Shown here in pieces: positions 1 to 64,000 of a DNA stretch of 64,000 nt. Below the pieces are notes generated by a model. It searched no databases, was not told where the DNA came from, and was given only the letters and a program-made list of their open reading frames with translations. The DNA lies in NCBI GenBank assembly GCA_947177225.1, contig CAMWTS010000001.1:62001-126000 (forward strand). Direction: 5' to 3'. The translations under genes and the position numbers were made by a program. The first letter of the stretch is position 1. Each line of letters starts with the position of its first letter. This stretch comes from an uncultured Alistipes sp. Its GTDB lineage: Bacteria > Bacteroidota > Bacteroidia > Bacteroidales > Rikenellaceae.

Positions 1-1197
1 TTTCTGATTTGCCAATGCAGTCTCGACATCTTCGCCCAACTCCTGTTCGATATCGGCAGCAGCGCTGCGAGCCATTCGCGACCATTCTTCATAATGAGGC
101 GCCGATTCGAGCATCGAACGGATCTCGCGATCGCCCTCGATCATCTTCAAGGCAAAATATCGCGGCGGGAAGTGCGCCGTCAGCGACTCCCGATGCAGAC
201 GCATATCGTTGTTCAACGCTTCGAGGTTCTCCTCTATAACAGCACCGTAGTTGATATGTATGTGACGCACACGCTTGTCCTCGTTCTCGTAGACGGCTAT
301 TACCGTGTCGAGCAGCTCGGTGATGCCCTTGCCCATAGTGGCCATCGTAGGTACCATCGGTACGCCTATCATGCGTCCGAGCAGTTCGTAGTCGAAATGC
401 GCACCGCTCTGCTCCAACTCGTCGTACATGTTGAGAGCGATGACCATTTTGGGATTGATATCGATCAGCTCCGTGGTCAGATAGAGATTGCGTTCGAGAT
501 TGGACGCAACAACGGCATTGACTATGACGTCGGGCGTATGCTCGATCAGAAAACGTCTGACGTAAACCTCTTCGGGGGTATATGCCGACAGGGCATACGT
601 GCCCGGCAGATCGGTAATGTCGATGGTATAGCCGCGATATTTGAGCTGGCTCGACTTGGCATCGACCGTCACTCCGCTGTAATTGCCCACATGTTCGTGA
701 CTGCCCGACAGCATGTTGAACAGCGTCGTCTTGCCGGAATTGGGATTGCCGATCAGAGCAATCGATATTTGTTTGCGGCTGCTCGACACAGCCTGCTCGA
801 TGGTCTGCGAACCGTCGGCATCGTTAATCAACGGACATACCATGCGATAATCCGAATCCGTATCGAAGCGCATGCGGCGATAATCGCGGCGGGGCAAACG
901 ATCGCGGCGGCTTCGGAACGGAAAACGCTCCCACCCGAACTCGCGACGATCCGCCATCATGCGATGAGCCTGCTCGTTGGTGATTACGACTATCATTTCG
1001 GCCTCCTTGCGACGCAATGAGACATCGTATCCCATGATACGATACTCGATAGGGTCTTTGAGCGGAGCATCGAGTATGACCTCGACCCTCTGTCCGCGAA
1101 CAAAGCCCATCTCCATTATGCGACGACGAAAACCGCCGTAGCCCAACACTTTGACTACGGTAGCCGATTCGCCTGTTTGAAGTTCCGATAAACGCAT
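1..1197 (-). CDS. feoB: Ferrous iron transport protein FeoAB (N-terminal FeoA domain fused to FeoB G domain), C-terminus cut by window edge
   Basis: Reverse-strand translation from ATG at 1197: MRLSELQTGESATVVKVLGYGGFRRRIMEMGFVRGQRVEVILDAPLKDPIEYRIMGYDVSLRRKEAEMI (FeoA-like) followed by ALIGNPNSGKTTLFNMLSGSHEHVGNYSGVTVDAK...ITDLPGTYALSAYTPEE (FeoB G1-G3). The ORF track omits it because it runs off the window. Confidence 0.9.
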   Translation of the reverse strand, partial: MRLSELQTGESATVVKVLGYGGFRRRIMEMGFVRGQRVEVILDAPLKDPIEYRIMGYDVSLRRKEAEMIVVITNEQAHRMMADRREFGWERFPFRSRRDRLPRRDYRRMRFDTDSDYRMVCPLINDADGSQTIEQAVSSSRKQISIALIGNPNSGKTTLFNMLSGSHEHVGNYSGVTVDAKSSQLKYRGYTIDITDLPGTYALSAYTPEEVYVRRFLIEHTPDVIVNAVVASNLERNLYLTTELIDINPKMVIALNMYDELEQSGAHFDYELLGRMIGVPMVPTMATMGKGITELLDTVIAVYENEDKRVRHIHINYGAVIEENLEALNNDMRLHRESLTAHFPPRYFALKMIEGDREIRSMLESAPHYEEWSRMARSAAADIEQELGEDVETALANQK

Positions 1198-1215
1198 ATA
1201 TCCGGTTTTGCGATG

Positions 1216-1223
1216 CAAAGATA
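1216..1223 (-). promoter_or_regulatory. Bacteroidota -7 element (TATCTTTG) for feoAB
   Basis: Minus strand reads TATCTTTG about 19 bp upstream of the feoAB ATG; matches TAnnTTTG. Confidence 0.5.
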
Positions 1224-1259
1224 CGCAAATTCCGGAAAAAGAGTTATCCCCATTATACG

Positions 1260-2648
1260 TTATTTTTCAATGCGCCAGCCGACACCCAGAGACTTTATCA
1301 GGTCGACATAATTAATATATTGTCCGACAATAAGTTCAATATACTCCAACTGCGACGCATACAGCTCCCGCTCGGCATCTATAACGTCGAGATATGCCGA
1401 CATTCCCGCTCTGTACAGCTCCCTGGTCAGCAAGGAGGCCGTGCGATTGGCTTCGACCATTTGCCCGTAGCACTCTATCTGCACGCTCGACTCTTCGATG
1501 GCGTTGAGTGCGGTCTCGACATCGCTCAATGCCTGAAATATCGTATTTTCGTAGGTATAGGCCGACTGCATATACTGCTCCCGGGCAATACGTTCGTTAC
1601 GGCGCAATTTGCCGAAAGCGAACAGCGGAGCAGTGAGATTGCCGGCGGCCGACCATGTCCATTTATCGAAATCGGAAAACGACTTCACCGACGATCCGAA
1701 CAATCCTCCCGCCCCGGTCAGTGCCACCGACGGGAACCGTGCGCTTCGGGCTATACCCACCTTGGCCTCGGCCTGCCGCATGTCGTATTCCGCCTTGCGT
1801 ATGTCGGGACGGCATTGCAACAGATCGGAGGGCAGACCTATCGGCACCGTCACAGGCAATCTGTCCAGAGCCAGAGAATCGCACACCGCAATGCAGTCGA
1901 TATCGTCCGGCGTCAGTCCGAGCAGCACGGCCAGCGAATAACGGGCACCGGTCACAGCCTCACGATATTTGGGTATATCGGCCGCAGCCTGCGCCACAAG
2001 GCTGCGGGCACGCTGCAAGTCGATCTGCGACGAAAAACCGTAACGGTACATCGAGTCGATCAACGCCGACGACTCCTCCCTCAAAGCATATGTCTGCTCG
2101 GCAATATCGAGTTGCCGACAATATCCGCTCAGGGTGAAATAGGCGGTGGCCACCTCGGCCGTCAGCGACAGCTCCACTCCGTAGGCCTCCCAGTCGCTCG
2201 ACAGAAATGCCGCCTCGCTGGCACGGCGCGTGTGACGCCACGAACCGAACAGCGACACCTGCCACGATGCCGACGACTGCAAAGTATACTCCTGAGAGGT
2301 ACCGTCGGCCGTATTATAGGAGCCGCTGGCATCGGCCTGTATACCGATCTGCGGGAGGAAGCTGCTCTTTACATTGCGCAGAGTGAGATAGGCTTCCACC
2401 ACACGCGATGCCGCCACCCTAAGATCGCGATTATTGGCCAGAGCCATGCTTTCGAGCGCATCGAGCCGTTCATCGCCGAACAGCCGCCACCAACACGAAT
2501 CGGCCATGACGGCATCGGTCGCAAACGAAGCTCTCTCACTATAATCCACAGGCATGTCGACATGTGCTTCATATAGTTTGGGAGCACATGATATAGCGAT
2601 ATATATCGCACATATAACAAACACTATACGTTTCATACTAATCTTCAT
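1260..2648 (-). CDS. TolC/OprM-type efflux outer-membrane lipoprotein (RND operon 1)
   Basis: MKISMKRIVFVICAIYIAISCAPK lipoprotein signal; OMF repeats; last gene of a MFP-RND-OMF operon. Confidence 0.85.
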   Translation of the reverse strand: MKISMKRIVFVICAIYIAISCAPKLYEAHVDMPVDYSERASFATDAVMADSCWWRLFGDERLDALESMALANNRDLRVAASRVVEAYLTLRNVKSSFLPQIGIQADASGSYNTADGTSQEYTLQSSASWQVSLFGSWRHTRRASEAAFLSSDWEAYGVELSLTAEVATAYFTLSGYCRQLDIAEQTYALREESSALIDSMYRYGFSSQIDLQRARSLVAQAAADIPKYREAVTGARYSLAVLLGLTPDDIDCIAVCDSLALDRLPVTVPIGLPSDLLQCRPDIRKAEYDMRQAEAKVGIARSARFPSVALTGAGGLFGSSVKSFSDFDKWTWSAAGNLTAPLFAFGKLRRNERIAREQYMQSAYTYENTIFQALSDVETALNAIEESSVQIECYGQMVEANRTASLLTRELYRAGMSAYLDVIDAERELYASQLEYIELIVGQYINYVDLIKSLGVGWRIEK

Positions 2649-5600
2649 TATCGATCCTTTTTGCACGGCGTCGTTCGAATCGGGCTATGCGTCCGACGAA
2701 ATAGTAGGAGGCAGGGTAGAGAAATATACCCATAAGCGTAGCCAGCAACATGCCTCCCACAAGTGCTACACCCATAATATGCCGCGCCGTGGCATATACC
2801 CCCGATGCGAATATCAGCGGCATGACGCCCAATATGAATGCGAATGCCGTCATGATGATAGGGCGCACACGCATTCGTGCAGCTCCGACAGCTGACTCCC
2901 ATAGCGACTTATGCTGCTCGGTGAATAGTTTATCGGCATATTCGACCACCAGAATGGCATTCTTGGCGGCAAGACCGATCAACATTACGAGTGATATCTG
3001 CATATATATATTGTTGACATACAGCGTATCGACCCAATGCGACACCAATATGGCGATCAATGCTCCGGCAACGGCGAGCGGCACGCTCATCATTATCGCA
3101 ATGGGTAAAGCCCAGCTGTTGTAGAGCGCCGACAGAGCCAGAAATACGAATATCAAGGCCAGCAGATAGACCGTCGCGCCGTTTTTGGAGGCGACGCTCT
3201 CCTGATACGACATGCCGCTCCACGCTATGTCTATGTCGTCGGGCAGTGTCGCATCGGCCACACTTGCGATCTGTTTCATCACCTCGCCCGACGAGGCTTT
3301 GGCCTTGGAGGTTACGGTCACCTCTATGGCATTGTAGAGATTGTATTGCGACAGAAACTCCACTCCTACCGTATCGCGCAATTCAACGAACGACGTGAGC
3401 GGTACGCTTTCACCCGATGAAGTGGTGATATAGTAGTTTTCAAGTGCTCGTTCGTCCTGGCGATAGTCGGGAGCCGCCTGAACGTAAGTTTGATATACTC
3501 GTCCGAACCGATTGAAATTATTGACATAAGTACCGCCGAGATATGTCGTCAGCTCACCGTAAAGCCGGCTCATATCGACTCCTTGCAACATCGCCTTGCG
3601 ATTGTCGATCAGCAGGTGCCGCTGCGGGACACCGGAATTGAACTGTGTGGTGACGCTCGATACGGAAGAGAGCCCGCGAATAGTATCCATCAGTTTCTCG
3701 GTCTGCTCTTCGAGATAGCCCCAGCCACGCCCTTCGAGATCCTGAACCTCGAATGTAACGCCGGAAGCCACGCCCAAACCGGGAATCGACGGAGGAACCA
3801 TGGCATAGCTCTCCGCGCCCGGAACTCCGAGATAGAGCATCGACGACAGCCGATCGGCGATCTCCGAAGCCGAAGCCTTGCGTTCGCCATATGGTTTGAG
3901 GAGAGTGAATATAATTCCACAATTGGTTGAGCTGATACCAGCCAACATATTGAATCCGGCCGACAAAGCCGTTGCATCTACCTCCGGCAAGGTACGTATG
4001 ATGTCGTCTACCCGTTCCATCTCGGCAAGAGTGACCTCCAACGACGAGGCTTCGGGCGTGGTCACAAAAACCATCAGATAACCCTGATCTTCCACCGGCA
4101 GAAATCCCGACGGAAGACGCTTCCAGCAGATAACGATCACGCCCAGCAGCACGGCTACGAATATGCCGGTGCGAAACGTATGTTTGACCATTGTCGACAC
4201 TGTCGAATTATAGTGCTCCATGCGCCGGCCGAACCAACCGTTGAATCGGGCGAACACACCCTTCTGCGGCTGCTGTCGGGCTTTGAGCAGCATGGCACAC
4301 AAAGAAGGAGACAGCGTCAGGGCATTGATGGCCGAGAATACGACAGCGACGGCTATCGTAATGGAGAATTGACGAAAGATCAGTGCCGATATGCCGCCGG
4401 TAAACGATATGGGAATAAACACAGCCAGCAGCACAAGCGTCGTCGCCACTATCGGCGACGACACTTTGGCCATGGCCTCTATGGTCGCCTTGCGCGAGGA
4501 CATGCCCTGCGATATATTGACCTGCACAGCCTCCACAACGACGATGGCATCGTCGACGACAAGACCGATGGCCAGCACCAGACCAAGCAGAGAGATGATA
4601 TTGAGCGAGAAACCCAACAGAGGGAACATGATGAATGCTCCGATGAGCGACACCGGGATAGCCACAAGCGGAATTACCGTCGCCCGCCAGTCCTGCAAAA
4701 ATATGAATATGATGAGAATGACCAGAGCAAGGGCTATAAGCAGCGTGACGAAGATATCATGTATACCGGCCTTGATACTCGTCGTGCTGTCGACGATGGA
4801 AGTTATGCTCAGACCGTCGAGCAGACGACTTTCCAGACGCGCCACCTGCGCCCTGACATTCTTGCCCACCTCGACGGCATTGCTGCCGGGCTGCTGATAT
4901 ATGGCAATCAGCGTCGACGGCATCTGTCCGAGCCGCGATTGCATGCCATAGCTCTGACTGCCCAGTACGACATCGGCCACATCGGCCAATCGCACCTGTG
5001 CACCGGTATCGGTAGTAGCGACGATTATCTCGGAGAACTCTTCGGCCGTGGAGAGCTGCGCCGGCATCGTCACCGTATAAGTATAGACCGTGCCGTCGGG
5101 AGCCGGTTCTGCGCCCAACTTGCCGGCGGGGTAAAGCCCTCCCTGAACATCGATCGCATCGATCACCTCGTCGAGCGAGATGCCGTAGTAGTGCAGCACG
5201 TCGGGACGAATCCAGATACGCATGGCGTATTCGCCGGCACCCATGATCTGCACCTTGCCCACGCCGTCGATCTTCAAAAGCTCGTTGCGCAGATTGATAT
5301 AGGCATAGTTCGACAGAAACTCATCGTCGTAGCGACCGTCGCTCGACAAAGCATAGACCATCAGAAATCCGGTATTGACCTTACGCGTCTCCACTCCTTG
5401 CTGCTGCACCGACGACGGCAGCTGCGGCGTGGCCGTAGCTACGTTGTTTTGCGTGAATATGGCGTCCATATCGGGAGAGGACCCAACCTCAAAAGTCACC
5501 TGCAACGACATGGATCCGTCGTTGGCGCTCGTCGATTTCATGTAGAGCATATCGTCGACACCCATGACGCTCTGCGCAACGGGAGTGGCGACGGCATCGT

Positions 5601-5772
5601 TCACAGCCTGAGCATCGGCACCCTCATAGGTAGCGCTCACTTCGACCACGGGCGGCGTTATGTCGGGGTATTGTTCTATGGATAGCTGCGTGAGGGATAT
5701 GAGTCCCAGCATCACTATGACAATGGCTATCGATATTGCGAATATCGGCCTCGATACAAAAAACTTTCCCAT
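2638..5772 (-). CDS. Efflux RND transporter permease, HAE-1/AcrB family (RND operon 1)
   Basis: 1044 aa; MGKFFVSRPIFAISIAIVIVMLGLISLTQLSIEQYPDITPPVVEVSATYEGADAQAVNDAVATPVAQ is typical of AcrB/MexB. Confidence 0.93.
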   Translation of the reverse strand: MGKFFVSRPIFAISIAIVIVMLGLISLTQLSIEQYPDITPPVVEVSATYEGADAQAVNDAVATPVAQSVMGVDDMLYMKSTSANDGSMSLQVTFEVGSSPDMDAIFTQNNVATATPQLPSSVQQQGVETRKVNTGFLMVYALSSDGRYDDEFLSNYAYINLRNELLKIDGVGKVQIMGAGEYAMRIWIRPDVLHYYGISLDEVIDAIDVQGGLYPAGKLGAEPAPDGTVYTYTVTMPAQLSTAEEFSEIIVATTDTGAQVRLADVADVVLGSQSYGMQSRLGQMPSTLIAIYQQPGSNAVEVGKNVRAQVARLESRLLDGLSITSIVDSTTSIKAGIHDIFVTLLIALALVILIIFIFLQDWRATVIPLVAIPVSLIGAFIMFPLLGFSLNIISLLGLVLAIGLVVDDAIVVVEAVQVNISQGMSSRKATIEAMAKVSSPIVATTLVLLAVFIPISFTGGISALIFRQFSITIAVAVVFSAINALTLSPSLCAMLLKARQQPQKGVFARFNGWFGRRMEHYNSTVSTMVKHTFRTGIFVAVLLGVIVICWKRLPSGFLPVEDQGYLMVFVTTPEASSLEVTLAEMERVDDIIRTLPEVDATALSAGFNMLAGISSTNCGIIFTLLKPYGERKASASEIADRLSSMLYLGVPGAESYAMVPPSIPGLGVASGVTFEVQDLEGRGWGYLEEQTEKLMDTIRGLSSVSSVTTQFNSGVPQRHLLIDNRKAMLQGVDMSRLYGELTTYLGGTYVNNFNRFGRVYQTYVQAAPDYRQDERALENYYITTSSGESVPLTSFVELRDTVGVEFLSQYNLYNAIEVTVTSKAKASSGEVMKQIASVADATLPDDIDIAWSGMSYQESVASKNGATVYLLALIFVFLALSALYNSWALPIAIMMSVPLAVAGALIAILVSHWVDTLYVNNIYMQISLVMLIGLAAKNAILVVEYADKLFTEQHKSLWESAVGAARMRVRPIIMTAFAFILGVMPLIFASGVYATARHIMGVALVGGMLLATLMGIFLYPASYYFVGRIARFERRRAKRIDNED

Positions 5773-5778
5773 GGCCGG

Positions 5779-6894
5779 CTACTCTGTTTGAATCTTCACC
5801 CGCTCGCCATTGCGCAACTTGCTGCGCCCGCTCACAACCACCTGCTCGCCGGCACGCACACCGTCGGCGATACCCCAGCGGTCGCCATACTTGTCGCCCA
5901 ATTCGACACGCCGGTATTCGGCCGTCGAATTGCCATTGACCACCCACACGGAATTTATGCCCTGAGTCTGGTCGACAGCAAGCTGCGGCACGGTCACTAC
6001 CGGACGGCGAGGTCCTATCGACAGCGTCACGCGCGCGAACTGCCCCGGTTTGAGTTCGAAATCGGGATTGGGAAAGTTGACTACCATATCGATCGTACCG
6101 GCCGACGTGGATATGCTCTGCACCGTATAGTCGTATATGCCGGGAATAGGGTAGCGGCGGGAGTCGGCCAGATCGAGACGTATATCCGACAGAAGGTCGT
6201 CGTTGTCGAACGATGCCTGGCCGGGCTGCTGATATTGCAAATAGAGCGACGTGGGAATGGTTACCTTGACCGACATCGTATCGACGTTGGCAATAGTCGT
6301 CAGCTGTTCGAAAGCCGTACCCGGACCTACATAGTCGCCGACACTGGCCTTGTCGGTAGCTATAATACCCGAAATCGGGGCGCGAATGACAGTGTAACCG
6401 ACATTTATGCGATTGTTCTTGACGCTCTGCTCGGCACTGCGCACGGCAGCCTCGGCCGCAGCATAGTCGGAACGATATTGATCGAGCTGCGTCTGGCTTA
6501 TGGCCTCGATGCGCGCAAGCGGCACGGCGCGTTCATAGTTGCTCTTGGCTGCCGACAACTGAGCGCGCGCCGACAGAAGCTGTGCCTCGGCCGAGGCCAG
6601 CGCAGTGGATATTTGCTGAGGATCGATCTCGAAGATCTTCTCTCCGCGACGAACTGGCATACCGGCCGAATATGGAGCAGCTATCAAATAGCCGTTGACA
6701 CGAGGCTGGATTGCCACACTTGTTGCAGAATAGAGATAGCCGATAAACGTGTGAGAGTTGTAGAGCGTGTCGGATTGTGCCCGGACGACCTCTACTTCGA
6801 GCATTGGCACCTCGGAGGGTTTGGCCGTGCGATGGCACGATATGCCCGTCGCAACGATTGCCGCCAAAAGCGAAAAACGGAATATGTGGCGCAT
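5779..6894 (-). CDS. Efflux RND periplasmic adaptor (AcrA/MexA family)
   Basis: 371 aa; lipoprotein-like N-terminus, barrel-sandwich hybrid (IQPRVNGYLI...GMPVRRGEKIFEIDP); adjacent to the RND permease. Confidence 0.9.
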   Translation of the reverse strand: MRHIFRFSLLAAIVATGISCHRTAKPSEVPMLEVEVVRAQSDTLYNSHTFIGYLYSATSVAIQPRVNGYLIAAPYSAGMPVRRGEKIFEIDPQQISTALASAEAQLLSARAQLSAAKSNYERAVPLARIEAISQTQLDQYRSDYAAAEAAVRSAEQSVKNNRINVGYTVIRAPISGIIATDKASVGDYVGPGTAFEQLTTIANVDTMSVKVTIPTSLYLQYQQPGQASFDNDDLLSDIRLDLADSRRYPIPGIYDYTVQSISTSAGTIDMVVNFPNPDFELKPGQFARVTLSIGPRRPVVTVPQLAVDQTQGINSVWVVNGNSTAEYRRVELGDKYGDRWGIADGVRAGEQVVVSGRSKLRNGERVKIQTE

Positions 6895-6915
6895 ATGATT
6901 AGAATTATAATTTAA

Positions 6916-6950
6916 CGACAGACGGGGACAAAAAACATACCCGTTTGTCG
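6916..6950. promoter_or_regulatory. Inverted repeat in the leader/promoter region of RND operon 1
   Basis: CGACAGACGGG - 13 nt - CCCGTTTGTCG (one mismatch) 22 bp upstream of the adaptor start codon. Confidence 0.45.
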
Positions 6951-7021
6951 GACATTGCCGCTACGGCGCCATGATTGATCGGTAAATCATGTATTTATCC
7001 TCGATTTTTATATAAAAAACA

Positions 7022-7050
7022 TTTGCAGTAAAAATATTTTTATATCTTTG
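7022..7050 (+). promoter_or_regulatory. Bacteroidota-type promoter (-33 TTTG / -7 TATCTTTG) for the Hc1-like gene
   Basis: TTTG at 7022-7025, 17-nt spacer, TATCTTTG at 7043-7050, 34 bp before the ATG. Confidence 0.6.
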
Positions 7051-7083
7051 CAATATAGAATAAACCTATTAACAAATAGTATT

Positions 7084-7260
7084 ATGAAAACATTAGTAGA
7101 GAAGATCAATGCCCAGTATGAGGCATTTGCTGCAAACGCAGCTTTGCAGGTCGAGAAGAATAATAAGGCCGCAGGTACCCGTGCTCGCAAGGCTGCTTTG
7201 GAGTTGACCAAGCTGCTGAAAGATTTCCGCAAGGTATCGGTTGAGGAGGCCAAGAAATAA
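7084..7260 (+). CDS. Histone H1-like (Hc1 family) small protein
   Basis: 58 aa MKTLVEKINAQYEAFAANAALQVEKNNKAAGTRARKAALELTKLLKDFRKVSVEEAKK; matches the known short Bacteroidales Hc1-like proteins. Confidence 0.85.
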   Translation: MKTLVEKINAQYEAFAANAALQVEKNNKAAGTRARKAALELTKLLKDFRKVSVEEAKK

Positions 7261-7281
7261 TTTTTTCGTCCTCATCGACAA

Positions 7282-7320
7282 AAGAGCATCGTCCCGCAGA
7301 AGACGATGCTCTTGTTTTTT
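7282..7320 (+). terminator. Intrinsic terminator after the Hc1-like gene
   Basis: Perfect 12-bp stem AAGAGCATCGTC/GACGATGCTCTT, 8-nt loop, followed by GTTTTTT. Confidence 0.85.
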
Positions 7321-7371
7321 GCCGCTCGCGACGGCAGCCTCCTGCCGCGTGCAAGAAATATTGTTTCAGAA

Positions 7372-9066
7372 TCAAATATGCGTAATACCCATGCGTTCGA
7401 ACATGAGCATATCGTCATCGGTAAGACCTATGCTGCCGTCGAAGTTCTCGGCGCGATTGTGATCGTCGAGATAATAGCGCGGTGCGTCCCAATCGAACTC
7501 GCCGCTGGACAATGCCACCGACGCATCGACATAGCGTCCGTCGATCGAAGCCATGTCGGCCAGCGTATGAAACAGACAGTGAGTAGTGGCCGGTGCCCAG
7601 ACATTGGCTCGGGCAAACTCGACCTTATCGGCAAACTCTCTGCAATATGCACTCGAAAACCATGCAAGAGCCGCCACATGCAGCTGATAGTAGGTCACCG
7701 TAGGCGAGGCATGCAGAAATCTTCGGCGACCGTCGTCGAGAAGATCCTCGCCGTGATCGCTGCAATAGAGCACAGCAGAGCATCTGCCGTCGGCATCGAC
7801 GGCATCTATAAGCGACGATAGCATGTAGTCGGTATATAAAACAGAGTTATCGTAGGCATTGCACAGATGTTCTCTGTGGCAGCCCGATATGGTCATATTG
7901 CTGTCGGGAGTGAACTGTGCGAACTCACGCGGGTAACGCTCGTTATAGCTGAAATGCGAGCCATAGCAGTGCAAGATGATGAACAGATCGTCATCGGGAT
8001 TTTCGCGCATGATTCTCCGCGCCCGCTCGACAAGCGCACCGTCATACTCGTGATCGAGATACTCGATATTGGCGGCATCTTTGGCAAGATTGTCGATCAT
8101 GGCTCCCTGCGGTGCCTGATTAGATATGAAGAATGTCTTGAAACCGGCCTCGCCGAACAACATCGGCAGACCTTTGCGCCGGTAGAGTTCATCATGCTGA
8201 TCGGTGGCTATCGACGACAGAATCATCGGTACGCTCTTGTGAGTGGTGTTGCTTTGAGTGACTACGTTGCGGAAAACCACTATGTCGCTGCGATCGGACA
8301 GCCTGGGGTTGGTTGCACGGTCATAGCCGTACAACTGCCAGTTGCACGCTCGCGAGGCCTCTCCGATCACAAATATGTAAACCTCGCGCCCCTCGGCGGC
8401 ATGAGCCGTACGATGAGCCTCGTAGCTGAATCCGTCGGAGGTTTTGTCGAACCCCTTGACATTAATCAATTCGCTGAAACCCAATGCCAGATTGTAAGAG
8501 ACATTCGCAGGAAATATCTTATCGCGCAATACGCGTCCGCCATCGGCAAGATACGACGGCAGCAGCAGCACCAGACCTGCGGCGGTCAACACCGCACCGC
8601 AGCGGAATGTGCGCCGGCGGAATCCGTCGCCATAGCGATAGTGTTTGACGACAACATATACACTCAACGCAAGCAGCGGCAGGTAGATGGCAAAGACCAA
8701 CGTAACCGGCACGGATATATTGCCCAACAGCTCTTTTGCTTCGCCCGGATTGGTTGTCAGCACATTGGTAAACATATCCGCTCCGATGATAGAGTTGCCG
8801 AACAGCGAGAGCAGCACGATCTGGAAAGCCGCGAAAAACATGAATATTATGCCCCACAGAACCATCACTCCGCCACGACGCGTGGCAGTCGCCCAGCAGA
8901 GGTATATGCCCGCCGGAAGGATCAGACCGCAAAGCGTAGTCCAGAATCCGTAATTCTCCGTGAAAGCCAACGCCACATTGGGTATCATCACCGCAATGAT
9001 GAAATATACCGCAACTATGGCCGACCAACTCTCTGCCGATATGGATTTTATATCAAAACGCTTCAT
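7372..9066 (-). CDS. Phosphoethanolamine transferase (EptA-like, membrane sulfatase fold)
   Basis: 564 aa; N-terminal TM helices, IFVIGEASRACNWQLYGYDRATNP, SNTTHKSVPMIL nucleophile region, YCSDHGEDLLDDG. Confidence 0.88.
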   Translation of the reverse strand: MKRFDIKSISAESWSAIVAVYFIIAVMIPNVALAFTENYGFWTTLCGLILPAGIYLCWATATRRGGVMVLWGIIFMFFAAFQIVLLSLFGNSIIGADMFTNVLTTNPGEAKELLGNISVPVTLVFAIYLPLLALSVYVVVKHYRYGDGFRRRTFRCGAVLTAAGLVLLLPSYLADGGRVLRDKIFPANVSYNLALGFSELINVKGFDKTSDGFSYEAHRTAHAAEGREVYIFVIGEASRACNWQLYGYDRATNPRLSDRSDIVVFRNVVTQSNTTHKSVPMILSSIATDQHDELYRRKGLPMLFGEAGFKTFFISNQAPQGAMIDNLAKDAANIEYLDHEYDGALVERARRIMRENPDDDLFIILHCYGSHFSYNERYPREFAQFTPDSNMTISGCHREHLCNAYDNSVLYTDYMLSSLIDAVDADGRCSAVLYCSDHGEDLLDDGRRRFLHASPTVTYYQLHVAALAWFSSAYCREFADKVEFARANVWAPATTHCLFHTLADMASIDGRYVDASVALSSGEFDWDAPRYYLDDHNRAENFDGSIGLTDDDMLMFERMGITHI

Positions 9067-10240
9067 TTATGCTCAATACAAAACTGTTGGATTTTCGTCC
9101 CATGCCCCAATCGACTCTAAGATTGGAGCGCCGTTTAAACTCCCAGCGCAGACCTATGCCATAATTGGGCAAAGTCTTGCGCCAGGCAAATCTGTCGTCT
9201 TCGGAGAAGACGTTGCCCGCGCCGACCCATACCACGCCTCCCAGCCGGTTCCATATGCGTTGCCGAAGCTCCAACTGTGCCGACAGCATGTTGTTGCCGT
9301 TGAACCGGCCGCGATAATATCCTCGCATGCGAGAGTCGTCGCCCAATTGCGCCCGCAGCAGCCATGGCGTGTCATCGCTGTTGAACTCGCCGTAGAGATC
9401 GACAGCCATAATGCAGTCGCGCCACAGTGCTCTGTACCAATCTACCGTCACGATCGTCTGCCGCAGCGTCGCCGCAATATTGCTCAAAGCCTTGGGACGC
9501 ATTATATATTCGATCGACAAATAGACTCCCCGGTGGGCATTCAGCGTATAGTCCCGCGAATCGTAACTCAATGCCGCACCTATGCCCGCCGTGTTGAAAT
9601 TCCGATGTGCCCCGCCCAAATAGCCGGCCGCTTCGCTATGCAGTCTGACGGCCTCGGAATGACGGAAATCGGCATATACGCCTATATACGTATGTCTCAA
9701 CAACTCATAACGGTAACGCATCGACACGCCGTAACGTTTGGCCGTATACTGGCTTTTGGGATTGTGCATGGCCGCCTCGTAACCCAAGCCCCAGAAATCG
9801 GTCGGTTGCGACATCAGCTCGGCATCGTAGATCAAACGGTGCTTGCCGCCTCGAAAGAACGTATTGCCCATCGCCGCCACGCGATAAAAACCGGTGAGCG
9901 ATGCGCTTGCCGACAGCGATACGTCGGAGGGTTGGGACGAGAAATCATCGTGACGCATACGGTAGGTAAACAATGCCACCACCCCAAGTTTCAGACTCGT
10001 CTCCGACGAGTAGGAGGGGCCTCCGAAGATCGAAAAACCGCTGCTTGTCACATCGTCTGCCGGACGCATGATATAATCGCTCAGCCGCCGAAAAAAACCT
10101 TTACGCTGTTTTTGAACGGTAAAAGGCGTATATCGATAGGCGATCGTATCGTTGCCGACTGCATATGTATCGGACTGCGCAGCGACACGGCCGCAGACCG
10201 ACAGCAATGCGACACATGATATGATTGCCGACCGAATCAT
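9053..10240 (-). CDS. BamA/TamA-type (D15-like) outer-membrane beta-barrel protein
   Basis: 395 aa; signal peptide; surface-antigen-like repeats (SYDSRDYTLNAHRGVYLSIEY, LRAQLGDDSRMRGYYRGRFNGNNMLSAQLELRQRIW). Confidence 0.75.
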   Translation of the reverse strand: MIRSAIISCVALLSVCGRVAAQSDTYAVGNDTIAYRYTPFTVQKQRKGFFRRLSDYIMRPADDVTSSGFSIFGGPSYSSETSLKLGVVALFTYRMRHDDFSSQPSDVSLSASASLTGFYRVAAMGNTFFRGGKHRLIYDAELMSQPTDFWGLGYEAAMHNPKSQYTAKRYGVSMRYRYELLRHTYIGVYADFRHSEAVRLHSEAAGYLGGAHRNFNTAGIGAALSYDSRDYTLNAHRGVYLSIEYIMRPKALSNIAATLRQTIVTVDWYRALWRDCIMAVDLYGEFNSDDTPWLLRAQLGDDSRMRGYYRGRFNGNNMLSAQLELRQRIWNRLGGVVWVGAGNVFSEDDRFAWRKTLPNYGIGLRWEFKRRSNLRVDWGMGRKSNSFVLSINEAF

Positions 10241-10254
10241 CTGTCGGATCAGAA

Positions 10255-10779
10255 TTATCTGTATTTATCGATTACTTTGTAGAACTCGTCGATATCGGCC
10301 TGAGACAGTTCGCCCTTGTGGACATATACCAACTCGCCCTCTTTGGATACTATAATCAAAACGAAAGCATCGTTGCAATCGCCCAGACGCCATGCGCTGC
10401 TGAACCAGTGGTCGGGGTCGCACAAGATCGTAGCACCGTTCTTGGCTGTACGTTTCTTGGCCATAGAACGGATAGTGCTGTTGGGTACGGGATACCACGA
10501 ATCTTTCAGATTGATGATACCGAAACCTTCGATATTGGGTCCCGCGGCACGGTGATTGGTCTCCAACTCCACGGTAAACTCATGATTCTGTTTGGCCTTA
10601 TCTGGATCTACATAAAAAATAAGCAGATTCTTCTCTCCCCACCACGGCAATTTCGTCTTCTTGCCGTCGAGATCCTGCAACTCGACATTACGCACCTTGC
10701 GCGGCAACTGCTGAGCCTCGACCGCATTGAATGCACAGCCGGCAGCCAATACGATCAACAACAAAGTCTTGAATTTCAT
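10255..10779 (-). CDS. YtfJ-family thioredoxin-like periplasmic protein
   Basis: 174 aa, signal peptide, NLLIFYVDPDKAKQNHEFT... ILCDPDHWFSSAW...ELVYVHKGELSQADIDE. Confidence 0.75.
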   Translation of the reverse strand: MKFKTLLLIVLAAGCAFNAVEAQQLPRKVRNVELQDLDGKKTKLPWWGEKNLLIFYVDPDKAKQNHEFTVELETNHRAAGPNIEGFGIINLKDSWYPVPNSTIRSMAKKRTAKNGATILCDPDHWFSSAWRLGDCNDAFVLIIVSKEGELVYVHKGELSQADIDEFYKVIDKYR

Positions 10780-11022
10780 AATGCAATACTATTACTATTT
10801 ATTACAATTTTACGGGTGCAAATATATGAAAAATTTTTACTATATACGAATCTATCGCACCGGCTAATGTTCTTATTGTCTTTGATTATGCCCTATCGGT
10901 ATCATCATCTGCGGGAGCACAGCAAAAATCGAACCGATACGCATAATATCAAAATATATTATATTTGCATTCGGAAATTCGGTCTGTTCGCGACATGCCA
11001 AAAGGCCAGCAAACTAATTGAT

Positions 11023-11502
11023 ATGAAACAGAGAATACTATTCGTGTGCCTGGGCAACATATGCCGTTCGCCGGCTGCCGAGGCCGTTCTGAGAGATATG
11101 GCTACATCGCAGAATGCCGAAATAGAAATAGATTCGGCTGGCACATACGGCGGACATGCGGGCGAGAAATCGGATCCGCGAATGCGCGAGGCAGCCGCCC
11201 GACGCGGCATAGCCATGACCCATCGCGCACGGCAGGTGAGAGAGGAGGATTTCGACCGCTTCGACCGCATAATCGTAATGGACGACAACAACTACGAACG
11301 TGTTTTCAGGCTGGCTCCCGACAGGGCGGCGCAGCGCAAGATATACCGGTTCGTGGAGTTCTGCACACAGCACCCGGAATGGTCATACGTCCCCGATCCG
11401 TATTACGAAGGACGTGAGGGATTCGAGCTGGTGCTCGATCTGTTGGAGGACGGCTGTAAAAACCTGCTTGCAGAGCTGATGACAAACGACGGCCGGCAAT
11501 AA
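11023..11502 (+). CDS. Low-molecular-weight protein-tyrosine phosphatase
   Basis: MKQRILFVCLGNICRSPAAEAVL (CX5R loop) and DPYYEGREGFELVLDLLEDGCKNLL. Confidence 0.93.
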   Translation: MKQRILFVCLGNICRSPAAEAVLRDMATSQNAEIEIDSAGTYGGHAGEKSDPRMREAAARRGIAMTHRARQVREEDFDRFDRIIVMDDNNYERVFRLAPDRAAQRKIYRFVEFCTQHPEWSYVPDPYYEGREGFELVLDLLEDGCKNLLAELMTNDGRQ

Positions 11503-11609
11503 CTACGGCGTATCTCCGCATGACAGAATATGCCGCCGCCCGAACTCTCTTTCAACAGAATCCGGGCGGCGGTCTCGACTAATGCTATGCGGTTTTATAT
11601 GGTTGCGTA

Positions 11610-13979
11610 TCAGAATCGCGACGACGAGTCGGAGGCCTTCTCCACGCTCTGCGACCGGAACTCCTTGCCACTGCGGAAATTCCATGTCAATCCCAACGAG
11701 AAAATAGGAGTCGTCACCGAGTTTATAACGATCGAACGATAGTCCGAGGCTTCACCCTCGAAGCGGTTTTCCGACGGCAGCGTCCAATGTACCGTTGCAC
11801 GTGCCGTCAAACGGCCTTTGAGAAAGTTTTGTTTGAGCGATGCCGAGATGCGGTGCATAGGTCTTATGGTAATGTTGCCGGTATAAGCCTTGCTCTGAAA
11901 GGAGTAATTACCCTCCAAGGTTATACTCCACGGCATCTTAACCGCAAGTCGGGCAGATGAAAAGAGCATGCCGTGCGTCATCTCATCGAAATCGTTGGAT
12001 ATGCGATAACCCTGACGCGCATAGGTCGACGACAGCATGAGCGACAGCCAGCGAGTGATGTCGATCGGCAGATAAAAGCCGGCATACAGCTGGTGCATCG
12101 ACTTCATATTTTCGAAATGTATGCCTATCACATTGGGATCTTCTTCATCGGTCAGATAGACCTGATTTATAGAATCTCTGATGACCGAATAGCCGAAATA
12201 GAACGAATATTTGTATTTGAGCGTCAGATTCAATCCCAGCTGATCCACATATGCAGGATTGAGATAGGGATTACCGCAGCTGTAATTGTACTCCGACATC
12301 TGGTATCGGGTCGGATTCAATGCCATGAACGACGGGCGTGTTATATTGCGAGTATATGATCCCGACACGGAGTAGGCGCCGTCATCGGTTATTTTAAATA
12401 TAAGGTTGACATTGGGGAACAACGACAGATATTTGCGCGTAGTGTACCCACGGCCGGACGAGTGGGTGTATTCGGCACGCAATCCGGCTACGAAGCCCCA
12501 ACGTTTTGCATTGAACGATGCAATACCGTATGCAGCGGCTATGTTTTCGCGATAATCTATATCGACTATGCTGCCGCTTACAGGCTGCCAGCCCGCCACC
12601 TCGTTGCAACTCTCGTACAGAGCATCGTCAACCACCATGTTGACCGTGTACTTGGCACCAAGAGTCAGACGCCATAGCGGGGAAAGCACCTTTTTCCACT
12701 CTGCCGAAGCCGCAATCACATCGTAGGCCGTTCCGGCATTGTAACGGTAGAGCGAATCGATAACGGCATCGGAAGGCACATAGATGCGATGCAGCCGGCT
12801 GTTTTGAGTATTGTCGCCCGATTTGCGATTGTATTCGGCCAGAATCTTCAATTGCGAACCGAGCGAATCGATCTTGAACAGATAGTTGGCCAACACGCCG
12901 GTCTGATAGGTTTTGTTCCGCATATCGTAACGGGCTTCGCTGCGGCTGCTCTCGACCGGAGCATCGAACCGGTCGGCATAATCGTTATACACATCGTAGT
13001 TATTCCGATAATAGAAGGCCTCGGCCGAAATGGAATGACGCGGCGAGATGTCACATGTGGCATGTATCGACGAATTGAAATAGTATTCGTCGTTAGTCGC
13101 CGACCGGCTATTGCTCTCCATAGATGAATCGGAGTTGAGATAATCTATATAATTGTATGACGAATAACTGCTTTTCAACGTATGATTATGATTGACGAAG
13201 CCGCCGACCGTCCATTTGCCCGTATGGCCGTCGATCGAGAAGCTGGGACATATCTGCTGATAACTATCCGAAAGATAATAGCTTGCTCCGAGCGACCCCA
13301 TGATGCCCGACTCGCGGCGTTGACGCAGCGTTATTTTAATTACGCCCGATGCGGAATCGGCATCGTACTCGGCTCCCGAAATAGGTATTATCTCGATCTT
13401 CTGCACATTGGAGGCTTTCAGCGTTCTGATGTAACGCACCAGCTGTTCACCGTCCATTCTCACCTCCTGCTCATTGATATACACCTTGACTCCGCCCCGG
13501 CCGTTGATCGAGATGCTGTCGTCGGTAACCACCACGCCAGGCGATTCGTTCAACAGCTCCTCACCGTTTTTGCCATCGGAAAAGTCGGAAGCCGCAACAT
13601 TCACCACAAAGCGGTCGGCTTCACGGGTAATGGTGGAGGCAGTTACGACCACTTCACCGACGCTCTCCTCTCTGCGAGGCAACACGATCGCTCCGAGATC
13701 GGTGTCTCCGGCAACAGTTAAAGTGTCGGAGAATGTAGTATATCCTACAAAGCTGACGGTCAAATCATACTCGCCGTCGCACAACATAAGGCCAAACACA
13801 CCGTTCTCGTCGCTTACACACCCGGTAACCGGACTTCCGTCACGATCGACGGCAACGGTGGCATAGGCTATCGGCACTCTGTCCTCGTCGACAACTACAC
13901 CGTGCACGGGCGACTCGGCCGACGCCTCGACGGCAACCGTCGCCATTAACGCAAACATCGCGGCAAAATACTTCTTCAT
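11610..13979 (-). CDS. TonB-dependent-receptor-like outer-membrane beta-barrel protein with carboxypeptidase-regulatory-like N-terminal domain
   Basis: Signal peptide, VHGVVVDEDRVPIAYATVAVDRDG (CarboxypepD_reg-like), plug-like ELLNESPGVVVTDDSISINGRGGVKVYINEQEV, long beta-barrel. Confidence 0.85.
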   Translation of the reverse strand: MKKYFAAMFALMATVAVEASAESPVHGVVVDEDRVPIAYATVAVDRDGSPVTGCVSDENGVFGLMLCDGEYDLTVSFVGYTTFSDTLTVAGDTDLGAIVLPRREESVGEVVVTASTITREADRFVVNVAASDFSDGKNGEELLNESPGVVVTDDSISINGRGGVKVYINEQEVRMDGEQLVRYIRTLKASNVQKIEIIPISGAEYDADSASGVIKITLRQRRESGIMGSLGASYYLSDSYQQICPSFSIDGHTGKWTVGGFVNHNHTLKSSYSSYNYIDYLNSDSSMESNSRSATNDEYYFNSSIHATCDISPRHSISAEAFYYRNNYDVYNDYADRFDAPVESSRSEARYDMRNKTYQTGVLANYLFKIDSLGSQLKILAEYNRKSGDNTQNSRLHRIYVPSDAVIDSLYRYNAGTAYDVIAASAEWKKVLSPLWRLTLGAKYTVNMVVDDALYESCNEVAGWQPVSGSIVDIDYRENIAAAYGIASFNAKRWGFVAGLRAEYTHSSGRGYTTRKYLSLFPNVNLIFKITDDGAYSVSGSYTRNITRPSFMALNPTRYQMSEYNYSCGNPYLNPAYVDQLGLNLTLKYKYSFYFGYSVIRDSINQVYLTDEEDPNVIGIHFENMKSMHQLYAGFYLPIDITRWLSLMLSSTYARQGYRISNDFDEMTHGMLFSSARLAVKMPWSITLEGNYSFQSKAYTGNITIRPMHRISASLKQNFLKGRLTARATVHWTLPSENRFEGEASDYRSIVINSVTTPIFSLGLTWNFRSGKEFRSQSVEKASDSSSRF

Positions 13980-14011
13980 ATCTGCAAAAATTAAATCGTT
14001 CAACACAGTGA

Positions 14012-14039
14012 CAAAGATACTCCGCAATGGTATTGCAAA
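14012..14039 (-). promoter_or_regulatory. Bacteroidota promoter for the TonB-type gene
   Basis: Minus strand TTTG - 16 nt - TATCTTTG. Confidence 0.55.
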
Positions 14040-14042
14040 GTG

Positions 14043-14077
14043 TTAACGCCGAGTTAAGAAGTGTTAAATAATCTTAA
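14043..14077. promoter_or_regulatory. Array of four TTAA half-sites at 11/10/10-bp spacing (putative response-regulator sites)
   Basis: tgTTAAcgccgagTTAAgaagtgTTAAataatcTTAAcag; TTAA starts at 14043, 14054, 14064, 14074. Confidence 0.5.
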
Positions 14078-14129
14078 CAGCGATCGACATTGGAATAAAA
14101 TGGCTAATTTTGTCGAAAACGAACACTCT

Positions 14130-15698
14130 ATGAACAGATTCGGCTTTCGACTCACCACACTTATAATAGTAGTGTTGCTGGCAGGCATGGCAGCCTTGCA
14201 GGCCGTGAGTCTTAAAAACATGTACGACGAACGCATGCACGACTTCGAGCGCAAGGTCGTATCGGCCATGCAGCGTTCGGCATACGAAGAGCTTACCATA
14301 AGGCGCAACAACATAATGTTCGGGCAGACCTTGCAGCTCAATCGCGACAGTCTGTCGGCATTTATCAACGAAGCGGTCGACAGTGCCATGCTAAAACTCA
14401 ACGAGTTGTCGGAACTGTCGAAACTCTATGATTTGTCAGAGCTTGGCGATATGTCCGATATCGACATCACGATATTGGGCGGAGGAGCGGTCGGCACAGT
14501 CACGGGCAATGTGGAGGTTCAGATCGACACTGTCGCCGGCACCACGACCAAAAGGACAAAGACGACAAGAACACAGCCGACGCAGACAATCCGACAGACA
14601 GAGAACGGTCGAACCTCGATGACAATATTCAACGGATCGAACATGATAAACTGCATGCCGCAAATCAATATCGAAAGCGACATCGAAATGAGCCAGCTCG
14701 ATTTCGAGGTTCTTTCATCGTGTCTGAGATACAATCTGGCCGCGGCCGGCATAACGCAAAACTACCGCATGACGGTAGACGACGACACAGACCAGTCGGG
14801 CGACGATCTTGCCGACGGATTGAAATACTCGATACCGATCAATGTCAAACGCAATCACCAATCGGAATACATAGTTGAGATCGACAATCCCAACCAAGCC
14901 TTTATCAAGGATATGCGATGGCTGATAATATCGGCCGCAGTCATCGTGCTGCTCATAGCGGCCATATGCTTCTATCTGCAATATGCTCTGTTTCGCCAAA
15001 AGTCGTTAGCCCGCATAAAAGCCGACTTCACACACAATATAACACACGAATTGAAGACTCCGATAGCCGTGGCATACGCGGCCAACGACGCTCTTTCGAA
15101 CTTCGACGCCGGCGACGATCCTCAAAAACGGAAACGCTATCTCTCCATAGTCGGCAATCAGCTGTCGCTGCTGTCGGCCATGGTCGAACGCATATTGACA
15201 ATGTCGATCGAGGAGCGCGACGATTTCCGACTCTCCGTCTCGGAGTGCGACGCAGCGGAGATGCTGTCGGGTCTGCGCGAACAGTTCCTATTGAAAGCCG
15301 ACAAACCGACGACCATCACAGTCGGCGTAATGCCACAACCGCTGCGATTCCGTGCCGACCGGCTTCATCTGAGCAACATAATCGGCAATCTGATCGACAA
15401 CGCCGTAAAATATTCGGGCGACAGCGTCGACATCAATCTGTCGGCCTCGCTCGACGATAACCGTGTCGCGATAGTCGTCGAAGACAACGGCATAGGAATA
15501 CCGCAATCGTCAATCGGGCACATATTCGAAAAATTCTACCGTGTGCCCACGGGCGAGCTGCACGATGTCAAAGGCTTCGGATTAGGACTCTATTATGTTA
15601 AACTCATTGTCGGGAAACACGGCGGAACGATCTCGGTCAGAAGCCGCATCGGCAAGGGGACGGCATTCACAATAAAACTTCCATACGATGGCCGATAA
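14130..15698 (+). CDS. Sensor histidine kinase (two TM segments, HisKA-HATPase)
   Basis: FTHNITHELKTPIAVAYAAND (H box), N box NIIGNLIDNAVKYSGD, G boxes VEDNGIGIP / GFGLGLYYVKLIV. Confidence 0.93.
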   Translation: MNRFGFRLTTLIIVVLLAGMAALQAVSLKNMYDERMHDFERKVVSAMQRSAYEELTIRRNNIMFGQTLQLNRDSLSAFINEAVDSAMLKLNELSELSKLYDLSELGDMSDIDITILGGGAVGTVTGNVEVQIDTVAGTTTKRTKTTRTQPTQTIRQTENGRTSMTIFNGSNMINCMPQINIESDIEMSQLDFEVLSSCLRYNLAAAGITQNYRMTVDDDTDQSGDDLADGLKYSIPINVKRNHQSEYIVEIDNPNQAFIKDMRWLIISAAVIVLLIAAICFYLQYALFRQKSLARIKADFTHNITHELKTPIAVAYAANDALSNFDAGDDPQKRKRYLSIVGNQLSLLSAMVERILTMSIEERDDFRLSVSECDAAEMLSGLREQFLLKADKPTTITVGVMPQPLRFRADRLHLSNIIGNLIDNAVKYSGDSVDINLSASLDDNRVAIVVEDNGIGIPQSSIGHIFEKFYRVPTGELHDVKGFGLGLYYVKLIVGKHGGTISVRSRIGKGTAFTIKLPYDGR

Positions 15699-16380
15699 AA
15701 TCAAACTGTTGCTCGTCGAGGACGAGCAGACGCTTGCCGACATAATTGCCGACACGCTTTCGGGCAACGGATTCGATGTGCGTGTGGCATACGACGGAGA
15801 GCAGGGTATAGCCGCCTGCGAGGAGTTTACGCCCGATGTCATCGTCAGCGACATCATGATGCCGAAGGTCGACGGATTCTCTCTCGCCGACAGACTGCGC
15901 CGCAGCCACAGCCGCATACCCATACTGTTTCTCTCGGCGCGTTCGTCGGCCGACGATGTCGTCGAGGGATTCGAGAGAGGAGCGAGCGACTATCTGCGCA
16001 AACCATTCGCCATGAGCGAACTGATCGTGCGGCTGAGATCTTTGGTAGGACGGGCAGACCGCAAGGAAAACAGCCAGCGGCGCAAATACGAGGTAGGATC
16101 ATACGTTTTCGACTACGACAAGCGACTGCTTCTGCACGGCGACTGCCGGGAGACATTGTCGGCACGCGAGACGGAGGTGCTGCGCATGCTGGTCGAGCCG
16201 ATAGGGCAGACGGTGGCCATAAACGCCATACTGCTCAAAGCATGGGACGACGACAGTTTCTTCGCCGCCCGCAGCCTGCATGTCTTCATCACGAAACTGC
16301 GCCACCGGTTCGCCGACGACCAGCGTATACGCATAGTCAATGCTCGCGGCATAGGCTACAAACTTATGATTGATGAATAA
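15688..16380 (+). CDS. OmpR/PhoB-family response regulator
   Basis: LLLVEDEQTLADII, DVIVSDIMMPKVDGF, LSARSSADD, and C-terminal winged helix (LSARETEVLRMLVE...ITKLRHRFADDQRIRIVNARGIGYKL). Confidence 0.93.
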   Translation: MADKIKLLLVEDEQTLADIIADTLSGNGFDVRVAYDGEQGIAACEEFTPDVIVSDIMMPKVDGFSLADRLRRSHSRIPILFLSARSSADDVVEGFERGASDYLRKPFAMSELIVRLRSLVGRADRKENSQRRKYEVGSYVFDYDKRLLLHGDCRETLSARETEVLRMLVEPIGQTVAINAILLKAWDDDSFFAARSLHVFITKLRHRFADDQRIRIVNARGIGYKLMIDE

Positions 16381-16428
16381 AAATGCAAAAATCAGATTGC
16401 GCGGTGCAAAATTAATATGTCGATCGAA

Positions 16429-16458
16429 TTGCGAAATCGATTAGTTTGCTTATCTTTG
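16429..16458 (+). promoter_or_regulatory. Bacteroidota-type promoter for glyA
   Basis: TTG (16429-16431) and TATCTTTG (16451-16458), 42 bp before the glyA ATG. Confidence 0.5.
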
Positions 16459-16497
16459 TTAAGATGAAAACGAAATTTTCATAAAAACTATAATCTG

Positions 16498-17778
16498 ATG
16501 AACAAAGATTCACAAGTATTCGATCTGATCGCCGAGGAGCGATCGCGTCAAATGAAGGGCATCGAGCTTATCGCTTCGGAGAACTTCGTCAGCGACCAGG
16601 TTATGGCCGCAATGGGTTCGGTTTTGACCAACAAATATGCGGAAGGCTATCCCGCAGCCCGCTACTACGGCGGTTGCGAGGTTGTCGACAAAGTGGAGAA
16701 TCTGGCCATCAAGCGCATATGCAAGCTCTATGGTGCGGAGTATGCCAACGTGCAGCCCCACTCGGGAGCGCAGGCCAACATGGCGGTATTCTTTGCCGTA
16801 ATGCAGCCCGGCGACACTTTCATGGGTCTCGATCTTTCGCACGGCGGCCACCTCTCGCACGGTTCGCCGGTCAACATGTCGGGCAAATATTTCAAGGCCG
16901 TAGGCTACAAGCTCAACGAGACCACCGGACAGGTCGACTATGACGAGATGGAGCGTTTGGCCGAGGAGTGCCGTCCCAAGCTCATCGTCGGCGGCGCGTC
17001 GGCCTACTCACGCGAGTGGGACTACAAACGCATGCGCGAAATAGCCGACAAGGTGGGTGCACTGCTGATGATCGACATGGCACACACGGCAGGTCTGATC
17101 GCTGCCGGTCTGCTGAAAAATCCCGTAGAGTATGCCCACATCGTCACCTCGACCACGCACAAGACCCTGCGCGGCCCCCGCGGCGGCATCATTCTTATGG
17201 GTAAGGATTTCGACAATCCGTGGGGACTCACCACTCCCAAGGGTGTCGTAAAGAAGATGTCGCAGATCATCAATTCGGCAGTTTTCCCCGGCATACAGGG
17301 CGGACCGCTCGAACATGTAATAGCAGCCAAGGCGGTAGCTTTCGGCGAGGCACTGACTCCCGAATACAAGGAGTACCAGCAGCAGGTAATAAAGAATGCC
17401 CAGGCAATGGCCGAAGCATTCGTAAAGCGCGGTTATAAGATCGTATCGAATGGCACGGACAACCATCTGATGCTCGTCGACCTGCGCACCAAGTTCCCCG
17501 AACTGACCGGCAAACTGGCCGAGAAGTGTCTCGTTGCAGCCGACATTACGACCAACAAGAACATGGTTCCGTTTGACTCGCGCTCGGCATTCCAGACTTC
17601 GGGTCTTCGCTTCGGTACGCCGGCAATTACAACTCGCGGCGTCAAGGAGGACAAGATGGACTATATCGTCGAGTTGATCGACCGCGTATTGTGCGATCCG
17701 GAAAACGAGGAGAACATAGCAGCCGTACGCCGCGATGTCAATGCCATGATGGCCGACTATCCGCTTTTCGCATGGTAA
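16498..17778 (+). CDS. glyA: Serine hydroxymethyltransferase
   Basis: [52 protein letters not shown] lysine motif. Confidence 0.97.
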
Positions 17779-17791
17779 ACCGAAACTATAT

Positions 17792-18475
17792 ATGAAATCT
17801 GTAATAGATTTTCTGACAGCACTCCACGACAATAACAATCGTGAGTGGTTCAATGCACACAAGAGCGAGTACCAACTCGCTCTTGCGCGCTTTAACTCGT
17901 TTGTTGAAGAACTTATCGCCGGCATACGCACGTTCGATGACTCGATCGGAGCACTGAGCGTTCGCGACTGCACCTATCGCATCTATCGCGACACCCGATT
18001 CAGCGCAGACAAGACGCCCTACAAAACCTACTTTTCGGCTTTCATAGCTCCGCACGGCAAGTCGAGCGGTTATGGAGGTTACTACTTCCATCTGTCTCCG
18101 CAGCAAGGCGATAACCTGCTGGGCGGATCGTTCCTGATAACCGGAGTATACATGCCCGAGTCGAAAGTTCTGCAAAGCATCAGAGAGGAGATCGAAGACA
18201 ACGGAGCTGCGATCGAGGCAGCCATAGCGGCCTCCGACGGTTTTACTTTAAGCCGCATGAATTCATTGAAACGCACGCCGCGAGGATTTCCGACTGGAAC
18301 ACCATACGACGAAATGTTGCGATTGAAGGATCTTTGCATCGAACGCTCCATAGACAGCAACTACCTGCTTGCCGACAATCTTACCGACCGCACGGTAGAG
18401 GCATTCCGCTCGACACACCGGTTCCTCACCATGGTCAATAGAGCCATACGCTACGCCTACGAGGAGATGATGTAA
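17792..18475 (+). CDS. DUF2461 domain protein
   Basis: FLTALHDNNNREWFNAHKSEYQ...YRIYRDTRFSADKTPYKTYFSAFIAPHGKSSGYGGYYFHLSP is diagnostic of the family. Confidence 0.88.
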   Translation: MKSVIDFLTALHDNNNREWFNAHKSEYQLALARFNSFVEELIAGIRTFDDSIGALSVRDCTYRIYRDTRFSADKTPYKTYFSAFIAPHGKSSGYGGYYFHLSPQQGDNLLGGSFLITGVYMPESKVLQSIREEIEDNGAAIEAAIAASDGFTLSRMNSLKRTPRGFPTGTPYDEMLRLKDLCIERSIDSNYLLADNLTDRTVEAFRSTHRFLTMVNRAIRYAYEEMM

Positions 18476-18512
18476 GCGCCGAATAGGAGACAGCCATCTA
18501 CCGGCGAGACAT

Positions 18513-18526
18513 TTAACAATTGTTAA
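18513..18526. promoter_or_regulatory. 14-bp palindrome TTAACAATTGTTAA (also a TTAAc direct repeat at 10 bp)
   Basis: Perfect palindrome 35 bp upstream of the -7 element of the 18587 gene. Confidence 0.45.
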
Positions 18527-18550
18527 CATAATATAAATAACAAAGTTACC

Positions 18551-18590
18551 GCATAATCGTTATCTTTGTCAAAACAGATAACGATTATGC
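18551..18590. promoter_or_regulatory. Perfect 15+15 bp inverted repeat spanning the -7 element (TATCTTTG 18561-18568) and the start codon
   Basis: GCATAATCGTTATCT - ttgtcaaaac - AGATAACGATTATGC; ATG at 18587-18589. Confidence 0.7.
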
Positions 18591-20698
18591 GTATAAAATT
18601 ATTCGCGGTGCTGCTGTTGTTCGCAACCGCCATTCAAAACGTCAATTCAAGCCCTGTATGGACATGGCCGGTCGCCGGCAAGCAAAGCGGAAGCAACATT
18701 TCGTACCGACCGCAACAATACATCGACAAGGAGCACAACACAGCCTCCATGTTTATCGATTGCCGCGAAGGAGAACAGATCCTGTCGCCGGTCGACGGAG
18801 TAATCACAGCACTCTGCATATGTCGCGCACGCGCGCTCACATATAATCAAGTATATCAATACGATCCCGGCAAAGAACTGCGACCGCAAGCGGAACGCAT
18901 AGCAGCAGAATCGGGACAATCGGCAGACAGCAAATATTTGTGCGGCGTAATATCCATACGGCTCGACGACGGACGCACGCTGACAATATCCGGAATAGAC
19001 ATTGCACCCGGATTCAAAACCGGCCAGCAGATACACCGCTCGGACAAGATCGGAACTGCCGGATACAGCTACGAGAAAATAGGATCGCCATCGATATGTA
19101 TAAACGTATCGGATCAAAACCACAGAGTGTCCGATCCGATGTCGCCGTTCGGAATCCCCTCGACATTTATTCCGCCGACAAGCATCGCTGTCAGGCAAAC
19201 CTTTACAGCCGATCAGGCGCGACGCGACATACTTTCGATCACAGCCGTATTGAAAGAGGCCTATCCGTCGCTCGACGATTTGATAACAGCCGAAGAGTTC
19301 GACGAATTCGAAAAGCAGATGCTCGACTCGGTGGCAGGCGGCATATCGCGCAAAAAACTGTATCGGTTAATGCAACAACTTCAAGGCCGCATTCACGACT
19401 CCCACATATATCTGTATCCCGACGAGGAGGGACGGGCTGATCGGGTACCGCAAAACAACTACCCGCAGATATTTTCAGGCTGGATCGACGGAGAGTGCCG
19501 CGTCACGATGACCACACAAAAATATGCTTCGCTGTTAGGCCGGCGCATCATGCGCATAAACGGCGAGAGTGCCGATTCGATACGCATGCGAATCGAATCG
19601 AGAATCGGCGGCTACGACGGCCGTATCGAAAGCGTATTGGAGGAGCGGCTGGCAATATACAGCACAAGTGTACTGAACGACGCATGCGACGTAGATCTTG
19701 TCTTGGACGACGGCAGCAGAATAGAGGCCAAGGGCATACGGGGCTTCAATCCGTCCAACTTCACGTCGACGTATATGAACTACCTCCTCGAAAACCGCAA
19801 CCACCAAGGCAATCTCTCTCTGCGAATGATCGATGACTCGGTGGCATACATGGGTATATCCACATTCCAGCTGAACAACGTAGAGACCGACCGAATAATT
19901 TCGTTCATCGACTCGGTGGCCGACGTACCGGCAATGATAATCGACCTTCGCAACAACGGCGGCGGCGACACGAAAGTGCTCAACCGTATCCTCGCATCGA
20001 TACTCAATGCGCCGAGCCGTGCCAAAGGCGACATAATGCAGGTAAAACAGCGCGGCAACTTCTCGTCATTCCGGGATTGCTGCCTGAACTATCCCGACAC
20101 GATCGACATATTTCCGCAATATGCGGCAAAAGAGGGTGCCGATGGTTTTTACGACGAAATGCACTCCGACCGCATGCCGATCGACACGGCCGTAAACTAC
20201 AAAGGCCGCGTATACGTACTGACGAACTCTTCGTCGTGCTCGGCGGCAACGATATTTCCCGCCGAGATCGTACGCAACCGCCGAGGCGTTGTCGTAGGCC
20301 GCGAAACCGGAACCGCATATCATTTCATGACAGCATACAAATTCGCAGACATACGCCTGCCGGAATCCGGATTCCAGTGGCAAATACCGCTTGTAAAGAT
20401 CATCTACGACACGACTCGCTGCGAACGACTGCCCGATGGCCGCGGCGTGATGCCCGATTATCCGGTCGATCTGACATTCGACGAGATATACAACCGTCCG
20501 GACTCGATACTTCGATATGCGTTGAAACTGATCGAAGAGGGTCGATACATCAGCGAAGACGATCCGTTCGCCGCCATAGACATGGCCGACGATACCCGAC
20601 ACGAGCAAAGCGGACTGTCGCAATGGCTGTGGATAGCGGCGATAATTGTGGCCGCAGCGACATCGACCATCGCAATCATACGGCGCAGGCGCAAATAA
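18587..20698 (+). CDS. Fusion protein: N-terminal LytM/M23-like domain and C-terminal S41-like tail-specific protease domain, C-terminal TM anchor
   Basis: N-term WTWPVAGKQSGSNISYRPQQYID...EGEQILSPVDGVI...GIDIAPGFKTGQQIHRSDKIGTAGYS; C-term VAYMGISTFQLNN..., IIDLRNNGGGDTKVL, YVLTNSSSCSAATIFPAEIVRNRRGVVVGRETG; TM LSQWLWIAAIIVAAATSTIAIIRRRRK. Confidence 0.8.
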   Translation: MRIKLFAVLLLFATAIQNVNSSPVWTWPVAGKQSGSNISYRPQQYIDKEHNTASMFIDCREGEQILSPVDGVITALCICRARALTYNQVYQYDPGKELRPQAERIAAESGQSADSKYLCGVISIRLDDGRTLTISGIDIAPGFKTGQQIHRSDKIGTAGYSYEKIGSPSICINVSDQNHRVSDPMSPFGIPSTFIPPTSIAVRQTFTADQARRDILSITAVLKEAYPSLDDLITAEEFDEFEKQMLDSVAGGISRKKLYRLMQQLQGRIHDSHIYLYPDEEGRADRVPQNNYPQIFSGWIDGECRVTMTTQKYASLLGRRIMRINGESADSIRMRIESRIGGYDGRIESVLEERLAIYSTSVLNDACDVDLVLDDGSRIEAKGIRGFNPSNFTSTYMNYLLENRNHQGNLSLRMIDDSVAYMGISTFQLNNVETDRIISFIDSVADVPAMIIDLRNNGGGDTKVLNRILASILNAPSRAKGDIMQVKQRGNFSSFRDCCLNYPDTIDIFPQYAAKEGADGFYDEMHSDRMPIDTAVNYKGRVYVLTNSSSCSAATIFPAEIVRNRRGVVVGRETGTAYHFMTAYKFADIRLPESGFQWQIPLVKIIYDTTRCERLPDGRGVMPDYPVDLTFDEIYNRPDSILRYALKLIEEGRYISEDDPFAAIDMADDTRHEQSGLSQWLWIAAIIVAAATSTIAIIRRRRK

Positions 20699-20708
20699 AT
20701 CCCCCCCC

Positions 20709-20760
20709 TCTTCGTCAGGCCGAGCGCAGAACCGAATCGGTTCGAGCCGGTCGAACAAAC
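20709..20760. repeat. Diverged member of the same intergenic repeat family
   Basis: Contains GCCGAGCGCAGA, identical to the reverse complement of the 40091 unit, followed by CCG...CGAGC. Confidence 0.45.
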
Positions 20761-20761
20761 G

Positions 20762-20795
20762 AAAATGGCTGTCGATGTCGATCGGCAGCCATTTT
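20762..20795. terminator. Bidirectional intrinsic terminator between convergent genes
   Basis: AAAATGGCTGTCGAT-gtcg-ATCGGCAGCCATTTT, A/T flanked on both sides. Confidence 0.8.
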
Positions 20796-20818
20796 TAAGA
20801 AATCATGTACGGACGGAA

Positions 20819-22183
20819 TTACATCTCTGCAAAGTAACGGTAGAAGAGCGGAATAGTCTCCACACCGCGGAAGAACTGATCCAGACCATAGCTCTCGTTG
20901 GGAGAGTGTATGGCATCTTTCGACAGTCCGAAGCCGAGCAGGATCGACTTTATTCCGAGTATGCGTTCGAATCCGCTGATTATCGGAATCGATCCGCCGG
21001 AATAGAATGGCAGCGGCTTTTGTCCGAAGCTCTCTGTCACAGCCCGCTCTGCTGCACGATAGGCCGGCAGATCGGTCGGAGAGACATAAGGCGCGCCGCC
21101 GTGCAAGAACTTCACATCGACGCGAACGCTCGCCGGAGCGATAGCACGGAAATGTTTCTCAAAGAGTTCGGCGATTTTATTGAAGTCTTGATTCGGCACA
21201 AGACGCATAGAGATCTTGGCCGAAGCACGCGACGGAATAATGGTTTTTGTACCTTCGTCTATATATCCGCCCCATATGCCGTTGACATCGAGCGACGGAC
21301 GAATACCGGTGCGTTCGATGGTGGTATAACCCTCCTCACCGGCGACATCGCATATATCGATCGAGCGTTTGTAGTCATCGAGCGAGAATGGCGCCTCGTT
21401 AAGGGCACGACGCTCCTCGTCGCTAAGAACCCGTACATCATCGTAGAATCCGGGAATGGTGACACGGCCGTTATCGTCGACAAGCGATGACACCAGGCGG
21501 GTCAGCACATTGGCAGGATTGGCAACGGCACCGCCATAGAGCCCGGAGTGAAGATCCTTATCCGGACCCACAACCTCTACCTGCATATAAGTTATTCCTC
21601 GCAAACCGCAGGTAATAGACGGTTTGTCCATGCCGATCATCGAGGTGTCGGATACCAGTATAACATCGGCCTTCAACATTTCGCGATTCTCCTCGCAGAA
21701 CTTGTACAGACTGCCCGACCCGATCTCCTCTTCGCCTTCGAGCATGAATTTAACATTGCACGGCAATGAGTCGGTGGCGCACATAGCCTCGAAAGCCTTG
21801 GCGTGCATATAGAGCTGCCCCTTGTCATCGTCGGCACCGCGGCACCATATACGGCCGTCGGCAATCACCGGCTCGAACGGCTCGGTTCGCCACTCGTCGA
21901 CGGGGTCGACCGGCATCACATCGTAGTGTCCGTACACCAAAACGGTCTTGGCCGCAGGATCGACGATCTTCTCGGCAAAAACCACCGGATTGCCGTCGGT
22001 AGGCATGACATCGGCATGGTCGGCACCCGATTTCACCAATGCCGCAGCCAGCCACTCGGCACAGCGCTGCATATCCGCCTTGTGCGACGACTGTGCACTG
22101 ATCGAAGGAATGCGCAGTAAATCGAACAGCTCGTCGAGAAAACGCTCGCGATTCTGCTCTATGTAACTCTTGATCTTGTCCAT
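20819..22183 (-). CDS. M20 family dipeptidase
   Basis: VLVYGHYDVMPVDPVDEWRTEPFEP, GRIWCRGADDDKGQL, LEGEEEIGSGSL. Confidence 0.93.
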   Translation of the reverse strand: MDKIKSYIEQNRERFLDELFDLLRIPSISAQSSHKADMQRCAEWLAAALVKSGADHADVMPTDGNPVVFAEKIVDPAAKTVLVYGHYDVMPVDPVDEWRTEPFEPVIADGRIWCRGADDDKGQLYMHAKAFEAMCATDSLPCNVKFMLEGEEEIGSGSLYKFCEENREMLKADVILVSDTSMIGMDKPSITCGLRGITYMQVEVVGPDKDLHSGLYGGAVANPANVLTRLVSSLVDDNGRVTIPGFYDDVRVLSDEERRALNEAPFSLDDYKRSIDICDVAGEEGYTTIERTGIRPSLDVNGIWGGYIDEGTKTIIPSRASAKISMRLVPNQDFNKIAELFEKHFRAIAPASVRVDVKFLHGGAPYVSPTDLPAYRAAERAVTESFGQKPLPFYSGGSIPIISGFERILGIKSILLGFGLSKDAIHSPNESYGLDQFFRGVETIPLFYRYFAEM

Positions 22184-22217
22184 AATATATTGAAGTTTTA
22201 GGTTTGGAACCAACACT

Positions 22218-23609
22218 CTACAAATCGCAAATCTCCTCGATCTCAGCGATGAAGCGTTTGGCCAGCGCATCGGCCTCATTCATCGTATGAGCCTCGGTAT
22301 ATATACGAATAATAGGCTCGGTATTCGACTTGCGAAGATGAACCCAACAATCTGCGAAATCGATCTTTACGCCGTCTATATCATTCACATTCTCGCCTGC
22401 GTAACGATTCTTCATCTCACACAGAACCTTATCGACATCGATGCTCGGCGTAAGCTGAATCTTGTTTTTAGAAGCGAAATATGCCGGATATGTACGACGC
22501 AATTCGGTCATGGTCATGCCGAGCCGAGAGAAATAGGTCAGAAACAAGGCCACGCCTACCAATGCGTCGCGGCCATAGTGCAGTTCGGGATAGATCACAC
22601 CGCCGTTGCCCTCGCCGCCGATAACGGCACCGGTCTCTTTCATCTTGGCAACGACATTGACCTCACCTACCGCCGACGCAGCATATGTGCAACCGTCGTA
22701 ACGCTCCGTCACATCACGCAAGGCGCGCGACGAACTGAGGTTCGAAACCGTATTGCCGGGCGTATGCGCCAGCACATAGTCGGCCACAGCCACAAGAGTA
22801 TACTCCTCGACGAACATCGAACCGTCCTCGCTGACAAATGCCAGTCGGTCGACGTCTGGATCGACCACGACACCCAAATCTGCCTTGTGTTCGACGATCG
22901 CCTGAGAAATCTGAGTCAGATTCTCGGGCAGCGGTTCCGGATTATGGGCGAATTCGCCCGTAGGCTCGCAGTTGAGCTCGACCACTTCGCAACCCAACTC
23001 GCGCAACAATTTGGGAATCACGATACCGCCAACAGAGTTGACCGCATCGACCACCACCTTGAAACGACGCTTGCGCACCGACTCGACATCGACCAGCGGC
23101 AATGCAAGAACCTGCTTTATATGTTCGTCGTTAAACGGCTCTCGGCTAATAACTTTACCGATGCTGTCTATCTCTGGAAATACAAAGTCCGCATCTTCTG
23201 CCAACGCAAGCACGCGCTTGCCCTCGGCATCGTTAAGAAATTCACCCTTCTCGTTGAGCAGCTTCAATGCGTTCCACTGCCGGGGGTTGTGAGAAGCAGT
23301 GATTATTATGCCGCCATCGGCCTTATGCGTTATGACCGCCATCTCCGTACCTGGGGTCGTGCACAGCCCCACATTGATGACATCGGCGCCGCAACCGAGC
23401 AAAGTACCTTCGATAATGTCGTCGACCATGGTGCCGGAGATACGGGCATCGCGCCCCACGACGATCGTCAATCGCCGGCCTGCGTTTTTCTCCGAAAGAA
23501 AGCGCACATATGCCGTGGCAAATTTAACTATGTCGATAGGCGTAAGATTGTCGCCCTGAGCACCGCCGATGGTGCCGCGAATACCGGAAATCGATTTTAT
23601 CAATGTCAT
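22218..23609 (-). CDS. glmM: Phosphoglucosamine mutase family
   Basis: TLIKSISGIRGTIGG, GGIIITASHNPRQWNALKLL, DPDVDRLAF, GGEGNGGVIYP. Confidence 0.9.
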   Translation of the reverse strand: MTLIKSISGIRGTIGGAQGDNLTPIDIVKFATAYVRFLSEKNAGRRLTIVVGRDARISGTMVDDIIEGTLLGCGADVINVGLCTTPGTEMAVITHKADGGIIITASHNPRQWNALKLLNEKGEFLNDAEGKRVLALAEDADFVFPEIDSIGKVISREPFNDEHIKQVLALPLVDVESVRKRRFKVVVDAVNSVGGIVIPKLLRELGCEVVELNCEPTGEFAHNPEPLPENLTQISQAIVEHKADLGVVVDPDVDRLAFVSEDGSMFVEEYTLVAVADYVLAHTPGNTVSNLSSSRALRDVTERYDGCTYAASAVGEVNVVAKMKETGAVIGGEGNGGVIYPELHYGRDALVGVALFLTYFSRLGMTMTELRRTYPAYFASKNKIQLTPSIDVDKVLCEMKNRYAGENVNDIDGVKIDFADCWVHLRKSNTEPIIRIYTEAHTMNEADALAKRFIAEIEEICDL

Positions 23610-23719
23610 ATCAGTAGTATGTGTTGAAAAATTTTTAACCGAAATATTTTTGCAATTCAATACAAAAGTATTAATTTTACACTAATATTTACAGTAAAAA
23701 AACATAAAATTATCGAAAT

Positions 23720-24595
23720 ATGAGAGTTATTCCCTCTTCTGAGCTGATTATCAATGATGACGGCTCGATTTTTCATCTGCATCTGTTGCCCGAGCAACTG
23801 GCCGACATTGTTATCCTGGTAGGCGATCCCGGCCGGGTGGCCATGGTATCGAGTTTTTTCGATCATATAGAATGCAACGTCTCGAACCGCGAGTTCAACA
23901 CCGTGACGGGTACATATAAAGGCAAGCGCATGACCGTTATGTCGACCGGTATCGGCATCGGCAACATCGATATCAGCGTAACCGAACTGGACGCTTTGGC
24001 TAATGTCGATTTCAAGACACGGCAGGCCAAGGAGACGTTCCGCCAGCTGACACTCGTACGCCTGGGCACATCGGGTGCGATTCAGCCGGACATCAAGGTG
24101 GGCGACTTCGTATATTCGCGCACGTCGGTAGGTTTCGACGGACTGCTCAACTACTACAAGGGTCGCAACGATGTCTGTGATTTGGAGATCGAGCAGGCTT
24201 TCATGAAGCATACCGGCTGGAACGAACTGCTGCCGAAGCCCTATTTCATCGACTCGGACAAAGAGCTTTGGGAGCTGTTCAAGGACTCTGTGGTGGAGGG
24301 TATGACCATTGCCGCTCCGGGCTTCTACGCACCCCAGGGTCGCTGGGTGCGCCTCGAACCGCAAGACGCCAAACTCAACGAGAAGATCGAATCGTTCGAT
24401 TACAACGGCCGCCGCATCACCAACTTCGAGATGGAGGGTTCCGCACTGGCCGGTCTGGCCGCACTGATGGGGCACCGCGCCACGACGATATGCACCATTA
24501 TTGCACAACGCATAGCACTCAATGCCTGCACCGACTACAAGCCTTTCGTGCGCCAGATGATACAGATGGCTCTCGACAAACTGGCAACGTTGTAA
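23720..24595 (+). CDS. Nucleoside (uridine) phosphorylase
   Basis: VILVGDPGRVAMVSSFFD, GNIDISVTELDAL, VRLGTSGAIQPDIKVGDFV, NFEMEGSALAGLAALMGHRA. Confidence 0.88.
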   Translation: MRVIPSSELIINDDGSIFHLHLLPEQLADIVILVGDPGRVAMVSSFFDHIECNVSNREFNTVTGTYKGKRMTVMSTGIGIGNIDISVTELDALANVDFKTRQAKETFRQLTLVRLGTSGAIQPDIKVGDFVYSRTSVGFDGLLNYYKGRNDVCDLEIEQAFMKHTGWNELLPKPYFIDSDKELWELFKDSVVEGMTIAAPGFYAPQGRWVRLEPQDAKLNEKIESFDYNGRRITNFEMEGSALAGLAALMGHRATTICTIIAQRIALNACTDYKPFVRQMIQMALDKLATL

Positions 24596-24645
24596 TCGGC
24601 ATAATCGGTGCGTTATACATATAGAAATTTAAATTTATAAGAAAT

Positions 24646-25773
24646 ATGAAATTTACAGTATCAAGTTCAGCTCTTCTGTCGCTGCTGGCAACCACAGGCA
24701 AGGTAATCAGCAATAAAAACACGCTTCCCATTCTCGATTACTTCCGCATGGAGCTTAAAGACGGCGAGTTGACGGTAACCACATCGGATCTGGAAACCAC
24801 ACTGATCGGCTCGCTGACGGTAGATCAGATGGAGAGCGACGGTGTCATTGCCGCTCCGGCAAAACTGATGCTCGACTCACTTAAAGAGTTTCCTGAGATG
24901 CCGCTCGATATAGAGGTCAACGACAATACATGGGAGATCAAAATCAAATGGACAAGCGGATCGCTCTCAATTCCCGGAGCGAGTGCGGTCAGCTATCCTG
25001 CCGTGCAGTCGATAGGTGCCGAGCACAAACGAATAGAGTTGGAGGTCGACACGCTTATAGGCGGTATCAACAAGACCATATTCGCTACGGCCGACGATGA
25101 GTTGCGTCCGGTCATGAACGGCGTATATTTCAATTTCGATCCGGAGGCAATCACTTTCGTAGCCACCGATGCCCACAAGCTCGTGAAATTCTCGTCGGAG
25201 GGCGCAACATGCGATTTCACCTCGTCGCTCATTCTGCCAAAGAAGCCGGCCAACCTGCTCAAAAACCTTTTGCTCAAAGAGGAGGGCAGCATAGCCGTAT
25301 CGTTCGATGCCAAAAACGTGATATTCGAGCTTAAATCGCATACGCTCGTATGCCGGCTCATCGAAGGCAACTATCCCAACTACAACGCCGTAATCCCGAC
25401 AGCCAACCCCAACAAGGTGCTGGTCGACAGAGTGGAGCTGGTAAACGGCATCAAGCGCGTGGCCGTATGTTCCAACCCGACAACCAACCTTATCCGCATG
25501 GATATAGGCGACAACAAGATCAATCTGACGGCGCAGGATATCGACTTCTCGGTATCGGCCAACGAGAGCATCAATTGCAGCTACGACGGTCAGCCCGTAA
25601 CGATAGGCTTCAAATCGACTTTCCTCGTGGAGATATTGTCGAACATCGACACCCCGACCGTCTCGGTCGAGCTGGCCGATTCGACACGCGCAGGAGTATT
25701 CAAGCCCGTATATGACGACAAACAGAGCTGTTCGGTTCTGATGCTGCTCATGCCTATGATGATAAATGCGTAA
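24646..25773 (+). CDS. dnaN: DNA polymerase III subunit beta (sliding clamp)
   Basis: MKFTVSSSALLSLLATTGKVISNKNTLPILDYFRMEL; three-fold clamp repeats; C-term VLMLLMPMMIN. Confidence 0.96.
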   Translation: MKFTVSSSALLSLLATTGKVISNKNTLPILDYFRMELKDGELTVTTSDLETTLIGSLTVDQMESDGVIAAPAKLMLDSLKEFPEMPLDIEVNDNTWEIKIKWTSGSLSIPGASAVSYPAVQSIGAEHKRIELEVDTLIGGINKTIFATADDELRPVMNGVYFNFDPEAITFVATDAHKLVKFSSEGATCDFTSSLILPKKPANLLKNLLLKEEGSIAVSFDAKNVIFELKSHTLVCRLIEGNYPNYNAVIPTANPNKVLVDRVELVNGIKRVAVCSNPTTNLIRMDIGDNKINLTAQDIDFSVSANESINCSYDGQPVTIGFKSTFLVEILSNIDTPTVSVELADSTRAGVFKPVYDDKQSCSVLMLLMPMMINA

Positions 25774-25794
25774 CGCACAATTCGATATACACAG

Positions 25795-26568
25795 ATGGAA
25801 TTGAAACTCAAACGCCCGATCGTCTTCTTCGACTTGGAGACGACGGGCGTTGATACTGCCCGCGACCGCATAGTCGAAATATCGATGATAAAGGTCATGC
25901 CCGACGGCGAACGGATCGTCAAGACCCGTCGTATAAATCCGGAGATGCATATTCCGGAGGAGGCTACCGCCGTGCACGGCATCACCGACGACGATGTCCG
26001 CGACTGTCCGCGTTTCGCTCAGGTGGCCAAATCGCTGGCGCAGTTCCTCGAAGGGTGCGATTTCGGCGGATTCAACTCCAACCGGTTCGATTTGCCCGTA
26101 CTCGTGGAGGAGTTCATGCGTGCAGGCGTAGATGTCAACTTCAAACGGCGCAGATTCGTCGACGTGCAGAACATATTTCACAAAATGGAACAGCGCACGC
26201 TGGTGGCCGCCTACAAATTCTATTGCGACAAGGACCTGACAGACGCGCACTCGGCCGAGGCCGATACGATGGCTACATACGAGGTGCTTAAAGCGCAGCT
26301 CGACCGCTATCCGGAGTTGCAGAACGACATAGATGCACTTGCAGATTTCTCGTCGCGTGGAGAGACGGCCGACTATGCAGGACGCATAGGCTACGACGAC
26401 AAGGGCGTGGAGGTGTTTACTTTCGGCAAGTACCGCGGCCGCAGTGTGGAACGAGTATTCGAGGAGGATCCGAGTTACTACACATGGATCATGAACGGCG
26501 ATTTCCCGCTCTATACAAAAAAGGTTATAACAGAGATAAGACTTCGAAAAAAGAGTTGCAAACAGTGA
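25795..26568 (+). CDS. DEDD 3'-5' exonuclease (DnaQ/epsilon-like)
   Basis: IVFFDLETTGVDTARDRIVEISMIKV, FGGFNSNRFDLPVLVEEF, DAHSAEADTMATYEVL; C-terminal FTFGKYRGRSVERVFEEDPSYYTWIMNGDFP extension. Confidence 0.9.
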   Translation: MELKLKRPIVFFDLETTGVDTARDRIVEISMIKVMPDGERIVKTRRINPEMHIPEEATAVHGITDDDVRDCPRFAQVAKSLAQFLEGCDFGGFNSNRFDLPVLVEEFMRAGVDVNFKRRRFVDVQNIFHKMEQRTLVAAYKFYCDKDLTDAHSAEADTMATYEVLKAQLDRYPELQNDIDALADFSSRGETADYAGRIGYDDKGVEVFTFGKYRGRSVERVFEEDPSYYTWIMNGDFPLYTKKVITEIRLRKKSCKQ

Positions 26569-26570
26569 CG

Positions 26571-28418
26571 ATGAAACGATTTTTCATAATTGTCATGGCA
26601 TTGACCATGTGGGTGTGTCAACTCGCGGCCGTCGAGAAATCGACGACCGTGGTCTACATCAACGGCACCAAATACTACGTGCACGTAGTCAAGGCCGGAG
26701 ACACATTATATTCATTGGCCAAGGCATACGACGTATCGGAAAAGGATATTATCGACAATAATGCCGGAATCGATGCTACGACGTTGCGCATCGACCAAAC
26801 CATAAAAATACCGGTGATCGAACCGCAGCAGAACCCGATGACGAAAAAAGATAAGAAACGTTTCAAGAAACACAATGTCAAATCGGGCGAGACACTGTAT
26901 TCGATAGCGCGCAAATATGAAATATCGGTTGCAACGATCATCGAAGACAACCCCGGCACCGATCCGACGGCAATCTCAATCGGGCAAGAACTGCTGATAC
27001 GCAAATCGGACATAGGCGATACGCCGGTGCAGACGGTCGAACGCGAGTGGAACGAGTACAAGGAGACGCTCAACACATTAACTCCGGCCGACAGTGCGTC
27101 GTATCACATCGTACAGCCAGGCGAGACCATATATTCGCTCTCACGTCGTTTCGGCATGACAGAGGAGGAGTTCTCGCAACTGAACAATCTGAGCGACGGT
27201 CTCAAAGCCGGAGCGATAGTACGGGTAACCGGAGGCAATACGGTTGCTGACAGCCATATATCCGAATCGGGAGATTCGCTGCAAACCGCCTATCCAGATT
27301 TTTCAGAACGGGAAACCATGCAGCCCGTCGGGTTCCGCCGTCTCAATCCATACGAGCGGCTGCAAATAGCACTGATGCTGCCCGTAAATGTCAACAACAA
27401 GGTAAACGACAACTACATAGATTTCTACAAGGGATTCCTGCTGGCTCTGGAACAATTGAAAAACGAAGATCATCTCAACGCCGATCTCACGCTCTTCAAC
27501 ACGGCTCACAATCCGCAAACAGTGAGAACTATCATCGATTGCGATGCCCGTCTGCGGCAGGCCGACATCATCGTAGGTCCGGTATACGAAGACGAAATAC
27601 GCGTCGTGCTCGAATATGCCGAGCTCAATGCCACGCCCGTGGTTTCACCGCTCTCGACAATGACCGAGACCCACAGTCCGGTATTGTTTCAAATGCAGGC
27701 GGCCAACGCCCACAAATACGATAAATTCGCAGACATGTTCGACGGCAGTAAAAACATCGCTCTGATATATGCCGCAAGCAACGATCGCGAATTTGCATCG
27801 GAGATCATGCCGCTGCTCGCATCGAGCAGATACGAATCATACAACTTCACATTCAACCGCACGCCGTTCATCTACCATCGCAATGCCGACGGCAGCAACG
27901 GGGCGCAAGTGGAGATCAACTCTCTGGTACGCGGACAAGCCGACAAGGTATTCGTCATAATGGCCGACAAGGAGACCGATATAGACCGCATACTGACCAC
28001 GTTGTCATCGGCGAAATCGTCGATCACGGATCGCGGGCACCAAATAGGCAGCTATGTAGTTCTTGGCAACCGCAAATGGACTCGGCTCCACAATCTCGAC
28101 AGTCGTATATTCTTCAAGAACAACGTCGTATTCGCCACACCTTATCACGCCAAAAGAAGCGACGAGGAGATAAGGACCTTCGACGGACTGTATGTCAAGG
28201 AGTTCGGCACTCTGCCATCGATGTTCTCTTACAGAGGCTACGATGCCGCAATGATATTCTGCCGCGCCATGTATGAGGGCTTGGAGAGATTGGCCTCCAA
28301 CGATGTTGTCAAACCTCTGTCGACAGGTTATAAATTCGCTTATGAAGACGGACTTTATATAAATACCGGCTGGACACGCGAACGCTACAACAGCAATTTC
28401 ACCATAACTACCGAATAG
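26571..28418 (+). CDS. LysM (x3) + periplasmic-binding-protein type I fold protein
   Basis: Three LysM units (VHVVKAGDTLYSLAKAYDVS; HNVKSGETLYSIARKYEIS; YHIVQPGETIYSLSRRFGMT) followed by YKGFLLALEQLKNEDHLNADLTLFNTAHNPQTV...VGPVYEDEIRVVLEYA. Confidence 0.85.
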   Translation: MKRFFIIVMALTMWVCQLAAVEKSTTVVYINGTKYYVHVVKAGDTLYSLAKAYDVSEKDIIDNNAGIDATTLRIDQTIKIPVIEPQQNPMTKKDKKRFKKHNVKSGETLYSIARKYEISVATIIEDNPGTDPTAISIGQELLIRKSDIGDTPVQTVEREWNEYKETLNTLTPADSASYHIVQPGETIYSLSRRFGMTEEEFSQLNNLSDGLKAGAIVRVTGGNTVADSHISESGDSLQTAYPDFSERETMQPVGFRRLNPYERLQIALMLPVNVNNKVNDNYIDFYKGFLLALEQLKNEDHLNADLTLFNTAHNPQTVRTIIDCDARLRQADIIVGPVYEDEIRVVLEYAELNATPVVSPLSTMTETHSPVLFQMQAANAHKYDKFADMFDGSKNIALIYAASNDREFASEIMPLLASSRYESYNFTFNRTPFIYHRNADGSNGAQVEINSLVRGQADKVFVIMADKETDIDRILTTLSSAKSSITDRGHQIGSYVVLGNRKWTRLHNLDSRIFFKNNVVFATPYHAKRSDEEIRTFDGLYVKEFGTLPSMFSYRGYDAAMIFCRAMYEGLERLASNDVVKPLSTGYKFAYEDGLYINTGWTRERYNSNFTITTE

Positions 28419-28422
28419 CATC

Positions 28423-29079
28423 ATGGCAAACAACATATCGGCACCCATACCGGAAAAGACCGTAGAACGATTGAGCGAATATCGCCGCACATTGCTCTCT
28501 TGTCACCGACAGGGCATAACCCATATCTTTTCGCACGTGCTCGCCGGCATGCACGGCATCACGGCAGTACAAGTGCGTCGCGATCTGATGTTGATAGGAT
28601 TTTCAAGCGACACGAAAAAAGGGTATGATGTCAAGGTATTGATCGACTTCATAAACAACATACTCGACAGCGAAACGACAACCAACATCGCCATCATAGG
28701 TATGGGTCACCTGGCACAGGCCATCACCAAATATTTCAACAGCAAAGGACTCAAACTGCGCATTATAGCTTCGTTCGATGTCGATCCGGCCAAAGTAGGG
28801 CACATCATCGACGACATTCCGTGCTACCACATGGACCAGTTCGAAGACAAGGTGGAAAACCTCGATATCAGCATTGTAATCGTGTCGTCGCCGACGGAGG
28901 TCGCCACAGAGTTGGTCGTCCCCATTATCAATGCTGGCATCAAGGGTGTGTTGAACTTCACTTCCGTACCGCTCAACTTCCCGCAAGGTATCGTCGTCGA
29001 GAATTACGACATAACGACAATTCTCGAAAAGGTCGCATATTTTGTGAAGGTCAACGAAGAGAACAACAATAACAACTAA
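28423..29079 (+). CDS. rex: Redox-sensing transcriptional repressor Rex
   Basis: IPEKTVERLSEYRRTLL...THIFSHVLAGMHGITAVQVRRDLMLIGFSSDTKKGYDVKVL; NIAIIGMGHLAQAIT Rossmann motif. Confidence 0.94.
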   Translation: MANNISAPIPEKTVERLSEYRRTLLSCHRQGITHIFSHVLAGMHGITAVQVRRDLMLIGFSSDTKKGYDVKVLIDFINNILDSETTTNIAIIGMGHLAQAITKYFNSKGLKLRIIASFDVDPAKVGHIIDDIPCYHMDQFEDKVENLDISIVIVSSPTEVATELVVPIINAGIKGVLNFTSVPLNFPQGIVVENYDITTILEKVAYFVKVNEENNNNN

Positions 29080-29087
29080 CTACTGTC

Positions 29088-29825
29088 ATGCGAATACACT
29101 ACGGTTTCGACGACATTGCAACGATCGACGCACCGGTGGTCACACTCGGATCGTTCGACGGCGTGCATGGCGGGCATCGCGCACTGCTCGATGCAGTGAA
29201 GCGAATTGCCGCACAGACCGAAGGTCGAAGCGTGGTAATGACATTCGAGCCGCACCCCCGCATAGCATTGGGCACCGACAAAGGGCTTTCCCTTCTGACC
29301 ACAGTCGAGGAGAAAGCAATACTGCTCGAACGCGCCGGCATCGACGATATGATCGTAGTACCGTTCGACAGCAGATTCAGCAGCCAAAGCCACGACGAAT
29401 TTATTCGCAACTACATGATCGACAAGTTGCACATACGCGGTCTCGTCATAGGATACAACCACCGTTTCGGTCGTGGCAATGAAGGAAATTTCGACACGCT
29501 TTCACCGCTTGCCGCTCAATTCGGATTCACCCTGCACCGCGTAGAGCAATACACAGACGACAGTGCCAAAGTGAGCTCGACCGTCATACGCCGCCTGATC
29601 GGGAGCGGCGATATGAATTCGGCCGTTCGCATGCTCACACACCCGTATATAATAAAAGGTGTATGCCGCAACGGGCGTATAGCCGTCACCGACCGCTACA
29701 AGTTGCTGCCTCCCTCGGGAAGATATGCCGGCAGAATAGACGGCGAAGAGACCCGGATAGTTGTCGACGGCAGAGTTATAACAGCTGACATTGAAGATAA
29801 AGAAGCAATTATAGAGTTTATATAA
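29088..29825 (+). CDS. ribF: RibF-type FMN adenylyltransferase with truncated riboflavin-kinase region
   Basis: VVTLGSFDGVHGGHRALLDAV, VVMTFEPHPRIALG, GYNHRFGRGNEGNFDTL, SSTVIRRLIGSGDMNSA; only ~60 aa follow. Confidence 0.88.
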   Translation: MRIHYGFDDIATIDAPVVTLGSFDGVHGGHRALLDAVKRIAAQTEGRSVVMTFEPHPRIALGTDKGLSLLTTVEEKAILLERAGIDDMIVVPFDSRFSSQSHDEFIRNYMIDKLHIRGLVIGYNHRFGRGNEGNFDTLSPLAAQFGFTLHRVEQYTDDSAKVSSTVIRRLIGSGDMNSAVRMLTHPYIIKGVCRNGRIAVTDRYKLLPPSGRYAGRIDGEETRIVVDGRVITADIEDKEAIIEFI

Positions 29826-29829
29826 AGCT

Positions 29830-30237
29830 ATGATAAGCCACGACACAAAAATACGCGTACTCTACAAGCACACCGACCAGATGGGAGTAGTGCATCACTC
29901 GAACTACATCAATTTCTTTGAAGCGGCACGCACGGAACTGATGCGTGAGATAGGATTGACCTATGCCGAAGTAGAGCGGCGCGGCATAATGATGCCCATA
30001 CTCGACGTGCACATAAAATATCAGCAGCCGGCACGTTACGACGAAGTGATAACAGTCAGAGCCTCCATCGCGCAGATGCCTATGGCACGTGTCAATTTCG
30101 ATTACGAAGTTATCGGGGAAGACGGTCGCGCGATAGCAACGGGCAGCACGACTCTCGGATTTATAGACAGCCTCTCTCGCCGTCCGCAGCGAGCCCCGCA
30201 GTGGCTCGTAGAGGTATTGCGTCCACACGTAGAATAA
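29830..30237 (+). CDS. Acyl-CoA thioesterase, 4HBT/YbgC family
   Basis: IRVLYKHTDQMGVVHHSNYINFFEAARTELMREIGLTY. Confidence 0.9.
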   Translation: MISHDTKIRVLYKHTDQMGVVHHSNYINFFEAARTELMREIGLTYAEVERRGIMMPILDVHIKYQQPARYDEVITVRASIAQMPMARVNFDYEVIGEDGRAIATGSTTLGFIDSLSRRPQRAPQWLVEVLRPHVE

Positions 30238-30247
30238 CAGTAGCATT

Positions 30248-30898
30248 ATGGGCAACAGACTGTTTTGCAAAGTATTCACCATTGCATTTATAGCATTGGT
30301 TGCGGTATATGTCCTCTCATTTCACATCGATACCCCGTCGTGGTTCAGGCCATTTGCCAAGACCATGCCGGTGTTGTTCCTCAGCATGGCGACATGGCGG
30401 GCAGGCAATACCGGACGATGCCTGCCGCTCATTCCGCTGGCACTTCTGTTGTCGAGCATGGGCGATCTGGCAGGCGACCTGCACGCATTTCTATGGCAGA
30501 TAGGGTTGTTCGCAGCTGCACACACAGCCTATATCGTCGGCTTCATACGCAGATGCAACCCGACGAAAGCCTCGCGCACAGTGGCATCGGCATTGATATC
30601 ACTGTCGGCCGTACTCGGATCGTATATCATAAATCGCATACCGAGCCGAACAGAGAGCATATTCATCATAATCTACATAATCATTATAACCGCCATGGCC
30701 ATATCGGCCGTATTTCAGGACAGTCGTTACCGATGGTGGTATGCCGCTGCGGCAATAGTGTTCATCTTCTCCGATTCGTGCATAGCATGGAATCGCTATG
30801 TCGCGCACATACCGCACGCTACGGTGTGGATCATGTCGACATATTTTATCGCCCAATACACCATAGCCCGTCTCTATCTGGCAGAGAAACTGCGATAA
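30248..30898 (+). CDS. YhhN/TMEM86-family (lysoplasmalogenase-like) membrane protein
   Basis: FRPFAKTMPVLFLSM, LLLSSMGDLAGDL, multiple TM helices, IFSDSCIAWNRY. Confidence 0.78.
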   Translation: MGNRLFCKVFTIAFIALVAVYVLSFHIDTPSWFRPFAKTMPVLFLSMATWRAGNTGRCLPLIPLALLLSSMGDLAGDLHAFLWQIGLFAAAHTAYIVGFIRRCNPTKASRTVASALISLSAVLGSYIINRIPSRTESIFIIIYIIIITAMAISAVFQDSRYRWWYAAAAIVFIFSDSCIAWNRYVAHIPHATVWIMSTYFIAQYTIARLYLAEKLR

Positions 30899-30917
30899 AG
30901 AGAGCATTTAGATAATC

Positions 30918-31040
30918 CTTGCTCGGAGCCGAACAGATTCGAGCCGCGCCGAGGCAGGGCAGGGTGCAAGTCGTCGAACCTTCTCAACAGGCAAAACCCG
31001 CCTCGCCTGAACTGTGCCGAGGCGAAACCGGATCGAAAAA
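30918..31040. repeat. Two further members of the same intergenic repeat family
   Basis: 30918-30970 shares GAACAGATTC with the 40017 unit; 30979-31040 contains CTGTGCCGAGGCG, the reverse complement of CGCCTCGGCACAG in the 40017 unit. Confidence 0.55.
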
Positions 31041-31121
31041 TTCAGACTGGCATGACACTGCCGGCACGTGTTGTACGCGTGCTGACAGGTGCCGTATGTC
31101 AAAATGGCAGATGTTGGGCAG

Positions 31122-31137
31122 TGGCACACAGTTTGAT
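31122..31137 (+). promoter_or_regulatory. Sigma54-like -24/-12 element upstream of htpG
   Basis: TGGCAC-acagt-TTGAT; GG-N10-GA spacing, one mismatch in the invariant GC. Confidence 0.35.
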
Positions 31138-31187
31138 TGACAATGCTCTGTAACAGAGAACAAACAAATTATAACCACATAAAAGAT

Positions 31188-33248
31188 ATGAAAAGCGGAA
31201 AAATAGGGGTAACGACAGAAAATATATTCCCCGTAATCAAGAAGTTTCTTTATTCCGATCATGAAATTTTCCTTCGTGAGCTGGTATCCAATGCAGTCGA
31301 TGCCACGCAAAAATTGAAGACATTGTCGGCCAAGGGCGAAGCCAAAGGCGAGCTGGGCGATTTGACTATACGCATAGCCGTCGACGAGTCGGCCAAAACA
31401 CTCACCGTCACCGACCGCGGAATAGGCATGACAGCCGAAGAGGTCGACAAATACATCAATCAGATTGCATTCTCCGGAGCCGAGGAGTTTATGGCCAAGT
31501 ATAAGGATCAGGCCATCATCGGACACTTCGGTCTTGGCTTCTACTCATCGTTTATGGTTGCCGACAAGGTGGAGATCTTCACCCGCTCGTATCGCGAAGG
31601 TGCCAAAGCCGTACATTGGAGCTGCGAAGGATCGCCCGAATTCGAGATGGAGGAGACCGACGAGCAGCGCGACCGCGGAACCACCATCGTCCTGCATCTG
31701 TCGGAGGATTGCGCCGAATATTGCCAGAAAAGCAAGATCGACGAATTGTTGAAGAAATATTGTCGATTCCTGCCTGTCGCCATCGCATTCGGCAAGAAAA
31801 CAGAGTGGAAAGACGGCAAGTATGTCGACACCGACCAGGACAATATAATCAACGACACCGATCCGCTGTGGACACGCAAACCGACCGACATAACGGAGGA
31901 GCAGTACAAGGAGTTTTATCGCGAGCTGTATCCGATGAGCGACGATCCGCTGTTCTACATTCATCTCAATATAGACTATCCGTTCAACCTCACCGGCATT
32001 CTCTATTTCCCGAAGATACACAACAACTTCGAGATACAGAAAAACAAAATACAGCTCTATTCGAATCAGGTGTTCGTTACCGATCAGGTCGAGGGTATCG
32101 TTCCGGAATATCTGACGCTGCTGCACGGTGTGATCGACTCGCCAGATATTCCGCTCAACGTATCGCGCAGCTATCTGCAAAGCGACTCAAACGTCAAGAA
32201 GATATCCGGTTACATCACCCGCAAGGTAGCCGATCGTTTGCAGGAGCTGTTTTCGACCATGCGTGCCGACTACGAGCAGAAGTGGGACGACCTGAAAATA
32301 TTCATTCAATACGGTATTCTCACCGATGAGAAATTTGCCGAAAAGGCTCAGAGTTTCATGCTCTGGAAAAGCATCGAGGGCAAATACTACACCGGCGAAG
32401 AGTACGAAGAGAAGATCAAGGAGCAGCAGACCGACAAGAACGGCAATCTGATAGTGCTCTATGTCGACGATCCGGTAAGCAAGGATTCGTTCGTCGAAGC
32501 GGCCAAAGCCAAAGGTTACGATGTATTGGAGATGAACGGACAGCTCGACAACCACTATATCAACTGGTATGAGTCGAAACACGACAAGACACGCTTCGTG
32601 CGTGTCGACAGCGATGTGATCGACAAACTAATACAAAAGGAGCATACGCAAAGCATGTCGTTGAGCGAGGCTCAACAGCAGATCATGCGTCCGGTATTCG
32701 AAAGCCAGATGCCCAAGGACGACAAGATACACTATCATATATCGTTCGAGCCGATGTCGGCCGACGAGGCTCCCGTCGTAATCACCCAAAACGAATTCAT
32801 GCGACGCATGAAGGAGATGGCACAGGTCAGCGGCGGTTCTATGAGCCAGTTCTACGGACAGATGCCCGACAACTTCACCATCGCCGTCAACGGCAATCAC
32901 CCGATCGTGATCGACATATTGAGCGAGGTGGAGTCGGCCTACGGCGACAAGCTGCGCACCATAACCAAGAAGATCGATGCCGCAGTGGTCGAGGAGGGAC
33001 GCTTCAACGAAGTGGTCAAAGACAAGAAGGAGGAGGATCTCTCGCCCGAAGAGAAGACGACTCGCGACGAACTCGCCCAGAAAGTGCTCGACCTGCGCCA
33101 ACAGCGCGATACGCGTTTGCAGGAGATCGGCGCAGCCAACGGCAAAGTGCGTCAGATAATCGATCTGGCACTGCTCAGCAACGGCATGTTGAAGGGTAAA
33201 AACCTTTCGGATTTCATACAGCGCAGCATATCGCTCATAGAGAAATAG
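31188..33248 (+). CDS. htpG: Molecular chaperone HtpG (Hsp90)
   Basis: KIGVTTENIFPVIKKFLYSDHEIFLRELVSNAVDATQKLK; IGHFGLGFYSSFMVADKVEI. Confidence 0.97.
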   Translation: MKSGKIGVTTENIFPVIKKFLYSDHEIFLRELVSNAVDATQKLKTLSAKGEAKGELGDLTIRIAVDESAKTLTVTDRGIGMTAEEVDKYINQIAFSGAEEFMAKYKDQAIIGHFGLGFYSSFMVADKVEIFTRSYREGAKAVHWSCEGSPEFEMEETDEQRDRGTTIVLHLSEDCAEYCQKSKIDELLKKYCRFLPVAIAFGKKTEWKDGKYVDTDQDNIINDTDPLWTRKPTDITEEQYKEFYRELYPMSDDPLFYIHLNIDYPFNLTGILYFPKIHNNFEIQKNKIQLYSNQVFVTDQVEGIVPEYLTLLHGVIDSPDIPLNVSRSYLQSDSNVKKISGYITRKVADRLQELFSTMRADYEQKWDDLKIFIQYGILTDEKFAEKAQSFMLWKSIEGKYYTGEEYEEKIKEQQTDKNGNLIVLYVDDPVSKDSFVEAAKAKGYDVLEMNGQLDNHYINWYESKHDKTRFVRVDSDVIDKLIQKEHTQSMSLSEAQQQIMRPVFESQMPKDDKIHYHISFEPMSADEAPVVITQNEFMRRMKEMAQVSGGSMSQFYGQMPDNFTIAVNGNHPIVIDILSEVESAYGDKLRTITKKIDAAVVEEGRFNEVVKDKKEEDLSPEEKTTRDELAQKVLDLRQQRDTRLQEIGAANGKVRQIIDLALLSNGMLKGKNLSDFIQRSISLIEK

Positions 33249-33276
33249 GGTAGACCCGCCTCAGTGCGTTTCGCCG

Positions 33277-33312
33277 ATAGCCGCAAAACATCGTGTTTTG
33301 CGGCTATTTTAT
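33277..33312 (+). terminator. Intrinsic terminator after htpG
   Basis: ATAGCCGCAAAAC-atcgt-GTTTTGCGGCTAT followed by TTTATTA. Confidence 0.8.
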
Positions 33313-33404
33313 TATACATACGACGCAAATAGTCATACAAAAGAAAAATTTTGCGTATATTTGAAAAAGGAAACGAAACTAATTACTATATAACCAGACG
33401 CAAA

Positions 33405-34625
33405 ATGACAACTATTTTCGAGAAGACCGGATTGCCGCGTTCGCTCGCGTGGGGATTTCTGGGTGTGCTCGTCTTCATGATGGGCGACGGCATAGAGCAG
33501 ACTTGGCTCAGCAAATATATCGACTCTCATGGTCTCGATCCGGCTACGCTGTTCAGCATATACGGAATCACCATAGCCATTTCATCGTGGCTGTCGGGTG
33601 TCATAGCCGAGACATTCGGCATCAAACGCACCATGCTGTTAGGTTATCTGATCTACATGGTCGGCATGGCGGGCTTCGCCGGCATCGGCATGACCGACAT
33701 GAACTACACCACGCTAATCATAACCTACGCATTCAAGGGTCTGGGCTATCCGCTCTTCGCCTATACGTTCATGGTATGGATAACTTATCGCGTCGACAAG
33801 CAACGGCTAAGTTCGGCACAAGGGTGGTTCTGGTTTGTCTTCACCGGAGGCCTGAATGTGCTCGGAGCCTACTACGGAGTATTCGCCATGAAGCACATAG
33901 GTGTGGTACCGACGCTGTTCACTTCGCTCGTCTTCGCCTCGATAGGAGCGTTGTTCGCACTGTGGGTCAACCGGTGCGATGACGGCAATCTGTTCGACGA
34001 CCGCGACAAAGCCGAAACCGGAGGTTCGAAGTGGCGCGAACTGTTGCAAGGATTCGCAATCATGAAACGCGAACCCAAAGTGTTGATGGGAGGCATCGTA
34101 CGCATAATAAACACCACCTCTCAATTCGCGTTTGTGGTCTTCATGCCGCTGTATCTCAAAGACTACGGCATAGGCGATACGGAGTGGGCTTCGATATGGG
34201 GATCGATATTCATGTTCAACATCATATTCAACCTCGTATTCGGCATCGTCGGCGACCGCATAGGCTGGAACCGCACCATAATCTGGTTCGGCGGCGTGGG
34301 TTGCGCTCTCACCGTTTTGTTGTTCTACTACTCGCCTGCCATATGCAACAACTTCTGGTTCATACTCCTTGCAGGTATACTGTGGTGCGTGATGCTGGCC
34401 GGATATGTTCCGCTCAGCGCATTGGTGCCGTCGCTCGTCGAGAAGGAGAAAGGTGCTGCAGTATCAGTCTTGAATCTCGGTGCCGGTCTATCCACATTCG
34501 TCGGACCGCTGCTCGTCAAACTCCTCAAAGAGCCTATCGGCTACGAGGGAATAGCATGGACACTGGCCGGACTGTATCTCGCCAGCGCCGTGATGACGCA
34601 CTACATCACACCATCGCATAAATAG
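33405..34625 (+). CDS. MFS transporter, probably polyol permease-like (RbtT/DalT/CsbX type)
   Basis: 12 TM; WGFLGVLVFMMGDGIEQTWLSKYI, SWLSGVIAETFGIKRTMLLGYLIY. Confidence 0.75.
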   Translation: MTTIFEKTGLPRSLAWGFLGVLVFMMGDGIEQTWLSKYIDSHGLDPATLFSIYGITIAISSWLSGVIAETFGIKRTMLLGYLIYMVGMAGFAGIGMTDMNYTTLIITYAFKGLGYPLFAYTFMVWITYRVDKQRLSSAQGWFWFVFTGGLNVLGAYYGVFAMKHIGVVPTLFTSLVFASIGALFALWVNRCDDGNLFDDRDKAETGGSKWRELLQGFAIMKREPKVLMGGIVRIINTTSQFAFVVFMPLYLKDYGIGDTEWASIWGSIFMFNIIFNLVFGIVGDRIGWNRTIIWFGGVGCALTVLLFYYSPAICNNFWFILLAGILWCVMLAGYVPLSALVPSLVEKEKGAAVSVLNLGAGLSTFVGPLLVKLLKEPIGYEGIAWTLAGLYLASAVMTHYITPSHK

Positions 34626-34644
34626 CATAGTATTAAAACAAAAA

Positions 34645-34675
34645 TAACCCCGCCTGGAAATTGCAGGCGGGGTTA
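34645..34675. terminator. Hairpin terminator between convergent genes
   Basis: TAACCCCGCCTG-gaaattg-CAGGCGGGGTTA, 12-bp stem. Confidence 0.6.
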
Positions 34676-34703
34676 AATATTTCGTTCAGATTTCAATGCT
34701 TCA

Positions 34704-35459
34704 TTATTCAGCATCTGACTCCGGCATACATGCTTCGATCTCTTTCAAACGCTCTTCAAAATCTATATAACCCGACGATCTCGATGAACATAACAGTTTA
34801 TATAGTTTGATCTTATTTTTCACCTCCGCCAAACGCATACGCGCCTGCGCGCCATTAGCTTCCGACAAATAATCCATATCATCGAACAACTCCATTTGCA
34901 ATTCGGCCAACAACTTGCGCCGCTCAGATGCAGACATTTTCGCTATCTGACTCTCCGGCATACTCCCTAATTTCGATAACGAAGCATCTTCGATATCGGC
35001 AGATAGGTCAGCATCATTCGGATAAATATACTCTATAATTGTTCCCGAGGTAATAAATTGTCGTCTCCAATATATCGGAAAGAAGACAAACATATCTTGT
35101 CGGCGCGACACGACATTGATTATCGCCTGATTACTCTTCAATTCGGCATTCTCACACATATCCGCAAGCGCATTGGCCTCTCTCGACCACTTCCTCATGC
35201 CACCTATGCCAAATATATAGGTGGCTTTCGCACGACCTTCCGCATGACCAACGACTTTATAACCGGTTGCAGAGTCCTGCAAGCGATTGGGATCAATGTC
35301 CGAATGACCGACATAATTGGTCAATGTACAACCAGATAAAACCAATACTGCCAAAATAGCAGCAATCGACGAAACTTTTCGACAAACCGAATGCAGAGCC
35401 GAAGTTCCGGATATGCCAAAACAAGAAAAGGTGCGGGCATTTGAACGATAGTAATTCAT
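34704..35459 (-). CDS. Putative lipoprotein of unknown function
   Basis: 251 aa; lipobox AAILAVLVLSGCT after an unusually long n-region; RAKATYIFGIGGMRKWSREANALADM. Confidence 0.7.
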   Translation of the reverse strand: MNYYRSNARTFSCFGISGTSALHSVCRKVSSIAAILAVLVLSGCTLTNYVGHSDIDPNRLQDSATGYKVVGHAEGRAKATYIFGIGGMRKWSREANALADMCENAELKSNQAIINVVSRRQDMFVFFPIYWRRQFITSGTIIEYIYPNDADLSADIEDASLSKLGSMPESQIAKMSASERRKLLAELQMELFDDMDYLSEANGAQARMRLAEVKNKIKLYKLLCSSRSSGYIDFEERLKEIEACMPESDAE

Positions 35460-35500
35460 AACTTATTGTTTTGTACTGCCGACCCCGACCAGTTTACATA

Positions 35501-35725
35501 AAAAGAAAGTGTGGAGTCGATTGATTTATCCGTTTCGAGGTTCTGGAATACCCTGCCCAAATAAACAATACTCCACACCCGTATTGGGCATGAAGCATAA
35601 AGCCACATGTACAAGCCAATACAAGGTGACGAGTGTGTTGTTTCTTGGGCAATGAAATTTTCCAGATTTCGAAACAAGAAATATCAATACACTTTCATCA
35701 ATTATATGTCGTGACCTCAGGTCAC
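35501..35725 (-). ncRNA. Candidate structured RNA, rod-like (6S-RNA-like or leader RNA)
   Basis: Nine consecutive nested helices (55 bp) over 35506-35695; minus-strand -7 TAACTTTG at 35737-35730; closing stem followed by CUUUUU at 35505-35501. Confidence 0.6.
35711..35725. promoter_or_regulatory. Perfect 7-1-7 palindrome GTGACCTCAGGTCAC at the predicted start of the candidate RNA
   Basis: Lies directly downstream of the TAACTTTG -7 element on the minus strand. Confidence 0.5.
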
Positions 35726-35777
35726 ACTACAAAGTTATGAATTATTTTGGATTTTACACATATATCCAATATGCAAA

Positions 35778-35808
35778 ATATGGCCTGCGAGATTCGCAGG
35801 CCATATTC
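35778..35808 (-). terminator. Terminator of trxA
   Basis: AATATGGCCTGCGA-gat-TCGCAGGCCATATT, then T-rich on the minus strand. Confidence 0.75.
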
Positions 35809-35829
35809 GATTTGAGATAGCAAACCCAC

Positions 35830-36144
35830 TTACAGCAACACGTCGATCTTTGCTTTCAACGCATCTTTGGTCGCAGCACCGACATGCTTGTCGACCTGCT
35901 TGCCGTCTTTGAGGAAGACCAGAGTCGGGATATTGCGCACACCATATTGAGCAACGATGTCGTCGTTGGCATCTACATCGCACTTGCCGATGATTACCTT
36001 GCCGTCATACTCCTCAGCCAACTCGTCTACAATGGGAGCGATCATTCTGCACGGACCGCACCACTCTGCCCAAAAATCGATAACGACGGGCAAACCCTTA
36101 GCCAAAACCTCTTCGTAGTTCTCTTTTGTGATCTTTAATGCCAT
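35830..36144 (-). CDS. trxA: Thioredoxin
   Basis: MALKITKENYEEVL...VIDFWAEWCGPCRMIAPIVDELAEEYDGKVIIGKCDVDANDDI...GVRNIPTLVFLKDGK. Confidence 0.96.
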   Translation of the reverse strand: MALKITKENYEEVLAKGLPVVIDFWAEWCGPCRMIAPIVDELAEEYDGKVIIGKCDVDANDDIVAQYGVRNIPTLVFLKDGKQVDKHVGAATKDALKAKIDVLL

Positions 36145-36161
36145 AGCTCTAAACAATTTTA

Positions 36162-39100
36162 TTAGTTAATCGTATAATTAATCTCATTATCATCTAAATA
36201 TGAAATGAAGTCAACCGTCGTGCCAACACGGTAGCGTTTCGAGTAGAATCGCAATCGCACATCTGATTCAGGATCGAATATGCTCAATCGCAACGTCGTA
36301 TTGCCATTCGACGCACGCACGGCATCGGCAAGGCCTTCGATAAAACTGTGCGTCACGTCGCCAACCTTCAAATCGATATGCAACTCTTTGATCTGCTCTC
36401 CAACCTCCGCAAGGTGCATCATCGAAGTAATCTTATACTCCAACTCGGCCGGTTCCTTATAAGGTCGCGGCTGCACACGTCCACGGATAAAGAGGAAGTT
36501 GTTTTGCTCGATAAGATTGCCGAACTTCTCGAAATCCTTGCTGAACAGCGTAAATTCGTGTGTCGAGTTGTAGTCCTCCAATACGAAGCGGGCGTAGCGG
36601 CGACCGTCTTTGGTCGTGAGCGGCGTAACGCTCATTATCACACCGGCCACAGCAATCTCGCGGCCGTTGAGTGGGGTAAGGTCGCTCAGTTGCGACAACT
36701 CCACCTGACACATCTTTCGCAGAATCACACTGAACTGGTCGAGCGGGTGCGACGACATATAGAGTCCGATGACCTCGCGCTCCTTATTAAGAATAGTCAG
36801 CTGATTCCAATCCTCGCACACCGGAGCTTTGGGCTGCTGTATGTCGACTGCACTCGCACCCATGCCGAACAAACTTTGCTGGGCATTGCTCTTTTCGAGC
36901 TGCACGAGCTGTCCGTAGCGAATAAGAGCATCGAGAAATGCCACACCATTGGAATCCACAGCAAAGAATTTGCTTCTATTAAAGCTGATAAGCGAATCGA
37001 AGCCACCGGCATATGCCATATTTTCCAGACATTTGCGATTGATGACCGAATAGTTTATTCGCTCCATGAAATCATAAATATCCTTGAACCTGCCGTTGTT
37101 ATTCCGCTCCTCGATCATCGAAATCGAAGCAGCATCGCCCACACCCTTTATGGCCGCCAGACCGAAACGCACATCGCCGTCCTTATTTGCCGAGAAGTTG
37201 CGCATCGACTCGTTGACATCGGGACCAAGCACGCGTATGCCCATGTGCTTGCACTCGTTCATATAGGTGGTGATCTGCTTTATGTCGTTAAGGTTGCGGC
37301 TCAACACCGTAGCCATATACTCCGACGGATAGTGCGCTTTGAGATATGCCGTCTGATAGGCAACCCACGAATAACACGTAGCATGCGATTTGTTGAACGC
37401 ATACGATGCGAACTTCTCCCAGTCAGCCCAAATCTTCTCCAACACCTTCTCGTCGTGGCCGTTTGCCTTGCCGCCCGAAATGAACTTGGGTTTCAGCTCG
37501 TCCAGTTTCGACTTGATCTTTTTACCCATGGCCTTGCGCAGCGTGTCGGACTCGCCTCGCGTAAAGCCGCCCAGCAGACGCGACAGAAGCATGACCTGCT
37601 CCTGATAGACCGTAATACCGTAAGTATCTTTCAGATACTTCTCCATTTCGGGTATATCGTATATGATGGGCTTACGGCCATGTTTGCGATCGATGAAATC
37701 GGGAATATAATCCATCGGTCCCGGACGATACAAGGCATTCATGGCTATGAGGTCCTCGAATGTCGACGGCTGCAACTCCCTCAGATACTTCTGCATACCG
37801 GGCGACTCGAACTGGAACGTTCCGACCGTACGGCCGTCGCAGTAAAGCTGGTATGTTTTGGGATCGTCGATCGGGATTGTATCGATATCGATCTTGTGTC
37901 CGTGGGTCAACGCCACATTTTCCACAGCGTCCTTGATGATCGAAAGAGTCTTCAATCCGAGGAAGTCCATCTTTATCAGACCCGTATCCTCGATCACCGA
38001 ACCCTCATATTGCGTCACGAGCATCTTTTCGCCCGTCTCCTTGTCGTCGGCCGTGCTGACCGGCACCCAGTCGGTAATGTCGTCGCGACAGATGATCGTA
38101 CCGCAGGCATGTACGCCCGTACCGCGCACATTGCCCTCCAACATCTTGGCATACATGATCGTATCGTGCAAAACCGGCTCGGTCGACTCCTCGGCCGCTT
38201 TCAGTTCAGGCACGGCGTTTATGGCATTGGTCAGGTTGATCTTCAACAACTTGTCCTTGTCGTTGGGATCCTGTATGCGATCGGGCACCCACTTGCACAG
38301 CTGGTTTGCCTGTGCCAAGGGTAATTTCTGCACACGCGCCACATCTTTCAGCACCATCTTCGTGGCCATGGTGCCGTAAGTGATGATGTGAGCCACCTTC
38401 TCCTTGCCGTATTTCTGTGTCACCCAGTTCAACACCCGACCGCGGCCGTCATCATCGAAATCGATATCGATATCGGGCAGCGAGATACGATCGGGATTGA
38501 GGAAACGCTCAAACAGCAGGTCATAGGCAATAGGGTCGATCTGCGTGATACCGAGACAGTAGGCCACTGCCGAGCCGGCAGCCGAACCACGTCCCGGACC
38601 CACCGACACGTCGAGTTCCTCTCGCGCAGCACGTATGAAGTCCTGCACGATGAGGAAGTAACCGGGAAAACCCATGGTCTTCATCACATGCAGCTCGAAT
38701 ATCAATCGCGTCTCGATATCCTCAGGCACAGGATCGCCATATCGTTTTTTCGCACCGTCGAAAGTCAGTTTACGCAGATAGTCGGCCTCCAACTTTATAC
38801 GATAGAGTTTATCGTAGCCTCCCAACTTGGCGATCTTCTTCTCCGCATCGGACTGGCTCATGACGACAGTGCCGTTCTCGTCCTGAGTAAACTCGTCGAA
38901 CAGATCCTTCTCCGTATATTTCTGGCGATACAGCTCCTCCGTACCGAAATCTTCGGGAATGGCGAACGTCGGCATGATCGGAGCATGATCTATGGTATAG
39001 TTCTCCACCTTGTTGCAGACCTCGACCGTATTGTCCAATGCTTCGGGCACATCGCCGAATATGGCATTCATCTCGGCCGTAGTCTTAAACCACTCCTGCT

Positions 39101-39992
39101 TCGAATAGAGCATGCGCTTGGGATCGTCGAAATCCTTGCCTGTGCTGAGACAGATCAAGCGGTCGTGCGCCTCGGCGTGCTCCTCGTCCACGAAATGGAC
39201 ATCGTTTGTACACACCAGCTTTACGCCATACTTCTTCGAGTATTCCTTTAACTTTTCGTTAACCTTCAACTGCAACGGATAGGCCTCTTTGTTGGCTCGT
39301 TCGACAGTGGCCTTGTGCAGCTGCAACTCCAAATAATAGTCGTCGCCATAAAGGTCTTTATACCATTGGACAGCCTGCTCGGCCTCTTTCAGCCTTTCGT
39401 CGCGAATCAGGCGAGGAATCTCGCCGCCAAGACATGCCGAACAGCATATTATACCCTCGTGATACTTCTCCAACTCCACTCGATCGGTTCGCGGACGCAT
39501 ATAAAATCCCTCCGTCCATGCTTTAGACACGATCTTTATAAGATTGTGGTAACCCACAGCATTCTTCGCCAGCAGGATAAGGTGGTAACCGCTCTGATCG
39601 GCCTTGCCCTCCTTGTTGAACAGACGACGCGGTGCGACATAAACCTCGCAGCCTATTATGGCCTTGAAGTCCTCTTGGGGCTGCGCCGCAAGATCGCGCT
39701 GTGCCTTGTCGAGTGCCGCCGCCGGATCGCCGCCGGTCTCCTCGGCCGAAGCCGTACCGTTTTGCAAACGCTCTACAAGAGCCGACAACGACTTGATCTT
39801 GTCGCGCCGGGCAGAATTCTTCTTCTTGACGTAATTGAAAAACTCCTTTATGCCGAACATGTTACCGTGATCGGTAATGGCCACGCCGGGCATGCCGTCC
39901 TTAATTGCCTTGTCGACAAGTTTCTGAATGCTTGCCTGGCCGTCGAGGATCGAGTATTGAGAGTGTACGTGAAGATGTACGAAATCGCGCAT
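36162..39992 (-). CDS. dnaE: DNA polymerase III subunit alpha
   Basis: MRDFVHLHVHSQYSILDG PHP domain; GRGSAAGSAVAYCLGIT; PDIDIDFDDDGRG. Start could also be 40013. Confidence 0.96.
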   Translation of the reverse strand: MRDFVHLHVHSQYSILDGQASIQKLVDKAIKDGMPGVAITDHGNMFGIKEFFNYVKKKNSARRDKIKSLSALVERLQNGTASAEETGGDPAAALDKAQRDLAAQPQEDFKAIIGCEVYVAPRRLFNKEGKADQSGYHLILLAKNAVGYHNLIKIVSKAWTEGFYMRPRTDRVELEKYHEGIICCSACLGGEIPRLIRDERLKEAEQAVQWYKDLYGDDYYLELQLHKATVERANKEAYPLQLKVNEKLKEYSKKYGVKLVCTNDVHFVDEEHAEAHDRLICLSTGKDFDDPKRMLYSKQEWFKTTAEMNAIFGDVPEALDNTVEVCNKVENYTIDHAPIMPTFAIPEDFGTEELYRQKYTEKDLFDEFTQDENGTVVMSQSDAEKKIAKLGGYDKLYRIKLEADYLRKLTFDGAKKRYGDPVPEDIETRLIFELHVMKTMGFPGYFLIVQDFIRAAREELDVSVGPGRGSAAGSAVAYCLGITQIDPIAYDLLFERFLNPDRISLPDIDIDFDDDGRGRVLNWVTQKYGKEKVAHIITYGTMATKMVLKDVARVQKLPLAQANQLCKWVPDRIQDPNDKDKLLKINLTNAINAVPELKAAEESTEPVLHDTIMYAKMLEGNVRGTGVHACGTIICRDDITDWVPVSTADDKETGEKMLVTQYEGSVIEDTGLIKMDFLGLKTLSIIKDAVENVALTHGHKIDIDTIPIDDPKTYQLYCDGRTVGTFQFESPGMQKYLRELQPSTFEDLIAMNALYRPGPMDYIPDFIDRKHGRKPIIYDIPEMEKYLKDTYGITVYQEQVMLLSRLLGGFTRGESDTLRKAMGKKIKSKLDELKPKFISGGKANGHDEKVLEKIWADWEKFASYAFNKSHATCYSWVAYQTAYLKAHYPSEYMATVLSRNLNDIKQITTYMNECKHMGIRVLGPDVNESMRNFSANKDGDVRFGLAAIKGVGDAASISMIEERNNNGRFKDIYDFMERINYSVINRKCLENMAYAGGFDSLISFNRSKFFAVDSNGVAFLDALIRYGQLVQLEKSNAQQSLFGMGASAVDIQQPKAPVCEDWNQLTILNKEREVIGLYMSSHPLDQFSVILRKMCQVELSQLSDLTPLNGREIAVAGVIMSVTPLTTKDGRRYARFVLEDYNSTHEFTLFSKDFEKFGNLIEQNNFLFIRGRVQPRPYKEPAELEYKITSMMHLAEVGEQIKELHIDLKVGDVTHSFIEGLADAVRASNGNTTLRLSIFDPESDVRLRFYSKRYRVGTTVDFISYLDDNEINYTIN

Positions 39993-40016
39993 AAAGTTAC
40001 CCTTCATTTTCATGCA

Positions 40017-40151
40017 CCTTTTCCCGCCTCGGCACAGCCAGAACAGATTCAGTCTGTGCACGGTTTATCGAAAAGGTTCAATTGCTTACTCCTTTTCGCA
40101 CCTCGGCATAGCTCGGACAAATACGGCTCTGCGCTCGGCGTCTCGAAAAGG
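40017..40151. repeat. Tandem pair of ~60-bp palindromic intergenic repeats
   Basis: 40017-40076 CCTTTTCccgCCTCGGCAcAGC...TCGAAAAGG and 40091-40151 CCTTTTCgcaCCTCGGCAtAGC...CTCGAAAAGG; both bounded by CCTTTTC/GAAAAGG. Confidence 0.7.
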
Positions 40152-40329
40152 CTGGTTTTACTTTTGCAAATATACGAATAAGTGAGGGCAATACCAAATT
40201 TATTTGAGTATTGCCGAACGGGAGTATATTCGGCAACTCCGGACACAGTGAAATAGTCCCGGATTTATTTTAGTATGAATATTGCATCTTATCAATAAAA
40301 TAGCTAACTTTACATAAAACCCGTATGTT

Positions 40330-40551
40330 ATGAACACAGCAACCGAAAATCTGGTCGTACTCCAATCTTACGACAATCTGATGCAGGCCGAGATAGCGAA
40401 GTCGATACTCGACAGTGCAGGCATATTCTGTACTTTACGCAACGAATACATGTCGATGGTATATCCTATAAGTGCAATGCCCTCGCAACTGATGGTGCGC
40501 GAAGAGGATTTGGAACAGGCACAACGGCTGCTGATGTCCGGCAGGTGTTAG
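40330..40551 (+). CDS. DUF2007-family putative signal-transducing protein
   Basis: 73 aa; VVLQSYDNLMQAEIAKSILDSAGIFCTLRNEYM...QLMVREEDLEQAQRLL. Confidence 0.82.
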   Translation: MNTATENLVVLQSYDNLMQAEIAKSILDSAGIFCTLRNEYMSMVYPISAMPSQLMVREEDLEQAQRLLMSGRC

Positions 40552-40616
40552 CGTCACATTTCATTTAGCATTTTCACGCCTTGACACACTCCTGGCGAGT
40601 TGGGCTATGTCTCGGC

Positions 40617-41363
40617 TTATCCAAGATGTTGCCGATTCCATATCCGCCACGAGGCTTCCGCCTGCACGACAAGCATCTCCATACCGCCCGCGACGGCTGC
40701 TCCGCGGGCAGATGCAAGTTGCATCAACGCAGTTTGTTCGGGATTATATATAAGGTCGAATATCATATGCTTATGGCTTAGGCTCTCGTATGGCAGCCGT
40801 GGAGCGTCCGTCACATTCGGCCACATTCCCAAAGGCGTGGTATTGACGATCAGATCATGAGCTCTCATCACCTCGGCATCTAATTCGTCATATGTCAGGT
40901 TGCCTTTGGCCGAATCGCGCGAAACCAAAGAGTAGGGTATGTCCCATTGCGACAACACGAACTGCACGGCTTTCGATGCACCGCCGCTGCCGAGTATGAG
41001 TGCTGCATGCGGCATACGGCCAGATGTCAAGGCCGTCAGAGTCGACCGGATACCCTCCACATCGGTATTATAACCGGTCATTCGGCCACGACATATATCG
41101 ATGCAATTGACTGCGCCTACGTCCTTGGCCTCCAAAGAGATGGAGTCGAGATAGGGTAGTATGGCCTGCTTGTAAGGAATCGTGACATTGAGACCGCGCA
41201 GATCGGAAACCGTCGAGAGCAAAGATTCGAGATCGGCGATATCCGCCAGCTCGTATAAGCCGTACTCGGCATCGACGATGTGTTCGAGCGTAAATTTGCG
41301 TTCGAAATACCGCTGCGAAAACGAGTGTGCAAGCGAACGGCCTATAAGTCCGTAACGTCGCAT
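40617..41363 (-). CDS. aroE: Shikimate dehydrogenase
   Basis: YGLIGRSLAHSFSQRYFERKF, GLNVTIPYKQAILPYLD, ILGSGGASKAVQFVL. Confidence 0.94.
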   Translation of the reverse strand: MRRYGLIGRSLAHSFSQRYFERKFTLEHIVDAEYGLYELADIADLESLLSTVSDLRGLNVTIPYKQAILPYLDSISLEAKDVGAVNCIDICRGRMTGYNTDVEGIRSTLTALTSGRMPHAALILGSGGASKAVQFVLSQWDIPYSLVSRDSAKGNLTYDELDAEVMRAHDLIVNTTPLGMWPNVTDAPRLPYESLSHKHMIFDLIYNPEQTALMQLASARGAAVAGGMEMLVVQAEASWRIWNRQHLG

Positions 41364-42079
41364 AGCGCAAGCGTATCGGATTCAGGCACCATCGTATCGG
41401 CTGCCGGCACCTCGGCAGGCGCAACCTCCTCAATTGCAGGAACGACAGACTCCGTCGCAGCTCCGCTATCGCCTATCAGGTAAAAAGCCAGCATGGTAAA
41501 TCCAACCAGCATTACGGTAAGCAGCGTAGCCAACAGATTGAAATATTTGTCGATGAACGATTTGATCGGCGCGCCGAACTTCCATATGAGCCATGCTATC
41601 AGGAAGAAACGCATTGAACGAGCCACAGCCGATGCAAGCGTAAACATCAGAAAATCGATATTGAACACTCCGGCCGAAACCGTAAACAGCTTGAACGGCA
41701 GCGGAGTGAATCCGGCAGTATAGACTATCCAGAAATTATATTTGTCATACAATCGCTGTATGTTGGCGAAGCTCTCCTCGCTGAATACATGATTAAAAAA
41801 GAAATGGGCTATGGCCGTGTATTCGCCTGCCGTATTTTGCCACAGAAAAAAACCGATTCCATATGCGAGCACAGCTCCGATGACCGAACCCAACAGACAT
41901 ATAGCCGCAAACCTGAACGATTTTTTCGTCGCACCCAAACACAACGCTATCAACAGAATATCGGGCGGCAGAGGAAACCAGCTGGCCTCGAACAAGGCAA
42001 ACAGAAACAGAGCTACCCAGCCCCAACGGCTCTCGCTCCATGAAAGCACCCAATCGTACAGTTGCTTGAAGATCTTCAT
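41342..42079 (-). CDS. VTT/DedA-like (YqaA family) membrane protein
   Basis: LFLFALFEASWFPLPPDILLIALCLGATKKSFRFAAICLLGSVIGAVLAYGIGFFLW; AGFTPLPFKLFTVSAGVF. Confidence 0.82.
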   Translation of the reverse strand: MKIFKQLYDWVLSWSESRWGWVALFLFALFEASWFPLPPDILLIALCLGATKKSFRFAAICLLGSVIGAVLAYGIGFFLWQNTAGEYTAIAHFFFNHVFSEESFANIQRLYDKYNFWIVYTAGFTPLPFKLFTVSAGVFNIDFLMFTLASAVARSMRFFLIAWLIWKFGAPIKSFIDKYFNLLATLLTVMLVGFTMLAFYLIGDSGAATESVVPAIEEVAPAEVPAADTMVPESDTLALCDVTDL

Positions 42080-42225
42080 TTCCCAACTAATTTTCGGCGA
42101 ATATACGAAAATAATCTCAATTTTTCATCAAAAACATCTCCCGGCCGAAACAAGATATGGCCGACAGAAGCAAATGCGCACTGGCAACAACAGCGTAGGA
42201 GAAGGCGTCACCAGGCTATTCGAAC

Positions 42226-43257
42226 TCAACCGAAAGCCGTTATCACTCCGCCGCCGATCACCCGATAGCCACGATAAAACACCAACGGCTGCCCGACGGC
42301 AGGTGCCCACGCCGGATCGTCGCACTCCACACGATAGGCCGCCCATTTCGAATCTTCGGCATCATACACCGCAACACATCGTTGCGGATTACGACCGATA
42401 CCGCGAATCTTGATCGTAACATCAGGCGACGACAACAACTCTTCCCGATCGACTACATTGCAGCTGCCGACATAAATCGTCGAATAATATAGATCGTTTT
42501 TACTGCCGACAATCAGCCTGTTGCCCGCCGCATCGATCCCCGTCACACACACTCCTTCGGGAATACCGTCGCCACGACGCTGACCGATGGTATAGAACGG
42601 TATACCCGCATGACGGCCTACTACATTTCCACATCGGTCGGTTATATCGCCGCATGCAAAGCGAGAAGTGCGCCTGCGGATATAATCGCCATATCGCTCA
42701 CCATGCAGAAAACAGATGCCCATGCTCTCGCTCTTGTCTGCGAAACGACTTCTGACATCGCTCTTGTAGACCCTTCCCATGGGGGCTACGGCACGTCTGA
42801 GCAGATGCTGCGGCAAACCCCACAAATAGTATGACTGATCCTTGCTCTTGTCGTCGGCCTGGGCGACATAAAACCGGTCGTTGCAGTGGGATATATTGAA
42901 ATAGTGGCCGGTAGCGATATGCCCGATATTCATTTCATCGGCACAACGCGCAAGCATCTGCCACTTTATCGCCGTATTGCATCGCGTGCATGGAGCCGGC
43001 GTTCGACCGCAGCAATACTCGTCGACGAAATAATCTATCACCTCGCATTCGAACTCCCTGCGGGCATCGCACAAGTGCCAGTTAACGCCGATCTCCTCCG
43101 CTCGGCAACGGGCTCTACATATCATATCTTCGTCTCCGATCATATCTATCGTGAGAGCCTCGACATCATATCCGTCATCACGCAGTCGTCCGACAGCAGT
43201 CACACTATCCATGCCACCGCTGAACCCCAACAATACTCGTCGTTTATCGTTTGTCAT
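42226..43257 (-). CDS. mnmA: tRNA-specific 2-thiouridylase
   Basis: VLLGFSGGMDSVTA PP-loop; PAPCTRCNTAIKW; ATGHYFNI; DQSYYLWGLPQ; SMGICFLHGERYGDYI. Confidence 0.92.
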   Translation of the reverse strand: MTNDKRRVLLGFSGGMDSVTAVGRLRDDGYDVEALTIDMIGDEDMICRARCRAEEIGVNWHLCDARREFECEVIDYFVDEYCCGRTPAPCTRCNTAIKWQMLARCADEMNIGHIATGHYFNISHCNDRFYVAQADDKSKDQSYYLWGLPQHLLRRAVAPMGRVYKSDVRSRFADKSESMGICFLHGERYGDYIRRRTSRFACGDITDRCGNVVGRHAGIPFYTIGQRRGDGIPEGVCVTGIDAAGNRLIVGSKNDLYYSTIYVGSCNVVDREELLSSPDVTIKIRGIGRNPQRCVAVYDAEDSKWAAYRVECDDPAWAPAVGQPLVFYRGYRVIGGGVITAFG

Positions 43258-43412
43258 AGCTTGGGCAAAGATAGCATCTTTTCGGCAAAAAAGCCATCGT
43301 CCGACACCAGCCTCTGCTACGAATGCCATACAAGCAGATGAAAAATCCGCCGAACAGGATAAGCATTCCTATACGGCGGTACACATAAGCATCATCTGTC
43401 TGCAACGAAGAA

Positions 43413-43751
43413 TCACAGTCTGTCAAATGCCTCGTCTATATCCTCGCACTCGGCATCGTCCTGCTCGAAAAACTCGGGTTTATGCTCTTTGATATAATCG
43501 ATCATCTCGGACAGACCACCCATAAACTTTTTAAAATCCTCCTTATAAAGATATATCTTGTGCCGGCTGTACACGGCGGTTCCGTCCGAATTGATTTTCT
43601 TGCGAGACTCGGTAACGGTAAGATAATAGTCGTCGTTGCGCGTAGCCTTGACATCGAAGAAATATGTGCGCTTGCCGGCCCGCACCGCCTTTGTATATAT
43701 CTGTTCGCCGTATTCGTCTGCCTCGCGGCGATTCATTTGATCCGACATCAT
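43413..43751 (-). CDS. DUF3276 / PUR-alpha-like nucleic-acid-binding protein
   Basis: YTKAVRAGKRTYFFDVKATRNDDYYLTVTESRKK...IYLYKEDFKKFMGGLSEMIDYIK. Confidence 0.85.
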   Translation of the reverse strand: MMSDQMNRREADEYGEQIYTKAVRAGKRTYFFDVKATRNDDYYLTVTESRKKINSDGTAVYSRHKIYLYKEDFKKFMGGLSEMIDYIKEHKPEFFEQDDAECEDIDEAFDRL

Positions 43752-43883
43752 AATTTTCCTAAGGTTATTCGGTTAATTGTAATTCTTTAACGAAAGTTAC
43801 AAAAAATTCCGCAACTATCCAAATTATCCCCGAAAATAGCCGTTATGCGACCAAAGGCACTGTGTCGGAAAATAGAAATACCA

Positions 43884-45476
43884 TCACTCCGTTTGCAGGA
43901 TTGTCCGTCCGGCCTCCTCCCAACGGTTAACGATGTCGAGGGCTTGGGCATATGCCTTGTCGCGACGTCGATTGCAGATATAGAAGAAAGCTCCGTGAGG
44001 ATATATCCGCTCCGCAATCAAGGCCTTGACATACAGATCGACAGTCGTTTTCGAGGCATCGTATTCCGCATCATCTATCTCCGCTCCGCGCTCACGCGCC
44101 AAATACGCAATATCGGCAAGGTCGGCGTCCGACAGAGAAAACGCCGCATCATACTCGTCAAGGGTAGGGTAGCGTTCCAGCAGTTCACCCCTATGCGATA
44201 CGACATACGACAGCACGTAATCGGCAATGGTCTCCGAAGCGGCGAGCTGCCGAAGACATTTCGGCCAAAAAGCCGTATCGGCTTTGATGATGACATCGGG
44301 TGTGATACCGCCGCCGCCATATACCTTGCGGCCGCTCCTCAATGTATGAAACAGCAGTGAATCGTTGGTTTGAACGGAATCGGCAGCTCCCATATACCGC
44401 TCCAAATGCGAACGGTAATATTCGCTGCTGTGCCCGTTGCGATAGGGACGTTGGATAATGCGCCCCGACGGGGTCTTATAGCGCGCCACCGTAAGGCGCA
44501 TGGCCGAACCGTCGCCGAACTCCACCTGCCGTTGCACCAAACCCTTGCCGAAGCTCTGGCGTCCGATGACAACCGCTCTGTCCCAATCCTGCAACGCACC
44601 TGCTACAATCTCGCTCGCCGAAGCCGACTCTTCATCGATAAGCACCGCCAACGGCACGGAAGACAACGCTCCCGTACTCGACGCAGCGTAATGTTTCTCG
44701 GCTCCTGCATGACCGCTCGTCGAGACGATCACGTTGCCTGCTTGCAGAAACATCTCGGTCATGGACACAGCTGCCTCCATCACTCCGCCGCCATTGCCGC
44801 GCAAATCGAGGATCAACCCCTTGATCGTGCCCATTTCCGCAATGGCATGTGCAAATTCCATCGCTGTCGTATGAGAGAACCGGCCGACACGAACATAGCC
44901 CACAGACTCATCGACATATGATGCCGATATGGCAGGCAGCGGAATATTATCGCGTTTCAATTCCAGCGCAGGCAGCAACACACCTTTGCGCATGACATCG
45001 AGACGCAGAGTCGAACCGCACTCGCCACGCAGCAATCCGGGAACATCGGCACGCGAAATACCGATGATCGACTCGCCATCGACGGCCACAATACGGTCGT
45101 CGGGCATCATACCGGCCTTCGACGCAGGAGAACCAGCCACGGTGTTGACCACAATAACCGTATCGCGATATACGGCATACTCGACGCCTATGCCACCGAA
45201 CACACCGCTCATACTCTCCCTGACCGACGCCATCTCCTCTGCCGTAAGATAGACAGAATGAGGATCAAGCTCGGAAAGCGTATTGATTATCGAACGTTCG
45301 ACAACTTCATCGACAGCAATATCATCGACATAGTTGCCGATCAGAAAACGGTAGAAATAGTTTAGTTTCTGTATCTGCTCGGCATCTCGGCGCAAGTTTG
45401 TCCCCGTTTGCGCACAGACGGTCGACAAAACCGACACCCAGCCGATAGCAACGGCTATACCGAGCAGACGTTTCAT
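43884..45476 (-). CDS. S41 C-terminal-processing peptidase with PDZ domain
   Basis: GGIGVEYAVYRDTVIVVNTVAGSPASKAGMMPDDRIVAVDGE; LIDEESASASEIVAGALQDWDRAVVIGRQSFGKGLVQ. Confidence 0.93.
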   Translation of the reverse strand: MKRLLGIAVAIGWVSVLSTVCAQTGTNLRRDAEQIQKLNYFYRFLIGNYVDDIAVDEVVERSIINTLSELDPHSVYLTAEEMASVRESMSGVFGGIGVEYAVYRDTVIVVNTVAGSPASKAGMMPDDRIVAVDGESIIGISRADVPGLLRGECGSTLRLDVMRKGVLLPALELKRDNIPLPAISASYVDESVGYVRVGRFSHTTAMEFAHAIAEMGTIKGLILDLRGNGGGVMEAAVSMTEMFLQAGNVIVSTSGHAGAEKHYAASSTGALSSVPLAVLIDEESASASEIVAGALQDWDRAVVIGRQSFGKGLVQRQVEFGDGSAMRLTVARYKTPSGRIIQRPYRNGHSSEYYRSHLERYMGAADSVQTNDSLLFHTLRSGRKVYGGGGITPDVIIKADTAFWPKCLRQLAASETIADYVLSYVVSHRGELLERYPTLDEYDAAFSLSDADLADIAYLARERGAEIDDAEYDASKTTVDLYVKALIAERIYPHGAFFYICNRRRDKAYAQALDIVNRWEEAGRTILQTE

Positions 45477-45485
45477 CGGCAGACG

Positions 45486-46832
45486 CTATTTGCGGAAACT
45501 CTCGGCAAACAGATCGAAGCTCACCTTGCGCTGTTCGCCCGAACGCATATCCTTGACCGTGGCCTCGCGCTGCTCGACCTCCTGCGAGCCGATGATGACT
45601 ACATACGGAATGGCACGGCGATTGGCATACTCCATCTGCTTCTTCATCTTGCTGCAATCGGGATATATCTCGGCGGCGATACCCTCGTCGCGCAATTTCC
45701 GCAGAAGTTGCAGAGATGCGGCCTGCTCCTGCTCGCCCAGATTGACAAACATCACCTGAGTCGAACAGTCCACCTCCTCGGGGAAGAGATCCAGTCCCAC
45801 CATCACATCGTAGATACGGTCGGCACCGAACGAGATGCCCACACCCGAGGTATCGGGCATGCCGAATATGCCGGTCAAGTCGTCATAACGTCCGCCGCCG
45901 CAGATCGATCCGATCTGGAAATCGTCGGCTTTGACCTCGAATATGGCACCGGTATAGTAGTTGAGTCCGCGAGCCAGCGACAGGTCGAGTTCGATTTTCA
46001 AATCGATGCCCAGACGCGACACATGATCGAATATGGTCTGCATCTCCTCGATGCCCTTCAAGCCCGTCTCCGAAGCCCCTATGATCTCGCGCAGCTTGGC
46101 GAGTTTCTCGTTGTTGTCGCCACTCAGTTCGAGTATTGGTTGAAGTTTGGCTATCGCCTCGTCGTCTATACCGCGGTCACTCAACTCGGCCTTGACATTA
46201 TCCAAACCGATCTTGTCCAGCTTGTCGATGGCTACCGTGATGTCGATCATCTTGTCTGCATGACCTATGGTTTGGGCAATGCCGAAAAGTATCTTGCGGT
46301 TGTTCATCTTCAACGTAACGGAGATGCCCAGCTTGCGGAATACGCGCTCGACGATCTCCACCAGCTCCACCTCACCGAGCAGCGAACGCGAACCGATGAC
46401 ATCGACGTCGCACTGGTAGAACTCTCTGTAACGCCCCTTCTGCGGACGGTCGGCGCGCCACACCGGCTGAATCTGATAGCGCTTGAACGGGAAGACTATC
46501 TCGCCCTGATGCTGAACGACGTAACGGGCGAACGGAACGGTAAGATCATATCGCAAACCCTTTTCGCAAATCTTAGATGCGGTGCGCACCTGCTCGTCGT
46601 TAAGGTTGGCAGCGTAGTCGCCCGAATTCAGTATTTTGAACAGCAGTTTGTCGCCCTCGTCGCCATACTTGCCAAGCAGGGTAGAGAGGTTCTCCATCGA
46701 CGGGGTCTCCAACGGAGCATAACCGAACAGTCGGAATACGCTCTTTACTGTTTCGAATATATATCCGCGACGCATCATCTCCGAAGGAGAGAAGTCGCGC
46801 GTACCTTTCGGAATAGACGGTTTCTGTGCCAT
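45486..46832 (-). CDS. hisS: Histidyl-tRNA synthetase
   Basis: [16 protein letters not shown]-like class II motif 2 [45 protein letters not shown]. Confidence 0.95.
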
Positions 46833-46846
46833 ATATCTGTTTTGTT

Positions 46847-48520
46847 TTACTCCATCAACTTTTTATACTTCACACGGTGCGGCGCAGTATCGTCGCCCTG
46901 TGCCTTTTTCCACGCCTCGAACTCGCTGTACGATCCCTCGTAGAAGACTACACGTGAATCGCCCTCGAACGACAATATGTGGGTTGCTATACGGTCGAGG
47001 AACCAGCGGTCGTGCGAGATGACCACAGCACAACCGGCGAAGTTTTCCAGACCCTCCTCCAACGCACGCAGCGTATTGACATCGATATCGTTGGTCGGCT
47101 CGTCCAGAAGCAGTACGTTGCCCTGCTCTTTCAATGCCAGAGCCAAATGCAGACGATTGCGCTCACCGCCCGACAGCACACCGCACTTCTTCTCCTGGTC
47201 GGCACCGTTGAAATTGAACCGGCCGACATATGCACGAGCGGGTACCTGACGATTGCCGAGCGTTATCAAATCGCTGTTTTGCGAGATCACTTCATAAACG
47301 GTCTTATCCGGATCGATCGACTTGTGCTGCTGATCTACATAAGCCAACTTGACGGTAGGTCCTACACGGAAGCTGCCCGACGTGGGTTGCTCCAAGCCCA
47401 TAATCATGCGGAACAAGGTGGTTTTACCCGTACCGTTGGCACCTATGACGCCGACGATACCGGCAGGCGGCAACGAAAATTCGAGATTCTCATAGAGAAC
47501 TCTATCGCCGAAGGCCTTGGTCACGCCCTGAGCCTCGATGACCACGTCGCCCAGACGAGGACCGTTGGGAATATATATTTCGAGCTTCTCCTCACGCTCC
47601 TTGGTATCGGCATTCATCAGCTTGTCATAAGCCGAGAGTCGAGCCTTGCTCTTGGCATGACGACCCGACGGCGACATACGCACCCACTCCAACTCGCGTT
47701 CCAGAGTCTTGCGACGCTTGCTCTCTTGCTTCTCCTCCATGGCCATGCGCTGGGTCTTCTGTTCGAGCCAGCCCGAATAGTTGCCTTTCCACGGAATACC
47801 CTCGCCACGATCGAGTTCGAGGATCCAGCCGGCAACATTGTCGAGGAAATAACGGTCGTGAGTAACGGCGATAACCGTTCCTTTGTACTGCTGCAAATGC
47901 TGCTCCAACCAATCGATGCTCTCGGCATCGAGGTGGTTGGTAGGCTCGTCCAGAAGCAGCACATCGGGCTGCTGCAACAGCAGTCGGCACAATGCCACAC
48001 GGCGACGCTCGCCGCCGGAAAGCGTGCTGACATTCTGATCGGCATCGGGGCAGCGCAACGCGTCCATAGCGCGCTCCAACACGCTGTCGATCTCCCAGCC
48101 GTTGACGTGATCGATCTGTTCGTACAACTCGCCCTGACGCTCTATCAGACGCGCCATCTCATCGTCGTCCATCGGCTCGCACAGCTTCATGTTGATATCC
48201 TCGTACTCCTTCAACAGAGCCATAGTTGCGGCACACCCCTCTTCGACGACCTGTTTCACCGTCTTCGAAGCATCGAGCTGCGGCTCCTGTTCGAGGTATC
48301 CGACCGTATAGCCAGGCGAAAATACGACCTCGCCCTGGTAGCTCTTGTCGATTCCGGCAATGATCTTCATAAGAGTAGACTTACCCGAACCGTTGAGACC
48401 TATGATACCTATCTTCGCGCCGTAGAAAAACGACAAATAGATGTTGTTAAGGATCTTTTTGTTATTGTTGAGCACTTTGCTCACGCCAACCATCGAAAAA
48501 ATAATCTTCTCGTCCGCCAT
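46847..48520 (-). CDS. ettA: ABC-F protein, EttA-like translational throttle
   Basis: Two ABC modules; [87 protein letters not shown]. Confidence 0.92.
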
Positions 48521-48611
48521 ATGTAATTAAGTTATATTCGCTTCAATTATGCAAAGATACGAATAAACGACAGTAAAAGCAAACTTCAAACTATTTTTAC
48601 CGAGTATGAGG

Positions 48612-49985
48612 TCAGTTTTGCCAACCTCCGCCCAACGCCTTGTAGAGTTGCACCAAAGCCAGATGCTCATCGCGAACGGCATTGCTCAAACCGGTCTGGG
48701 CATTGAAATAGCGGCGTTGTGCGTCCAACACGTCGATGTAATTGATACTGCCGGCACGATACTGCAAATTAGCCAGATCGACATACTTGCGGGCTGCATC
48801 GCACAGATCCGATTTCAACTGCGCCGCCTCGCGAGCGCTTCTGTAAGATACAATGGCATCGTCGGTCTCCTTGAACACCTCCAACACCTTCTGCTCATAA
48901 GCCAGGCGCGCCTGTTCGTAGGCGGCAAGCTGAGCCTTGTAAGCAGCTTTCTTACGGCCGAATCCGAATACCGGAGCCGCCAGCGTTCCCGCCACATACG
49001 AGAACGGCGAACGCAGCAGACCTTTGATATCGTCATTCTCCAAACCGCCGGTCAAACTGAACACCAGACGGGGAAAACGGTCGGCATAGGCAATACCCAC
49101 TCCGGCCAACGCCGCACGCAACCGTGCCTCCGAAGCCCGCAAATCGGGACGTCGCTGCAACAATACCGACGGAATGCCCACCGGAAGATCCTCCGACCGT
49201 ATTTCGCTCACATTCATCTTGCCGCGAACAACCTCCCAATCGGGATAGCCGCCCATAAGCAGCGAAATGGCATTCTCCGTAATCTCGATCTGACGTTCGA
49301 GATCGGGGATCAACGCGGCAGTGGCGGCATACTCCACTTGCGCCTGCTGATAAACCGTCTCCGATGTAAGGCCTCCCTCGAAACGCAACTTGGCCTGCGC
49401 CACTCCCTCGCGACGGGTATCGAGCGTCTGTCTGACGATCGACAATTCATTGTCGAGTGCCACCAGCCTGAAATAAGCCGAAGCCGTTTCGGCCACCAGC
49501 ATCATGCGCATGGCACGCTCGTCCTCCACCGTGGCCATATATTCGGATTCGCCTTTACGTTTTGCCCAACGCAGATTGCCCCATAAATCGGCCTCCCAGC
49601 GAACGGTAGCTTTCAGATCGAACTGCGGATCGCGCAATGGAGCCTCACCGTAATAATCGTTGGTCTCATAATCGCCCAAAACGCCGATCGACACATTGGG
49701 AAGACGATTGGCCTTGCTTATTCGATACATTTGCTGCATCTGCTCTACACGGGCGGCAGCCGACCGTATGTTTTTGTTGTCCGACAGCGTGCGTTCGATA
49801 ATCCGGCATAGTATGGTATCGCCGTAGAACTCCCACCATGCAACATCGGCCACGGTCAGCGAATCGACACGTCCGGCTATATTATCGGGCAGATTGAGTT
49901 GCGGCGCCTGACACTGCTTCACCGCAGAGCAGGCGACCGACCCGACGGCAGCCAGGCAAATTAAAACCGTATTTATATATTTCAT
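48612..49985 (-). CDS. Efflux outer-membrane lipoprotein, TolC/NodT type (RND operon 2)
   Basis: MKYINTVLICLAAVGSVACSAVKQC lipobox; LPVGIPSVLLQRRPDLRASEARLRAALAGVGIAYADRFP. Confidence 0.9.
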   Translation of the reverse strand: MKYINTVLICLAAVGSVACSAVKQCQAPQLNLPDNIAGRVDSLTVADVAWWEFYGDTILCRIIERTLSDNKNIRSAAARVEQMQQMYRISKANRLPNVSIGVLGDYETNDYYGEAPLRDPQFDLKATVRWEADLWGNLRWAKRKGESEYMATVEDERAMRMMLVAETASAYFRLVALDNELSIVRQTLDTRREGVAQAKLRFEGGLTSETVYQQAQVEYAATAALIPDLERQIEITENAISLLMGGYPDWEVVRGKMNVSEIRSEDLPVGIPSVLLQRRPDLRASEARLRAALAGVGIAYADRFPRLVFSLTGGLENDDIKGLLRSPFSYVAGTLAAPVFGFGRKKAAYKAQLAAYEQARLAYEQKVLEVFKETDDAIVSYRSAREAAQLKSDLCDAARKYVDLANLQYRAGSINYIDVLDAQRRYFNAQTGLSNAVRDEHLALVQLYKALGGGWQN

Positions 49986-52900
49986 CGTTTCAGTCGACTT
50001 TTGAGTTTGTAAATCCACACGAAAAAGAACGGGACGAATACTATACCGACAGTTATGGCCACAAGCATTCCGAAAAATACTCCGGTGCCGATGCCCTGAC
50101 GGCTCGCCGAACCCGGGCCGGACGCTATGACGAGCGGCAGCAATCCCAGAATGAAAGCCAGCGAAGTCATGACGATAGGGCGGAATCGCAGACGTGCGGC
50201 AGTAAGGGCTGCCGATACGACATCACACCCCTTCTCGACCTCTTCTTTGGCGAACTCGACGATCAGAATAGCATTCTTGGCCACCAGTCCCACCAGCATC
50301 ACCAGTCCTATCTGGAAATATATATTGTTCTCCAATCCGCAGATCCATATGCCGATATACGCACCTATGCCAGCCACCGGAAGCGAAAGAATCACGGCGA
50401 TGGGGACAGTCCAGCTCTCATACTGGGCGGCAAGGAAAAGAAAGACGAAAAGGAATGCAAGAGCAAGCACCACTCCGGTCTGTCCGCCTTCATGCTTCTC
50501 CTGATACGACAATCCGCTCCACTCTACGCCGATATTCGCCGGCAGGTGCTGCCGGGCAATCTGTTCCAGCTTGGCCATGGCCTGACCCGAGCTGTATCCA
50601 TGCGCCGCTGCACCGGTGACGGTAGCCGAGTTGAACATGTTGAAACGCTTGACAGTTCCGGCTCCGGTAGTATACTTCGTCGCACCCAACGACGTCACGG
50701 GAATCATGGCTCCGCCCGTACCGCGCACGAAAAACAGATTCAGATTGTCGCGCTGCATACGATACGGTGCCTCGGCCTGAATATAAACGCGATAGATACG
50801 GTTGAACATATTGAAATCGTTGACGTAGATCGATCCCGTAAATGCCTTCATCGTAGAGAATATGTCCGACATGGCCACTCCCTGCAATCGCGCCTTGTCG
50901 CGGTCGACATCGAAATACAGCTGGGGGATATCACCCTGCATCGATGAGGACACGCCCTCCAATTCGGGGCATCGTGCAGCATGGAACAGCAGCGTATCGA
51001 CCGCACGCCGCAGATCGTCGTAGGTGGCATCGCCGCGTGCTTCGAGTATCATCTCGAAACCGCCCGACGATCCCAGTCCGGGGATAACCGCAGGAGTGGA
51101 GATATAGACCTTGCTCTCCGGATACTCCACAAGTTCAGCTCTGATGCGCTGCATAACTGCGGCGATATCTTCCGTGCGACGTTCGTCCCAGGGTTTGAGA
51201 ATTACCGTAAACGAACTTCTCGACTGATTGGTGCCCACACGCGGACTCGATCCGGTGACGTTGAGCACATATTCCACATCGGGATCATTCGACATGAAAG
51301 CCATTGCCCGATCCGTCACTTCGCGCGTACGCTCCAAAGAAGCCCCTTCCGGAAGTTCCAGCTCGACAGTAAAATATCCCTGATCCTCCTGCGGCATGAA
51401 ACTCTGCGGCAGCAGGCGGTTCATCAGCCAAATGCCGACCAGTATGATACCGAATGCAGCAAACATACGGCGGGAATGGGTGAGTGCTCCGACGATCATG
51501 CGGCCGTAAAACTTGTTGCCACGTGCAAGTGCGTGGTTGATACGGCGGAAAAACCGGTTTTTACGACCATGCGACGGACGTAAAAAGAGCGAGCACATCA
51601 CCGGACTAAGCGTGAGAGCCACCACCGTAGAGATAATTACCGACACGGCAATGGTAATGGTGAACTGCCGATAGAGCGTACCGGTGATTCCGGCCAGAAA
51701 GCTCACCGGTACGAAGACGGCGCACAGCACAAGCGACATGGCAATCAAGGCTCCGCCCAGTCCCTTCATGGCTTTCTTGGTAGCCTCGTATGGCGACAGA
51801 TGCTCCTGCTCCATGATGCGGTCGACATTCTCCACGACGACGATGGCATCGTCGACCACGATACCGATAGCGAGGATCAATCCCAGCAGCGTAAGCAGGT
51901 TGAGCGAGAATCCGCACACCAGCATCACGCCGAAAGTACCGATGAGCGAGATGGGCACGGCGATGATCGGAATCAACGTCGCCCGCCAACTCTGCAACGA
52001 GAGATATACAACCAGAATCACCAGCAGCAGTGCCTCGAACAACGTGCGATAGACATGATGTATAGATGCTGAAATATAGGTCGTCATGTCGAACGGGATA
52101 TCGTAGGTGATACCCTCCGGGAAACTGCTGCTGATCTCCTTCATAGCCTCCTTGACGGCTGCGGCGACCTCGATTGCATTGGCTCCGGGCAACATGTTTA
52201 TATTCATAACGGCGGCATTCTCTCCGTTTATACCGCTTTCGGTCGCATATGATTGAGCTTCGAGCGATATGCGCGCCACGTCTTTCAACCGTATAATCGA
52301 ACCGTCGGGGTTGGCACGAACCACAATCTGTTCGAACTCGCCCACAGACGACAGACGCCCCTGAGCCGTGATGGGAATCGTGATGTCGATTCCCTCGGCC
52401 GGAGCCTGCCCCAGCACACCGGCTGCCGACTCCCGATTCTGATCCTGCAATACGGATTGCAGATCCTTGACCGTCAAACCGAAATTCGCCAATTTGTCGG
52501 GCTGCACCCAAATCTGCATGGCATAATAACGGCTGCCGACATTCGATACACGGCCGACACCGGGCACACGCCGCAGCATATCAAGCACATTGAGCGTTGC
52601 ATAGTTCGACAGATAGATCTCGTCGAACTTGGGATCGGAAGATCGCAATGCGATGGTCAGAAGTTTGCTCGACGCCTGCTTTTCGACCGAGAGGCCGTTT
52701 TGCACGACCTCCACCGGCAACCGTGATTCGGCACGCTTCAATCTGTTCTGAATATCCACGGCTGCAAGATCCGGATCGGTAGATATGTCGAACGTCACCG
52801 AAGCGGTAAAGCCGCCCGAATTGGAGCTCGACGACTCCATATATATCATTCCCGGCGTACCGTTCAACTCCTGTTCGATCGGAGTGGCTACGGCCTGCGT

Positions 52901-53074
52901 CACGGTCTGCGCATCGGCACCGGGGTATGAGGCCGAGATCGTCACCACGGGAGGAACGATCTGCGGATACTGATCGACGGGCAACATCGCAAGGCCGATG
53001 CCGCCTACAATTACTATGATGACCGAGAGAACCGTTGAAAAGACCGGTCTGTCGATAAAGAAATCGGATTTCAT
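49982..53074 (-). CDS. Efflux RND transporter permease, HAE-1/AcrB family (RND operon 2)
   Basis: 1030 aa; MKSDFFIDRPVFSTVLSVIIVIVGGIGLAMLPVDQYPQIVPPVVTISASYPGADAQTVTQAVATPIEQELNG. Confidence 0.94.
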   Translation of the reverse strand: MKSDFFIDRPVFSTVLSVIIVIVGGIGLAMLPVDQYPQIVPPVVTISASYPGADAQTVTQAVATPIEQELNGTPGMIYMESSSSNSGGFTASVTFDISTDPDLAAVDIQNRLKRAESRLPVEVVQNGLSVEKQASSKLLTIALRSSDPKFDEIYLSNYATLNVLDMLRRVPGVGRVSNVGSRYYAMQIWVQPDKLANFGLTVKDLQSVLQDQNRESAAGVLGQAPAEGIDITIPITAQGRLSSVGEFEQIVVRANPDGSIIRLKDVARISLEAQSYATESGINGENAAVMNINMLPGANAIEVAAAVKEAMKEISSSFPEGITYDIPFDMTTYISASIHHVYRTLFEALLLVILVVYLSLQSWRATLIPIIAVPISLIGTFGVMLVCGFSLNLLTLLGLILAIGIVVDDAIVVVENVDRIMEQEHLSPYEATKKAMKGLGGALIAMSLVLCAVFVPVSFLAGITGTLYRQFTITIAVSVIISTVVALTLSPVMCSLFLRPSHGRKNRFFRRINHALARGNKFYGRMIVGALTHSRRMFAAFGIILVGIWLMNRLLPQSFMPQEDQGYFTVELELPEGASLERTREVTDRAMAFMSNDPDVEYVLNVTGSSPRVGTNQSRSSFTVILKPWDERRTEDIAAVMQRIRAELVEYPESKVYISTPAVIPGLGSSGGFEMILEARGDATYDDLRRAVDTLLFHAARCPELEGVSSSMQGDIPQLYFDVDRDKARLQGVAMSDIFSTMKAFTGSIYVNDFNMFNRIYRVYIQAEAPYRMQRDNLNLFFVRGTGGAMIPVTSLGATKYTTGAGTVKRFNMFNSATVTGAAAHGYSSGQAMAKLEQIARQHLPANIGVEWSGLSYQEKHEGGQTGVVLALAFLFVFLFLAAQYESWTVPIAVILSLPVAGIGAYIGIWICGLENNIYFQIGLVMLVGLVAKNAILIVEFAKEEVEKGCDVVSAALTAARLRFRPIVMTSLAFILGLLPLVIASGPGSASRQGIGTGVFFGMLVAITVGIVFVPFFFVWIYKLKSRLKR

Positions 53075-53083
53075 GGTATAAAT

Positions 53084-54280
53084 CTACTCGTTTTCGGGAC
53101 TGTTTTCAACGACGGGCTTCACCGGCCGCACCTTCATTCCGTGTTGCAGTTTGTGATATCCCTCGACCACGATGTTCTCACCATAAGCCAGACCGCGCTC
53201 CACAACCGTACGTGTATCTATCTCCGGGCCGATCTCTATGAAGCGACGCTCGACGATACTGTCGGGGCGTACCACATAAATGAAAACTCCGCCCTTCTCT
53301 ATGACAAGCGACTTGGTAGGCACGACAACTGCGTCTTCACGGACGTCGAGCAACAACCTGACCTTGGTAAACTGACCTGGCAGAAGAATATGATCGGGAT
53401 TGGACATCTCGGCTCGCACGGAGAACGTACCGGTCTGAGGATCGACCTGAGGGTCGGCGAAGTCGACCAGTCCGCGGAACGGATATTCCGAGCCGTCGGC
53501 CAATGTAACGGTAATGTAAGGATCCCATTTGCGAGTGGAGTCGCGATGTCCGAGATTGACGTTGCGAGCCTTGGAACGCAGATAATCGAGTGCCGTCATG
53601 CTGAAATCGACACGCACCGTATCGCTCTTGACCACCGTAGCCAGCAAAGATTTGCCGCCGGGGCCGACCAGTGTGCCTATGTCGACACTGCGCTCGGAGA
53701 TGTATCCGGAAATGGGCGAACGTACATCGGTGTAACCCAACGTCATTTCGGCCTGCGTGAGGTCGGCCTCATTGACCACGACGTCGGCTGCGGCACTCTC
53801 GTAGATGGCTATGGCGTTGTCCAGATCGAGCTGCGACGCGGCATTCTGCTCGTAGAGCGGGCGTATGCGATTCAGGTCGCGTTCGGCTTTAAGCGCCTGC
53901 GCCTTGGCCTTGTTGAGCGAAGCCTTTGCACGATTGACGCGGGCACGATACAGACGCGGATCGATTTCGAACAACGACTGTCCGCGCTCTACATACGTAC
54001 CTTCGGCAAAGAGCATCTTTTCGAGGTAGCCCTCCACACGGGCACGTATTTCGACGATCTGCTGAGCACGGATACGCCCCACATAGTCGCCATAGATATT
54101 CACGTCGTCCATGGCAACCGGCTCGACCTCTACCGTCGGCAGGAACGGCGCGGCAGGACGCGGAGACAACAGCCAGAAAACGAGACCGACGGCAACAGCT
54201 ATGGCTGCGATGATAACAATCCATGTCCGTCGGCCTATTTTTATTCGATAATGCGATGCGCGCAATGCGGCGTTTTTCAT
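53084..54280 (-). CDS. Efflux RND periplasmic adaptor (RND operon 2)
   Basis: VEPVAMDDVNIYGDYVGRIRAQQIVEIRARVEGYLEKMLFAEGTYVERGQSLFEIDP. Confidence 0.92.
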   Translation of the reverse strand: MKNAALRASHYRIKIGRRTWIVIIAAIAVAVGLVFWLLSPRPAAPFLPTVEVEPVAMDDVNIYGDYVGRIRAQQIVEIRARVEGYLEKMLFAEGTYVERGQSLFEIDPRLYRARVNRAKASLNKAKAQALKAERDLNRIRPLYEQNAASQLDLDNAIAIYESAAADVVVNEADLTQAEMTLGYTDVRSPISGYISERSVDIGTLVGPGGKSLLATVVKSDTVRVDFSMTALDYLRSKARNVNLGHRDSTRKWDPYITVTLADGSEYPFRGLVDFADPQVDPQTGTFSVRAEMSNPDHILLPGQFTKVRLLLDVREDAVVVPTKSLVIEKGGVFIYVVRPDSIVERRFIEIGPEIDTRTVVERGLAYGENIVVEGYHKLQHGMKVRPVKPVVENSPENE

Positions 54281-54555
54281 GGTGGCAATGCTCCAATCGG
54301 GTTTCCTCAGCATATATCAACTGTATTTATATTAATAATAGATATACGATCGTGATTGCATTTTATTGTTTCATGGCCATATTTTTTTTCGACGCACCTC
54401 GATTCTTGCATTTTTTCCTGCCGCGACACATCAAACGATTAAGACAAAGGCATAGGTATGCAACATGAAGCACGAGTTACAGATGTCCGAATCAACGGCT
54501 TTGGTCTGCATTTTGCGCAGATTGCAACGTATAATCCGAAAACGCATCTTAACAT

Positions 54556-55140
54556 ATGAAAACAAAGAGTATCAAGGGCACACGCACCGAAGAGAATCTG
54601 TTGAAGGCATTTGCCGGCGAGAGTCAGGCTCGCAACCGTTATACGTTCTTCGCATCGGTAGCCCGCAAAGAGGGCTACGAACAGATCGCCGCAGTATTCG
54701 AGACCACGGCCGATCAGGAGAAAGAGCATGCGAAACGATTTTTCAAGTTCCTCGAAGGTGGCGAAGCCACTATCCGCAACGCGTCGTATCCGGCAGGACG
54801 CATCGGAACCACTGCCGAAAATCTGTTGGCAGCCGCGCAGGGCGAACACGAGGAGTGGGATCTGCTATACTCCGATTTCGGTCGCACGGCCAGAGAGGAG
54901 GGTTTCACCGAGATAGCCGCCGCATTCGCCGCCATAGCCAAGGTCGAGGCCGAGCACGAGCGCCGCTACCTGGCACTTCTGAGTCGCATGACCGATGGCG
55001 ACTTCTTCGTCCGCGACGGCGAAGTGATGTGGCAATGCCGCAACTGCGGATTCATATGCAAAGGCAGCCAGGCCCCGCTCAAATGTCCGGCATGCGAACA
55101 CCCGCAAGCATTCTTCGAGCCGATGGCCGACAACTATTGA
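54556..55140 (+). CDS. Rubrerythrin
   Basis: ENLLKAFAGESQARNRYTFFASVARKEGYEQIA...EKEHAKRFFKFLEGG; C-terminal rubredoxin-like WQCRNCGFICKGSQAPLKCPACEHPQAFFE. Confidence 0.95.
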   Translation: MKTKSIKGTRTEENLLKAFAGESQARNRYTFFASVARKEGYEQIAAVFETTADQEKEHAKRFFKFLEGGEATIRNASYPAGRIGTTAENLLAAAQGEHEEWDLLYSDFGRTAREEGFTEIAAAFAAIAKVEAEHERRYLALLSRMTDGDFFVRDGEVMWQCRNCGFICKGSQAPLKCPACEHPQAFFEPMADNY

Positions 55141-55148
55141 AAAAGCCA

Positions 55149-55185
55149 AGAGCCGCTCTGCGACGGAGCGGCTCTCTTATTTTTA
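55149..55185 (+). terminator. Intrinsic terminator after rubrerythrin
   Basis: AGAGCCGCTC-tgcgacg-GAGCGGCTCT followed by CTTATTTTTA. Confidence 0.8.
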
Positions 55186-56262
55186 TAAATACAGGAGAGA
55201 ATTGGTATCCGAGACGAATTGTTCGTACCGACGGCGGGCATCGTCCGGCATACAGATCGTATCGGCCACTTCTGGCGGCAGAATACGATAGCCGGGACAC
55301 AGCACCCACACGGGTATGGCCTCGACAGCATATTGCAATCGTGACAGCGTATCGCATCTTATGACATCGACAGCCGCAATCAGCCCGCCGTCGCAATATC
55401 TGCGCTGCTGGTTCGACACAAAATTACCCAACGAATAGAATACCACACCGGCGGAATCTACCTCGAAAGGCTGTATGACATGAGGGTGGCTGCCGATTAC
55501 GATGTCCGCACCGTGCCTCCTGAGAAAATCGGCCAGTCGCCGCTGCTCGGCATTGGCGCGACGTTCGTATTCGTTGCCCCAGTGCATGAACGCAATGATA
55601 CAATCGACGCTGTCGCGATCGATCGCAGCCATATCGCGCGAGATAACGAGCGTATCGATCAGATTTACCATACGGTCACCGGGAACCGGTATGCCGTTGG
55701 TGCCGTAAGTATAGTTTATCATCGCGAAACGCACTCCGCCATGGCCGAAACGAAGGATATTGTTGCGACGATAATCCGCCGAGTCGGCATATACGCCCGT
55801 GTGACGTATCGCGCGACGCTCCAAAGCCTCCACCGTAGAGGCGATGCCGCGACTCGCCCTGTCGCAACAATGGTTATTGGCCATCACGGCGACGTCGATA
55901 CCCATATCAGCCATGGCATCGGCCACCTCGACCGGCGAGCAGAAGCATGGGTACCCGCTGTAATGGCCGTCGGGCGAAAGTGTGGTTTCGAGGTTGATGA
56001 CGGCAACGTCGGCATCGCGGAAATAGTGGGCGACATACTCGAACGAACGGGTATAATCGTAGCTTCCGTCGGCACTCCGTGCCGCCGACACCTGCGGCAT
56101 ATGCTGCATAAGATCGCCACCGAAAACCAGTCGCACCGTATCGCACTTTACCTCCGGCTCAGACTCCGGTGACTCGGCCGCATATCGTATCGCGGGAGAG
56201 GCTTCGAGCACGAACCACACGCATAGCGGCACGGCAAGCAGTATGTAGATCAATCGTTTCAT
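55183..56262 (-). CDS. CapA-family (PgsA-like) metallophosphatase-fold protein
   Basis: VRLVFGGDLMQHMPQVSAA, VAVINLETTLS, VAVMANNHCCDRASRGIAST, IAFMHWGNEYERRANAEQRRLADFLRRHGADIVIGSHPHVIQPFE. Confidence 0.9.
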   Translation of the reverse strand: MKRLIYILLAVPLCVWFVLEASPAIRYAAESPESEPEVKCDTVRLVFGGDLMQHMPQVSAARSADGSYDYTRSFEYVAHYFRDADVAVINLETTLSPDGHYSGYPCFCSPVEVADAMADMGIDVAVMANNHCCDRASRGIASTVEALERRAIRHTGVYADSADYRRNNILRFGHGGVRFAMINYTYGTNGIPVPGDRMVNLIDTLVISRDMAAIDRDSVDCIIAFMHWGNEYERRANAEQRRLADFLRRHGADIVIGSHPHVIQPFEVDSAGVVFYSLGNFVSNQQRRYCDGGLIAAVDVIRCDTLSRLQYAVEAIPVWVLCPGYRILPPEVADTICMPDDARRRYEQFVSDTNSLLYL

Positions 56263-56382
56263 ATAGGACAAAGATAAGCAAATCCGGCAAATTATCAAAC
56301 CGCAGTCTTTATGCGACAATAACGGCGGGACACCTATCGTATCCCGCCGTCGAAAATCAACCCAATTATCACACCTATGATC

Positions 56383-56841
56383 TTAGAATTTGAGTTGCGA
56401 TATCTGTTTCAGGCTCAAATCGCCGACTACATCGACAACCACGATTTCGGAGCATGAGCAGGTCATCACGATAACCTCTTTTATCTTCTCTTCGACAGTC
56501 AGCGTATATATCTTCACGGACTGCTTTCCATCGTTGGTCGAAACCATAACCGACAATCCCGACCGGTCGAGCATCTGATCGCATCTCTTGCGGAACGCCT
56601 CCATGGCCTCAGCATCGTCGGAGTCGAATGTTACCGACATCACGCCGTCGATCGACGCCAGTGCCATGTTGTAGTTGCTGTCCATCATGCGAAGCATCTG
56701 TTTCGAGACCTGTACGGTCGAGTATCCATCTCGTCCGACACAATCGTCGAACAAAGCCTTGTAGGCATCGTTCTGGGCTGCGGCCGCCAAAGGAGACAAC
56801 ATGAGCAGCAATATTATGAACTTTTTCATATGATATTCCAT
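56383..56841 (-). CDS. DUF4252 family exported protein
   Basis: 152 aa with signal peptide; YSTVQVSKQMLRMM...TNDGKQSVKIYTLTVEEKIKEVIVMTCSCSEIVVVDVVGDLSLKQISQL. Confidence 0.75.
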   Translation of the reverse strand: MEYHMKKFIILLLMLSPLAAAAQNDAYKALFDDCVGRDGYSTVQVSKQMLRMMDSNYNMALASIDGVMSVTFDSDDAEAMEAFRKRCDQMLDRSGLSVMVSTNDGKQSVKIYTLTVEEKIKEVIVMTCSCSEIVVVDVVGDLSLKQISQLKF

Positions 56842-56848
56842 TTATCGT

Positions 56849-57694
56849 TTAAAACCACAAACCCAAACCTACCGACATGCGATGCGCCTTGGGGGCACTG
56901 TCCTGCTTGAACATCTCCATGAACGAGTAGTTGCCGTAGACATAGAGACGCTGGAAGCCAAAACGAACCGTTGCGCCGACATTGAACGGATTGAGATGGC
57001 AGTTGCGATACTTCTCCTTGGGGAATTTGATCTTGGTATGGCCACCTATGTTGAGATCGAAATTAAGACCCGCCGAGATGAACATGCGTTTTTTGATATT
57101 CCAGTCGAGCAAAACGGGCATATGCAGATACGTAGCCACGAGCTTCGACTTCTTGTACGACGGATCTATCGGCTCCGGCCGCATCATGCCTTCCGAATAT
57201 TTTATGGTCAGATCGTTCGAAAACGTGTAATTCTCCACCGACAGTCCCATGCCGATCGACAAACCGAGCGTTCGGCTCTTGTTGAGCACCGTATTGAATG
57301 TTACGAAATTGAATGCCACATGGATAGATTTGCCGTTGTTAAGATCCAGGAATCCGTGATCCTCGGCCGCATAGGCTCCGTAATCGGTATTGGCAAGCTG
57401 GCAAAAACCGAACTCCATAAGCGACAAGTGATTGTACGACGCTCCGTTGATTCCGGCAAACGAGATTTTGGTACGCGATTCGTTTTTAGTGGGATATGCG
57501 CCGAGCGTCATCACGGGAGTCCGCTCGCCGAATGTCAGTTCCAGCCCGCCGATGCTTAGCGTGGCGGTATCGTCCGATGCCCTTAACGATGATTGTTGCT
57601 GTTCGTTGAGATAGATCGTCGAGCTGTCGGTCTGCTGAGCCTCGGCAGCACAGACGACGGCAATCGAGAGCAATGATAAAAAGATACGTTTCAT
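56849..57694 (-). CDS. Outer-membrane beta-barrel (PorT-like) protein of the ECF-sigma operon
   Basis: Signal peptide, barrel-like C-term MEMFKQDSAPKAHRMSVGLGLWF. Confidence 0.65.
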   Translation of the reverse strand: MKRIFLSLLSIAVVCAAEAQQTDSSTIYLNEQQQSSLRASDDTATLSIGGLELTFGERTPVMTLGAYPTKNESRTKISFAGINGASYNHLSLMEFGFCQLANTDYGAYAAEDHGFLDLNNGKSIHVAFNFVTFNTVLNKSRTLGLSIGMGLSVENYTFSNDLTIKYSEGMMRPEPIDPSYKKSKLVATYLHMPVLLDWNIKKRMFISAGLNFDLNIGGHTKIKFPKEKYRNCHLNPFNVGATVRFGFQRLYVYGNYSFMEMFKQDSAPKAHRMSVGLGLWF

Positions 57695-57727
57695 ACACTG
57701 AATATTTGGAATTATTATGGATCGTAA

Positions 57728-58192
57728 CTATTTTGCCAATATGGACAATGTAGCAAGCATCTCCGCCGAGTGTTCTATATCCGACTGCACTCCGTCCAAG
57801 ACGCGGCGCGTGAGACGTTCGGCTTCGTCCCGATCGGTTATTGCACGGCCGTTGAGATAGCAATACGCCACATCAGGCATCGCGTCCGGCACAAAATCAC
57901 CGCTGCGATATATTGTCACCGCCCCCAGAACCATGCAGGCTGCTGCGGCTGCAACCGATGCCGCAATACCGAATCGTCGGCGTACAGAGCGTTTCAAAGA
58001 GGCCTTGGCCACCACCGGACGCGTCTGCGCACGTTTCTCGGCCGCATAGGCAAACATAGGAGCGGCATATCGCAAATCGGCAGGAATATCGGCTGTCGAG
58101 GCGAAAAATCGTCGCAACGTCTGCTCCTCGTCAAGAGTCGTCTCGCCATCGAAATAGCGGTCTAACAGTCGTTTGATCTCATTGTACTCCAT
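57728..58192 (-). CDS. Single-TM protein, probable anti-sigma-like partner of the ECF sigma factor
   Basis: RLLDRYFDGETTLDEEQTLRRFF cytoplasmic N-term, one TM (FGIAASVAAAAACMVLGAVTIY), overlaps the sigma gene. Confidence 0.6.
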   Translation of the reverse strand: MEYNEIKRLLDRYFDGETTLDEEQTLRRFFASTADIPADLRYAAPMFAYAAEKRAQTRPVVAKASLKRSVRRRFGIAASVAAAAACMVLGAVTIYRSGDFVPDAMPDVAYCYLNGRAITDRDEAERLTRRVLDGVQSDIEHSAEMLATLSILAK

Positions 58193-58691
58193 AGTTCATA
58201 ATCTTTAAAAGTTCTTCACGCACCGTTCGTCGTGCCCGTGACAGATTCATTCTCACACTCGCTTCGTCGCTCTGCGTCACTTCGGCAATCTCATCGATAT
58301 CCCATTGTTCGACATCGCGCAGATGTATCGCAATACGCTGGCGCTCGGGCAAATGCGATATTATGCGTTCGACGATTCGCACCTGATCCTCGGCTTCGTA
58401 CTGCGATCCGTAATCGGCACTGCGCTCGCTTGCATATCCTACCGCAGCCAATGATCGATCGTGTCGGTCGAGAGCACGGAAACGGTCGAGGCAGAGGTTT
58501 CTGACCGATCGCAGAACATAGGCACGCGGATTACCCATGCTCAATATTTCATCGCGTCTGCGCCATACCATTTCATAGATGTCCTGCGTCACGTCCTCGG
58601 CATCGGCGGCATTGCCGACAAGGCTCAAAGCCACGCGATAGGCCACATCTTTGGTCGACAGCATCAGCTCGTTATAACGATCGATCTTCAT
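58179..58691 (-). CDS. ECF-type RNA polymerase sigma factor
   Basis: LVGNAADAEDVTQDIYEMVWRRRDEI (sigma2) and LPERQRIAIHLRDVEQWDIDEIAEVTQSDEASVRMNLSRARRTVREEL (sigma4). Confidence 0.92.
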   Translation of the reverse strand: MKIDRYNELMLSTKDVAYRVALSLVGNAADAEDVTQDIYEMVWRRRDEILSMGNPRAYVLRSVRNLCLDRFRALDRHDRSLAAVGYASERSADYGSQYEAEDQVRIVERIISHLPERQRIAIHLRDVEQWDIDEIAEVTQSDEASVRMNLSRARRTVREELLKIMNYGVQ

Positions 58692-58784
58692 CTTGCGATA
58701 AATCCTTTTTTTCTTGTCACATTTCACCTATATGACGAACAACGGCGGGAAAATGTAACATCTCCCGCCGAATATTTTTCATTT

Positions 58785-59072
58785 TTATTTGACCTCGCGT
58801 TTGGGAAACCAGCCCTTTTCGACTCGCTTGCGCTGCTCGAACACCTCGCCGATACTCCAAAACGACGATGTCCCCCACACGGCCAGAAGCGTCGACCACA
58901 AGACATCGGCTACGAACAGCGATGCTGCCACAGACACGATACCCATCAAGAGAAAGGCTTTCCAGCAGCCTACGCCGAAATAGTACTCGCCCTTGATGAC
59001 CATAGGGTGGAATATTCCGATAATGACGAACGTCGCCACGCCTATGATAAGACCCGTAAAATATAAATCCAT
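58785..59072 (-). CDS. DUF4491 family membrane protein
   Basis: MDLYFTGLIIGVATFVIIGIFHPMVIKGEYYFGVGCWKAFLLMGIVSVAASLFV...WSTLLAVWGTSSFWSIGEVFEQRKRVEKGWFP. Confidence 0.85.
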   Translation of the reverse strand: MDLYFTGLIIGVATFVIIGIFHPMVIKGEYYFGVGCWKAFLLMGIVSVAASLFVADVLWSTLLAVWGTSSFWSIGEVFEQRKRVEKGWFPKREVK

Positions 59073-59216
59073 AATTCCAAATATTAATATATCGACAAAG
59101 ATAGTAAAAGTCGGACGCATAACCAAACCGACGCCTGCCTCCGCCCGTTAAGAGACATTCCGCCGCATGCGGCGATACGCATCGAAAAAGGGCATCGGCC
59201 GCGATACCGAAATGAA

Positions 59217-59264
59217 ATTGGCGCGGACAGGTCGTACTCGACGTACTGCCTATTCGCGCCAATG
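59217..59264 (-). terminator. Rod-like hairpin downstream of the porin gene
   Basis: TTGGCGCG...AGGtcGTACtcgacGTACtgCCT...CGCGCCAA; T-rich 3' side on the minus strand. Confidence 0.4.
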
Positions 59265-59304
59265 ACCGGGGTAAAGCTAACAACCGCTTTTCACTGAACG
59301 AGTC

Positions 59305-60639
59305 TTAGAAGTTGTATTGAACCATCAGACTGACTCTGTTGGCCGTGTTTTGCAAATCGCTCACGTCCTTGCGATAACCGCGCAGATACTCGACGGCAAG
59401 AGTGCAGTTGGAAGATACATTGCAGAAAAGGTTGGCGAATATGTACTGACCTTTCTTATACTGCTCGGGCGACAGATAACCGCTGTCCTTTTCGATATTG
59501 ACATTGGAGTAACCGCCCGATACCCAGAATACGCCCGGTATGAAGCTGAGACGGCCGGCAGCCTGCCAGCCCCACATGGGCTGAGTCTCGATGCGTTCGG
59601 GATCCTCGGGATTGGGGATAAAGTCGTAGGGGCTGCCCGTGAGATCCTGTATGTAAGGTGTGATGCCCTCGCCGTAAACACCGTTGAAGAAGATGTCGAA
59701 GAAGCTGCAAAATGCCACGTGACCGCTGAACTGAACGCCCCAACCCACACGTGTAGTATTGGCATCGGTCAGATTATTGTGAAGATACATGTCGCGGATA
59801 ACACCGGTGGCACGCACATGGCTGTTGCGATTCTCACCCCACGCATATTGCAGATAAACCGGGAAATCGGGCACTCGCTGTGCAATGGGAGAGAAATACT
59901 CGCCATAAGTGGCGTTCACATGAGGCATCTCGGCTGCCACACCCACCGTCCAGTGGTCGCGCAGGAACGTATGCTCATAGCGGATCATCGTATTGAAGTT
60001 GAAATTGTAGGCATTGGGGCCGCGGAAATCGACTGTGCGGGGGCCTGCCGCCAAGTCGCAGAATGTGGTTATGTCGCGACCGATGGTAAAACCGCCCACC
60101 TTAACGTATGCCGAACGCAGACGCGGAATATAGCTCAACTCGTCACCGCCGCGGAAGTCCATGTCGACGAAAGCCACGATACGTCCCAGACGGCGGCTGT
60201 TGATGATGGTTTTCATATAGAGACGCGAAGTGGTTGCGTCCATCGTCACGCGCTGACGATTGGCATAGTTGGTCGACATCGGGATATCGTAAGGAACGAA
60301 GTCGAGGTTGTCGACAGCGCCCATGAAGTCGTAGCTCGTGCGCAAATTGACGAATCCTCCGATAGCCATAGAGAACTTGTTGTTTTTGGTTGCGAATATG
60401 AACTGAGGATTACGCACCTGCTGGAATCCGCTGCGATACGTATCGAGATAGTCGGCAACCACGTTGTTGCGGATCATCGACGACGAGCAGCCGCCGCAGA
60501 CGGTTTCGTTCTCCTGAACGGCAATCAGATACACCGTAGGCGAGTTGCCGTCGCGCTTGTCCGCACGTCTTTGTGCCGAGACGTTTGCCACCACCGCAAC
60601 AGACAGAAGTGATACAATAAAAAGTCGAAATGTTTTCAT
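59305..60639 (-). CDS. DcaP-like outer-membrane porin
   Basis: Signal peptide; FSMAIGGFVNLRTSYDFMGAVDNLDFVPYDIP, YIPRLRSAYVKVGGFTIGRDITTFCDLAAGPRTVDF. Confidence 0.75.
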   Translation of the reverse strand: MKTFRLFIVSLLSVAVVANVSAQRRADKRDGNSPTVYLIAVQENETVCGGCSSSMIRNNVVADYLDTYRSGFQQVRNPQFIFATKNNKFSMAIGGFVNLRTSYDFMGAVDNLDFVPYDIPMSTNYANRQRVTMDATTSRLYMKTIINSRRLGRIVAFVDMDFRGGDELSYIPRLRSAYVKVGGFTIGRDITTFCDLAAGPRTVDFRGPNAYNFNFNTMIRYEHTFLRDHWTVGVAAEMPHVNATYGEYFSPIAQRVPDFPVYLQYAWGENRNSHVRATGVIRDMYLHNNLTDANTTRVGWGVQFSGHVAFCSFFDIFFNGVYGEGITPYIQDLTGSPYDFIPNPEDPERIETQPMWGWQAAGRLSFIPGVFWVSGGYSNVNIEKDSGYLSPEQYKKGQYIFANLFCNVSSNCTLAVEYLRGYRKDVSDLQNTANRVSLMVQYNF

Positions 60640-60782
60640 AATTCGGAATGTTTTGGTTTTTAATTTGAATACCTAAAATATAACATCGTTCAACGTCGTA
60701 TCGGAGTCTATTCGCCGAACTTTAAGCAAGGAATATGCCAAATAATCAATTCCGATTTCGTATATTTGAACCCTGAAAATCT

Positions 60783-61952
60783 ATGATCTGGATCATTTCC
60801 ATATTGTCTCTCATCGCCGTGTGGCTCGACTTCACGGCATACAAACGCATATACAGCCGAGGCAAATGGCCGAAGACTGTTCTGACTGCGGCTCTGACCG
60901 ACGATCTGCTGCCGCTAATCTCATTGGCAATCATGTTCGCAGTCTCAGACAATCCGCGTTGTCTCATTATGATCTCTTCGTGGATCATGTGGTTCTACAT
61001 GGCCACAGTGCCGACGCGCATGGTCGTTCTCCTGTTTGGCATATGGAGCAGGCGGCGCATATGGCGCATCATCGGAGGCGTCGCCGCCGCGGCAATGCTG
61101 CTCGCGCTAATATATGGCACTGCCGTAACCCGCACCGACTACCGCATCGAACGCGTCACACTGCAATACGACAATCTTCCCGAAGCATTCGACGGTTACA
61201 CCGTCGCTTTGATATCCGACCTGCATGTCGGGGCGATGATTTCACCTCTGAAAGAGTGCAGGCGCATCGTCGGCATCATCGATTCGCTCGACGCCGATCT
61301 GGTCGTTTTCTGCGGCGACCTTATAAATATAAGGATCGAAGAGCTTACGCCCGAGATAAGAGAGGTGCTCGGTTCGATCGCTGCGCATGACGGCGTGGTC
61401 GCCGTCACGGGCAATCACGACACGGGAGTCTATATCGGAGACAATGCACGCAGCCCCGAAACAGAAACGGAGCGGCTGATATCCCTCGAACGCGAGATGG
61501 GCTGGAAACTGCTCGACAACGAAACCGCATGGATTCGCCGCGGCAACGACAGCATATCGGTCAGCGGCATATCGTTTCTTCCCGACTGGCATCGCCAACG
61601 GCACTCCGACGACATTGACGGCGTAAAACTCGATCCGATCTATACAGATGTGGGCATCGAAGACTTCAATATCACGCTATCGCACATTCCGCAACTATGG
61701 AGCAGGATCATCGATACCGGCAAGGCCGACCTGACGCTCTCCGGGCATATCCACGCCATGCAGTTCAAACTGCCGGTCGGACATCGCGGCATATCGCCGG
61801 CCATGCTGTTATACAGGAGATGGAGCGGCCTGTACAGTGAGCAAAACGCCTGCCTGTACATCAACGACGGCATCGGCTGCGTAGGCATTCCGGCTCGCAT
61901 AGGTGCATGTCCTGAAATTACCTTTTTCAGGCTCAAACATTCAAAAAAGTAG
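60783..61952 (+). CDS. Membrane-anchored metallophosphoesterase (YkuE/YaeI-like)
   Basis: YTVALISDLHVGAMISPLKECRRIVGIIDSLDADLVVFCGDLINI, VAVTGNHDTGVYIGD, LTLSGHIHAMQFKLPVG. Confidence 0.92.
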   Translation: MIWIISILSLIAVWLDFTAYKRIYSRGKWPKTVLTAALTDDLLPLISLAIMFAVSDNPRCLIMISSWIMWFYMATVPTRMVVLLFGIWSRRRIWRIIGGVAAAAMLLALIYGTAVTRTDYRIERVTLQYDNLPEAFDGYTVALISDLHVGAMISPLKECRRIVGIIDSLDADLVVFCGDLINIRIEELTPEIREVLGSIAAHDGVVAVTGNHDTGVYIGDNARSPETETERLISLEREMGWKLLDNETAWIRRGNDSISVSGISFLPDWHRQRHSDDIDGVKLDPIYTDVGIEDFNITLSHIPQLWSRIIDTGKADLTLSGHIHAMQFKLPVGHRGISPAMLLYRRWSGLYSEQNACLYINDGIGCVGIPARIGACPEITFFRLKHSKK

Positions 61953-61957
61953 GATAT

Positions 61958-61974
61958 TTACATTCTAAATGTAA
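61958..61974. promoter_or_regulatory. TTACATT-cta-AATGTAA inverted repeat upstream of the TolC/HlyD operon
   Basis: Perfect 7-3-7 palindrome in the 170-bp gap before the TolC gene. Confidence 0.4.
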
Positions 61975-62121
61975 TATTTTCGGGCGTCCAATGTTCTATT
62001 TCGACACGCTCATATCTTATATGTCCGATATTTGCATTTATAGCGTATCAAGATAATTATTTTCGTTCTACATTTGCACCCGTATCAAAGAGCTTTAAAA
62101 GTAATAAAAGATAAGATCAAG

Positions 62122-63588
62122 ATGAAAAAATTATTGTTATCCATCGCACTGGCAACGATCGCATCGCTATCCACGGCACAACAGCCCGGCGTCACGTTGA
62201 CCTTCGACGATGCACTCAACATCGCATTGGAGAACAACCCCTCGATCGAGGCCTCGCAACGCGAGGAGATGGCAGCCAAGCGCGAGCGACAGGCAGCCAT
62301 AGGATTGCGCATGCCGCAGATCAATGTTTTCGGAACCTACACCTATCTGGGCAAGGACATCGGCATAGACTTCAACTCGTCGAAAACGGCGATAGGACAG
62401 ATGGCCGCCGGATTCATATCGGAGGGCGTGGCCGGAGGATTGATTACGCCTCAGATGGCGCAGCTGCTCCAAAGCAAACTGTCTCCGCTGCTCGATCTCG
62501 ACCTGCAATACAAGATTCAGGATCGCAGCCTCGGATTCATCGGCGGCGAAGTGACCGTGCCGATATTCATGGGCGGCAAGATCAATGCCGCAAACCGTGC
62601 CGCACAGATCAATGAGCAGAGCGCGATCATGGCTGGCAACGGCACACGCAATGCTCTCATATCGGAGCTTGTCGAGCGTTACTTCGGATTGTCGCTGGCA
62701 ATGCAGGTGGTCGATGTACGCCGGCAGGTGCTCAGCGGTGTGGAGGTGCATCTCCACGATGCCGAGGCCATGGAGGAGCAGGGTATGATAGCCCGCAGCG
62801 AGAAGCTGTATGTAGAGTTCAAACTTGCCGAGGCTCAGCGCGAATTGGAGAACGCCCGTCTGCAAGTGGCCACACTGCAAAGCGCATTGGCCAACACGCT
62901 CGGACAGAGCATCGACAACGATCCCGCACCCGTCAGTGTCATGTTCGTTCTGGATCGGCTCGAAAGCGTCGACTATTACAAGGATATGGCACGCGACAAC
63001 AATCCTCTGCTCTCGCAAGTGGGGCTCAAACGCGAACTGGCCGAGCAGGGTGTGCGTGCCCAGCGCGCCGATTTCTTCCCACAGATCGTAGCCATGGGAG
63101 GCGGTACGTTCTACAACTATCAGGTGACCAATATCCTGCCGCGATGGGCTGTCGGCATCGGATTCAATTTCAAAATATTCGACGGTCTGAATCGCGAATA
63201 CAAATATTCTGCGGCCAAGCAAACCGTATATCGTGTCGAGTCGTTGCAGAACAAGGCACAGCAAGACATATCGGTGCTGATCGAAAAACTCTACAACCAG
63301 CTCGTCAACTACGCCAATCAGATGACCTCGATCGAGGCTTCGATAGCCTTTGCCGAGGAGTATCTCCACATGAAGAACGAGGCTTTTCTCGAAGGCATGT
63401 GCTCTTCGTCGGAGCTGATAGACGCCGAGTTGAACCTGGCAAAGGTCAAGACTGAACGTATGCAGACGGCCTACGGCTACGACCTGGCATTGGCCAAGCT
63501 GCTCGAAGCGGCAGGCATAAGCGAGGAGTTCACACAATATGCCCGCCGAGCCGACGCACGTCCCATAACATTCGATTTAAATAGATAA
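62122..63588 (+). CDS. TolC-family outer-membrane efflux protein
   Basis: Signal peptide MKKLLLSIALATIASLSTAQQ; LTFDDALNIALENNPSIEASQREEMAAKRERQAAIGLRMPQINVFGTYTY. Confidence 0.92.
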   Translation: MKKLLLSIALATIASLSTAQQPGVTLTFDDALNIALENNPSIEASQREEMAAKRERQAAIGLRMPQINVFGTYTYLGKDIGIDFNSSKTAIGQMAAGFISEGVAGGLITPQMAQLLQSKLSPLLDLDLQYKIQDRSLGFIGGEVTVPIFMGGKINAANRAAQINEQSAIMAGNGTRNALISELVERYFGLSLAMQVVDVRRQVLSGVEVHLHDAEAMEEQGMIARSEKLYVEFKLAEAQRELENARLQVATLQSALANTLGQSIDNDPAPVSVMFVLDRLESVDYYKDMARDNNPLLSQVGLKRELAEQGVRAQRADFFPQIVAMGGGTFYNYQVTNILPRWAVGIGFNFKIFDGLNREYKYSAAKQTVYRVESLQNKAQQDISVLIEKLYNQLVNYANQMTSIEASIAFAEEYLHMKNEAFLEGMCSSSELIDAELNLAKVKTERMQTAYGYDLALAKLLEAAGISEEFTQYARRADARPITFDLNR

Positions 63589-63602
63589 AAAGAGATAACA
63601 AG

Positions 63603-64000
63603 ATGAAAAAGAAAAACATTATCGCTATCGTAATCGCTCTGTTGGTAATAGTGGTTATGATCTTTGTGGCCGATCGCATAATCGAGCGTAAGGAGCCGAC
63701 CTACATACAGGGAACCATCGAGTGCAAAACCTACAAAGCCTCGTCGAAAATAGCCGGACGCATCGACTCGATGCTCGTGGAGGAGGGACAGCATGTGGTT
63801 AAGGGCGAAGTGCTCTACACGATCTCGACTCCCGAACTCAACGCCAAGCTCATGCAGGCCGAAGCCGTGCGCAGCGCAGCCGAAGCCATGAACAAGAAAG
63901 CCGACAAAGGCGCCCGCAAACCTCAGTTGGAGGCAGCCAAGAGCATGTGGCAGAAGGCCGAGGCAGGGCTCGATCTGGCACAAAAGACCTACGATCGCGT
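63603..64000 (+). CDS. HlyD-family secretion/efflux adaptor, truncated at window edge
   Basis: MKKKNIIAIVIALLVIVVMIFVADRIIERKEPTYIQGTIECKTYKASSKIAGRIDSMLVEEGQHVVKGEVLYTISTPELNAKLMQAEA. Confidence 0.9.
   Translation, partial: MKKKNIIAIVIALLVIVVMIFVADRIIERKEPTYIQGTIECKTYKASSKIAGRIDSMLVEEGQHVVKGEVLYTISTPELNAKLMQAEAVRSAAEAMNKKADKGARKPQLEAAKSMWQKAEAGLDLAQKTYDR

Follow-up and report, generated by a model that had tools for sequence, protein, structure and literature searches.

Structure of the element

What kind of RNA is encoded on the minus strand between trxA and the adjacent lipoprotein gene of this uncultured Alistipes sp., and what does it do there? An earlier note on this stretch of DNA (64 kb, called the window throughout) had described one continuous rod with a promoter and a terminator of its own, and had suggested that it is a 6S RNA. 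We folded the minus strand from 35740 to 35496 and observed one long rod with a minimum free energy of -84 kcal/mol, as compared to a shuffled mean of -54.5 kcal/mol (z -6.3), and none of 200 dinucleotide shuffles was equally stable. The claim of a continuous rod was thus borne out, and every nested stem that had been listed could be found in the computed structure. The proposed -7 box is present upstream of the rod, and the CUUUUU after the closing stem was also confirmed in the sequence. The open reading frame 35456..35677 had been judged spurious, and we agree, since it overlaps the structured element; as its frame is not retained in relatives, it was dropped as a coding gene.

A short hairpin, with a stem conserved across copies and a variable sequence, precedes the rod at the 5' end. 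The coordinates of all features are collected in Table 1. R1, a covariance model built on the rod, found a single copy in the window. What stands of the earlier reading is a structured, covarying minus-strand RNA that has a promoter of its own and a 3' end like that of a terminator; its identity as 6S RNA does not stand.

Table 1. Features of the element and of the gene that follows it (window coordinates; A1, alignment of 121 homologous copies)
Feature	Position	Strand	Evidence or remark
Promoter box -7, TAACTTTG (TAnnTTTG)	35730..35737	-	TAnnTTTG at the aligned site in 112/121 copies
5'-end hairpin, GTGACCTGAGGTCAC	35711..35725	-	covarying pairs 35:69, 36:68, 38:66 of A1
Core element (rod + U-tract)	35499..35703	-	full-length R1 match, 178 bits
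Strand 1, GAAAGUGU	35689..35696	-	99.7% paired with A1 columns 344-351; 98.1% with 179-183
P3 5' side, GUUUCGA	35669..35675	-	partner 35532-35538; strongest rod helix
Hairpin A (GAAA/UUUC), loop strand UCUGGAA, UCUGGAAAA	35660..35666	-	99.5% paired in A1
Strand 2, CACACUC	35631..35637	-	pairing in both folds
Strand 3, GUGUGGAGU	35570..35578	-	99.2% paired with strand 4, 121 copies
Hairpin B (AGGY/RCCU), loop strand UUCCAGA, AUUCCAGA	35542..35548	-	pairs with the loop of hairpin A
Strand 4, CGACUCCACACUUUC	35505..35519	-	terminator 3' arm; closes the rod; CGACUCC part pairs with strand 5
U-tract, UUUCUUUUU	35500..35508	-	immediately 3' of the terminator stem
Strand 5, GGGGUCG	35480..35486	-	about 20 nt upstream of the start codon, beyond the U-tract
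DUF6567 lipoprotein gene (251 aa)	34704..35459	-	PF20205, E 2.7e-18

The element is not a 6S RNA

The Rfam models for 6S, 6S-Flavo and Bacteroidales-1 had no match in the region even at E ≤ 10. Whole-genome searches with RF00013 and RF01693 also returned no match; the expected control genomes were matched by the same searches. The genome that holds the window (G000) has no 6S RNA by either model, and a true 6S RNA is therefore missing from it or too diverged for them.

6S RNA is a free-standing gene, usually present once (rarely twice) per genome. It has a central open bubble like a melted promoter, binds the sigma-70 RNA polymerase and templates pRNAs. The element resembles the 6S families (RF00013, RF01685, RF01693) in its long rod of similar length, its own promoter and its terminal U-run. 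It differs from them in being a gene leader with 14 copies in its genome, in having two folds, and in carrying a loop-loop core instead of the promoter-like bubble. We rejected membership in 6S RNA on the absent model matches, the copy number and the placement before genes. A 6S-like polymerase decoy is scarcely credible either, since the same points, together with the loop-loop helix in the middle of the rod, weigh against the one likeness, an approximately 190-nt rod with a promoter and a U-run.

The element is the leader of the DUF6567 gene

The lipoprotein gene is on the same strand as the element and its start codon is at 35459, so that we consider the element to be the leader of this gene and not an independent intergenic gene. 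In the 121-copy set, the median distance from the U-tract/terminator to the ATG was 53 nt. A second TAnnTTTG box before the start codon was found in none of 107 spacers. With the promoter in place ahead of the element and none in the spacers, the simplest way for the gene to be transcribed is read-through from the promoter of the element. The trxA gene upstream of it apparently ends in its own hairpin at 35775-35805 (read from the sequence).

We also evaluated the genes that follow other copies. The downstream genes were unrelated, as 97 proteins fell into 81 Pfam families of which none was common to more than 4. This absence of a shared Pfam family fits a regulon rather than gene duplication. 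Signal-peptide-like N-termini, as called by a hydrophobicity rule and not by a dedicated predictor, were seen in 74/95 targets (78%) against 204/562 neighbouring genes (36%; odds 6.2, p 3e-14). Among the targets, no coherent pathway that pointed to a ligand was found. The element was directly upstream in 6/18 divergent DUF6567 homologues elsewhere. The short proteins encoded after the element in two genomes of the class (L279 and L288) are alike (MENEHIFYPEF..., MEAATYFPNFEYPASE...) and may be a conserved target.

Copy number and distribution

Most of the training sequences of R1 came from one family, its alignment leans to the rod and its E-values are rough. With this model, 14 copies were found in the genome of the window, and 103/112 well-assembled genomes of the family carried the element at 1 to 21 copies each. 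Across the order it was present in 68/247 genomes, and in a sample of 249 genomes over the phylum it was present in 15, all in the same class. An exact-pattern search of the order had returned only the genome of the window, a misleading result, since the sequence varies. The scores were approximately 60-146 bits in the other families of the order and 37-61 bits in other orders. We regard the matches in other families of the order as convincing because of these scores, the presence of a 3:4 helix that was not part of the model, and the raw sequences, which were checked by eye.

In 129 of 200 family genomes, a DNA search returned matches that covered just the rod, usually several in each. The alignment of thirty copies begins at the TAnnTTTG box, spans the rod and reaches a short motif past the U-tract. 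In a pattern scan of named genomes, the hits were mostly in Alistipes, Tidjanibacter, Rikenella and other Rikenellaceae, and were scattered in other Bacteroidales.

Some copies are closely arranged. Two divergent pairs are present in the genome of the window, one at C17 36200-36404 (-) and 38728-38933 (+) (L212 and L211), with near-identical promoter regions, and one at C5 24978-25170 (-) and 25885-26114 (+) (L214). The divergent pairs of this genome are 0.7 to 2.3 kb apart. Tandem double copies precede one gene in two related genomes (L226:1280-1664 and L229:249-637).

The gene order at window 31137-36156 is htpG, an MFS transporter gene, the DUF6567 gene with the element, and trxA. In some relatives (L187 and L189) trxA is directly convergent to htpG, so that the MFS gene and the element-DUF6567 block look to have been inserted here. 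As the neighbourhood is not syntenic, the comparison shows no more than that the element-gene unit is absent from the trxA site in relatives.

A dispersed repeat or mobile element (MITE/REP-like) with no regulatory role would account for the many copies, the tandem arrangements, the location of some copies near contig edges and the empty trxA sites. We give this explanation hardly any weight, as the promoter, the leader spacing and the compensatory changes are conserved across families and orders, and the copies within the family are diverged and not near-identical.

Covariation supports the rod and a loop-loop core

The base pairs of the rod covary across the homologous copies of alignment A1. 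When the rod, the loop-loop helix, the short hairpins and the 4:5 pairing were considered together, 95.8% of the cells were paired, and shifting the pairing partners by one column lowered the pairing to about half. In the rod set we counted 542 double-change cells, as compared to 135 +/- 15 in shuffles. Double changes were present at 32 pairs of the rod, and none of 500 shuffles was as good. The P3 helix (columns 123-127 with 314-320) occurs with each of the four Watson-Crick pairs and has an APC z of 20-51 and double changes in 7/8 pairs.

In the middle of the rod we observed a covarying 7-bp loop-loop helix between the loops of hairpins A and B. The stems of the two hairpins covary independently (129:144 changes from AU to GC, and 300:309 is UA in 96 copies and CG in 23). 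An alignment of distant copies gave 351 double-change cells in the rod against 96 in shuffles, and there the loop-loop helix was 99.3% paired, with 75 double-change cells and double changes at 7/7 pairs. This helix has been rewritten repeatedly with compensation, for example to UCUCGCAA:UUGCGAGA in L211 and ACUACCAA:UUGGUAGU in L243. Within the family, UCUGGAA:UUCCAGA, GAAA/UUUC and GGY/RCC form a near-invariant core amid variable helices.

Such a core could be the binding site of an RNA-binding protein or of RNA polymerase (put-like processive antitermination), and binding would then select the rod or take the polymerase past terminators. The unrelated targets would suit a general machinery factor of this kind. 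However, the loop-loop sequences of distant copies are freely swapped with compensation, so that base identity as such is not read, and no candidate protein was found. We consider this explanation unlikely.

A second, exclusive fold ends in a predicted terminator

RNAalifold, when applied to A1, yielded a two-hairpin fold alone and not the rod. In a direct covariation scan the rod was at least equally supported. In the two-hairpin fold (fold T, as against the rod, fold R), the last 4 nt of strand 1 pair with strand 2, CCUUG pairs with CAAGG, and strands 3 and 4 form a 3' hairpin (GUGUGGGG:CUCCACAC) with the U-tract directly after it. In the rod the partner of strand 1 is strand 4, and that of strand 2 is strand 3, which otherwise forms the 5' arm of the terminator hairpin. 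Both folds use strands 1 to 4 and are thus mutually exclusive. The loop-loop pairing may be present in both.

The terminator fold was 98.6% paired in the 121 copies, with double changes at 13 pairs; the pairs of the terminator stem are mostly invariant and the covariation signal is confined to a few columns. The 3:4 pairing includes compensated GAGG:CCUC changes. At least 7 T were present within 10 nt after CACAC in 119/121 copies. The 3:4 helix was also found where it could not have been imposed by the search, as R1 modelled the rod without the 3:4 pairing. The 43 R1 matches come mostly from outside the family or are diverged, and in 42 of them the 3:4 helix ran uninterrupted over 7 pairs or more (mean of shuffles, 5.8). 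The last 10 nt of the match set held a mean of 8.1 T.

The calculated thermodynamics favour the rod over fold T, the rod being approximately 12 kcal/mol lower on average, a figure in which the two-hairpin fold was computed excluding the loop-loop pairing. The 3' hairpin by itself has approximately -28 kcal/mol. The closing stem of the rod also adjoins U residues, and therefore fold R itself might terminate. The features of an attenuator are present in the element, namely a placement from promoter to start codon on the same strand, a GC-rich hairpin with a U-tract, and a conserved alternative fold that excludes it.

Strand 5, which lies past the U-tract, pairs with the CGACUCC part of strand 4 (columns 337-342 with 395-400), with double changes in 6/6 pairs and 89.5% paired. 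Where strand 4 changes from CUCC to CCUC, the change is compensated both in strand 3 and in strand 5. In some distant copies the 4:5 pairing was weaker by eye.

This pairing bears on the possibility of a free small RNA, in which transcription would stop nearly always at the U-tract, the rod of approximately 220 nt would act in trans, and the gene would be a by-product of read-through. A promoter of its own, a stable 5' hairpin, a very stable fold and the U-tract are what such an RNA would have. It is nevertheless improbable, since the spacing to the start codon is short and varies rather little, no further promoter was found in between, and a strand beyond the presumed end covaries with strand 4. 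The 1-21 diverged copies per genome, of which the examined ones precede genes, and the association with DUF6567, retained over divergent homologues, also argue against it.

We also considered attenuation by a leader peptide. A mini-ORF, MKVY* (ATG AAA GTG TAT TAG), would position a ribosome at strand 1 and thereby decide between 1:2/3:4 and 2:3. ATG or GTG is present at this site in 114/121 copies of the family, and MKVY*, MKVFR* and MKV* are the commonest frames. However, about one third of these family copies have no early stop, the RTG and the frame are missing from distant copies (for example AAAAGCGTTTAGC), and the conservation of AAAGTGT is already accounted for by pairing. The peptide MKVY* was rejected, as it is not retained in the distant copies, and we believe that ribosome control at strand 1 is very unlikely. 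The mini-ORF is at window 35698-35684 (-), and at this site an overlapping stop-start, TGATG or TAGTG, is often seen.

Proposed mechanism

On balance we favour the explanation that the element, as the mRNA leader of the DUF6567 lipoprotein gene, is a bistable transcription attenuator that is riboswitch-like. Sequence comparison establishes the leader position, the promoter, both predicted folds, the U-tract, the 4:5 pairing and the copy number. We infer that the RNA switches between the two folds in vivo, with T as the OFF and R as the ON state. RNA polymerase would start past the TAnnTTTG box and make the 5' hairpin and then the switch of approximately 205 nt. In fold T, the 1:2 and 3:4 pairings would create an intrinsic terminator before the U-tract, and transcription would stop at 35500-35508. 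In fold R, the 1:4 and 2:3 pairings would create one rod with the loop-loop core, the terminator stem would be blocked and the gene would be transcribed. After read-through, strand 5 would pair with the bulge of strand 4, a pairing that might hold the rod in place or adjust translation. The balance between the folds would presumably be set by one signal, sensed at or near the loop-loop core. Since the core is shared and protected, this input should be common to all copies.

We put forward more tentatively, as a possibility that we would not yet call probable, a class-wide family of leaders in Bacteroidia, with up to approximately 20 copies per genome, that joins a regulon of mostly exported proteins to one intracellular signal through a strand-exchange switch. 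Two kissing hairpins would swap strands into a single rod, in the style of a Holliday junction, and thereby flip the terminator. If this is true, the element would represent a new class of orphan riboswitches or sensors, which might respond to a signalling molecule of Bacteroidota.

If the attenuator explanation is right, the element would rank among the structured leader RNAs with the highest abundance in a major family of gut bacteria. It would be present in most tested species of that family and reach other Bacteroidia, both gut and environmental, while being absent from Rfam 15. It would also unite, in each clade, many exported proteins of unknown function in one regulon. As a candidate sensor RNA it could be tested directly, and its design, based on strand exchange, would be unusual. 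It would further show how a rod-shaped fold of minimum energy can conceal a two-state switch and be taken for 6S RNA.

Relation to known regulatory RNAs

The trp and his attenuators work by the logic of 1:2 plus 3:4 (terminator) against 2:3. The element shares this logic and the U-tract after 3:4. It differs from them in having no class-wide leader peptide, in targets that are not biosynthetic operons, and in a strand 1 that also pairs with strand 4. With terminator/antiterminator riboswitches it shares the 5' leader position, the conserved core and the exclusive terminator and antiterminator. The c-di-GMP riboswitches are present in multiple copies and control exported proteins, and the element is like such multi-copy riboswitches in its many copies before unrelated genes for exported proteins. 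Unlike in riboswitches, the terminator and the rod share nearly the whole molecule, and there is no separate aptamer plus platform. Nor does the element match a riboswitch of Rfam.

No Rfam 15 family matched anywhere in the window at its gathering score. The one riboswitch hit, SAM-V, was below threshold (21 bits against 41), on the plus strand and at chance level, and it was discarded. The RNA family is thus missing from Rfam 15. No description of it was found in the open papers searched, and an earlier mention, for instance in supplementary motif lists, is possible. Flavo-1 (RF01705) is, like the element, a multi-copy RNA motif of Bacteroidota, and its hits are reported to be near 5' regions in Flavobacterium psychrophilum (PMC9723704). 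Neither the region of the element in the window nor any locus scanned was matched by it.

DUF805 RNA (RF03081) is likewise a cis-regulatory RNA of Bacteroidota, but it differs from the element in sequence and fold, and it had no match in the window or in the genome that holds it. As a constant partner of the element it was rejected, since the two were together at four distant loci only and the element was present at 0/30 top DUF805 loci. In these four distant genomes (L228:1392-1460, L236:1709-1774, L237:1799-1864 and L233:704-773), the DUF805 RNA starts approximately 40-130 nt after the element, and the two form a compound leader.
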